A stretch of 39,369 bases of DNA, from the NCBI GenBank assembly GCA_013001465.1, contig JABDMM010000054.1, positions 1 to 39,369 of the forward strand, in the 5' to 3' direction. The position numbers and the translations under genes are program-made. The notes under the pieces were generated by a model. That model did not search any database. It was not told the origin of the DNA and saw only the letters and a list, made by a program, of their open reading frames with translations. This DNA is from Chitinophagales bacterium (GTDB lineage: Bacteria > Bacteroidota > Bacteroidia > Chitinophagales > JABDMM01). Below, one piece after another: positions 1 to 39,369 of the stretch. Each line of letters starts with the position of its first letter. Position 1 is the first letter of the stretch.

Positions 1-565
1 GTTTAGTGTAGATCGAGGCAAAGTTGCTAGTGTATTCGTCGCCTAGGTTTTGAGGTGCTTTCATGCCGAGGATAATGATTTCAGCTTCCGGTTTTTTACT
101 CTGAACTTCTTCAATGATGCTTCTCAGATTGGATTCGGTAGCTTTCAGATCAAATCCTCGAAGTACATCATTAGCTCCAAGTTCCAGAACGAAAATATCG
201 ATCGGTTGCTTTAGTATCCAGCTGATACGATTTTTTCCTCCGGCTGTCGTTTCACCACTAAGTCCTGCATTTACAACTTTGTAATTCATCTCCAACGAAT
301 CGATCCGTTGCTGAATTAACGATGGAAAGGATTCATCTTCTTCCAATCCATAACCTGCTATAAGACTATTACCAAAGAACAGTATATATTTCTCGCCGTT
401 GGATTCCCGGGTATTCTCGCTTTTGGATTCTTTCTTTGGCGATTTTTGAACTTGTGCTTTGGCTTTTTGTTCTTGATTACATGATGTGGAAATTGTTATG
501 AAGAATAACAGGAAAATGCTTTGGAGCAGGCAGTTATTTACTTTATTGATGAAGTTTATCGTCAT
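1..565 (-). CDS. SGNH/GDSL hydrolase lipoprotein, arylesterase/TesA-like (C-terminus outside the window)
   Basis: The 188 visible residues begin at the ATG complementary to 563-565. Residues 1-28 form a signal peptide ending in a lipobox (STSC, Cys29), so a lipid-anchored envelope protein is predicted. A low-complexity Lys/Glu/Ser linker (about 30-58) precedes the SGNH fold. Block I reads FFGNSLIAGYGL (64-75), with Ser67 as likely nucleophile; block II is GLSGET (Gly about 104) and block III is GANDVLRG (Asn132). The block V Asp-His lies beyond the edge. Block I has Asn where E. coli TesA has Asp (GDSL); I think this is common in Bacteroidota but could not check. Family members hydrolyse acyl esters and thioesters or lysophospholipids. 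It is divergent from an ABC exporter, as tesA is from ybbA-ybbP in E. coli. The substrate is unknown. Confidence 0.85.
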   Translation of the reverse strand, partial: MTINFINKVNNCLLQSIFLLFFITISTSCNQEQKAKAQVQKSPKKESKSENTRESNGEKYILFFGNSLIAGYGLEEDESFPSLIQQRIDSLEMNYKVVNAGLSGETTAGGKNRISWILKQPIDIFVLELGANDVLRGFDLKATESNLRSIIEEVQSKKPEAEIIILGMKAPQNLGDEYTSNFASIYTK

Positions 566-658
566 ATAGTGCTGTTTGGTCGAATGAATATAATTTATGA
601 AATAATCTTTCCACGATTCGGTTTAACTTACTTAGTAAATGCAAAACTAATTTGATTT

Positions 659-1360
659 ATGCGAGATATCCTGAAAGTTGAAAACTTAAGTAAAGTCTAT
701 AAAAGTGGTAGCAAAAACCTTACCGTTTTGGAGGGTATAAACTTCAGTATAAAAGAAGGAGAGGTTTTGTCAATCGTAGGTCCTTCAGGAAGTGGTAAAA
801 CGACTTTGCTTGGTTTATGTGCCGGACTCGATAAAGCCACCACCGGCACAGTGTCTTTTTATGATACTGTGATCAATACACTTACGGAAGATGAACGGGC
901 AGCACTGAGAAGTGAAAATGTCGGTTTCATCTTTCAGAACTTTCAGCTTATCCCTACTTTATCTGCCCTCGAAAATGTGATGATCCCTTTGGAATTGCAG
1001 GGAAACGCAAAAGCAAAACATCGATCTCTTGAATTGCTTGAAAGGGTTGGACTGAGCGATCGCTACGATCACTATCCGACTCAATTATCCGGTGGTGAAC
1101 AACAACGAGTCTCACTGGCCAGAGCTTTTAGCAGTAATCCGAAAATATTATTCGCCGATGAACCTACCGGTAATCTCGATGATGAAACCAGTCACAATGT
1201 AGAATCCCTCATGTTCGAACTGAATAAAGAGGAGAATACCACGCTTGTTATTGTCACCCATGACATGGAATTGGCAGGAAAAACAAAACGGATAATCCAG
1301 CTAAAAGGTGGACACATCGTTTCGGATATGTTGAATGAGCACACAACGGTTAATGCATAG
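659..1360 (+). CDS. ABC transporter ATP-binding protein, YbbA/LolD-like
   Basis: A 233-residue cytosolic ATPase of the MacB/LolD/YbbA type that pairs with FtsX-like permeases. Walker A is GPSGSGKT (41-48), the Q-loop is near 93, the signature is LSGGEQQR (143-150), and Walker B with D-loop is [12 protein letters not shown] (163-174); the H-loop is THD near 200. The sequence between Q-loop and signature matches the LolD/MacB group. The stop at 1358-1360 is immediately followed by the likely permease start at 1362, so the two are co-translated. Divergence from a TesA-like esterase favours a YbbA role (export of a lipid or hydrophobic molecule) over LolD, but the substrate is not known for the family. 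Confidence 0.9.
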
Positions 1361-1361
1361 C

Positions 1362-3896
1362 ATGAAAAACCTGAAGTTTCTGATCCGGACAGCTTACCGC
1401 GATAGCCGACAAAATCGCGGGAAATTGGCGATGTTCATGTCCTCCATCATTTTGGGAATCGCTGCGCTTGTGGCGATCAATTCATTCAACTATAATCTGG
1501 TTAACGATATAGACCGACAGGCAGCGTCTTTACTAGGCGCGGACCTGACCGTTAACGGCAATCGAGAGATCGCTCCCAAACTTAAAGCAAAATTCGACTC
1601 ATTACCCGGCGAATCCGCACGAGAACTGGAGTTGTTTTCAATGGCGAGCCTGGAGGATGTAAATGAAATGCAGTTTGTTAGGCTGAAAGCGCTTCAGGGC
1701 AACTTCCCGTTTTATGGAAAGTTGAAAACTGTACCTGTAGAAGCAGCAACAGACTTCAGGAATTCCAACGGAGCTTTAGTGGATGATGGATTTATGATAC
1801 AACACGGACTATCCGTTGGGGACTCCATTAAATTGGGATATGCGACATTTTATATTGCTGGAAGACTTCAAAGCGCTTTCGGTAGCGCCGGTGTAACATC
1901 CAGTTTCGCACCGACCATCTATATCAGCTTAAGCGAATTGAATAAAACCAAGCTTGTAAAAGAAGGGAGCCTGGTAGACTATACCTACTACAAAAAGCTA
2001 CCTGAAGGTTTTGATGCTGATGCCTGGGAAGAAGAACAAAAAATGTTGTTCAGGAATGAAGGTATGCGAATAACTACAGTTAAAGAAAGGAAAGAGGCTT
2101 TAAACGAAGCATTCGATATGCTGAATTACTTCCTGAATGCTGTTGCCCTGGTTTCGCTTTTGCTGGGATGTATCGGGGTTGCCAGTAGTGTGTTTATCTA
2201 TGTGAAGAACAAGATACCGTCGATCGCTGTGCTGCGCTGCCTCGGGTTAAAGGGCCGACAAGCATTTCTGATCTACTTTATTCAAATATTCATACTGGGA
2301 AGTATAGCCGTTGCTCTGGGAGCATTCCTAGGAAGCTTCATTCAGTTGATCTTGCCTCTATTGCTTAGCGATTTTCTGCCATTAGAAGTGACAACGGTAC
2401 TTTCATGGAAGGCAATAGGTGAGGGCTTGGTTGTTGGATCTACAGTCACAATTTTGTTTGCTTTGTTACCGCTAATATCGGTGAGAAGGATAAGTCCGCT
2501 TCGAACGCTGCGATCTTCTTTTGAAGAGGAAGAAGGGGAAAGGGATTACTTAAGTTGGTTGGTTTACTTCGGCATCATCATAAGCATCTTCGTTTTTCTT
2601 TGGTATCTGATGTCAGATCTTATAATGTCCGCATACTTTACTGTCGGACTCATCCTGTCATTTGTGCTTCTATATAGCGTCTCCAAAGCGATCATGTGGG
2701 CAGTAAGAAAATACTTTCCACGGAAGTGGAGTTTTGTTTTGAGGCAAGGGCTTGCAAATCTATACCGACCAAACAATCAAACTCAAACCTTATTGATATC
2801 TATAGGTTTGGGCACTGCGGTCTTGGCGATGCTTTTTATAATCCAGGGACTACTGCTGAAAAATGTGCAACAGATGGATGCCGGGAATCAGCCCAACATG
2901 ATCCTGTACGGAATTGAGACCGATCAAAGAGACTCGCTCGCAGCGATGACCCGTGAAAACGGACTTCCACTCATCCAGCAAGTACCTATCGTAACCATAC
3001 GTTTGGAAGAGTGGAAAGGAAGAACAAAAAGTGAATGGCTGGCAGATACTGTAGCGGATATAAGTCGGTGGGCAGCAAACAGAGAGGCACGAGTTACCTA
3101 CCGGGACAGTCTCGATCCGTTTGATAAATTAGTCGCCGGAAAATTTATTGGTGAATATAAAGGAGGGAATGACAGCATATTTGTTTCATTGGGAGCGGAC
3201 TTTGCAGAACAATTGAAAGTCGGCATCGGTGATGAGCTGATCTATAATGTTCAGGGCACACGGATAAAAACCTATGTGAGCAGTCTGCGCAAACTTGATT
3301 TTACAAAAATGCAAGCCCGCTTTTTCATTGTATTTCCAACAGGCGTTTTAGAAGAAGCACCACAATTTCATGTGCTCGTCACAAAGTCACCGGATACAAA
3401 AACGACAGCAGAATTTAGAGGTAAAGTCGTCACCGCATTTCCGAATGTATCGGTAGTAGATCTCGGAATGATCCTGCAGGCACTGGGGGATATACTGGAT
3501 AAAGTATCCTACATCATAAAATTCATGGCGGCCTTCAGTATACTTACCGGACTGATCGTATTGATCAGTTCACTACTCCTCAGCAAATTTCAGCGGATAA
3601 AAGAAAGCGTGTTATTGCGAACGATAGGAGCCAGCAGAAAACAAATACTCCAGATCAACGCAACAGAATATGTGCTGTTGGGAGCGCTATCCGCAGCGAC
3701 AGGCATTTGCATCTCGTTAGCCGGAAGTTTTCTCTTAGCGACATTTGTGTTGGAATTGCCATTCAATATACAATGGTTGCCGATATTAGCAGTTTTTCTT
3801 TTTGTTGTAGGTCTGACCGTTGTGATCGGAATGATCAATACACGGGAGGTGGTGAGTAAGAGTCCATTGGAAGTCTTGAGGAAGGAGGTAGAGTGA
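1362..3896 (+). CDS. FtsX-like ABC permease, YbbP-like
   Basis: A large integral membrane permease of about 844 residues, near the E. coli YbbP length. It has an N-terminal membrane segment (about 22-43), a periplasmic domain, a first FtsX block of three or more segments (about 255-380), two or more central segments (about 400-450), a second periplasmic domain, and a second FtsX block at the C-terminus (about 725-840). The repeated FtsX core motif is seen as AVLRCLGLKGRQA in the first block and LLRTIGASRKQI in the second. An in-frame ATG at 1335 overlaps the ATPase gene by 26 nt; I prefer the ATG at 1362 because it directly follows the upstream stop and gives the usual start (MKNLKFLIRTAYRDSR). 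It should form the exporter with the preceding ATPase. Confidence 0.88.
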   Translation: MKNLKFLIRTAYRDSRQNRGKLAMFMSSIILGIAALVAINSFNYNLVNDIDRQAASLLGADLTVNGNREIAPKLKAKFDSLPGESARELELFSMASLEDVNEMQFVRLKALQGNFPFYGKLKTVPVEAATDFRNSNGALVDDGFMIQHGLSVGDSIKLGYATFYIAGRLQSAFGSAGVTSSFAPTIYISLSELNKTKLVKEGSLVDYTYYKKLPEGFDADAWEEEQKMLFRNEGMRITTVKERKEALNEAFDMLNYFLNAVALVSLLLGCIGVASSVFIYVKNKIPSIAVLRCLGLKGRQAFLIYFIQIFILGSIAVALGAFLGSFIQLILPLLLSDFLPLEVTTVLSWKAIGEGLVVGSTVTILFALLPLISVRRISPLRTLRSSFEEEEGERDYLSWLVYFGIIISIFVFLWYLMSDLIMSAYFTVGLILSFVLLYSVSKAIMWAVRKYFPRKWSFVLRQGLANLYRPNNQTQTLLISIGLGTAVLAMLFIIQGLLLKNVQQMDAGNQPNMILYGIETDQRDSLAAMTRENGLPLIQQVPIVTIRLEEWKGRTKSEWLADTVADISRWAANREARVTYRDSLDPFDKLVAGKFIGEYKGGNDSIFVSLGADFAEQLKVGIGDELIYNVQGTRIKTYVSSLRKLDFTKMQARFFIVFPTGVLEEAPQFHVLVTKSPDTKTTAEFRGKVVTAFPNVSVVDLGMILQALGDILDKVSYIIKFMAAFSILTGLIVLISSLLLSKFQRIKESVLLRTIGASRKQILQINATEYVLLGALSAATGICISLAGSFLLATFVLELPFNIQWLPILAVFLFVVGLTVVIGMINTREVVSKSPLEVLRKEVE

Positions 3897-3926
3897 TGCT
3901 CTGGTTTTTGTTTGTTAAAAAGTCAA

Positions 3927-5513
3927 TTAGTCGTGGTTTATCTTTTCAGGTATTTTGGTCATGGCCAACTCAGTGATGGCTGTAATGGATAAGGAAGGGT
4001 TGACTCCGGGATTTGCCGAGATCATGGACCCATCACAAACCATCATGTTTTCATATCCGAAAACCCGGTTATCCTTGTCGATGACTCCTTCGGTACGATT
4101 TTTCCCCATGACTGCACCACCTAAAATATGGGCGGTGGTGGGAGTTCCAAATAGAACATCGGTGAAATTTGAGTAAGGGATGGCTTTCGTTTTCTCTCCG
4201 ATCACTTTTGCCAGTTTTGAGGCTTCGGGAATAAAGCCACTGGGTACGGCACCTGATTCTACAGTAGTTTTCAACTGCGTGATCTTACCTAATTTGATCC
4301 TCAAGGTACTATCTAATGTTTGCATGAAAAGCAAAATAATGCTTGATTCACTATAGCGCTTCATAAAAAGAGTCTTTAAGAAAGTGATTGGCTTTTTGAT
4401 TATAAGACCAGCTACCCCTAGTATCCTGAATATGGCATATCGATGTTGAACGGATGGCATGGAAAGTAGCCTGAAAAAGCCAGATCCTTTGCCGTATCGC
4501 ACGGGTTCCAGATGGCTATTTTTATCTATCTCCAGTATGGAACCTATCGCAATGCCCTTGGAATAATCTGTACCAGAATTTTGAGTGGAGGATACTACTA
4601 AAAGAGATTCATTATTGGTGCGAACATTACAACCGACCTTGTCAGACAGATTGGGTAATGAGTTGTTTGATTTGAGTTTCAGCAGTAGGGGAACAGTTCC
4701 CATAACTCCTCCTGAAAATATAATATGCTTCCCAATCACTTTTTGCTTTTTTCCTCTTCCTATGCTTTTCTTAAAAAAAACATGATAGCCAGTAGCTCCT
4801 TTGGCCTTATCAATAGGAGTGATGTCATAGACTTCATGCTCTGCAATGATCTCAGCGCCCAGTTGCTGAGCCAGATAGAGATAATTCTTGTCTAAGGTGT
4901 TCTTAGCATTATAACGGCATCCTGTCATGCATGCCCCGCAATAAATGCAGCCTGTGCGTTCGGGACCTTTCCCATTGAAATAGGGATCCGGAACGGTTTC
5001 GCCGGCGGTGCCGAAATGAACTGCAACTTTGGTGGGTGAAAAATGATCTGACCTTCCCAGGTCTTTGGCCAGGTCTTGAATGGCTTTGTCTGCAGGCCCG
5101 AGCATTGGATTTCTTTCTGCTCCAAGCATTCGGTAGGCTTCTTCATAATGCGGCTTCAACTCTTCTTCCCAGTTGCTTAGTTCTCCCCAACTTCCGGAAC
5201 TGAAGAATTCTTTCTTGGGGATCGGTAGTGTGTTTGCATAAGTAAGGGAGCCTCCTCCAACACCTACCCCGGAGAGTATGGAGACATGATTTAAATATGT
5301 GATCTTAAAAAAGCCGAGTAACTTTAACCGTGGTTCCCATAACCATTTCTTCAGGTTCCAGTTGGTTTTGGGAAAATCTTTGGCTTTGAACCATTTGCCT
5401 TTTTCTATCACGAGCACAGTATATCCTTTTTCAGCAAGCCGCAGAGCGCTTACGGAACCTCCGAAACCACTTCCAATGATTACATAGTCATATGTTTCTT
5501 TTAGATCACTCAT
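3927..5513 (-). CDS. GMC-family FAD oxidoreductase, cholesterol-oxidase-like
   Basis: A 528-residue flavoprotein. The N-terminal dinucleotide fold has GSGFGGS (14-20) and the ribose-binding Glu in VLVIEKGKW. SGVGVGGGSLTYAN (about 82-95) is the second FAD motif of the cholesterol-oxidase branch. The C-terminus has the GMC catalytic signature: His462 (HILGGAVMG) and Asn505 (NPGVNPSLSITAI). A cysteine cluster CIYCGACMTGC sits near 187-197; it resembles an Fe-S or zinc motif and deserves a check. No signal peptide. The family oxidises hydroxyls of sterols, terpenes or sugars; here the alcohol is unknown. It is a single gene, its stop 30 nt from the convergent YbbP-like gene. Confidence is high for the family, low for the substrate. 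Confidence 0.88.
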   Translation of the reverse strand: MSDLKETYDYVIIGSGFGGSVSALRLAEKGYTVLVIEKGKWFKAKDFPKTNWNLKKWLWEPRLKLLGFFKITYLNHVSILSGVGVGGGSLTYANTLPIPKKEFFSSGSWGELSNWEEELKPHYEEAYRMLGAERNPMLGPADKAIQDLAKDLGRSDHFSPTKVAVHFGTAGETVPDPYFNGKGPERTGCIYCGACMTGCRYNAKNTLDKNYLYLAQQLGAEIIAEHEVYDITPIDKAKGATGYHVFFKKSIGRGKKQKVIGKHIIFSGGVMGTVPLLLKLKSNNSLPNLSDKVGCNVRTNNESLLVVSSTQNSGTDYSKGIAIGSILEIDKNSHLEPVRYGKGSGFFRLLSMPSVQHRYAIFRILGVAGLIIKKPITFLKTLFMKRYSESSIILLFMQTLDSTLRIKLGKITQLKTTVESGAVPSGFIPEASKLAKVIGEKTKAIPYSNFTDVLFGTPTTAHILGGAVMGKNRTEGVIDKDNRVFGYENMMVCDGSMISANPGVNPSLSITAITELAMTKIPEKINHD

Positions 5514-5568
5514 TTTTGAGTTTTCATGATATTTGGACTTGTAGATCCATCCCTAAAACAATAGGACA

Positions 5569-5582
5569 GTCTAATACTAGAC
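5569..5582. promoter_or_regulatory. Short inverted repeat upstream of the GMC oxidoreductase (possible operator)
   Basis: GTCTA-ATAC-TAGAC, five base pairs around a 4-nt centre, lies about 55-70 bp upstream of the flavoenzyme start at 5513. The position suits an operator, but the repeat is short and could be chance. Confidence 0.2.
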
Positions 5583-5653
5583 AATTTTCAACTATAATAA
5601 CCCTTTTTTACCTCTTGATATTCAATTCATAATTTGGCCAGCTGTATGCAAAT

Positions 5654-5694
5654 AAAAAAGCGCTTCAAAGGCAAGTCCTTCGAAACGCTTTTTT
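5654..5694. terminator. Bidirectional hairpin terminator
   Basis: AAAAAAGCG (5654-5662) pairs with CGCTTTTTT (5686-5694); the stem continues with TTC/GAA (5664-5666, 5682-5684) and AAGG/CCTT (5668-5671, 5677-5680). T-runs are present on both strands. On the minus strand it lies just downstream of the tRNA 3'-end fragment. Confidence 0.75.
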
Positions 5695-5697
5695 TAC

Positions 5698-5716
5698 TAG
5701 TGGGCCCTGTAAGGCT
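5698..5716 (-). repeat. Duplicated tRNA 3' end (19-bp fragment)
   Basis: 5698-5716 matches 5828-5846 at 18 of 19 positions (difference at 5712). It covers the 3' acceptor strand, the 3' half of the T-arm and three bases beyond the tRNA. No other tRNA arm is present here, so it is not a functional gene. It may be a remnant of a tandem tRNA copy or an attachment-site-like duplication. Confidence 0.75.
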
Positions 5717-5750
5717 TCCCGATAGTCGTCGTTTCACTCCTCCATCGGGA
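5717..5750. repeat. Palindromic insertion flanked by a 6-bp direct repeat
   Basis: TCCCGAT (5717-5723) and ATCGGGA (5744-5750) form a 7-bp stem around a 20-nt loop. AGGCTT occurs on both sides (5712-5717 and 5752-5757), like a target-site duplication. It breaks the expected body of the second tRNA copy. Confidence 0.45.
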
Positions 5751-5793
5751 CAGGCTTCTCGCCCTACTCTTGAATTCCTATGTCTTCCAACAA

Positions 5794-5824
5794 AAAAAGC
5801 TAATCTATAACAGATTAGCTTTTT
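5794..5824 (-). terminator. Rho-independent terminator of the CAU tRNA
   Basis: A perfect 13-bp stem, AAAAAGCTAATCT (5794-5806) with AGATTAGCTTTTT (5812-5824), around a 5-nt loop. It starts 7 nt downstream of the tRNA 3' end in the minus direction, and the A-run at 5792-5798 supplies the U-tract. Confidence 0.85.
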
Positions 5825-5830
5825 CTTTAG

Positions 5831-5904
5831 TGGGCCCTGTAGGGCTCGAACCTACGACCCCCTGATTATGAGTCAGATGCTCTAACCAACTGAGCTAAGG
5901 GCCC
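5831..5904 (-). tRNA. tRNA with CAU anticodon (Met or lysidine-modified Ile2)
   Basis: The minus strand gives a complete 74-nt cloverleaf: 7-bp acceptor stem GGGCCCT/AGGGCCC, discriminator A, D-arm GCTC/GAGC, anticodon stem TCTGA/TCAGG (one T-G pair) with loop CTCATAA, and T-arm GTAGG-TTCGAGC-CCTAC. CCA is not encoded. The CAU anticodon fits elongator Met or Ile2. The body (TTAGCTCAGTTGGTTAGAGC, GGTCGTAGGTTCGAG) resembles Bacillus-type Ile2 as I remember it, so Ile2 is a real possibility. It does not look like initiator tRNA, since there is no GGG/CCC run in the anticodon stem. Confidence 0.93.
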
Positions 5905-5976
5905 TTCTCTAAGTTTTCCTGCTTGGAGAACCAGGAGATTGTTTTTTTGGGTATGCAAATATACACTCTTCTTTTG

Positions 5977-6521
5977 AATTGAGGATGGAGAATGGAGGAG
6001 GGAGAGTTTTAGTGTGGCTTCGCCACATCGTTTAATTTATTTTACTTGTCTTTACAATTGCAGTCAAAATTCTTAGAATTTCTTGAAGCTGAATGTTTGC
6101 ATATTTTATCCTCTCAGCATTAATATAATTCGCTTCCAAAACAATTTGGAACCAATATTCCGTTTCTCTTGCTTCTTTGAGTGCAATTGTCATTTTATGG
6201 ATGAAGTCTCTTTTCGATTCTGCCTCCTGGGCTTCATGAACTAATGCTCCGATAGCAGAAGCTGAACGCATTAGTTGTTTCGACAAAATAAACTCACCTT
6301 TATTTGATTTGAGATACTTATAAATATCAATAACACTTAGAGTAAATTTTACAGTTTTTTGTACGATAACATTTTCCTTTCTCACCAGTGCAATCTACAG
6401 TTCTAAGTGTATGAATCGAAATAAGTCAAACGCTTAAATAGGATTTGTCACTTGTATGTTATTGAAGATTCCAGAATATTACGATGTGGCGAAGCCACTC
6501 CACAATTCTCCATCCTCAATT
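5977..6521. mobile_element. Composite inverted-repeat element enclosing a four-helix-bundle gene
   Basis: Two blocks are repeated in inverted order at the ends: 17 bp (5977-5993 against 6505-6521) and 18 bp (6014-6031 against 6481-6498). The inner block contains the hairpin TGTGGC-TTC-GCCACA. The spacers between blocks differ (20 and 6 nt). The left outer arm runs in 7-bp units (GAGGATG, GAGAATG, GAGGAGG, GAGAGTT; 5981-6008). The inner left block begins 1 nt before the stop codon of the enclosed gene, so gene and repeats form one 545-bp unit. Calling it mobile is inference from this architecture. Confidence 0.55.
6032..6385 (-). CDS. Four-helix bundle protein, 23S rRNA intervening-sequence protein family
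   Basis: 117 residues, nearly all helical. It matches the four-helix-bundle/S23 family (TIGR02436-like) through the N-terminal part (FILSKQLMRSASAIGALVHE, about 33-52), AESKRDFIHKMTIALKEARE (about 55-74) and the closing helix. Family members are encoded in intervening sequences of some 23S rRNAs and, in Bacteroidota, as stand-alone genes; they are related to the Avd protein of diversity-generating retroelements. The molecular role of the stand-alone form is unknown. There is no rRNA, reverse transcriptase or template repeat here. Both sides carry matching inverted repeats, and about 95 nt separate the start from the inner right repeat. Confidence 0.85.
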   Translation of the reverse strand: MRKENVIVQKTVKFTLSVIDIYKYLKSNKGEFILSKQLMRSASAIGALVHEAQEAESKRDFIHKMTIALKEARETEYWFQIVLEANYINAERIKYANIQLQEILRILTAIVKTSKIN

Positions 6522-6953
6522 TTCCTTCATTCGTTTCTCCAATTCATCCTCAGGGACATCTTCCTTGTGCTGACCAATAAACCAGCTGTTTCCCATTGGT
6601 CCGGTCACTGATGCGTTTCTATCGCCATAGAATTGATCTGCTGGTTCCCGCACAGATGTCGCTCCGGCTTCTATCGCTTTTTGATAGTACTTATCGCAGT
6701 CATCGCAATAGATGTAGAGCATAGAACTGCTCACGTTTGTTGGGTCATTTGCCCTGCCCATCATGAGCATCGCATTGCCGATCTTCATTTCGGCATGATT
6801 GATCTTGCCTTCGTCGTCTTTCATACTAAGAAGTTCTTCGGCTTCGAAGGCGTTGCTTAGAAAGTCCATAAGAACTTCAACATCTGTCACCACAAGGTAT
6901 GGAGTGATGTTAGTATAGCCTTTAGGTAATCCGTCGCTTGTCATAGTTTTCAA
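6516..6953 (-). CDS. VOC-superfamily (glyoxalase/PhnB-like) protein
   Basis: A 145-residue cytosolic protein with the paired beta-alpha-beta-beta-beta layout of the VOC fold: ITPYLVVTDVEVLMDFLSNA (about 16-35), HAEMKIGNAMLMMG, then a second half with YIYCDDCDKYYQKAIEAGA and GDRNASVTGPMGNSWFIGQH. The closest style is the PhnB/YdeI-type branch. The family includes metal-dependent lyases, isomerases, dioxygenases and antibiotic-binding proteins, and nothing here fixes the reaction. The stop codon (6516-6518) lies inside the outer inverted repeat of the neighbouring element, so the C-terminus may have been reset by the insertion. An octamer array starts 17 nt upstream of its start. Confidence 0.8.
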   Translation of the reverse strand: MKTMTSDGLPKGYTNITPYLVVTDVEVLMDFLSNAFEAEELLSMKDDEGKINHAEMKIGNAMLMMGRANDPTNVSSSMLYIYCDDCDKYYQKAIEAGATSVREPADQFYGDRNASVTGPMGNSWFIGQHKEDVPEDELEKRMKEN

Positions 6954-6970
6954 TTTTTAATGTTCAACGC

Positions 6971-7042
6971 CCTCAATACCTCAATTCCTCAATTCCTCAA
7001 TGCCTCAATGCCTCAATGTCTCAGCGTCTCAATTCCTCAATT
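6971..7042. repeat. Octamer array, unit CCTCAATN
   Basis: Nine consecutive 8-bp units: CCTCAATA, CCTCAATT twice, CCTCAATG three times, TCTCAGCG, TCTCAATT, CCTCAATT. It lies immediately upstream of the VOC gene (start 6953) and so in its leader or promoter region. Units vary mainly at the eighth base. Period and degeneracy match the arrays at 23435-23700 and 35878-35957, though the unit sequence differs. Confidence 0.85.
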
Positions 7043-7082
7043 TTTAAATGTGTTACAATAAATTTAGGAATTTAAATTGTAT

Positions 7083-7113
7083 CCGCAGAAGTGCACAGAG
7101 TTCATACGCAGAG
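7083..7113. repeat. CGCAGAG-type short repeat
   Basis: CCGCAGAA, GCACAGAGTTCA and ACGCAGAG follow one another between the octamer array and the end of the receptor-porin gene. The same word family appears at 12431-12514. Confidence 0.55.
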
Positions 7114-7152
7114 ATCTCAAGAATCTTCTATTGTGCAAGATGAACCAATACT

Positions 7153-9303
7153 TTAGAAGTTGATGTTGAGGTCTAATCTGAAGCGTTTCCCATTCTCTAA
7201 GGCCATGTCCGAAGGAGAAGATCTCTTTATTGCTTTAACAAAATATGCACGTGCAATTACATGAAATCCTTTACCGAAAGCATAAGCCAGACGAGCTTCG
7301 TGGCCGCTAAAATTACTCGACCTGGTTCCGGGAGCTGAATTGAAACTCCATCTTACCCAATCATCCTGAGCAATATAATCTACAACTGAATATTTGCTAA
7401 TATAGGAATAGTAGTATCCGACAAGCACTTTCCCCTTATCACTCAGACTTCCGATATTAACTTTCCCGACGAATCCCATTTTTTCATCTTGCATTCCATT
7501 TGCTGAAATAAGACTATCGGAATCATAGTTTTCCAGGTTAACCAAATAATCCAATCCTATGGTGACGGGTATTTTTTTCTTAAGAGTAAACTCTGCTCCA
7601 CTTATCAAGAGTTGATACTCGTGGTATAACTGATTTCCAGAATTTCGATCGGGCATGTTGTCAAAGCGGAGATATCCGCTGCTTAAGGTTAGAGCAGAGC
7701 TTTGAAATCCAAGATCAGCGCTCACCTGTCCTGCCTGTATTGATGCATCTTCTATCCCCGAAGTAAACATCAAAAAGTATCCCGCTACGGGTTTTATCCT
7801 CACGAATTCATTTATCTTAAAGTCACCTCCTAAAGCAATTCCTTCAGGTGTGACGTCATCATCCCACCACATTTCATGCTGTTTCCATAATGGAAGGTTG
7901 TTTTTACCTACCCAAAGCCACAGATCTTTATAGTTACCGCGCAAGTATGCCCTGTCGATATTGATATCGTATTCACGGAAGTCATCACCCAGTGTTATAT
8001 GCGGAGATTGCGGATCATCGCTGCTCCCGGATCTTATCCTGGCGCCGAAGGTAAAATGATCGTTCCACTGGTAGTTGAATCCAAAGCGCAACCTGATCCG
8101 CAAGCGTCCTCTGTTGTCACGGTATGTCCCATTAGATCTCCTTGAATCCCAATCCTGCTCAGCTCTAAAACGAAAATCACCAAAGAACTTCAGCTTATTA
8201 CCAAATATTGGGAGCTGAGGTTCGACTCGTTCAGCTTCAAGTCGATCATTTGTGAAAACCCTTGCAGTCTCTCCGGCTTCAATCTTTACAAGGAGTTTTT
8301 CTCCACCTGTCTTTTTCGAAGTTTCGGTCCAGATAAGATATTTACCCGGAGGTAAACTCAGCTTGGATGGGTTTTCGTCTGTAGCTTCAAGGTGATTTTC
8401 AACTCTTTGAATCAACTCGTTCTTATCGTTATAGATCTCGTAGGGTTCGTGAGGGTAGAAATAAGCTCCTCCTTCTTCGACTGCATATGTTCTTGTATAC
8501 ACTATCAGATCACCATTCCTGTCTTGGTTTTCCTGTGACTTCCCGATAAAGCGTTTCATAATAAGTTCCTGTGCTTGTCTGCTTTGTGTCCATTCGATAA
8601 AAGAGGTCACCTCATCTCTACCGGTCCACCAGAGTAAATATAAAGGCCGGGTGATCGGATAGTTCTGATTCGTGGATGAAGGTTGCTGACCATCGATAGA
8701 CAAAGCCCTTATCTTCTCTTTTGAATCTTCCAGGAAAGAAAAACTGATCTGCCCGATCGCTGCAGGATCGCTCATCACTTTGCTAAGGATATCCTTGTCA
8801 GGAGTAACTGTTTCGCAAGCGACATAATCCTCGTTCTCTAAAATAACCGCCCGGCAGACTTTTCGGGTAGCGGATTGAGTTCCTACAATGTATGGTTTGA
8901 TCTCCAGATCGGGTCCGCCTAGTTCATTCCAGTTAGTAATTCTATTGGTATAAATACCTTTCAGCTGTTCTTTTGTAAGGTTATCGACAGTATTCGAATT
9001 ATTGACTACTATCGCTATAGCATCCCAGCCTATCAGGGTGCTCACCACTCCTTTTCCCAACACTTGTGGACTTGGCACCCGGGCTACACCACCGATATCA
9101 GCAAGGCCCTCAAGGATCGCTTTCTCGCCTCCCGAACTTTCTGTTTCTGTTTGTATTTCAAAGCTCACTTTGCCGTATACTTTTTCGGCATCTTCAATGA
9201 AATGTGCTATTGTTGAGGATCCTTCATATCGAAGTGTTGGAGATTCCTGCGCTATGACACTGCAAGTTATACAGACCAGTATGATTAAAAGCGCTATCCT
9301 CAT
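7153..9303 (-). CDS. Phosphate-type substrate-binding domain fused to an outer-membrane beta-barrel (porin-like)
   Basis: 716 residues in three parts. Residues 1-18 are a signal peptide. Residues about 22-255 are a PstS-like periplasmic binding domain: EGSSTIAHF (27-35), TESSGGEKAILEGLADIGG (54-72), GWDAIAIVVN (92-101), LTKEQLKGIYTNRITNWNEL (109-128) and QSATRKVCRAVI. Residues about 265-350 look like a small beta domain of the PEGA/regulatory-like kind. Residues about 365-716 are strands with alternating polar and aromatic residues, typical of a porin, ending in Phe as barrel proteins do. A receptor joined to the channel could capture an oxyanion at the outer membrane. No pstCAB or phoU lies nearby, so phosphate is only a guess; the binding domain could also be a peptidoglycan- or stress-related PBP-like module. 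It is a single gene with its stop near short repeats. Confidence 0.75.
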   Translation of the reverse strand: MRIALLIILVCITCSVIAQESPTLRYEGSSTIAHFIEDAEKVYGKVSFEIQTETESSGGEKAILEGLADIGGVARVPSPQVLGKGVVSTLIGWDAIAIVVNNSNTVDNLTKEQLKGIYTNRITNWNELGGPDLEIKPYIVGTQSATRKVCRAVILENEDYVACETVTPDKDILSKVMSDPAAIGQISFSFLEDSKEKIRALSIDGQQPSSTNQNYPITRPLYLLWWTGRDEVTSFIEWTQSRQAQELIMKRFIGKSQENQDRNGDLIVYTRTYAVEEGGAYFYPHEPYEIYNDKNELIQRVENHLEATDENPSKLSLPPGKYLIWTETSKKTGGEKLLVKIEAGETARVFTNDRLEAERVEPQLPIFGNKLKFFGDFRFRAEQDWDSRRSNGTYRDNRGRLRIRLRFGFNYQWNDHFTFGARIRSGSSDDPQSPHITLGDDFREYDINIDRAYLRGNYKDLWLWVGKNNLPLWKQHEMWWDDDVTPEGIALGGDFKINEFVRIKPVAGYFLMFTSGIEDASIQAGQVSADLGFQSSALTLSSGYLRFDNMPDRNSGNQLYHEYQLLISGAEFTLKKKIPVTIGLDYLVNLENYDSDSLISANGMQDEKMGFVGKVNIGSLSDKGKVLVGYYYSYISKYSVVDYIAQDDWVRWSFNSAPGTRSSNFSGHEARLAYAFGKGFHVIARAYFVKAIKRSSPSDMALENGKRFRLDLNINF

Positions 9304-9355
9304 TTATTCATCTAATTTCATTGTAATAAATCTTTGTTACTAAAATGGATTGTTT

Positions 9356-11677
9356 TTATCCGGCTGCACTCTCAAATGTATTCATCGCTACTGACACACT
9401 TGAGCCACTATCAATCTGAGTCTTTTCTCCATAAACCAATATGTCGATCGCACTATTTGAGTTGTTGTCTATCTTAACTCCCTGATTGCTCACAGAGACA
9501 TGGATCAGTTTATTTCTAAATCTTATATTGAATGAATACGATTTCCATTGTTTAGGTAGAAATGGATCGAAAGACGGCATGCCTTTCTTAATTCTCATTC
9601 CTGCAAATCCTTTCACAAATGACATCCAGGTTCCACCCATACTGGTTATATGACAACCATCTTCAGTGTCATTGTTGTAATCATCCAGGTCGAGGCGGGC
9701 AGTTCGGATATACATTTCATAAGCCTTATCATGTTTGCCCAGCTTAGATGCGATGATCGCGTGAACACATGGTGAAAGCGATGATTCATGAGCTGTCATC
9801 GGTTCATAGAAATCGAAATTTCTTCTGATCGTTTCTAAGTCAAAGTGATCCTCGAAGAAATACATACCTTGTAATACATCGGCTTGCTTGATGAAGCATG
9901 ACCTAAGTATGCGGTCCCAGGACCAGTTTTGAGAGATCGGTCGTTCTTGCTCAGGTATGCTGCTCGCAGGCAGAAGTTCTTTATCTAAAAATCCTTCTTG
10001 CTGAAGGTAAATATTGTGTTCTTCCGATTCCGGAAAGTACATATTGTCGCAGATGTTCTTCCATTTTTCCATTTCTCCCTCAACGAAAGAACTCTTTTGC
10101 AATATCCCCGCAAACTTATCAGGGTGATTTTCTTTGACATATGCAATACTTTCCATCGTGTAAGTCATACACCACTTTGCTATGTAGTTGCTATACCAAT
10201 TGTTGTTCACATTATTTTCATATTCATTAGGACCGGTCACACCAAGCATTACGTATTTCTTTTTGTCCTCTGACCAATTAACACGCTGAGCCCAAAAACG
10301 TGAAATAGCTATTAGCACCTCGAGTCCGTATTCAGACAGATATTCTTTGTCTCCGGTATATCGGATATAATCATATATAGCATGAGCGATAGCTCCATTA
10401 CGGTGGATCTCTTCGAAAGTGATCTCCCATTCATTGTGGCATTCTTCACCATTCATTGTGACCATTGGATAGAGAGCGGCGCCACAGCTAAAGCCTAACT
10501 TCTCAGCATTTGCGATCGCTTTTTGCAGATGCTTATAACGATAGATCAATAAATTTCTCGCGACATTTTGATCAGCGGTTGCCAGGTAGAAAGGAATGCA
10601 ATACGCCTCTGTATCCCAATAGGTGCTACCTCCGTATTTCTCTCCGGTAAACCCTTTTGGACCGATATTGAGTCGGTCATCCACTCCGGTATAGGTCTGA
10701 CTCAGTTGGAAAATATTAAACCGTATTCCTTGCTGGGCAGATACATCACCTTCAATAGTTATATCGCTTTCTTCCCACTTCGCTTGCCATGAATTACTGT
10801 GATCCCGTAGTAATTTCTCAAACCCTGCATTCATTGCTCTTGATGCTGCTTCCTGTGCTTTGAGAAGTACTTCTTTTTTGTCGGCATACATATTTGACGA
10901 GATACCGACATATTTGTTAAGCACAAGCATATCACCGGGTTCTAAATTGTGAGTGGATGTGCTTTCAACATAATTATTCTTCTTTGAAATGTTATACTCA
11001 GCAATGGTACTTCCATTAATTGCATACTCCATTGCCGCGGCGACAGTAAAATCCAGTTTCCTGGTTTTGGCCATAACATGTCCTTCATTGCCATTGACAT
11101 CGACGATCACTTCTTCCCAAAATTTTTCATCATAATTGGAATCTTCGTTCTCCACATCAAAATCCAGATAAGGAGAAAGCTCTACATCTCCCTTGAATGT
11201 CTTCGATTTGATCTGAAACTCAATAGCGCCTATTTCCGGGTCGGCAATGCTGCATATCCTGCGTGATGAGATCTCAAGTTCTGAGCCGTCTGATAGAGAA
11301 ACAACATAAGATCGTGAGAGGATGCCAGTTTTCATATCTAATTCACGCCTGAAATTTTGATGCTTCAATACATGCATATCGAGTGGTTCACCGGCAATTT
11401 TTATATTGATCCCGATCCAGTTCACCGAATTGATCACTTTAGCAAAATATTCAGGGTAACCGTTTTTCCACCAACCCACACGGGTTTTATCGGGATAGTA
11501 AACACCTGCGATATAGCTGCCTTGCAGTGAATCCCCGGAGTAATGCTCTTCGAAATTCGCACGCTGTCCCATTCGGCCGTTCCCTATGCTGAACACACTT
11601 TCGCTTATACGATTATGTTCCGGATGGAACCCCTCTTCAATTATTTTCCATTCATCGTGTTTCAGGTAACTTTTCAT
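9356..11677 (-). CDS. Glycoside hydrolase family 65 phosphorylase, probably maltose phosphorylase
   Basis: 773 residues, the usual GH65 length, without signal peptide, so cytosolic. The N-terminal beta-sandwich begins WKIIEEGFHPEHNRISESVF. The (alpha/alpha)6 barrel carries EKYGGSTYWDTEAYC (about 345-360) and the catalytic-acid region GVTGPNEYENNVNNNWYSN, with the general-acid Glu near residue 485. HESSLSPCVHAI and DTEDGCHITSMGGTW fit the phosphate-binding and C-terminal part of the barrel. These enzymes split alpha-glucosides with phosphate to beta-glucose 1-phosphate. The motifs and the partner gene 11 nt upstream (beta-phosphoglucomutase) point to maltose; kojibiose or trehalose phosphorylase are alternatives. 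It is the second gene of a two-gene operon, and no sugar transporter is adjacent. Confidence 0.88.
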   Translation of the reverse strand: MKSYLKHDEWKIIEEGFHPEHNRISESVFSIGNGRMGQRANFEEHYSGDSLQGSYIAGVYYPDKTRVGWWKNGYPEYFAKVINSVNWIGINIKIAGEPLDMHVLKHQNFRRELDMKTGILSRSYVVSLSDGSELEISSRRICSIADPEIGAIEFQIKSKTFKGDVELSPYLDFDVENEDSNYDEKFWEEVIVDVNGNEGHVMAKTRKLDFTVAAAMEYAINGSTIAEYNISKKNNYVESTSTHNLEPGDMLVLNKYVGISSNMYADKKEVLLKAQEAASRAMNAGFEKLLRDHSNSWQAKWEESDITIEGDVSAQQGIRFNIFQLSQTYTGVDDRLNIGPKGFTGEKYGGSTYWDTEAYCIPFYLATADQNVARNLLIYRYKHLQKAIANAEKLGFSCGAALYPMVTMNGEECHNEWEITFEEIHRNGAIAHAIYDYIRYTGDKEYLSEYGLEVLIAISRFWAQRVNWSEDKKKYVMLGVTGPNEYENNVNNNWYSNYIAKWCMTYTMESIAYVKENHPDKFAGILQKSSFVEGEMEKWKNICDNMYFPESEEHNIYLQQEGFLDKELLPASSIPEQERPISQNWSWDRILRSCFIKQADVLQGMYFFEDHFDLETIRRNFDFYEPMTAHESSLSPCVHAIIASKLGKHDKAYEMYIRTARLDLDDYNNDTEDGCHITSMGGTWMSFVKGFAGMRIKKGMPSFDPFLPKQWKSYSFNIRFRNKLIHVSVSNQGVKIDNNSNSAIDILVYGEKTQIDSGSSVSVAMNTFESAAG

Positions 11678-11688
11678 CTTTTTTTGAA

Positions 11689-12363
11689 TTATACAGGTAA
11701 TAAATATAGCTGCTTCAGGCCGGTTAAGCTGAATTTACTAAACCCCGGTATGACGAAATCTGCATTGTTCAAATATTCCGGTTCCCCAATACCGATATTT
11801 CTCATTTCGGCTTTCAACGCGGCTTCAATTCCTGAGTAAGCATCTTCAAAGACGACGCAGAAGTGAGGATCGACATTTAACATCGATGCCGCAAGGAGAA
11901 ACAGTTCCGGATCGGGTTTGCCTTTTTTTACCATGTTGCCATCCACCAATGCTTGGATCTTATCGCGATAATTTATTTTGTCGACCACTGTTCCGGCGTT
12001 TTTGCTCGAAGAAGCAATGGCTACTTGGATATTGCTGGCATGTAATTCGTCGATAAAAGAGGTAACGCCCGGAAGGATATCATCAGGATCCATGCCTTTG
12101 ATATACTCTTTATACCATTCGTTCTTTCGAATGGCCAGATCTCGTTTTTCTGATTCCGGCAATTCAATATTCCCGAGACCAAGAATATGTGCAAGAGACT
12201 CCATGCGTGGTACGCCTTTCAATTTTTCATTTTCTTCTTCAGTAAATGGTATATTGAGTTCATCAGCCAGGCGTTTCCAGCCAAGGAAATGAAAGTGAGC
12301 CGTATCAACGATCACTCCATCCAGATCAAAAATGCAGGCTTTAATATCAGTTGGGGATTTCAT
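11689..12363 (-). CDS. pgmB: Beta-phosphoglucomutase, HAD superfamily
   Basis: About 224 residues from the ATG at 12363; an in-frame ATG at 12381 would add six residues, but family members start close to the DxD motif. HAD motif I is CIFDLDGVIVDTAH (nucleophile and acid/base Asp13 and Asp15), motif II is IASSSKN, the Lys of motif III is KKGKPDPELF, and motif IV is VFEDAYSGIEAA. The cap domain after motif I contains LKGVPRMESL, typical of PgmB. It converts beta-glucose 1-phosphate, the product of the downstream GH65 enzyme, to glucose 6-phosphate for glycolysis. The operon order is pgmB then the phosphorylase, 11 nt apart. Confidence 0.9.
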   Translation of the reverse strand: MKSPTDIKACIFDLDGVIVDTAHFHFLGWKRLADELNIPFTEEENEKLKGVPRMESLAHILGLGNIELPESEKRDLAIRKNEWYKEYIKGMDPDDILPGVTSFIDELHASNIQVAIASSSKNAGTVVDKINYRDKIQALVDGNMVKKGKPDPELFLLAASMLNVDPHFCVVFEDAYSGIEAALKAEMRNIGIGEPEYLNNADFVIPGFSKFSLTGLKQLYLLPV

Positions 12364-12430
12364 ATGAACGAAATTATCCAATTCTTAACTCAATTAATAG
12401 TTGATGACATTACTTTCTTAGTTATTTTAA

Positions 12431-12514
12431 CCGCAGAGTAAACAGAGGTATCGCAGAGTTCACAGAGGACCTGTTTATAAAAGCAGATAGAGGTATCGCA
12501 GAATTCACTGAGAT
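12431..12514. repeat. CGCAGAG/CACAGAG interspersed short repeats
   Basis: CCGCAGAG, AACAGAGG, TATCGCAGAGTTCACAGAGG and TATCGCAGAATTCACTGAG recur within 84 bp, between the divergent pgmB and the gene at 12581. The spacing is roughly 8-9 bp within pairs. It matches the shorter copy at 7083-7113. No gene lies in this gap. Confidence 0.6.
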
Positions 12515-12580
12515 TACTTTTTGAGTGGTCTTAGAATCTAATTTCTTAACTTCTCGATCTAAAGTATCAATTTTGCCAAA

Positions 12581-14380
12581 ATGAAATCCGGATTAATTGC
12601 TACAATAATCATTCAGCTTATCCTGATCGCCATCGCTTTCGGTCATCTATTCTCAGATCCCAATGAATTTATGCTTCAGAATGGGCATGATGGTCTTAAA
12701 AATTACTATACTCTTCAAAGTTATGTGACACAGGATGCTGAGGCAGGTTATCTCAATTACAAAGGGATGAACTATCCCATAGGCGATGTGATATGGTATA
12801 CAGATAATACTCCTCCTTACGCAATGTTCATGCGTTGGGTCCATCTGAATATTACCGATGTGACCGGCTTAATAATTCCTTTGTTTCATTTTTTCATCGT
12901 CCTTAATTTTCTGGTTTTTTCGATCCTTACTTATATTGTCCTATACCGGCTAAAGATCAACATATACCTGGCAGTACTTTTCGCCGTTGCTCTCGCGTGG
13001 ATGAACCCAATGTCTCTGCGTATTTTTGGTCATTTTAATCTCTCGCTTTCTTTTATCTGGCCTTTGCTGGTCATCCTTCTGCTTGGCCTGTTCAATAAAG
13101 TACTTGAGGGAAAGGTTTTAAACACATACCTGTTGCTGCTTGGGGTAACCATTGTTGTAATGTCATTCATCCACTTGTACTACCTTGCGCTTATCGTTTC
13201 GCTAGTTTTTCCGGCGATAGTACTTTTTGCAATATTTTATTTCAAAAAGGTAAAAGCGATTTTCTTTCTTGCCGTTTCATCTTTAATGATAGGTGTCTCG
13301 ACTACTGCGGTCTATCTCACCATCAGGCTTACCGATAGCTTCTATCATATCAGGCCCGAGAGTGCTCAGGGTTATAATTGGTCAGAGTGGAGGATCAAAA
13401 TGCAGGATCTTTGTACATCCTATTTTTTCCTCACATTCAAACCTCTTGGTAAGCATACCGATTGGTTTATCGAACGCTTTGTCTACCTGGGGACAGCTTT
13501 CATTTTTTTATTGCTTTTAGTCTTGATCGTATTTTCCGTTTACAAACCTTTCAAGGCAGCAGTTAAGGAGAGGTGGACGAATGGTACAAAAACACATTTT
13601 ATTTTTATCATCTTCCTTGCTTCTCTTTTTGGATTCTTTATGTCACAAGGTGAAAAGATCCACTTCCCATTCACCCAGATGAGTATGGCAAACATTTTTA
13701 ATCCGCTCTACTACCTGGGTATGCTTACAGATTTCTTCACTCATTTCAGGGCACTCGGTCGCTTTGCCTGGCCTTTTTGCTTTCTACTTTCCATTCTATT
13801 GATATACACTTTCCAGTTTATTCTGAAGATCACAATCAATGTATGGTTAAGAGTGATACTTGTTTTCTTTGTTTCAGTGCTGATCACTGTTGATACATAT
13901 GATTACATGGTTTTCTATAAGAAGGAAACCAAAAAGAAGAATTTGTTTGAGGCGGTGAGTATACCAAAACTTGACTATAAAGAGTTTCAGGCGATACTGC
14001 CCATTCCTTTTTTTCAGGTGGGAAATGAAAACTTGGAACTTACACTCGATGACAGACAGATATGGTCACAATTGGTATTCCCGATATCGATCAGGTCCGG
14101 TCTTCCGTTAATGTCTGCCAAACTCTCGAGGGTACCGGAAGATCATAGTAGCTTGCTAATGGATGTTTTTTCCGACGGAAGACTTCCTTCTGAATTGACA
14201 AAGCTCATGAAAACAAACAAACCGATCCTGATCATACATCGCAATGAGGACGAATACTTCAACTCGACGCCATTACTCACACCCGAAAAGTCAAAGCAAC
14301 TGATTAATATCAATGATGTCAACTATATCATCACTCACGAGGGGACAAAGTACTATTCCTGGAATTGGGTAAAACAGTAA
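12581..14380 (+). CDS. Polytopic membrane protein of unknown function (GT-C-like layout)
   Basis: 599 residues. One membrane segment at 5-23 is followed by a periplasmic loop rich in Asp and aromatics (GHDGLKNYYT near 35-44, GMNYPIGDVIWYTDN near 62-76). About ten more segments follow (from about 98 to 425), and a C-terminal domain of about 150 residues without membrane segments closes the protein. The acidic first loop between the first two segments resembles GT-C glycosyltransferases or oligosaccharide-modifying proteins, but I see no diagnostic motif. The downstream convergent gene is a GT2 dolichyl-phosphate-sugar-type transferase (stop 3 nt away), which would fit a lipid-linked sugar pathway. 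Function is not assigned. Confidence 0.7.
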   Translation: MKSGLIATIIIQLILIAIAFGHLFSDPNEFMLQNGHDGLKNYYTLQSYVTQDAEAGYLNYKGMNYPIGDVIWYTDNTPPYAMFMRWVHLNITDVTGLIIPLFHFFIVLNFLVFSILTYIVLYRLKINIYLAVLFAVALAWMNPMSLRIFGHFNLSLSFIWPLLVILLLGLFNKVLEGKVLNTYLLLLGVTIVVMSFIHLYYLALIVSLVFPAIVLFAIFYFKKVKAIFFLAVSSLMIGVSTTAVYLTIRLTDSFYHIRPESAQGYNWSEWRIKMQDLCTSYFFLTFKPLGKHTDWFIERFVYLGTAFIFLLLLVLIVFSVYKPFKAAVKERWTNGTKTHFIFIIFLASLFGFFMSQGEKIHFPFTQMSMANIFNPLYYLGMLTDFFTHFRALGRFAWPFCFLLSILLIYTFQFILKITINVWLRVILVFFVSVLITVDTYDYMVFYKKETKKKNLFEAVSIPKLDYKEFQAILPIPFFQVGNENLELTLDDRQIWSQLVFPISIRSGLPLMSAKLSRVPEDHSSLLMDVFSDGRLPSELTKLMKTNKPILIIHRNEDEYFNSTPLLTPEKSKQLININDVNYIITHEGTKYYSWNWVKQ

Positions 14381-14383
14381 GAA

Positions 14384-15103
14384 TTACTTCGAAATCCAAA
14401 CCCTGAATACAATCTTCATGTAGTTGAGGAGCTCCTTGATCAATAAGCTGGTCTTGAATTTGCTTAAAACAACACTGTCTTTCAGCTTCACAGGAAATTT
14501 CCCCACGTTTATCTCTGATGTATTTCCCGCTAAAACGAGCATTTCAAGGTCGAATAGAAATCCATCGATCCTGGTTTCAGCAAGCAATCCTGCTCCCATT
14601 TGATCGAAAGCTTTTAAACCAGCTTGAGAATCGGCATGCGGTAAGTTAAGAAGTATTTTATTCATTCGCTGAATGAGAGTTGACAGGAATTTTCTGCTAG
14701 CAGTAGCTGACCGATCGTATTGATCATCCCTTACAGCGATAACGATATTACACTTTTCATTGATCACCTTATCATACATCATGGGTATGTACTCTTCAGC
14801 GTAAGGGAAATCGGCATCGGTATAAATAATCACCCTCGATGAACAAAATTCCAATCCGCTTCTTATCGCTGCCCCTTTGCCATGGTTCTTTCGATGGTTG
14901 TGGTAAACAAAACGCTCGATGTTTTTTGACAAATATTGCATTTGTTCATCGCTCACATTCTTATCCGAACCATCGTTGATGACGATCACTGAGATCTTTA
15001 ATTCAGGCCTCAGCTCTTTGATTTTATTAATAGATTCAACGATAACTTCAGCCCAATTTTTGGAAGGATTATAGACAGGAAGGATGAGATCGAGATCGTT
15101 CAT
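14384..15103 (-). CDS. Family 2 glycosyltransferase, dolichyl/polyprenyl-phosphate-sugar synthase type
   Basis: 239 residues with one GT-A domain. DLILPVYNPSKNW (4-16) is the nucleotide-binding start, VIVINDGSD (about 40-48) the second Asp motif, GKGAAIRSGLE (about 75-85) the acceptor-side motif, and YTDADFPYAEEY (about 94-105) contains the DxD metal site. DSQAGLKAFDQ and IDGFLFDLEML match the DPM1/GtrB group. There are no membrane helices, so it is cytosolic or peripheral. The likely reaction is transfer of a sugar from a nucleotide donor to a polyprenyl phosphate. Its start overlaps the stop of the upstream SDR gene in an ATGA, so the two are translationally coupled. Confidence 0.85.
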   Translation of the reverse strand: MNDLDLILPVYNPSKNWAEVIVESINKIKELRPELKISVIVINDGSDKNVSDEQMQYLSKNIERFVYHNHRKNHGKGAAIRSGLEFCSSRVIIYTDADFPYAEEYIPMMYDKVINEKCNIVIAVRDDQYDRSATASRKFLSTLIQRMNKILLNLPHADSQAGLKAFDQMGAGLLAETRIDGFLFDLEMLVLAGNTSEINVGKFPVKLKDSVVLSKFKTSLLIKELLNYMKIVFRVWISK

Positions 15104-15912
15104 CAGGCCGGTAACTTGCCTTCGAATCGACTGGTAGCTGCGACAAATCCATTGCCGAATATCCTGCGCAGTACGCTGATCATGATCGATTCCTTGGTGA
15201 TGTAAACTTTTCCTTTTTTAGAGGCGACAGCAGAAAGGATTTTCTTTGCTGTGACCTCAGCTGACAATCCGGCTTTGGCCAAGTAGTTACGCTCTAACTC
15301 CTCTTGTCCCTCTCCATAGATCCGTGCTCTGCTGATCATATCCGTTTTTATTGGTCCGGGTATAGCGCATGTAACCGAGATCGGACTCCTATAATTTTCA
15401 GCCCGAAGGGCTTCTGAAAAACCGATCACTGCAAACTTCGATGCACTGTATGTCGTGCGTTTTCTGAATCCTAACAATCCGGCAGCACTGGATACATTAA
15501 CTATCGCTGCTTCAGGTAGTTCTTTCATCAATGGCACAAAATATCTGCAGGTATAGACGGTACCAAGATAATTGACCCCGGTGATCCAGTCGATATCATC
15601 GATCGATTGATCTTCCAATGGAGCCGTGACCGATACTCCGGCGCAATTTATAAGGATGTCGGCTTTTTTATGCCATTCAATAACTGCTTCGGGAAGTTTT
15701 GATACTGCATGCGGATTAGCGACATCGATCACATGTTGCGATACAGAAATGCCTAAAGCTTCCACTCCGAATGCAGTGCTACGAAGGTTTTCCTGGTCGA
15801 TATCTACCAATGCTAATCTGCTGCCACGCCTGGCAAGTTCAAAAGCGATCGCTTTACCAATACCATTTGCAGCTCCTGTAATGATTGCTGTTTTACCCAG
15901 AAAATTCCTCAT
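15103..15912 (-). CDS. Short-chain dehydrogenase/reductase (classical SDR)
   Basis: 269 residues. The cofactor motif is TGAANGIG (13-20), Asp37 at the end of the second strand favours NAD(H), the NCAG motif is at 89-92, and the catalytic residues are Ser141/142, Tyr155 and Lys159 (YSASK), with Asn114 in GVNYLG. PGPIKTDM near 189-196 is the usual post-active-site loop. The tail (FGNGFVAATSRFEGKLPA) lacks a membrane anchor. It oxidises or reduces an alcohol/ketone, perhaps on a lipid or steroid-like molecule given the neighbouring sulfotransferase cluster; this is inference. Its start is only 24 nt from the start of the divergent DUF1214 gene. Confidence 0.88.
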   Translation of the reverse strand: MRNFLGKTAIITGAANGIGKAIAFELARRGSRLALVDIDQENLRSTAFGVEALGISVSQHVIDVANPHAVSKLPEAVIEWHKKADILINCAGVSVTAPLEDQSIDDIDWITGVNYLGTVYTCRYFVPLMKELPEAAIVNVSSAAGLLGFRKRTTYSASKFAVIGFSEALRAENYRSPISVTCAIPGPIKTDMISRARIYGEGQEELERNYLAKAGLSAEVTAKKILSAVASKKGKVYITKESIMISVLRRIFGNGFVAATSRFEGKLPA

Positions 15913-15936
15913 ATTTGTTTGCGTCCAAAGGTAAAG

Positions 15937-17154
15937 ATGATGAAAAAAATACTCACCGCAATACTTTCTATCGTCGGTGGATGGAAAAAATTGATTCGGA
16001 AACTGAAAGGTAAGTCGGAGGATGATGTTTATGCTGAGAGGATCGTCTCCGGTAGATCATGGGAGGAGTTCTGCGACACGATCAAGGCTGCCGGGAACTC
16101 ACTGTATATAGGGAATACGCCCAAGGATCCTTTTAATCAGGCTGAAGGCGTTCGATATCTCAGCCGTTTAACACGTGTTGCGCTGAATGCTTTCGTCGAA
16201 AATAACGATCCCAAATTTCCTTCCTTCCAACGCATGGTAAATGAAACGGTCAAGATGGGTGCGGATAATCCGGATAACTATTATCTCAATGCCCAGATAA
16301 GCGGTGATTATGAATATCGAATAAGCGGTAAAAGAAACGATATCCACTTCCTGGGTTTCTTTACTAAAAACGGGAATTATGGTACGACCGGCGGATTGGC
16401 ACCATGTGGTGTGCTCGATTCAAATAATATGACGCTCAATGAAGACGGTACTTTTGAGGTAATATTAAGCAAGGAGAAGAGAGGCCAGAACTGGTTGAAA
16501 ATCGAAGACGGCACATCTCTGCTTATGGTTAGGCAGACTTTTCTCGATAAAATGAAAGAAACTCCTGCTGAGTTAGAGATCGAGAGGATCGGGTCAGAGC
16601 CGTATCCTGAGAATGTTAGTCCGAAGAGTATAGATGAAGGACTGAACACCGCAGGAATGTTTGTCGCAGGGGCAACAGCACTATTCAGCAAATGGGCAAA
16701 CGACTTTCAGAAACACAGTAATCGCTTAGTGATGTTCGATCCTGAAGTATCCAATGCAGCAGGCGGAGAGGAGAACATCATCTATTACCACAGTCATTGG
16801 AAACTCGCCGATGATGAGGTTTTATATATCGAAACTGAGATCCCGGAATGTCAGAGCTGGAATTTTCAGGTAAACAACTACTGGATGGAATCCCTCGATT
16901 ATCGCTATCACGATGTTTGTATAAATAAGGCAAGTGCTAATGTTGATCCCGATGGGAAAGTGAGAGTGATCGTGGCTCACAAGAATGCTGGCTGGCAGAA
17001 CTGTCTTGTCACAGCCGGACACAACGAAGGGACAATGTGCTGGAGATGGAACCGACCTGCCGGTGATGTCATGAATGAAATTTCGGCAAAGGTGTTAAAA
17101 GCAGCTGAAGTAGATGATCTGTTATCTTCAGTTAAACACAAGGTATCTGTATGA
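15937..17154 (+). CDS. DUF1214 domain protein
   Basis: About 405 residues from the ATG at 15937 (a second ATG follows at 15940; an upstream TTG at 15919 is less likely because it falls in the 24-bp gap to the divergent gene). The C-terminal third has the DUF1214 pattern: LADDEVLYIETEIPECQSWN, NNYWMESLDYR and CWRWNRPAGD. There is no signal peptide; the basic amphipathic start could sit on the membrane. DUF1214/DUF1254 proteins have no agreed biochemistry. The gene overlaps the sulfotransferase start by an ATGA. I think the same gene company occurs in mycobacterial lipid or sterol clusters, but I could not verify that. Confidence 0.75.
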   Translation: MMKKILTAILSIVGGWKKLIRKLKGKSEDDVYAERIVSGRSWEEFCDTIKAAGNSLYIGNTPKDPFNQAEGVRYLSRLTRVALNAFVENNDPKFPSFQRMVNETVKMGADNPDNYYLNAQISGDYEYRISGKRNDIHFLGFFTKNGNYGTTGGLAPCGVLDSNNMTLNEDGTFEVILSKEKRGQNWLKIEDGTSLLMVRQTFLDKMKETPAELEIERIGSEPYPENVSPKSIDEGLNTAGMFVAGATALFSKWANDFQKHSNRLVMFDPEVSNAAGGEENIIYYHSHWKLADDEVLYIETEIPECQSWNFQVNNYWMESLDYRYHDVCINKASANVDPDGKVRVIVAHKNAGWQNCLVTAGHNEGTMCWRWNRPAGDVMNEISAKVLKAAEVDDLLSSVKHKVSV

Positions 17155-18383
17155 GTGCAGTAGTCGCATCGGTTAAGAATGCATCTGCACGACCGTTTCC
17201 GATTCGTGTCTACAACTTAACTTTAGGGATACTTCAGCCTGGGAAAAAGATCCATCTTGATGATATGCTGAAGAAAGCCAGAAGCAAAAGTGGCTTGAAA
17301 GATTTTGGAAGCGAAGTATTTATAGAACCACTGGAAAAGCTGTTATGGTCTGTTAATAATGAAGCGGAGCTGAATCCATTTGGCATCATGGTGACGAAGA
17401 TCCGGATCGTAAATATTCTTGATAATTTGCTTCGGGCTGAATATTACTTTAAGAAGCATCCGGAAATTCTGGAAGCTGAATTGGATCCGATCACGGTGAT
17501 CACCGGATTACAACGAACAGGGACAACTTACCTACACCGTTCACTTTCATCCTTGCCCGGAAGCAGAGCTGTGCGATCCTGGGAAGCACTGAATCCTGCA
17601 CCATATGCAAATAAGAAAAACGAAAAGGAGTTTAGACTGAAGCTGGCGAAGCAAAGTGAAAAAGGCCTGAAATATATATCGAAGGAATTCTTCGCAATTC
17701 ATCCGGTAGAACACAATGCCCCTGAAGAAGAAGTGTTGCTGTTGGATACGTCATTTATCAGTACCGTAGCAGAAGCGATCATGCATGTACCGACATTTTC
17801 AAAGTGGATAGAGAAAACAGATCATGGACCGGCATATAAGCAGTTGCGACGGATGCTGCAGCTGCTGCAATGGCAAAACCGAAAGAAGAGATGGGTCTTG
17901 AAAACACCACACCATATGGAGTTTTTATCCTTTCTTTTTAAAGAGTTCCCTGAAGTGAAAGTGATCCAGACACATCGTGTCCCCGAGGAGACAGTCGCTT
18001 CTTTTTTAAGCATGGTTTACTACGGACGAAGAATGTTTAGCGATAGAGTTTCTTTGGAATCTGTTCGTGATCATTGGTTTAAGAAAATGCAAAGAATGGT
18101 TGAACAGGCGATGCGTTTTAGAGAAGACGGGCAGCATGATGCTGCTTTTTTGGATGTTTATTATCGTGATATCGTAGGAGATCATGAAGTAGTATTGAAG
18201 AAAGTGATCCAACATGGAGCGTGGGATGTGGCGGAAGGCGAGACCATAACGGAAAGGCAGAAGAAGAATAAATATGGTGCGCATAGTTATGGATTAGGGG
18301 ATTTTGGATTAACCAGGGAGGAAGTGCGTAAAGGGTTTTCAGGTTATTATGAAAGATATTTCTCTGAATTAGGAGATATCTAA
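17151..18383 (+). CDS. Sulfotransferase-family protein (Sulfotransfer_3 type)
   Basis: 410 residues. An N-terminal helical region of about 110 residues (KKARSKSGLKDFG, LLWSVNNEAELNPFG) precedes the P-loop-like PAPS-binding site TGLQRTGTTYLHR (118-130). Later elements are HNAPEEEVLL, the KTPHHMEFL motif near 250, and the 3'-phosphate-binding region QTHRVPEETVASFLSM. This N-terminal form is the one I know from actinobacterial and gammaproteobacterial proteins annotated as sulfotransferases; true activity is rarely shown. The stop is followed by a run of palindromic C/G-rich repeats (18396-18450) and then an SDR gene. The likely acceptor is a hydroxylated lipid or sterol-like compound (inference). 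Confidence 0.82.
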   Translation: MSAVVASVKNASARPFPIRVYNLTLGILQPGKKIHLDDMLKKARSKSGLKDFGSEVFIEPLEKLLWSVNNEAELNPFGIMVTKIRIVNILDNLLRAEYYFKKHPEILEAELDPITVITGLQRTGTTYLHRSLSSLPGSRAVRSWEALNPAPYANKKNEKEFRLKLAKQSEKGLKYISKEFFAIHPVEHNAPEEEVLLLDTSFISTVAEAIMHVPTFSKWIEKTDHGPAYKQLRRMLQLLQWQNRKKRWVLKTPHHMEFLSFLFKEFPEVKVIQTHRVPEETVASFLSMVYYGRRMFSDRVSLESVRDHWFKKMQRMVEQAMRFREDGQHDAAFLDVYYRDIVGDHEVVLKKVIQHGAWDVAEGETITERQKKNKYGAHSYGLGDFGLTREEVRKGFSGYYERYFSELGDI

Positions 18384-18395
18384 TTCCTCCCCCTG

Positions 18396-18411
18396 CCCCC
18401 TCTAGAGGGGG
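18396..18411. repeat. Perfect 16-bp palindrome
   Basis: CCCCCTCTAGAGGGGG lies 13 nt after the sulfotransferase stop and heads a C/G-rich stretch reaching 18450. It can form a strong hairpin, but no U-tract follows. Confidence 0.7.
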
Positions 18412-18421
18412 ATAAGTGGTG

Positions 18422-18450
18422 TCCCCCACTGGCGGGGGATTAAGGGGGTG
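18422..18450 (+). repeat. Palindromic intergenic repeat, copy 1
   Basis: 29 bp that match 18811-18839 in inverted orientation with one mismatch. The core CCCCCACTGGCGGGGG is itself nearly self-complementary. It sits between the sulfotransferase stop and the SDR start and creates a spurious in-frame GTG at 18448. Confidence 0.85.
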
Positions 18451-18480
18451 GACAAAACTTTAGTTAATTTCGAAGCAACA

Positions 18481-19527
18481 ATGAGTAAAGGAAAATATAA
18501 CAACCCATTCTCGGCGACATTCAACGGAATAGCACAGATATTCCAGAAGCAGGAACGAATTGGGAAACTGAGCGAAAGTGACAGATTAGAGGGAAAAACC
18601 TGTATGGTTACCGGAGCGAACAGCGGATTGGGATATGCGATCGCTGTGCAAATGGCAGAACGCGGGGCTCATGTGATCATGGCATGTCGAAGCGGAATCC
18701 CGGAAGCAGGAGAAAGAGTAAAAATGGAAAGCGGATCTGATAAGGTGGAGATGATGAAAGTTGATCTGTCTAGTTTTGAGACAATAGATAGATTGGTGGA
18801 AGGCTTGGTTCACCCCCTTAATCCCCCGCCAGCGGGGGAGACCGGTGCACCGGAGATAGACATTTTGGTTTGCAATGCCGCCATTGTTCCGAAACAATCC
18901 AGAAAAACTGTAAATGGATTTGATGAGATGTTTCAGGTGAACTACTTGTCTAAGTTTTATCTTGTTAATAAGCTTCTTCAAGCCGGAGTGATCAGAAATT
19001 CTGAGTTTGCGGGTAATTATGATCAGAATAAAGGTCCGTCGAGGATCATTTTTGTTTCTTCGGAATCGCATCGTTCGGGTCAGGATATCGATTTTGATAG
19101 ATTAGGTGTGTATGAGGAATACACGATCGGTAAGACCATTTCGCTTTATGGATATTTTAAATTACTGATGACCACTTTCGCCAATGAACTTTCCCGTCGG
19201 CTGAATAAGAATGATAAAATTGAAGTTGCTGTACATGCGCTATGTCCGGGTCCGGTGAATAGCAATATTGCCAAAGAAGCCCCCGGGATTTTTAAACCAT
19301 TGATCGGACTCATCTTTAAGATCTTTTTCCGTGACCCCAAAACTGCTGCTGAACCTGTGATGTACTTTGCATGTTCGGAAGAAATGGGAGAAAATACAAC
19401 CCGATATCTTCATTTGATGGCTGAGAAGGAAATGGATGAAAGATCGAAGGATCCAGCAAGCGGAAAAAAGCTCTGGGAAAAGTCGGAAGCGCTTGTTGGC
19501 AGCAGAGAAAAAGCTGTTACTGTTTAG
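18481..19527 (+). CDS. SDR-family dehydrogenase (retinol-dehydrogenase-like) with an in-frame repeat insertion
   Basis: 348 residues from the ATG at 18481; the frame is open to a GTG at 18448, but that codon belongs to the upstream repeat. Cofactor motif TGANSGLG (44-51), Arg70 in ACRS (favouring NADP(H)), CNAA (131-134), VNYLS, the Ser of FVSSES and the YGYFK catalytic pair are present. The group resembles retinol/WW-domain-type dehydrogenases. Residues 111-123 (HPLNPPPAGETGA), between the alpha-D region and CNAA, come from a copy of the intergenic repeat read in frame. The usual distance is shorter, so this is an added loop near the cofactor. It is the third gene of the DUF1214-sulfotransferase-SDR set. 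Confidence 0.85.
   Translation: MSKGKYNNPFSATFNGIAQIFQKQERIGKLSESDRLEGKTCMVTGANSGLGYAIAVQMAERGAHVIMACRSGIPEAGERVKMESGSDKVEMMKVDLSSFETIDRLVEGLVHPLNPPPAGETGAPEIDILVCNAAIVPKQSRKTVNGFDEMFQVNYLSKFYLVNKLLQAGVIRNSEFAGNYDQNKGPSRIIFVSSESHRSGQDIDFDRLGVYEEYTIGKTISLYGYFKLLMTTFANELSRRLNKNDKIEVAVHALCPGPVNSNIAKEAPGIFKPLIGLIFKIFFRDPKTAAEPVMYFACSEEMGENTTRYLHLMAEKEMDERSKDPASGKKLWEKSEALVGSREKAVTV
18811..18839 (-). repeat. Palindromic repeat, copy 2, inside the SDR coding region
   Basis: The inverted copy of 18422-18450, 28 of 29 positions identical. It is translated as part of the SDR without breaking the frame (HPLNPPPAGE). Confidence 0.85.
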
Positions 19528-19600
19528 CTAAAATCCGGGAACTAATCGTTATGTTTATACGTAATATTAATGCGTGAATATTTCAAATATAAAAACGTAA

Positions 19601-20389
19601 ATGACACATTCTTTTCGGTCCATAGTGATCGTTTTATTATTGAGTTTATTGGTTAGTCCGGTTGATTCTATTTCATCAATGGGCAGTGGGATTTCTTTAG
19701 CGGAAGTTAATGAGCTTATCACGGAGCAAGCTGAAGTTTCTGATTCACAAAGGTTTGAACAATATATCGAGCTTTTGTATTCCGACTTTGACTTGGTGGA
19801 TACCGACTTAGAGTTGTCAGTTTTTCGCTATGCTATGGTAGGGTATTACAATCTGAAGCGAAGTAAAGCTTTGCGTGATCTCTCTACTATAACTATTATC
19901 GATTATGAAAAATCGGCCAATATTCCCAGGCTTTATGTTTTAGACCTCAGCAAGAAAGAGATTCTTTATCATACTCTGGTTTCTCATGGACGAAACTCAG
20001 GCAATGAATATGCGAAGAAGTTTTCTAACGTACCGCAATCGTATGCGACCTCTCTTGGATTCTATGTGACTAAGCACACTTATTCAGGTAAACATGGTTA
20101 CTCACTTAGGCTGGAAGGTTGGGATAAGGGTTTTAATTGCAAAGCTGAAAAAAGGGCGATCGTGATGCATGCTGCAAATTATGTATCGAAGGACTTTGCA
20201 AAAAAACACGGTCGGATCGGAAGAAGTTTAGGATGTCCAGCTTTACCGGTTGCCGTTACAAAACCACTGATCAATCAGATCAAAAACAGGTCATGCTTAT
20301 TCTCTTACTATCCTGATGGAAATTATCTTTCGAAGAGCAAGCATTTAAATTTCTCTTCAGCGTTGGCAGAGTTTATCGTGGCTTCCTGA
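19601..20389 (+). CDS. L,D-transpeptidase catalytic-domain family protein (YkuD_2 type)
   Basis: 262 residues, with a signal peptide or anchor at about 6-24. A helical stretch precedes the catalytic domain from about 95 (IIDYEKSANIPRLYVLDLSK). IVMHAANYVS contains His190 and GRSLGCPALPV contains Cys212, the expected His and Cys of the YkuD_2 form (SxGCPAL). Members are murein L,D-transpeptidase-like periplasmic proteins, acting in 3-3 cross-linking or lipoprotein attachment; the Bacteroidota versions are little studied. It is a single gene with a 73-nt gap upstream and a hairpin downstream (20406-20452). Confidence 0.85.
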   Translation: MTHSFRSIVIVLLLSLLVSPVDSISSMGSGISLAEVNELITEQAEVSDSQRFEQYIELLYSDFDLVDTDLELSVFRYAMVGYYNLKRSKALRDLSTITIIDYEKSANIPRLYVLDLSKKEILYHTLVSHGRNSGNEYAKKFSNVPQSYATSLGFYVTKHTYSGKHGYSLRLEGWDKGFNCKAEKRAIVMHAANYVSKDFAKKHGRIGRSLGCPALPVAVTKPLINQIKNRSCLFSYYPDGNYLSKSKHLNFSSALAEFIVAS

Positions 20390-20405
20390 TCAGAAATTGA
20401 AAACA

Positions 20406-20452
20406 GGTCCGGCGGCAAGGTAGGAATCATGGAAGCTGTCGCCAACCGGACC
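20406..20452. other. Long hairpin between convergent genes
   Basis: GGTCCGG (20406-20412) pairs with CCGGACC (20446-20452); CGGC (20413-20416) can extend the stem with GTCG (20438-20441) across a 4-nt bulge. It lies between the transpeptidase stop and the convergent gene at 20467. No T-run follows on either strand, so it is not a standard terminator. It may be a structured 3' end. Confidence 0.4.
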
Positions 20453-20466
20453 AAATCTCCAAATTT

Positions 20467-20823
20467 TTACATAGCGGCTTTTGGTTGTAAAGTTTTCTCG
20501 ATCTCATCGTTGAGAGCGATTAAGTATTTATGATCAGAACCGTAATGTCTGTGATCTTTTCTCAGGGATTGTAATGCTTCGAAGCAGTGGATCTTGGCGA
20601 TCTCGTTCTTAGAAAAATCCATGAACATCATCGCAAGGAATGAGTGAATATACACTCTCTCATATGCTCCGCTTTGCTTGGCATACATCAATGCTTCAGT
20701 TGCCGACTCTACTGATTGTAAGTCTTTTCCCTGGTTTGCTTCTTTTATCGCCCGTTGAAAAAGTACTTTTGCCTTTTCGTTATAGGAGCTCTTCTGTTCT
20801 TTTTTTCTGTGTACTACTTTCAT
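20467..20823 (-). CDS. Small helical (TPR-like) protein of unknown function
   Basis: About 118 residues from the ATG at 20823 (an ATG at 20832 would add three). Sequence such as AKVLFQRAIKEANQGKDLQS, VESATEALMYAKQSG and AKIHCFEALQSL suggests two to three helical-hairpin repeats of the TPR kind. It has a basic N-terminus (KVVHRKKEQK), no signal peptide and no membrane segment. It is upstream of, and in the same orientation as, nothing nearby; the WYL regulator start lies beyond its promoter region. A binding role is possible, but there is no evidence for a partner. Confidence 0.65.
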   Translation of the reverse strand: MKVVHRKKEQKSSYNEKAKVLFQRAIKEANQGKDLQSVESATEALMYAKQSGAYERVYIHSFLAMMFMDFSKNEIAKIHCFEALQSLRKDHRHYGSDHKYLIALNDEIEKTLQPKAAM

Positions 20824-20910
20824 GATTAACATTATTTGATAGCAAACATAAAGCAGTAAAACGCATTGTATATGCGGTTAGCTTTTTTTTGAAAAAAAGT
20901 TTAAAGTTTT

Positions 20911-21915
20911 TTACTTGTAGCGTTTGAGTGCATTACCCAGAGCTTTGTTTATTTCGTCTCTCAGTTCCTCAGGTTTGAGGACTTCTACTTTCGGGCCATA
21001 GCTCATTATAGTCTGGATGAGTTCTATAGAAATGCCAACCTTGTATTCGACTACAAACTCATCATCATTGTCTTTAAGAATAATTTGAGATCGATGTAAT
21101 GGTTGAGTTTTGATATAGTTGCCTTGCTGTGGGTCAAACTTCAGGATCACGGCTTTGGGTTTGCCTTTAAAAACCGTGATACCGAAAGAATGCTTAAAAT
21201 ATTCGTCGGTATTAAAATCGCTCTTGTATTCGTATGTAAGATCTCTTGCCTCGATCGAGGAAATCCGGTCAAGTCCGAAAGTTCTGATCTGCTTTCGTTC
21301 ATTCTCCATACCGATGAGATACCATCGGTTTTTATATTCTTTTAATAAATAGGGATGGACCATATATCGTTTCACATTTTCGCTTCCGAAGCGCTGATAA
21401 CTGAATTCAATCACTTTTCGGTTTTGGATCAGATCCAACAACTCGCTAAGAAACTCGCTTCCCTGAAAAAAGGGTACTTCTTCAAACTGAATGATATCAT
21501 CTTGTTCTTCATCCAGAGATGACGAAAGATTAATGGCGGCAAAGATCTTATCGACAGCATGACTGAAATTGGTAAGCAATGGATTGCCTTTAATACTTTG
21601 TAGCATGAAGGCTGCGAATTCCATCGAGTTGATATCCTGTTCATTTATAGGAATGGAAGCGATCGTAAAATTGGGATCTGTGTAATAGTATCCCATGTGA
21701 CTTCTAGAATATTTCACAGGTGCCTTATAACCGAGCAATTCATCCTCACGCATGGCTTTGATATCCTTCTGGATCGTCGATTCAGAAAACGTCTTTCCCA
21801 GTTTCCCTTCACATGCATCGATAAGATCCTCCATTGCCGGATAGGGATGGTATTTATTCCGGATACACTCGTCAATTATTTTATATCGCAGGTATGCTTC
21901 TTTGTTGATTGGCAT
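20911..21915 (-). CDS. WYL-domain transcriptional regulator (HTH-WYL)
   Basis: 334 residues. The N-terminal winged helix (about 5-70, with FSESTIQKDIKAMRED as recognition region) is DeoR/YafY-like. The WYL domain (about 165-235) carries KVIEFSYQRFGSENVKRYMV, LKEYKNRWYLIGM and RTFGLDRISSIEA. The C-terminal extension (WCX-like, about 250-334) has FKGKPKAVILKFDPQQ and IQTIMSYGPKVEVLKPEELR. Such proteins bind DNA and often sense nucleotides or ssDNA; they frequently control defence or DNA-repair genes. No such genes are adjacent; the nearest targets would be its own promoter and the exported protein gene starting at 21966 on the other strand. Confidence 0.85.
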   Translation of the reverse strand: MPINKEAYLRYKIIDECIRNKYHPYPAMEDLIDACEGKLGKTFSESTIQKDIKAMREDELLGYKAPVKYSRSHMGYYYTDPNFTIASIPINEQDINSMEFAAFMLQSIKGNPLLTNFSHAVDKIFAAINLSSSLDEEQDDIIQFEEVPFFQGSEFLSELLDLIQNRKVIEFSYQRFGSENVKRYMVHPYLLKEYKNRWYLIGMENERKQIRTFGLDRISSIEARDLTYEYKSDFNTDEYFKHSFGITVFKGKPKAVILKFDPQQGNYIKTQPLHRSQIILKDNDDEFVVEYKVGISIELIQTIMSYGPKVEVLKPEELRDEINKALGNALKRYK

Positions 21916-21949
21916 CGTAATTGTAATAAAGTCGTGGAAAATTAATCAC

Positions 21950-21957
21950 TATCTTTA
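21950..21957 (+). promoter_or_regulatory. Possible -7 box upstream of 21966
   Basis: TATCTTTA matches seven of eight bases of the Bacteroidota -7 consensus TAnnTTTG. The 8-nt distance to the start codon is short, so it is uncertain. Confidence 0.2.
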
Positions 21958-21965
21958 ATATTCAA

Positions 21966-22676
21966 ATGGGCATCCGCTTAATTATTATAATTTCTTGTGT
22001 TTTAAGTATTCTGACGGCGACAGGTCAGGACTATCGCTATAAATCAACTTCACTTCAGATAGGAGAGGATAAACTTGAAGTATATTATGGTGCTGATAAG
22101 ATCTATATGACTGTTGATCAGATGCAGCAGTTCGACGAGGATAATAACTTTCAAAAGCTAGCTGTGATGGCTTATTATAATGGTAAGCCCTTCAACAGAA
22201 ATAAGATCACAAAGGTAAATGGAAAGGTAAAGAAGATCAGATATTTTTCTTCTGATACCACGATCCTTAAGTTTAAAAAAGCAACATCTTTTTTAAATCA
22301 GGGATTTTTCAATGTTAAAACTGTGGGTTCGGTGGATATTATAGCAGTTTTCGATAATAAGGATTCGATCATAATTCCGCTTACAGTGCAGGCTTTAGAT
22401 ATTGAAGCGATCTTTGATGAGGCTGCGATAATAGATTTTATTGGCGAGCCAACGAAAAAAAATATTCAGCGTGTTCCATATAACACAATAGAAGTTATAG
22501 ATGGCATCGTTTATAACACTGAAGACCTTATTAAAGGTATGGTTGTGAAACATTGGCTTTATGATGATTACCCTGGCGCGGTTTTGATCATTGATCCGAT
22601 CGAGAGTCAAAATCATGTTTTAGTGGTTCAGCCAGCATGGTTGAACGTCGCGAACAGGCTGTTCGATAACCTTTGA
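21966..22676 (+). CDS. Exported protein of unknown function
   Basis: 236 residues. A signal peptide (about 1-20, IIIISCVLSILTATGQD) is followed by a mostly beta-strand mature part. I do not recognise a family. There is no lipobox and no beta-barrel pattern, so it is probably periplasmic or secreted. The gene is 59 nt from the outer-membrane protein at 22736 in the same direction, so co-expression is possible. It diverges from the WYL regulator across a 50-bp gap. Confidence 0.6.
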   Translation: MGIRLIIIISCVLSILTATGQDYRYKSTSLQIGEDKLEVYYGADKIYMTVDQMQQFDEDNNFQKLAVMAYYNGKPFNRNKITKVNGKVKKIRYFSSDTTILKFKKATSFLNQGFFNVKTVGSVDIIAVFDNKDSIIIPLTVQALDIEAIFDEAAIIDFIGEPTKKNIQRVPYNTIEVIDGIVYNTEDLIKGMVVKHWLYDDYPGAVLIIDPIESQNHVLVVQPAWLNVANRLFDNL

Positions 22677-22735
22677 CTCGTGGAGTGTGTTTTGATATGA
22701 TAAAACATTAGTTTAGCGTCCGATAAAAATTCAAT

Positions 22736-23434
22736 ATGAAAGCAATTCTTTTTTCATTCGCAGTTTTGATCTCTTCAATGGCATTTGCACAGGAAGAAGA
22801 GGTTACAGAATTTACTCCGGCAACAAAGAAGGTAACAGCATCAAATCAGGACAGGATCGTGCTTGACTTCACTTTCGACAACTGGAAGAACGACATAGAT
22901 CAGTTAAAAACCAAATGGTATTCGAGGGGGTTCGGATTTGCTTTCATGTATGATGTGCGACTGAAGGAGTCAAAGTTTAGTGTTGCTCCTGGAATTGGTT
23001 TTACGTCGAATAGTGTCTTCTTCGATGCGTTATTGGTCGATACCGGTAAAGCCGCATTTGATTATGCAGCTTATGAGACTCGCAATATCAAGAAAAGTAA
23101 GTTCAATACGGTATTTCTGGAAATTCCACTCGAATTGCGATTTCGAGCGAATCCAGATAATCCTGCGAAGAGCTTTAAGTTCGCGATCGGCTTTAAAGCA
23201 GGATTAAGAATTGACGCGAAGACAAAGATCAAGGAAGAGATAGGCACTCAAACTAAAGTTTTCAAAGACAAAAGATGGGAAGATGCTGAGACGTTCCGTG
23301 CAGGTCCTACTGTGCGAATGGGTTACGGTCCGTTTAATGTGATCGGATTCTATTCTATAACCAATGTTTTCAAAAAGGGTGAGGGTCCGGAAGTAACTCC
23401 TTGGTCTATTGGTATTTCGCTAAACGGACTTTAG
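22736..23434 (+). CDS. Outer-membrane beta-barrel protein (PorT/OmpW-like)
   Basis: 232 residues. A signal peptide (about 1-18, ending AFAQ) is followed by an acidic stretch and then a small barrel: GFGFAFMYDVRL, SVAPGIGFTSNS, TVFLEIPLELRFR, KFAIGFKAGLRI, RAGPTVRMGYGP, FNVIGFYSITNVF and a C-terminal SIGISLNGL. This matches the outer-membrane beta-barrel proteins common in Bacteroidota (PF13568-like). The role is unknown. The stop codon (23432-23434) directly touches the left octamer array, which fills the gap to the convergent enoyl-CoA hydratase gene. Confidence 0.78.
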   Translation: MKAILFSFAVLISSMAFAQEEEVTEFTPATKKVTASNQDRIVLDFTFDNWKNDIDQLKTKWYSRGFGFAFMYDVRLKESKFSVAPGIGFTSNSVFFDALLVDTGKAAFDYAAYETRNIKKSKFNTVFLEIPLELRFRANPDNPAKSFKFAIGFKAGLRIDAKTKIKEEIGTQTKVFKDKRWEDAETFRAGPTVRMGYGPFNVIGFYSITNVFKKGEGPEVTPWSIGISLNGL

Positions 23435-23507
23435 TTCATGTGCTCATGAGTTCATGTGCTCATATGCTCGTGTGCTCATTTGCTCGTGAGTTCATGTGCT
23501 CGTTGGA
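23435..23507. repeat. Left inverted octamer array
   Basis: Consecutive 8-bp units such as ATGTGCTC, ATGAGTTC, ATGTGCTC, ATATGCTC, GTGTGCTC, ATTTGCTC and GTGAGTTC. The array begins at the base after the stop codon of the barrel gene. It is the reverse complement, in style and largely in sequence, of the array at 23633-23700. Confidence 0.85.
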
Positions 23508-23546
23508 ACATATAGAAACGACTGCTTCTTTCAGTAATAAAACAAA

Positions 23547-23559
23547 GCGGTGAAGCCGC
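23547..23559. repeat. GCGG-TGAAG-CCGC hairpin in the centre of the octamer element
   Basis: A 4-bp stem (one more T-G pair possible) in the 125-bp centre between the two octamer arms. Read on the minus strand the core is GGCTTCACC, close to the cores at 6013-6027 and 35859-35869 (GGCTTCGCC). Confidence 0.55.
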
Positions 23560-23632
23560 ACCATTTTCTGCACCTATCCAAATTTTCAAATTGAGTTAGC
23601 TCAAGACTGAATTTATCTCCGAACACTATAGA

Positions 23633-23700
23633 TGAACACATGAGTAAATGAGCACATGAGCATATGAGCACATGAACTTATGAGCAAATGAGCAAACGAA
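23633..23700. repeat. Right inverted octamer array
   Basis: GAACACAT, GAGTAAAT, GAGCACAT, GAGCATAT, GAGCACAT, GAACTTAT, GAGCAAAT and GAGCAAAC, period 8. It ends at the base before the stop codon of the enoyl-CoA hydratase gene (23701-23703). Paired with 23435-23507 it would give an imperfect stem of almost 70 bp. Confidence 0.85.
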
Positions 23701-24480
23701 CTAATTTCCTGAGAACTCAGGCTTTCTTTTTTCCAGGAATGCTTTCAAACCTTCTTTGTAATCCATGCTTCTACCAGCGATCTCCTGGCAGAAAGCTTCA
23801 TACTCGAGCATAGTATCGAGGTCAGATCCTAAAGCTTTGTTCAACATCTTTTTCATCATAGCAATCGCTTTCGTTGGAGCATTGGCATAATACCCTGCAA
23901 TGCTATTCACTTTTTCATCTAATTCCTCCGGAGAAGTCACGTAGTTTATTATTCCAAGACTTTTAGCTTCTTCAGCAGAAACTTTATTACCCATGGTCGC
24001 GATCTCAAAGGCTTTATTATAACCTACTAGCGATGGAAGGAAAAACGAAGAACCGGAATCGAGGACAAGCCCGACATTTACGAATACTTCTATGAGATTT
24101 GCTTTTGATGATGCTATGATCATATCACATGCCAGAGCCAATGAACACCCAGCACCTGCTGCGACTCCATTCAGTCTGCAAATAACAGGCTTTGGCATCT
24201 GTCTTACTCCACGTATTATTGGATTGTATCTCTGATACAGAGATTCTGCAAAACTTTTCTTGTTGTTGCTTTGAAAATCCTTGAGGTCTTGTCCGGAACA
24301 GAATGCCTTGCCTGCTCCTGTGATTACCAAAACCCTAATTCCTTCATCTTTTTTCGCCTTTTTTAATGCATCCTGGAGCTCAAAGCTCATTTGGTCGTTG
24401 AATGCATTAAATACTTCGGGTCGGTCCAGAGTGATCGTACAGATCTTGTCTTTAACGTCGTAAATTAAGGTATTGAACAT
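23701..24480 (-). CDS. Enoyl-CoA hydratase/isomerase family protein, PaaG/PaaB-like
   Basis: 259 residues, the standard crotonase length. The oxyanion-hole parts are FCSGQDLKDF (about 60-69) and NGVAAGAGCSLALACDMI (about 104-121). The segment FVNVGLVLDSGSSFFLPSLVG has Asp at the position that is catalytic in PaaG-type 1,2-epoxyphenylacetyl-CoA isomerases, instead of the Glu pair of true hydratases. The C-terminal FLEKRKPEFSG is typical. A role in phenylacetate or fatty-acid catabolism is possible, but no other paa gene is in the window. It lies 26 nt after the PAP2-like gene and may be the last gene of the rpoN transcript. Confidence 0.85.
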   Translation of the reverse strand: MFNTLIYDVKDKICTITLDRPEVFNAFNDQMSFELQDALKKAKKDEGIRVLVITGAGKAFCSGQDLKDFQSNNKKSFAESLYQRYNPIIRGVRQMPKPVICRLNGVAAGAGCSLALACDMIIASSKANLIEVFVNVGLVLDSGSSFFLPSLVGYNKAFEIATMGNKVSAEEAKSLGIINYVTSPEELDEKVNSIAGYYANAPTKAIAMMKKMLNKALGSDLDTMLEYEAFCQEIAGRSMDYKEGLKAFLEKRKPEFSGN

Positions 24481-24506
24481 AGGTTATTGATTTGCAGGCA
24501 AAGATA

Positions 24507-25160
24507 TTAAGAAATGTATGGAATAATCCTTGGAAAAAGTTGAAAACCGATGAGCTGACCAATAATACCTACTGCATACCCCCAATATACTTCTTCTTGT
24601 TCATGCGCTGTAAGGATCAGTCTGCTCATACCTATTAGTCCGGCTATCATAATTGCCGCTGTAAGGAAAGGAATAATATTATATATGGAGTATCCGGCAG
24701 AAAAAATGATGAGTCCAACGATACTCCCGGCAGCCATAGCATGTATGCTGATCTTAAAATAAATGTTGATAATAAAAGATATAAAGGTCGCAGTCGTTGC
24801 TCCAGCGAGAAGATATATCAAGGTCTCATCTGCTCCGTAAATGTCATCTCTTCCTTTTATAAAGATCATCATGGCCCATAAATAGAAGCAACCTGTCGTT
24901 ATATAAGGTATTGTGCGATCTTTTCGATCCATGAGAGATATGCTCTTCACTAATTTTTGTGCTTTCATGATCAGGATCGTGATGATCGGAAAAATGGCAG
25001 TCATGATAAATACGATAATGACCAGCAAGGTCTTTCTATTATCATATTCAGCAAAATTGTAACGGTATGGATTGATAAGCATAAGGTAGATCAACCCAAT
25101 AGTTGGAAAGAATGGAGGAAGAAAGACTATTGATATCAGGTTGGCGAGGCGTTGCAGCAT
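24507..25160 (-). CDS. PAP2-like integral membrane protein
   Basis: 217 residues with six predicted membrane segments. KSISLMDRKDRTIPY (about 70-84), KISIHAMAAG (about 136-145) and SRLILTAHEQEEVYWG (about 180-195) look like a diverged acid-phosphatase triad (KxxxxxxRP, SGH, SRxxxxxHxxxD): the first Pro and the SGH serine are altered and the final Asp is Glu. Lipid-phosphate phosphatase activity may be changed or lost. It starts 1 nt after the rpoN stop. I believe this rpoN neighbour recurs in Bacteroidota. Confidence 0.65.
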   Translation of the reverse strand: MLQRLANLISIVFLPPFFPTIGLIYLMLINPYRYNFAEYDNRKTLLVIIVFIMTAIFPIITILIMKAQKLVKSISLMDRKDRTIPYITTGCFYLWAMMIFIKGRDDIYGADETLIYLLAGATTATFISFIINIYFKISIHAMAAGSIVGLIIFSAGYSIYNIIPFLTAAIMIAGLIGMSRLILTAHEQEEVYWGYAVGIIGQLIGFQLFPRIIPYIS

Positions 25161-25161
25161 G

Positions 25162-26634
25162 TTAAAGTTCTTTTCTCAATCTGGCGACTGGAATATTCAG
25201 CAGCTCTCTATACTTTGCAACAGTTCTTCTGGCAATATTATATCCTTTCTCCTTGAGTTTTTCAGTAAGCTTTTGGTCTGAGAAAGGCTTACGTTTATTC
25301 TCCCCTTCTATGATCTCGGATAGGATCTTCTTTACTTCTCTTGTCGAAACCTCTTCTCCGCTATCTGTGGATAGTGATTCCGAAAAGAAATACTTCAGCA
25401 GAAACGTACCGAATTCAGTTTGTACATATTTACTATTGGCTACTCTTGAGACTGTAGAAATATCAAGGTTCGTTTTAAGGGCGATGTCTTTGAGGATCAT
25501 CGGCTTCATTTTCGTTTCATCTCCGGTAGAAAAGAATTTATACTGATGTTCCAGAATGGCATTCATCGTTTTGATCATCGTTTCTTGCCGTTGTTTGATA
25601 GCATCGATGAACCACTTTGCTGAATCGATCTTTCTTTTAATAAAGAGTATGGTCTCTTTTTCTTTTTTGCTTTTAGTTTCAGATCTGTTATAAGAAGTGA
25701 GCATTTCCCGAAAGCTATCGCTTACTCTTAACTCAGGAGCATTTCTTGAATTAAGGGTAAGAATCAACTCTCCTTCTTCATTACGAATTGTAAAATCCGG
25801 CACAATATATTTCTGTGCTTTAACCGGTGTAGTATAGGCGCTTCCCGGTTTTGGATTCAGTTTCAATATCTCTTCAAGAGCCTCTTTTAACTGGTCTTCC
25901 GAGATCTCTAGTGATTCAACCAGTTTCCTGTAGTGCTTTTTTGCGAACGCATCAAAATATTTATCCAGTATAAGAACAGCTAGTTGAACATATTCATCTT
26001 CCGGATTTTGGTCTCTTTCCAGCTGAAGCAATAAACATTCTCTCAAATCTCGTGCACCAACACCTGCTGGATCAAACTCTTGCACTTTCGTGAGAATTTC
26101 AGCGATCTCTTCTTCTTCAACGGTTAGGTTTTGCGCAAATGCCAGATCGTCAGATATTGCGATGAGCTCTCTTCGCAAGTAACCGTCATCATCAATGCTG
26201 CCAACGATCTGCTCTGCAATGATCGTTTCACGATCATCGAGATCCAACATTCCTAGTTGTTTACCAAGGTGTTCCTGAAAAGTCGCAACAACAGGAATCG
26301 GAATAGATTTATGCTCTTCGTCACTGGAGTAATTATTGCTTCGGGTCTTATAGGAAGGTTCATCATCATCGAAATATTCGGAAAGATCTATATCGGGTTC
26401 ATAAAGTTCATCTTCACTTTCTTCCTTTTCTTCAGTTTCTTCAGTTTCTGTATTTATATCATCATCTTTACGCTCGATTTCATCCTGACCTTCTTCAAGG
26501 GCCGGGTTGGTTTCCATTTCTTCCTGGATCCTCTGGTCGAGGGTAGCAGTAGGCACCTGCAGTAGCTTCATCAGCTGAATTTGCTGAGGGGAAAGTTTTT
26601 GAAGCTGTTTTTGTTTTAAATTTTGTTTAAGCAT
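25162..26634 (-). CDS. rpoN: RNA polymerase sigma-54 factor
   Basis: 490 residues. Region I is the Gln/Leu-rich activator-responsive start (LKQNLKQKQLQKLSPQQIQL, 2-21). Region II is a long acidic stretch (about 47-100). The core-binding domain follows, with DDDGYLRREL and FDPAGVGARDLRECLLLQL, and then the DNA-binding part with KDIALKTNLDISTVSRV (helix-turn-helix, -12 recognition). The RpoN box ARRTVAKYRE (468-477) recognises the -24 element. It directs core RNA polymerase to -24/-12 promoters and needs AAA+ activators, none of which is in the window. It is the first gene of a three-gene unit and diverges from asnS across 92 bp. Confidence 0.95.
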   Translation of the reverse strand: MLKQNLKQKQLQKLSPQQIQLMKLLQVPTATLDQRIQEEMETNPALEEGQDEIERKDDDINTETEETEEKEESEDELYEPDIDLSEYFDDDEPSYKTRSNNYSSDEEHKSIPIPVVATFQEHLGKQLGMLDLDDRETIIAEQIVGSIDDDGYLRRELIAISDDLAFAQNLTVEEEEIAEILTKVQEFDPAGVGARDLRECLLLQLERDQNPEDEYVQLAVLILDKYFDAFAKKHYRKLVESLEISEDQLKEALEEILKLNPKPGSAYTTPVKAQKYIVPDFTIRNEEGELILTLNSRNAPELRVSDSFREMLTSYNRSETKSKKEKETILFIKRKIDSAKWFIDAIKQRQETMIKTMNAILEHQYKFFSTGDETKMKPMILKDIALKTNLDISTVSRVANSKYVQTEFGTFLLKYFFSESLSTDSGEEVSTREVKKILSEIIEGENKRKPFSDQKLTEKLKEKGYNIARRTVAKYRELLNIPVARLRKEL

Positions 26635-26726
26635 ATCCCTTCAATTTCATCGTTATTTAAGGCATTAATAAAGAATCATGCCAAAATTACTAATTGAATA
26701 ATAATATAATTTAGCAATTTTGCAAA

Positions 26727-28268
26727 ATGGAGACGATAACTACTAACAAATTAACTTATATCAAGGACTTAGAGGCATTTGTTGGCCAAAAAGTTACTTT
26801 AAAAGGTTGGCTCGCCAATAAAAGAAGCGGAAAAGGAATTGCCTTTTTGATCCTTAGAGATGGCTCAGGCTTTTGCCAATGTGTTGTTACTGAAAGTGAT
26901 GTGGATGAGGAGTCTTTTGAGAACGCAAAATCCCTGACTCTGGAATCAGCATTTGAGATCGAAGGAAATGTCGTTCGGGATGAAAAACAAATGGGAGGCT
27001 TCGAATTGCAAGCAACGAAACTGAGAACGATTTCGATAGCTGAGGAATACCCTATTGCTAAAAAAGAGCATGGTGTGGATTTTCTGATGGACAGAAGGCA
27101 TCTTTGGCTGCGTTCGAGAAAACAATGGGCGCTGAGCAAGATCCGCAACACAGTAATATTCTCAATCCACCAATTTTTTCAGGAAAGGGACTTCGTTCAA
27201 ATGGATGCTCCAATTTTCACAGGAAATGCTTGTGAAGGAACAACAACTCTTTTTGAAACTGATTTCTTTGGAGATACAGCATATCTATCGCAATCAGGTC
27301 AGCTTTATGGTGAGGCAATGGCTATGGCGCAAGGATTGATATATACATTCGGACCAACTTTTAGAGCTGAAAAATCCAAAACGCGCAGACATCTTGCAGA
27401 ATTCTGGATGATAGAACCTGAAATGGCTTTCTATGATCTCGATATGGATATGGATATGATCGAGGAATTTATAAAGTATGTTATTAAGTCGGTTCTGGAT
27501 AAGAATAAGGATGAGCTCGAAATACTGGAACGTGATACTACCTCGCTGCAAAAGGTTGCAAATACGTTTCCAAGACTAACATACGAGAAAGCAGTTCGCA
27601 TCATCAAAGGTGAAGAAGATATCAACGGAAAGAACTCAATAACCACGCTTGAAGAGGATCTGAAGGAAGTTCTCGAGAAAATCGAAACCACCAACAAAGA
27701 CATCTCCGAGCGAGAAACCAGGATCGAAGCCGGTGGTATGAAAAAAGGAGAAGTCAACTTCAACCTTAACAAAATAGGCAAACTTAAAGCTGAGGTTAAA
27801 GAGTTTGAGTCCCTGGCAGAGAATATTCCGCAGTGGATAGAATCAGCAAAGAATTTCGAATTCGGCGGTGACTTTGGAGGATCTGATGAAACAGTATTAA
27901 CCCGGCTTTTCGATACTCCCGTTATGGTGTATAAATGGCCGGCGGCGATCAAGGCTTTCTACATGAAGGAAGATGAGGAAGATCCGAACTTCGTTAAAGG
28001 TGTTGACTTGCTTGCCCCGGAAGGTTTTGGAGAAATAGTAGGTGGCGGAGAACGAGAAACCAGCAAGGAGCTTTTGGTTAAAAAGATCAAGGAGCACGAT
28101 CTTCCTATGGAAGCTTTCGAATGGTATCTCGACCTTCGAAGGTTCGGCTCTGTTCCTCATGCAGGTTTCGGTTTGGGACTCGAAAGGCTTGTCGGTTGGA
28201 TCTGTAATATTCATCATATCCGCGAAACCATTCCTTTCCCAAGGGTAATGGGTCGTTTATTACCTTGA
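26727..28268 (+). CDS. asnS: Asparaginyl-tRNA synthetase
   Basis: 513 residues, longer than the usual about 465. The N-terminal OB fold (about 8-110, VTLKGWLANKRSGKGIAFLI) binds the anticodon. The class II core shows FRAEKSKTRRHLAEFWMIE (motif 2) and GFGLGLERLVGWICN (motif 3). Between them an insertion rich in Lys/Glu (about 300-375, KEVLEKIETTNKDISERE onward) predicts a coiled coil or helical hairpin; I think this is a known Bacteroidota trait. It ligates Asn to tRNA-Asn. It heads a run of four genes with gaps of 1, 1 and 0 nt. Confidence 0.95.
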   Translation: METITTNKLTYIKDLEAFVGQKVTLKGWLANKRSGKGIAFLILRDGSGFCQCVVTESDVDEESFENAKSLTLESAFEIEGNVVRDEKQMGGFELQATKLRTISIAEEYPIAKKEHGVDFLMDRRHLWLRSRKQWALSKIRNTVIFSIHQFFQERDFVQMDAPIFTGNACEGTTTLFETDFFGDTAYLSQSGQLYGEAMAMAQGLIYTFGPTFRAEKSKTRRHLAEFWMIEPEMAFYDLDMDMDMIEEFIKYVIKSVLDKNKDELEILERDTTSLQKVANTFPRLTYEKAVRIIKGEEDINGKNSITTLEEDLKEVLEKIETTNKDISERETRIEAGGMKKGEVNFNLNKIGKLKAEVKEFESLAENIPQWIESAKNFEFGGDFGGSDETVLTRLFDTPVMVYKWPAAIKAFYMKEDEEDPNFVKGVDLLAPEGFGEIVGGGERETSKELLVKKIKEHDLPMEAFEWYLDLRRFGSVPHAGFGLGLERLVGWICNIHHIRETIPFPRVMGRLLP

Positions 28269-28269
28269 T

Positions 28270-29820
28270 GTGAGTCCGGGATCAAAGATCTTCTATAGCC
28301 GTACACTACCAATTTTGTTTGGTGTGTTCATCGTATCTGTAATTTTAAGACTCCCCAATCTTGATCGGCCTCTATCAAAGCACCATGAATTCTGCACAGC
28401 CATAGCACTCAGGATAGTTCAGATCTGGGACGCAGAGGGGATTGAGAAGTTTGGCAGAAACCCGGTCATGAATTATCCGGGAGCAGAGAATAAGTACATA
28501 AATAACTACGCTAACACATCAGGCGATATGGTAGATGCGGAGGGGAATTATTATTATGTCTCACACCCGCCTTTTGCTTATTATTTGCCTTATTACGTCT
28601 TTACTGTTCTGAATATCAATCCAACAGTGCTCAGTTTGCAGGTGCTAAACATGCTTCTGCATTTTCTTTCAGGTCTATTTATATATATGACCGTGTGTCT
28701 CCTCAGCAAAACCAGGGTGAGAGGACAGGTGTTTGCACCAGCCTTGGTGGCGTTTCTTTTTTACATATTTGCCCCTCCTACCATGTGGTTCCAATCCAAT
28801 GTCTACATGGCGGACATGCTGGTTCATGTGATATTTATCATTGGCCTTTATACTGCATTGAAAATGATCATCAGGGAGAGGTTCTCGACTTTTAAATACC
28901 TCTTTGCATTCTTTCTGTCCATATTTCTCATGGTCTATACAAGCTGGCTGGGATTCTTTTTTACGTTTGCTTTGCTTATCTATGGCTTTGTAAGACTTCA
29001 GGATAACACCGGCTTTTTCATTCCTATTGCCCTTGCGATGCTGGCCACCTCAATTGCTATTGTACTTATCATTTACCAGTATTCATCTATCAATGGCTTC
29101 GATGCCTACTTCAGGGAAGCTGCAATGCGATTTGGTATGCGAAGTAGTTTTAGTGGGGCATCATCTGTAACAGGATGGATCTCAGAGAAGATAAACCAGG
29201 TGGTCTTGCTGTTCTTTAATTATGCTGTGAACTATGGACATATTATTCTCTTGATCGGGGTTTTGATATTTCAGACATTCAAAAAGAAAATGCCAAAACT
29301 GGAATTTAGTGAGAATGGCTATCGTTTCATCTGGTTATCGTCGCTTCCGGTGATCTTGCTGCATCTTGTTTTCTTAAACTATTCCGGGCAAGATTTCTCT
29401 GTTTTGTATGCATCGGCATTCTATGCAGTTTTAATGGGTATCATGTATGATAAAATGAAAGCGGTATTTGCAAAAAGATCGCTGCAGATGTGGATGGCAG
29501 GGATACTGGTCTTAGGTGTCTTTATGTATTACTTTGTAAACCGGCCCGGGTCTGAATCTATTAAAGGCTTTAAGTACAGTCATTACCGTGAAATAGCCAG
29601 GGAAATGAAGTCTGAGATCGAAGGTGGAGAGGTATTATTTGTGAGTGGTTACAAGCCTGATCCACAGCTGATCACGGAAATGCGCAGAAACATAAAGCAA
29701 GTTAAGAGCGAGGAAGAAGCTATAAAGTTTCTTAAATTTAGAGATCTTAGCGATGGTATACTCTTTAACTCGGAAGCAGATGGTAGCATTCGCGAAATAG
29801 TTAGAATAAAAAACGAGTAA
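28270..29820 (+). CDS. GT-C-type integral membrane glycosyltransferase-like protein
   Basis: 516 residues, starting at a GTG 1 nt after asnS (no nearer ATG in frame). A first membrane segment (about 12-30) is followed by a periplasmic loop with KHHEFCTAIALRIVQIW and YYYVSHPPFAYYLPYY, the ArnT/PMT-like layout in which an acidic residue in the first loop is catalytic. About ten further segments reach residue 430. A short soluble tail ends in IREIVRIKNE. It probably transfers a sugar from a polyprenyl-phosphate donor to a lipid or protein outside the inner membrane (inference). The coupling with asnS and a 2OG oxygenase has no clear meaning yet. Confidence 0.75.
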   Translation: MSPGSKIFYSRTLPILFGVFIVSVILRLPNLDRPLSKHHEFCTAIALRIVQIWDAEGIEKFGRNPVMNYPGAENKYINNYANTSGDMVDAEGNYYYVSHPPFAYYLPYYVFTVLNINPTVLSLQVLNMLLHFLSGLFIYMTVCLLSKTRVRGQVFAPALVAFLFYIFAPPTMWFQSNVYMADMLVHVIFIIGLYTALKMIIRERFSTFKYLFAFFLSIFLMVYTSWLGFFFTFALLIYGFVRLQDNTGFFIPIALAMLATSIAIVLIIYQYSSINGFDAYFREAAMRFGMRSSFSGASSVTGWISEKINQVVLLFFNYAVNYGHIILLIGVLIFQTFKKKMPKLEFSENGYRFIWLSSLPVILLHLVFLNYSGQDFSVLYASAFYAVLMGIMYDKMKAVFAKRSLQMWMAGILVLGVFMYYFVNRPGSESIKGFKYSHYREIAREMKSEIEGGEVLFVSGYKPDPQLITEMRRNIKQVKSEEEAIKFLKFRDLSDGILFNSEADGSIREIVRIKNE

Positions 29821-29821
29821 A

Positions 29822-30775
29822 ATGGAAATAGGAATTCCTTCAGTAGATCTGAGCCAGTATATCTCCGGCAACTCAGAAGCCAGAGCAGAATTTGTAAAGA
29901 AATTAGGTGAGGCATATGAAGATGTAGGATTTGTTGCGGTGAACAATCATGGAATACCGCAGGAATTGATCGATTCTTTCTACAACTATGTCGAGAAATT
30001 CTTTTCAATGGATTATGATAACAAATCACAATATGAGATCCCCGGACTTGCAGGTCAGCGTGGTTATACTTCTTTTGGTAAAGAGCATGCGAAAGGAAGC
30101 GATGCTCCGGATCTGAAAGAATTCTGGCAGATCGGTCAGGAGGTAAAGGGAGATGATCCTATCAAGAATCAATATCCCGATAACGTGAAGGTATCTGAGA
30201 TCCCTGAATTTACCGAACAGGGGAGGTATTTATATTCTGCTTTTGAGGAGGCTGGAAGCCATTTGCTAAAAGCTATTGCCGTATTTCTTGGATTAGAAGA
30301 GAATTACTTCGACGATAAAATTTATAATGGGAACAGCATTCTTCGGGCGATCCATTATCCACCTATCACTCAAGAACCAAAATCTGCAATACGCGCAGAG
30401 CAGCACGAGGATATAAATCTGATCACATTGCTGGTAGGAGCTTCTGCCGATGGTCTACAATTGTTGAACATGCAGAATGAATGGATAAATATCAGTGCAC
30501 CTCCGGGATTCATTGTCGTGAATGTCGGTGATATGTTGCAGCGTCTTACGAATAACAGGCTTCGGTCTACGACTCACCGAGTGGTAAATCCGCCTAAAGA
30601 GAAATGGCACACACACCGGTATTCGATCCCATTTTTCCTTCATCCAAGAAGTGAGATGTCGCTTGAATGCCTTGATTCATGTGTCGATGAAGAAAATCCG
30701 CTTCAATACGAGTCAATCACTGCCGGGGAGTATCTTGAAGAGAGACTTATCGAGATCGGGTTATTGAAAAAATAG
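29822..30775 (+). CDS. Fe(II)/2-oxoglutarate oxygenase, isopenicillin-N-synthase-like family
   Basis: 317 residues, cytosolic. The DIOX_N region (about 3-110) contains YEDVGFVAVNNHGIP. The jelly-roll core has the iron triad His195, Asp197 (EQHEDINLITLL) and His252 (STTHRVVNP), and the 2-oxoglutarate-binding Arg266-x-Ser268 (RYSIPFF). All required residues are present, so it should be active. Bacterial members of this group hydroxylate varied small molecules or amino-acid derivatives; most have no known substrate. It is not evidence for beta-lactam synthesis, as no NRPS is near. It begins 1 nt after the GT-C gene and abuts the chromate-type transporter. Confidence 0.88.
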   Translation: MEIGIPSVDLSQYISGNSEARAEFVKKLGEAYEDVGFVAVNNHGIPQELIDSFYNYVEKFFSMDYDNKSQYEIPGLAGQRGYTSFGKEHAKGSDAPDLKEFWQIGQEVKGDDPIKNQYPDNVKVSEIPEFTEQGRYLYSAFEEAGSHLLKAIAVFLGLEENYFDDKIYNGNSILRAIHYPPITQEPKSAIRAEQHEDINLITLLVGASADGLQLLNMQNEWINISAPPGFIVVNVGDMLQRLTNNRLRSTTHRVVNPPKEKWHTHRYSIPFFLHPRSEMSLECLDSCVDEENPLQYESITAGEYLEERLIEIGLLKK

Positions 30776-31936
30776 ATGCATAGGCAATTCTTAAAGGATA
30801 CTGCTAGTCTGGCATTAACAGCATTTGGGGGCCCGCAGGCGCACATTGCAATGATGTTGGATCTCTTTGTCGAAAAGCGGAAGTATCTCACTACGGAAGA
30901 ATTGATAGAATACAATGCGTTATGCCAGTTCCTGCCGGGACCTACATCCACCCAAACACTTGTATCAGTTGCTTATAAGATTGGAGGACCTAGTCTTGCT
31001 GCAATGGCATTAGCTATTTGGATATTACCGGCAGTGATCATCATGAGTGCATTATCATTTGGAATATTTTATCTGCAACAGAACCAGATCGATCTTTCGT
31101 TTCTTAAACTGGTATATCCAACAGCGGTGGGATTTATTGTGTATGCTGCAATTAAGATGAGTAGCAAAACGGTAAAAGACCTGAATACGATCTTAATATT
31201 TGCTTTCTCAATTGGACTTTCGTTGATGATTCGAAATCCGTGGTTTTTGCCTGTGATACTTCTGTTAGGGGGTATCATTTCTAATTTCAGCAAACAAGAA
31301 ACAGAGATGGTAGATCGGATAATACAGAAACCTAAATGGATTTTCCTGATCCTCTTTTTTGCGATCTTCGCAGGCAGCTTTTTGGCAGTGAGACTTACCG
31401 ATAATAAACTCGTCGACGTTTTCGAAACGATGTATCGCTTTGGTAGTTTGATATTTGGAGGTGGACAGGTTTTGATCCCGTTTATGGTCGAAGAACTCGT
31501 AATGCAAAAAGAATGGATCACAACGGATGAGTTTCTTACGGGCTGGGCAATGGTACAAGCAGTTCCCGGGCCGGTATTCTCTTTTTCAGCATTTGCAGGC
31601 GGACTAAGCATGAGAGAGAATGGAACTACCCTGCAATTGGCAGGAAATGCTCTTAGTGCGATAGGTATTTTTCTTCCGGGCTTGTTGCTGATCTTCTTTG
31701 TGTATCCGGTATGGCAGAACATCAAAAGATACGAGGTGATCCAGAAGGCACTTAAAGGTATAAACGCTGCCGCATCTGGATTAGTCGTTACTGCTGCTGT
31801 TGTTGTTTTTCAGACCTTAGGATTTTCATGGATGAATTTGGCAGTGATCATTGCGGTCACTATGATTCTATACTTCAGCAAAGTACCATCACCAGCAGTT
31901 GTAGCTATGGCACTGATTCTTGGATTCATTTTTTGA
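30776..31936 (+). CDS. Chromate transporter family (CHR) protein
   Basis: 386 residues, 10-12 membrane segments in two homologous halves. The first half has LTAFGGPQAHIAMM (14-27) and FLPGPTSTQ (52-60); the second has FGGGQVLIPFM and QAVPGPVFSFSAFAGG. This FGG...PGP pair per half is the CHR signature of the long, fused ChrA form. The family exports chromate, probably in exchange for sulfate or protons, but many members lack a tested role. There is no chromate-resistance regulator nearby. Its ATG directly follows the stop of the oxygenase gene, and a 98-nt gap follows before the next gene. Confidence 0.85.
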   Translation: MHRQFLKDTASLALTAFGGPQAHIAMMLDLFVEKRKYLTTEELIEYNALCQFLPGPTSTQTLVSVAYKIGGPSLAAMALAIWILPAVIIMSALSFGIFYLQQNQIDLSFLKLVYPTAVGFIVYAAIKMSSKTVKDLNTILIFAFSIGLSLMIRNPWFLPVILLLGGIISNFSKQETEMVDRIIQKPKWIFLILFFAIFAGSFLAVRLTDNKLVDVFETMYRFGSLIFGGGQVLIPFMVEELVMQKEWITTDEFLTGWAMVQAVPGPVFSFSAFAGGLSMRENGTTLQLAGNALSAIGIFLPGLLLIFFVYPVWQNIKRYEVIQKALKGINAAASGLVVTAAVVVFQTLGFSWMNLAVIIAVTMILYFSKVPSPAVVAMALILGFIF

Positions 31937-32034
31937 TGGTTACATTTTATGAACTCCTACCATCAACCGCATAGTGGTATAAAATTTGAAGTCATCGCTA
32001 TTGTAGTTATATTCGCAACTCAAAAATAATCCAA

Positions 32035-33612
32035 ATGAAAAATCTGATATTTATTTTCAGCATGTTATTGCTGGTTACCGCCACTTTCGGTCAGGATCTC
32101 GTTGTAGAGAATGTTTCTCCGAAAATGCGCAAATTTAAAGGAGTTCAGGAAATAGAGAACTTCGGCTACTACTGTTTTGTCCAGGATGAAAAAAGTAAGA
32201 AAGGCTTTAAACTCTTTAATTTAGATATCTGGGATCATGATCTTAACGAGATAGGTAAAGGGAAAATAGAACTTGAAAAAAAGAGTATCGCTATTGATGC
32301 TGTTTATAATGGAAAAAATTTCCTTGCCGTTTTTTACGACAGCAAGAAAGATAATGTCAGAGCTATAAGTTTTGATCAGAAAGGCGAGATCGTTGCAGAA
32401 AAGTTAATGGATGGTATTAAAACCAAATTCATGATGATGGAAGACATGGTACCTTCTTATTATGCTGCCGGCTCTGAAGGCTTCTATGGTATCGTTCCTG
32501 ATAAACAAAAGAAGTTTGGTTTTACGATAACTCGTTATGACAATAACCTGAAAGAGATCTGGAGTACAGAGTTTTTCCCTCCTAAAGGTCTTCAGGTTGT
32601 AATGGATGCTAAGTCTACAGATGACAAGCTCGTTGTATTGAAGTATGCTAAAGCTTCTAAGATGACCAAAAGAACTGCTGTAGATCTAACAGCATTCGAT
32701 AGCAAGACTGGAAAAGAAATGTGGACATACGACCTAAGCACCGGTGATCGTACTTACCTTCCAAGTGAAATGGATGTTAATGAAAAAGGAAATGTAGCTG
32801 TTGCAGGAATGTACTTCGATGGTGATAAGGTAAAAGGACTAAAGTCTGATGGGATTTTCTTTACACACATCGATGGTTCCGGTGGAAAGATCGCAGCAAC
32901 GTCACAACCTTGGAAAGGAAAACTTCAGGATTTCCTTAAAGGAGCTAAGAATAGTTTAACAATGGGAAAACCAAAAGTGGTTTTCGAAGAAATGGTATAC
33001 GATCCGGCAAGTGGAGATTACAAGTTGGTTGGTGAGTTGTTTACTATAGGAACTGCCGGAAAAGTAATGTCAATGCTGGGTGGAAACAGTGACGCTGAAA
33101 CCAAAGTAACTATTGAAGATATCGTGGTATTTACTTTTTCTGCCGATGCTGATCTTACAGATTTCTATTCTGTTGATAAAGCAAGATCACATATTTATGT
33201 TCCTGCTTCGTATGCGGGTGGATTGAAAATTGCTATGTATTTGAAGAGCACAGGAAGCCTTCCTTTCAAATTCGTTGGTAAGGATGAAGAGGGTAATGCT
33301 ATGGCCTACTACATCGATTTCCTAAAGCAAGGTGAAGATGGAAGTCTTACTAGTGCTAAGTTGGCTGGATTTAATGCAGGTAAAATGGGTGTTGGTATGC
33401 TGAATCTTAATCAGAGCACAGCAGGTAATGCAATGGTAAAATATCTACCACTAACGAAGAAAGCTGCCAATAAAGATGAAGGATCTGACATTGAGTTTGA
33501 TTCAAAACGTTCTATTATCGCTGCAACAAAATCGAAACCAGGTTTTATCCTGATTTCAGAATTAACAAAAAAGACCGGTGACTTAAGATTATTCCTCGAA
33601 GAGGTAAACTAA
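32035..33612 (+). CDS. Exported protein of unknown function, probable beta-propeller
   Basis: 525 residues with a signal peptide (about 1-19, ending TFGQD). Repeated strand patterns such as GFKLFNLDIWDHDLNEIGKG, FGFTITRYDNNLKEIWST and TAVDLTAFDSKTGKEMWTYD resemble the outer strands of six- or seven-bladed propellers of the quinoprotein/WD40-like kind, without PQQ motifs that I can name. It has no lipobox and no T9SS tail. I do not recognise the family with certainty. It is followed by a strong terminator (33635-33668), so it is transcribed alone. Confidence 0.6.
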   Translation: MKNLIFIFSMLLLVTATFGQDLVVENVSPKMRKFKGVQEIENFGYYCFVQDEKSKKGFKLFNLDIWDHDLNEIGKGKIELEKKSIAIDAVYNGKNFLAVFYDSKKDNVRAISFDQKGEIVAEKLMDGIKTKFMMMEDMVPSYYAAGSEGFYGIVPDKQKKFGFTITRYDNNLKEIWSTEFFPPKGLQVVMDAKSTDDKLVVLKYAKASKMTKRTAVDLTAFDSKTGKEMWTYDLSTGDRTYLPSEMDVNEKGNVAVAGMYFDGDKVKGLKSDGIFFTHIDGSGGKIAATSQPWKGKLQDFLKGAKNSLTMGKPKVVFEEMVYDPASGDYKLVGELFTIGTAGKVMSMLGGNSDAETKVTIEDIVVFTFSADADLTDFYSVDKARSHIYVPASYAGGLKIAMYLKSTGSLPFKFVGKDEEGNAMAYYIDFLKQGEDGSLTSAKLAGFNAGKMGVGMLNLNQSTAGNAMVKYLPLTKKAANKDEGSDIEFDSKRSIIAATKSKPGFILISELTKKTGDLRLFLEEVN

Positions 33613-33634
33613 AGTTGTTCGTTTTTTAAATATT

Positions 33635-33668
33635 AAACTGCCGGCATTGATTGTCGGCAGTTTTTTTT
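33635..33668 (+). terminator. Rho-independent terminator
   Basis: AAACTGCCG (33635-33643) pairs with CGGCAGTTT (33655-33663) around an 11-nt loop; eight T residues follow the stem core (33661-33668). It lies 22 nt after the stop of the gene at 32035. Confidence 0.9.
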
Positions 33669-33717
33669 ACCCTATATGCAATGATCAGCTTTCTTAGGCT
33701 TTATGCTGAATAAGCCG

Positions 33718-33725
33718 TATCTTCG
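33718..33725 (+). promoter_or_regulatory. Possible -7 box for the ABC-F gene
   Basis: TATCTTCG matches seven of eight bases of TAnnTTTG, 19 nt before the ATG at 33745. It lies inside the longer open frame that starts at 33703, which argues for the downstream start. No clear -33 TTTG is seen. Confidence 0.3.
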
Positions 33726-33744
33726 CATCTCCAAAATTTATACT

Positions 33745-35358
33745 ATGATCACGGTTAATAATCTCGGATTACAATACGGCAAGAGAGTCCTTTTTGATGA
33801 GGTGAATCTGAAATTTACTCACGGTAACTGCTACGGAGTTATCGGAGCTAATGGCGCAGGTAAGTCGACTTTCCTAAAGATGCTATCTGGTGATATTCAG
33901 CCCACCAGAGGTTCGGTTTCGATCGAGCCCGGTAACCGAATGGCGGTTTTGAAACAGAACCATCTCGAGTATGATGAATTTTCAGTTCTCGATACGGTGA
34001 TCATGGGCCACAAGCATATGTTTGATATTATGCAAACAAAGAATGCGATCTACATGAATCCTGATGCTACCGAAGCTGAAGGAATGAAAGCAGCAGAGCT
34101 TGAGATCGAGTTTGGAGAAATTGGTGGATGGACAGCTGAAAGCGATGCTGCCGAATTGCTGAGTAAAATGGGAATTAAGGAAGAGCTGCACAGTATGCAA
34201 ATGAAGGAACTTCGCGGACCTCAAAAAGTGAAGGTGCTCCTCGCTCAATCGCTTTTCGGAGATCCGGATATTTTACTCCTCGATGAGCCTACCAACGACC
34301 TTGACGCCATGACGGTCACCTGGCTTGCAGATTTCCTCGCTGATTTTAAAAATACGGTGATCGTTGTTTCTCACGATAGATATTTCCTCGATATGGTTTG
34401 TACACATGTAGTCGATATCGACTATGGAAGCATGTCGATCTTTACCGGTAATTATACTTTCTGGTATGAAACCAGCAAGATCATGGCCAGGCAACTTGCC
34501 AACAGAAATAAGAAAATTGAAAGCAAGAGAAATGAGCTGCAGGAATTCATCAGTCGCTTTTCTGCAAATGCTTCAAAATCCAGACAGGCAACTAGTAGAA
34601 AGAAAGCGCTCGAGAAATTAAACCTCGAAGAGATCCGACCTTCTACGAGAAAATATCCGTTTATAAACTTTACTCCCGAAAGAGCTCCGGGTGACCAGAT
34701 CTTAAAGGTTGAAAACTTAAGCAAGACCGATGCAAATGGAAATGTGCTTTTCCAGAATGTCAGCTTCACGATGAACAAAGGAGACAAGATCGCTGTGATC
34801 TGTAAAGAGTCATCGGTATTAACAACATTTTTCAATGTTATTGCAGGGAAGGAGAAAGCAGATTCCGGTGTGATCGAATTCGGTCAGACCATTACTTTCG
34901 ATTACCTGCCAAACGACAACGCCAAGTTTTTCGAAGGTGAGAACGATACAGATCTTATCAACTGGTTGAGACAATTTTCTGAAGAAAAGGACGAGCAATT
35001 CATTCGCGGCTTCCTGGGTCGAATGTTATTTTCAGGAGAGGAAGTACATAAGACCACTGGAGTGCTATCGGGTGGAGAGAAGGTTCGCTGTATGTTCGCC
35101 AAAATGATGCTAAGTCATCCAAACTTTTTAATTCTGGATGATCCAACAAACCATCTCGATCTTGAATCTATCATTACACTTAACGATGCAATGGCTGAAT
35201 TTAAAGGGAATATGCTATTTACAAGTCATGATCACCAAATGATGCAAACGGTGAGCAACAGGATAGTTGAACTACTTCCTGATGGAAATGCGGATGCCTT
35301 GATGTCATTTGAAGAGTATCTTGAAAAAAAGGATGCCAAAGCCATGGAGATGGCTTAG
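33745..35358 (+). CDS. ABC-F ATPase, YbiT-like
   Basis: 537 residues from the ATG at 33745; an ATG at 33703 would add a non-conserved 14-residue lead. NBD1 has Walker A GANGAGKST (34-42), a modified signature LRGPQ (156-160), and Walker B ILLLDEPTNDLD. The ABC-F linker is about 245-295 (rich in Arg/Lys, KSRQATSRKKALEKL). NBD2 has signature LSGGE (441-445) and Walker B FLILDDPTNHLD, but at the Walker A position (352-363) it reads ICKESSVLTTFF and lacks the GxxGxGK core. It should bind ribosomes near the E-site and act in translation or antibiotic protection. Only one complete P-loop remains. No membrane domain is present. Confidence 0.88.
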   Translation: MITVNNLGLQYGKRVLFDEVNLKFTHGNCYGVIGANGAGKSTFLKMLSGDIQPTRGSVSIEPGNRMAVLKQNHLEYDEFSVLDTVIMGHKHMFDIMQTKNAIYMNPDATEAEGMKAAELEIEFGEIGGWTAESDAAELLSKMGIKEELHSMQMKELRGPQKVKVLLAQSLFGDPDILLLDEPTNDLDAMTVTWLADFLADFKNTVIVVSHDRYFLDMVCTHVVDIDYGSMSIFTGNYTFWYETSKIMARQLANRNKKIESKRNELQEFISRFSANASKSRQATSRKKALEKLNLEEIRPSTRKYPFINFTPERAPGDQILKVENLSKTDANGNVLFQNVSFTMNKGDKIAVICKESSVLTTFFNVIAGKEKADSGVIEFGQTITFDYLPNDNAKFFEGENDTDLINWLRQFSEEKDEQFIRGFLGRMLFSGEEVHKTTGVLSGGEKVRCMFAKMMLSHPNFLILDDPTNHLDLESIITLNDAMAEFKGNMLFTSHDHQMMQTVSNRIVELLPDGNADALMSFEEYLEKKDAKAMEMA

Positions 35359-35359
35359 T

Positions 35360-35683
35360 TTATTGAACTATAAGCCTGTTAACACTTCTCACATTATCTA
35401 CCGTCGCTATAATGATATAGATGTTGGAAACGAAATCATCGATATCGATGTCTTCGCTTATCTGAGGCTCTTCGATCACTAATATCTCCTTACCCAAAAG
35501 ATCAACGATCTCGAGTTTATCGACTCTTTTGTTGAACTTGATAATAACATTGGTCGCAGCAGGATTAGGATACGCTTTAACTTCAAGATCTATATTCTTA
35601 TCTATAAGATCATTACCGTTTGCATTCAGCTGGAATGCAAGGAACATCATCATGATGACGGCTAAGACATGTTTTGTTTTCAT
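35360..35683 (-). CDS. Minimal exported protein consisting mainly of a T9SS sorting domain
   Basis: 107 residues. A signal peptide (about 1-22, LAFQLNANG) is followed after about 15 residues by a Por-secretion-tail pattern: VKAYPNPAATNVIIKF (35-50), KLEIVDLLGKEIL, and a closing RLIVQ. Normally this tail follows a large cargo domain and is cut off after passage through the type IX system. Here there is nothing to carry. It may be a leftover of a deleted cargo protein, an anchor, or a regulator competing for the sorting machinery. It is convergent with the ABC-F gene (stops 1 nt apart). Confidence 0.75.
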   Translation of the reverse strand: MKTKHVLAVIMMMFLAFQLNANGNDLIDKNIDLEVKAYPNPAATNVIIKFNKRVDKLEIVDLLGKEILVIEEPQISEDIDIDDFVSNIYIIIATVDNVRSVNRLIVQ

Positions 35684-35779
35684 AGTGATCAGATTGTCTG
35701 TACTAAATATAACAAATCGCTCAAACTATTGATAGTAAAAGGATATAAGAGTTAGCTTCATGACGAAAATATGACAAAG

Positions 35780-35809
35780 CGGGAATCGGGAATCGGGAGT
35801 CGGGAGTCG
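35780..35809. repeat. Heptamer array, unit CGGGAAT/CGGGAGT
   Basis: CGGGAAT twice, then CGGGAGT twice, then CG: four exact-period 7-bp units. It is the left part of a compound repeat (with 35859-35869 and 35878-35957) in the 305-bp gap between the T9SS-tail gene and the gene at 35989. I see no gene in that gap. Confidence 0.85.
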
Positions 35810-35858
35810 TTGGTTGGAAGTTGACCTAAATACAATGTAAGTTGTGAGTATGAAAGTT

Positions 35859-35869
35859 CGGCTTCGCCG
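35859..35869. repeat. CGGC-TTC-GCCG hairpin
   Basis: A 4-bp stem with the same TTC loop and GGCTTCGCC core as the hairpins at the ends of the four-helix-bundle element. It lies 49 bp after the heptamer array and 8 bp before the octamer array. Confidence 0.55.
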
Positions 35870-35877
35870 CACCGCAC

Positions 35878-35957
35878 GAGCAAACGAGCACATGAGCAAA
35901 CGAGCACATGAGCAAACGAGCAAATGAGCAAGCGAGCAAATGAGCAAACAAGCACAC
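35878..35957. repeat. Octamer array, unit GAGCA(A/C)A(C/T)
   Basis: Ten consecutive 8-bp units: GAGCAAAC and GAGCACAT alternate, then GAGCAAAC, GAGCAAAT, GAGCAAGC, GAGCAAAT, GAGCAAAC, AAGCACAC. It is the same unit family as at 23633-23700. It ends 31 bp before the next start codon and is only in one orientation here. Confidence 0.9.
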
Positions 35958-35988
35958 TTAGTTAAATGCAACAGCCGTTATTTACATT

Positions 35989-36423
35989 ATGAATTTAGCA
36001 GAACAAAACCTACATATACTGATCCCAGTGACAATTTCATTGATCTTGTTTCGTAGGACCAGTCCAGTGTTTCTACAGATCCTTCTTATTGGGATGATAG
36101 TCTTTGAATTGATGAATTTCTCAAAACAACAGTACATGCTGGATACTTCGGCATTCCTTTTGGGAGTGACAGTTTTAGTATATGCGGTTTACAGCTTTTG
36201 GAAAAAAAGATATCTGAGATCCGTTTTAGGTACATTGATAATTATTCCTGTCATATTCCAATTCTTTCTTTATGATCATCATGAGACAGTCGCGTATATC
36301 TCAATAGCTTCAATGGTTTTATCTGCTTACCTCATATTTCACTGGAAGCAAAACATGTTTGACCTAGCGTTGATCATTATGTTAGCGTTTCAATCACTCA
36401 AACAGTTATATACTATTATATAA
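35989..36423 (+). CDS. Small integral membrane protein of unknown function
   Basis: 144 residues with four to five membrane segments (about 10-22, 28-42, 53-68, 77-93, 98-140). It has charged loops (FWKKRYLR, FHWKQNMF) but no motif that I recognise. It lies 24 nt before tspO in the same direction, so a two-gene transcript is plausible and a membrane role beside TspO is possible. Its upstream region is the compound repeat ending at 35957, so the promoter must lie in or beside that repeat. Confidence 0.6.
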   Translation: MNLAEQNLHILIPVTISLILFRRTSPVFLQILLIGMIVFELMNFSKQQYMLDTSAFLLGVTVLVYAVYSFWKKRYLRSVLGTLIIIPVIFQFFLYDHHETVAYISIASMVLSAYLIFHWKQNMFDLALIIMLAFQSLKQLYTII

Positions 36424-36435
36424 ACTTCAACTTTG

Positions 36436-36443
36436 TATTTTTA
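36436..36443 (+). promoter_or_regulatory. Possible -7 box before tspO
   Basis: TATTTTTA matches seven of eight bases of TAnnTTTG, but it ends only 4 nt before the ATG at 36448. Very uncertain. Confidence 0.15.
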
Positions 36444-36447
36444 ATCA

Positions 36448-36906
36448 ATGCTTTTAAGAGTAATTATTTTTCTTCTGATCAACTTTGCTGCGCTCGGCAT
36501 TGGTGGCCTTTTTACAGGAAAAGGAGTAGCGTCGGATTGGTATCAAGACCTCAATAAAGCGCCGTGGACTCCTCCCGGTTGGGTCTTTGGATTTGCATGG
36601 ACATTGATCATGATCTGTTTTTCAGTTTATATGGCAAAGCTTTTCGGTAGTACTTTAAATAAACAAACTCTCATTGTATTGTTTGCTTTCCAGTGGGTAC
36701 TGAATGTAAGTTGGAATCCGGTTTTCTTCTACTATAATCAAGTAGCGATCGCCATGATCATAATCGTGCTGCTAACGCTAGTAGTGGCATTTTTTCTTGT
36801 TAAATATAATACTCTTCTTAGTTGGTGGTCTGTATTGATACTTCCATATTTACTATGGCTCATCGTTGCCACTTCACTCAATGGTTATATCCTGCTAAAG
36901 AACTAG
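36448..36906 (+). CDS. tspO: TspO/MBR family membrane protein
   Basis: 152 residues with five membrane segments, the family's normal size. The loop after the first segment has DWYQDLNKAPWTPPGWVFGFAW (split here: DWYQDLNKAPW, TPPGWVFGFAW), which is the TspO signature. WVLNVSWNPVFFYY and SWWSVLILPYLLWL supply the conserved Trp/Asn/Pro positions of the ligand pocket. TspO proteins bind porphyrins and sterol-like ligands and modulate stress or light responses; a transport role is debated. No porphyrin-synthesis gene is adjacent. The sterol-like theme elsewhere in the window is not strong enough to link them. Confidence 0.9.
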   Translation: MLLRVIIFLLINFAALGIGGLFTGKGVASDWYQDLNKAPWTPPGWVFGFAWTLIMICFSVYMAKLFGSTLNKQTLIVLFAFQWVLNVSWNPVFFYYNQVAIAMIIIVLLTLVVAFFLVKYNTLLSWWSVLILPYLLWLIVATSLNGYILLKN

Positions 36907-36952
36907 CTACAACTATCACTATTGCTGGGAAATGGCTTGACTATAATTTCAT

Positions 36953-36960
36953 TATTTTTG
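36953..36960 (+). promoter_or_regulatory. -7 box upstream of the BNR-protein gene
   Basis: TATTTTTG is a full match to TAnnTTTG, followed by C, and ends 16 nt before the ATG at 36977. A spaced -33 TTTG is not clear, so only the -7 element is proposed. Confidence 0.4.
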
Positions 36961-36976
36961 CCAAAATTTTCCAGAT

Positions 36977-39369
36977 ATGAAAAATGTAATAACTGCATTC
37001 CTGTTAATTCTCGCATTTCTGATGACTTCCACTTCTCAAGTTGAGGCGCAAAAGTCTAAGAAAAGCACTTCGTATTCACCTACTTCAGTCGATTCGATGA
37101 TGCTGGGAAATATCAAATTCAGATCCATCGGTCCGGCTTTTATGTCCGGAAGGATCGCAGATATTGCGATCCATCCTGAAGACGAGAATGTATGGTATGT
37201 CGCAGTTGGATCCGGAGGAGTCTGGAAAACTACAAATTCAGGTGTGACATGGAAACCGATGTTTGACAAGCAAGCGTCATACAGCATTGGTTGCGTAACC
37301 ATAGATCCTAACAATCCTCATATAATTTGGGTTGGAAGCGGAGAAAATGTTGGTGGAAGGCATGTCGGCTACGGAGACGGTATTTACAAGAGTATGGATG
37401 GCGGCAGCAGCTGGAAGAATATGGGTTTGAAATCATCAGAGCACCTATCAAAGATCATTGTTCATCCGGATAATTCAAATGTGATCTGGGTAGCGTCTCA
37501 GGGTCCGCTGTGGAGTAAAGGTGGAGAGAGAGGAATATATAAAAGCACAGATGGTGGTGCTAACTGGACGAGAACTCTGGGAGATGACAATTGGATAGGC
37601 GCAACAGATATCGTGATGGATCCAAGAGATCCCATGGTCTTATATGCGGCTACATGGCAAAGGCACCGTAACGTAGCAGCATATATGGGTGGTGGACCGG
37701 GAACAGCTCTCTACAAAAGTACAGATGGTGGAGAAAGTTGGACGCAGTTGAAAAAAGGCTTGCCTAAATCGAATATGGGTAAGATCGGTCTCGCAATGTC
37801 ACCGCAAAAGCCTGATATTTTATATGCTGCAATAGAGCTCGATCAACGAAAAGGTGGAGTTTACCGCTCGTCAGATAGAGGCGCGTCATGGAAGAAAATG
37901 TCTGACGCCGTGGCAGGCGGTACAGGTCCGCACTACTATCAAGAACTTTGGGCTTCTCCTCATCAGTTCGATAAACTATATCTCGCGAACAACTATATGC
38001 TGGTATCCGAGAATGGGGGGAAGTCATTCAGCAGAATGAAAAAACAACACAAACATGTCGATAATCATGCGGTAGCATTCAAGCCATCTGATCCTGACTA
38101 CATCCTGGTAGGAACAGATGGTGGATTATATGAATCCTTTGACCAGGAAGCGAATTGGAGATTCTTCGCAAACTTGCCGATCACTCAGTTCTATAAAGTT
38201 GCAGTAGATGATGCAGAGCCTTTTTATAATGTATATGGAGGAACTCAGGATAACAACACACAAGGAGGTCCGTCGAGAACGGATAGCAGACAAGGGATCA
38301 GGAATGCTGACTGGCGTGTGATCTTAGGCGGAGACGGCCATCAGCCGGCTACAGAGCCTGGTAACCCTAATATTGTGTATGCAGAATGGCAGGAAGGAAA
38401 TCTGGCGCGGACAGATCAAAAGACCGGTGAAATAGTAAACATTCAGCCTCAACCAGAGAAGGGTGAGGATTACGAAAGATACAACTGGGATGCACCGATA
38501 CTTGTAAGTCCGCACAACCCTGCGACAATTTACTTTGCATCTCAAAGAGTATGGAAATCCGATAATCGCGGAGATAGTTGGACTGCCATATCCGGTGATC
38601 TGACAAAAGACCAGGAGAGATTTAGTCTTCCGATCATGGGTGGCGTGCAAAGTATCGATAATCCGTGGGATGTAAATGCAATGTCGAATTACAATACAAT
38701 TACATCATTGGCAGAGTCCCCAATTAAAGCAGGGTTGGTCTACGCTGGAACGGATGATGGGATCATACAGGTAACAGAAGACGGCGGACAAAACTGGAGG
38801 AAGGTTTTAGTAAGCAGCCTTCCCGGAGTACCGGCAACTGCATTTGTAAATGATATAAAAGCTGACTTATACGATGAGTCGACAGTTTATGTAGCACTGG
38901 ATAACCATAAATACGGAGACTTGAAGCCGTATTTGTTTAAGAGTACCGATAAAGGAAAGAGCTGGCAATCCATGATCGGCAACATTCCAGACCGAACCCT
39001 TGTCTGGCGAATAGTACAGGATCATGTAAGGAGCGACCTTTTCTTTGTGGCAACCGAATTTGGAATCTATTATACATTGAATAGTGGTAAGTCCTGGATG
39101 AAATTCACCGGTGGACTTCCTGTGATCTCATTTCGTGATCTGGCTATACAAAAGAGAGAGAATGACTTGATCGGAGCTTCATTTGGAAGGAGCTTTTACA
39201 TTTTGGATGATTACAGTTTCCTTCGCGATGTGACGGATGAGACCATGAAACAAGAAGCTGTGATATTTAAGCCGAGAAAAGCGTGGTGGTACTTATTAAG
39301 AGGAACACTTGGATGGGGAGAAAAGGGCAGCCAGGGAGCTTCATACTATACCGCTAAGAACCCTGATTT
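36977..39369 (+). CDS. Secreted BNR-repeat/sortilin (VPS10)-like propeller protein (C-terminus outside the window)
   Basis: 797 residues are visible. A signal peptide (about 1-25, VEAQ) is followed by N-terminal IRFRSIGPA-like sequence (IKFRSIGPAFMSGRIADIAI), typical of this Bacteroidota group. About ten Asp-box/BNR motifs follow: KTTNSGVTW, KSMDGGSSW, KSTDGGANW, KSTDGGESW, RSSDRGASW, KSDNRGDSW, TEDGGQNW, KSTDKGKSW and LNSGKSW. They imply two large propellers. The family is often called glycosyl hydrolase or sortilin-like, yet sialidase catalytic residues are not evident, and sugar binding or protease-related roles are possible. A T9SS tail may follow beyond the edge. Confidence 0.85.
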   Translation, partial: MKNVITAFLLILAFLMTSTSQVEAQKSKKSTSYSPTSVDSMMLGNIKFRSIGPAFMSGRIADIAIHPEDENVWYVAVGSGGVWKTTNSGVTWKPMFDKQASYSIGCVTIDPNNPHIIWVGSGENVGGRHVGYGDGIYKSMDGGSSWKNMGLKSSEHLSKIIVHPDNSNVIWVASQGPLWSKGGERGIYKSTDGGANWTRTLGDDNWIGATDIVMDPRDPMVLYAATWQRHRNVAAYMGGGPGTALYKSTDGGESWTQLKKGLPKSNMGKIGLAMSPQKPDILYAAIELDQRKGGVYRSSDRGASWKKMSDAVAGGTGPHYYQELWASPHQFDKLYLANNYMLVSENGGKSFSRMKKQHKHVDNHAVAFKPSDPDYILVGTDGGLYESFDQEANWRFFANLPITQFYKVAVDDAEPFYNVYGGTQDNNTQGGPSRTDSRQGIRNADWRVILGGDGHQPATEPGNPNIVYAEWQEGNLARTDQKTGEIVNIQPQPEKGEDYERYNWDAPILVSPHNPATIYFASQRVWKSDNRGDSWTAISGDLTKDQERFSLPIMGGVQSIDNPWDVNAMSNYNTITSLAESPIKAGLVYAGTDDGIIQVTEDGGQNWRKVLVSSLPGVPATAFVNDIKADLYDESTVYVALDNHKYGDLKPYLFKSTDKGKSWQSMIGNIPDRTLVWRIVQDHVRSDLFFVATEFGIYYTLNSGKSWMKFTGGLPVISFRDLAIQKRENDLIGASFGRSFYILDDYSFLRDVTDETMKQEAVIFKPRKAWWYLLRGTLGWGEKGSQGASYYTAKNPD

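What the first reader, a model, noticed from the sequence alone, without database searches (positions are those of the whole stretch)
5977..6521. Four-helix-bundle gene packaged inside a two-block inverted repeat
The gene at 6032-6385 is bounded by 17-bp (5977-5993/6505-6521) and 18-bp (6014-6031/6481-6498) inverted repeats, the inner one carrying a TGTGGC-TTC-GCCACA hairpin. The protein family is known from 23S rRNA intervening sequences, which are also stem-flanked, and from Avd of retroelements. A stand-alone copy with its own ends looks like a 545-bp mobile unit that uses host or trans-acting machinery, because no transposase is present. Mobility is inferred.
Basis: partly seen in the sequence, partly recalled or inferred. 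Interest (0 to 1): 0.66.

Follow-up and report, generated by a model that had tools for sequence, protein, structure and literature searches.

The report
Hairpin-armed four-helix-bundle gene element
A tiny gene, relative of the one found inside some bacterial ribosomal-RNA genes, sits between two mirror-image arrays of 7-8-letter repeats; the same package recurs in operons across several bacterial phyla, with clean empty sites in sister species, so it looks like a little-noticed insertable element whose way of moving is unknown.

Summary
In detail: a PF05635/TIGR02436 gene (6032-6385, minus) lies between exact 17-bp and 18-bp inverted repeats. The flanks are not unique: the two-block end recurs at about ten other places in this genome, mostly without a gene. 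The larger finding is that this is the rule for the family. Of 146 PF05635 loci in the order, 103 have matching inverted arms (random background 0.33%). So do 19 of 20 plasmid loci from five phyla. The arms are degenerate tandem arrays, usually of 7-mers, with a different repeat in each copy. In one genus three operon junctions (pyrH|frr, fadB|fadA, thiolase|truA) are filled in some species and empty in sisters, and one genome holds two 92%-identical copies 2.6 kb apart. 59 of 67 genes lie in sense inside operons. No resident RT is needed; no machinery was found. The window locus itself has no close relative, so its own empty site could not be tested. Best reading: a stand-alone, operon-dwelling relative of 23S rRNA intervening sequences, a hairpin with a promoterless gene in its loop, mobile on evolutionary time. 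Transposition chemistry, RNase III processing and benefit to the host are not shown.

The parts
6032..6385 (-). four-helix-bundle gene (PF05635 / TIGR02436, 117 aa, GTG start, predicted pI 9.6)
   Evidence: closest solved relative 2rld, E 1e-29; pI and charge
5977..6000 (+). left outer arm (3' of the gene): degenerate 7-mer array ATTGAGG/ATGGAGA/ATGGAGG
   Evidence: similar arrays elsewhere in the genome
6014..6031 (+). left inner arm GTGGCTTCGCCACATCGT, itself a small hairpin; the gene's stop codon abuts it
   Evidence: GTGGCTTCGCCAC has 10 exact hits in the genome, 0 for the reversed control pattern
6481..6498 (-). right inner arm (5' of the gene), exact inverse of 6014-6031
6498..6521 (-). 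right outer arm, inverse of 5977-6000; contains the stop codon of the upstream glyoxalase ORF (6516)
5970..6530 (-). whole unit as an RNA hairpin: the arms pair and the gene lies in the loop
   Evidence: MFE -152.9 kcal/mol, z -6.35
6516..6953 (-). upstream co-directional neighbour (glyoxalase-like ORF, PF00903)
5830..5904 (-). downstream co-directional neighbour, tRNA-Met(CAT)

Best explanation
The unit at about 5977-6521 is a stand-alone member of a widespread class of small hairpin elements. Each has one promoterless four-helix-bundle (FHB, PF05635) gene in the loop and inverted arrays of degenerate 7-8-mers as the stem. It sits in the intergenic gap of an operon and is read, in sense, from the host transcript. 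In the RNA the C-poor 5' array pairs with the G-poor 3' array, so the gene is enclosed in a long stem. By analogy with 23S rRNA intervening sequences (IVS) the stem would be a target of RNase III, which would make the insertion tolerable to the operon. The element inserts in, and is lost from, such gaps on evolutionary time and carries its arms along. The arms stay complementary within a copy while their sequence changes from copy to copy, most simply by repeat slippage plus template-switch correction of the quasi-palindrome. Shown: the architecture, its statistics, the cross-phylum distribution, sense-in-operon placement, empty sites at three junctions, one recent duplication, purifying selection on the protein. 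Inferred: lack of an own promoter, RNA-level processing, how the arms are maintained, that the window copy itself was inserted, that the FHB protein binds the hairpin. Unknown: the enzymes that move it.
For: Arms: 4 of 4 testable copies in this genome score 55-210, while 201 control ORFs reach at most 38. 49 of 73 order loci score at least 30 as inverted repeats against 6 of 73 as direct repeats and 0.33% of random positions. 103 of 146 loci including one genus in depth. 19 of 20 plasmid loci from five phyla score at least 35, almost all with period 7. Copy-specificity: arms match within a copy above the 99th percentile of mismatched pairs in 52% of unique loci. Empty sites: pyrH|frr filled in 2 species (544-547 nt) and 13-51 nt in the 14 other species readable, including the closest sister; fadB|fadA filled in 6, without the element in 6, decayed remnant in 1; thiolase|truA filled in 2 (about 470 nt) and 2-49 nt in 7 others. 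Within-genome second copy: 92% protein identity, DNA homology including the left array. Sister species with the element at different points of a type I RM operon. Operon sense 59 of 67, against 0.33 expected for random insertion and 0.45 for ordinary genes. dN/dS about 0.02-0.09. RNA folds z -6.35 and -3.15. No promoter-like site upstream of the gene above chance.
Against: No target-site duplication or excised form was seen. Same-site copies persist across species and even families (fadB|fadA), which fits vertical inheritance plus loss as well as fresh insertion. Purifying selection fits a host function. Within-genome copies are mostly old (median 36% identity). At the fadB|fadA site arms match across species as well as within species (28.8 vs 29.2), so there is no lineage-specific co-evolution there. 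About 30% of order loci show no arms above threshold. In the window's own genome arrays without any gene are abundant (43 in 293 kb), so there the arrays could have come first. Some copies are antisense to neighbours (cas2|FHB|cas1). No RNase III data.
Confidence: 0.6

Rival explanations
1. Vertically inherited host operon gene with a regulatory hairpin: the FHB protein does something useful, the paired arrays are an attenuator or translation switch, and patchiness is due to repeated loss, not mobility.
For: dN/dS about 0.02-0.09; the fadB|fadA site is occupied in several species and families; layouts such as [GT array][CA array]ATG-FHB-[CA array]ATG-next gene could be a switch.
Against: pyrH|frr is filled in only 2 of the 16 species readable, so one gain is simpler than many losses; two near-identical copies in one genome; related proteins at many different sites in one genus; operon contexts share no function (pyrH/frr, fadB/fadA, RM, BREX/DISARM).
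Confidence: 0.22
2. Arrays first: inverted short-repeat arrays are an independent genomic repeat, and FHB genes settle in the loops of existing array hairpins.
For: In the window's genome gene-less inverted arrays are many, some with different arrays on the two sides but the same inner block.
Against: In 10 FHB-bearing relatives arrays away from FHB genes are almost absent (4 in about 349 kb) and none was seen in about 319 kb of 10 FHB-lacking genomes; empty junctions mostly carry no array; the duplicated copy brought its left array along.
Confidence: 0.12
3. REPIN/MITE-like unit of this genome moved by a RAYT (Y1) or other transposase that recognises GTGGCTTCGCCAC, with the FHB gene as a passenger.
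For: GTGGCTTCGCCAC pairs recur, usually with arrays outside and mostly without a gene; one Y1 transposase gene exists.
Against: That gene is flanked by a different hairpin repeat; the motif is absent from the other four FHB copies of the genome and from the relatives' copies inspected, which have the same architecture.
Confidence: 0.05

Closest known systems
Intervening sequences (IVS) of 23S rRNA genes with an S23p/IVP ORF (Leptospira, Coxiella, Salmonella; PMC4990558)
   Same: Same protein family (PF05635), about 430-545 nt, inverted ends that form a stem around the ORF; mobile origin suspected since 1993.
   Different: Not in rRNA but in intergenic gaps of protein operons; arms are copy-specific degenerate 7-8-mer arrays; RNase III excision not tested.
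Intergenic heptamer arrays: TAACTGA repeats of Beggiatoaceae, Cyanobacteria and Bacteroidetes (PMC4679880); cyanobacterial STRR (from memory)
   Same: Tandem 7-mers, intergenic, often just upstream of start codons, patchily shared between Cyanobacteria and Bacteroidetes with no known transfer mechanism.
   Different: Described as direct arrays with one fixed heptamer and no link to FHB genes (no match for the terms in PMC4679880); here arrays come as inverted pairs around the gene with variable heptamers.
23S_rRNA_IVP genes in cas loci (PMC3936711)
   Same: Same gene family inside defence operons; here also cas2|FHB|cas1, FHB beside cas1, and RM/DISARM/BREX operons.
   Different: That paper lists them as an interesting associated function; the flanking arms suggest that they are insertions.
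Avd of diversity-generating retroelements
   Same: Same fold family.
   Different: NF033474 scores 26 against cut-off 80; no RT in the genome.
REPIN/BIME with RAYT; MITEs
   Same: Short inverted-end units, many gene-less copies.
   Different: No conserved terminal sequence across copies, no associated transposase found, heptad arrays as arms.

Membership tests
23S rRNA intervening sequence (IVS) | ORF of the PF05635 / S23p family | tested here: met
   82.4 bits vs 33.8; TIGR02436 92 bits vs 24
23S rRNA intervening sequence (IVS) | located inside a 23S rRNA gene | tested here: not met
   only a tRNA in the window; no Rfam hit in 20 relatives' loci
23S rRNA intervening sequence (IVS) | inverted ends forming a stem that encloses the ORF | tested here: met
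23S rRNA intervening sequence (IVS) | excised from the transcript by RNase III | not testable with these tools
   needs RNA work
Transposon-derived MITE / insertion sequence | terminal inverted repeats conserved among copies | tested here: not met
   arms match within copies, not between copies; a shared two-block end exists only in this genome
Transposon-derived MITE / insertion sequence | target-site duplication | tested here: inconclusive
   filled and empty junctions show no obvious duplication, but spacers are too diverged to align
Transposon-derived MITE / insertion sequence | empty sites in relatives | tested here: met
   for three sites of other family members; not testable for the window copy
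REPIN / RAYT | RAYT gene flanked by the same palindrome | tested here: not met
   single Y1_Tnp flanked by an unrelated hairpin; MAG about 92% complete
Diversity-generating retroelement Avd | adjacent RT and template/variable repeats | tested here: not met
   no RVT_1 hit in the genome; Avd model below cut-off
Heptamer STRR arrays | tandem intergenic 7-mers | tested here: met
   period 7 in 39 of 53 arrays of the order and in nearly all arms of the plasmid loci; the window arm is a short degenerate 7-mer array

The most novel reading that the evidence does not exclude
A cross-phylum class of 'operon intervening sequences': selfish hairpin elements that live between genes of host operons, are translated from and perhaps excised out of host mRNA, move with arms made of self-homogenising heptad arrays, and are the source of the long-unexplained intergenic heptamer arrays of Bacteroidota and Cyanobacteria and of the puzzling FHB genes in RM, BREX, DISARM and CRISPR operons.
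Probability: 0.4. Interest if true: 0.87.

Novelty: new variant of a known kind. Interest (0 to 1): 0.7.

Why it matters
PF05635 genes are common (122 of 150 genomes of this order, up to 16 copies) and annotated merely as 'four helix bundle protein'. If they are hairpin elements that insert in operons, this explains their odd distribution in unrelated operons, suggests an origin for the intergenic heptamer arrays, extends 23S rRNA intervening sequences to mRNA, and gives testable sites (pyrH|frr, fadB|fadA, thiolase|truA) to find out how such an element moves without a transposase of its own.

Tried and rejected
Empty site at the window locus: genus and family contain only this genome and the nearest glyoxalase relative is 57% identical, so not testable. 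Suspected 23S rRNA copies among loci with shared flanks: none is in rRNA; shared flanks mean orthologous operon sites. RT in trans: 54 genomes have an RT and 122 have FHB genes; own genome 0. Y1/RAYT: unlinked. Arrays correlated with FHB content across genomes: 10 FHB-rich vs 10 FHB-lacking genomes gave 4 arrays vs 0, p = 0.08, not significant. Co-evolution of arms between species at fadB|fadA: not seen. The first background estimate was spoiled by N runs and was redone without them. dN/dS of the pyrH pair was out of frame and was redone. A shared internal 5' hairpin passed the threshold in only 4 of 146 loci, so it is not general. Nine literature searches found no description of the array-flanked stand-alone element; the library lacks most subscription journals and preprints.

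Full report
WHAT IS THERE. A 117-aa PF05635/TIGR02436 gene (6032-6385, minus) lies between an exact 17-bp and an exact 18-bp inverted repeat, together an imperfect 48-nt repeat. The outer block is a degenerate 7-mer array, the inner one the small palindrome GTGGCTTCGCCAC plus ATCGT. Upstream in the gene's direction is a glyoxalase-like ORF whose stop codon lies inside the outer arm; downstream is tRNA-Met. All three run on the minus strand. As RNA the unit folds with z = -6.35 and the arms close the stem. 201 control ORFs of the genome never reach the inverted-flank score of the four testable FHB genes.

THE FLANKS ARE NOT UNIQUE. The 63-nt left end has 14 hits and GTGGCTTCGCCAC 10 in this 3.0-Mb MAG. 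Most are gene-less; several show the same design, [array]-GTGGCTTCGCCAC-interior-inverse-[array], some with a different array on each side. The genome carries 45 arrays of mostly period 7-8 in 293 kb against 0 in shuffles.

IT IS THE RULE FOR THE FAMILY. The genome has five PF05635 genes. Each has arrays at its flanks and each has a different repeat; one copy, at a contig end, was too short to score. PF05635 occurs in 122 of 150 genomes of the order. In 73 loci the flanks match as inverted repeats in 49 (score at least 30), as direct repeats in 6; random positions reach this in 0.33%. With one genus sampled in depth it is 103 of 146. Arms match within a copy but not between copies. The 5' arm is C-poor in the gene's sense (8% C). 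Twenty plasmid-borne relatives from Nostoc, Anabaena, Aulosira, Dolichospermum, Planktothrix, Euhalothece, Pseudanabaena, Gloeocapsa (Cyanobacteria), Treponema (Spirochaetota), Monoglobus (Bacillota), Chlorohelix (Chloroflexota) and Bernardetia (Bacteroidota) show the same in 19 cases, almost all with period 7.

EMPTY SITES. In an 18-species genus of the order, the pyrH-frr gap is 544-547 nt in two species, filled with arrays plus FHB gene, and 13-51 nt in the 14 other species readable, including the closest sister. The fadB-fadA gap is filled in six, free of the element in six, and holds a decayed remnant in one. The thiolase-truA gap is about 470 nt in two and 2-49 nt in seven. One genome has two copies 2.6 kb apart with 92% identical proteins, the homology including the left array. 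Two sister species of another genus have an 81% identical unit at different points of a type I restriction operon. Together these support gain and loss of the unit with its arms. They do not reveal the chemistry, and old same-site copies show that many insertions are stable for long.

PLACEMENT AND SELECTION. 59 of 67 genes lie between two genes of the same direction, against 0.33 expected for random insertion and 0.45 for ordinary genes. dN/dS is about 0.02-0.09 at orthologous sites, so the protein matters to the element or the host. On plasmids the units turn up inside type I RM, BREX/DISARM-like and cas1-cas2 loci; the cas2-cas1 pair are antisense. An earlier survey counted 18 such genes in cas loci (PMC3936711).

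HOW IT PROBABLY WORKS. Closest in kind are the 23S rRNA intervening sequences: same protein family, inverted ends, ORF in the loop, excision by RNase III, suspected mobility (PMC4990558). The operon copies look like the same idea in mRNA: a promoterless gene read from the host transcript, enclosed by a stem. Complementary arms that change sequence between copies are what repeat slippage plus template-switch correction of quasi-palindromes would give (established mechanism, from general knowledge; not tested here). Membership as a 23S IVS fails on location; working like one is the best-supported reading. Mobility enzymes are unknown: no RT in this genome, and its one Y1 transposase is unlinked.

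LIMITS. The window copy itself has no close relative, so its own insertion is inferred from the family. In this genome gene-less arrays are so common that arrays-first cannot be excluded locally. The literature library is partial.

Noticed in passing
window 23433-23488 and 23630-23699: Gene-less inverted pair of octamer arrays (TGCTCATG / CATGAGCA), 141 bp apart, between two ORFs.
   Followed up: partly
window 6964-7042, 35771-35818, 35871-35957: Further solo short-repeat arrays (CCTCAATT type; ATCGGGA type; GAGCAAAC type).
   Followed up: partly
L032 19773-19930; L033 187-330, 1041-1282, 3055-3165 (contig C135): Cluster of gene-less units sharing GTGGCTTCGCCAC; two of them have different array types on the two sides.
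   Followed up: partly
L054 1-1399: The heptamer array of the FHB arms also lies in frame inside hsdS, giving repeated QLLVDSS/QLLDDSG heptapeptides.
   Followed up: no
L230 (G097), just upstream of fadA: Decayed FHB element: arms plus the last part of the gene only.
   Followed up: partly
L204 (G141), pyrH-frr spacer: The empty spacer of the closest sister carries a short CA-rich array (CCTAATTACCTAATAAACTAATTACC): possible solo arm left after loss.
   Followed up: no
L037 16900-17840: Single Y1 transposase gene of the genome, next to a different hairpin repeat (GAACCCCATCGGGGTTC / CAGCCCCTTCGGGGCTG).
   Followed up: partly
L254, L256, L257, L374, L375, L378 (plasmids): FHB genes inside DISARM/BREX-like and type I RM operons, between cas2 and cas1 (L374, L375) and next to cas1 (L378).
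   Followed up: partly
L055 2205-2777: A second four-helix-bundle-like ORF (190 aa) in the same RM operon as the PF05635 gene; not checked against families.
   Followed up: no
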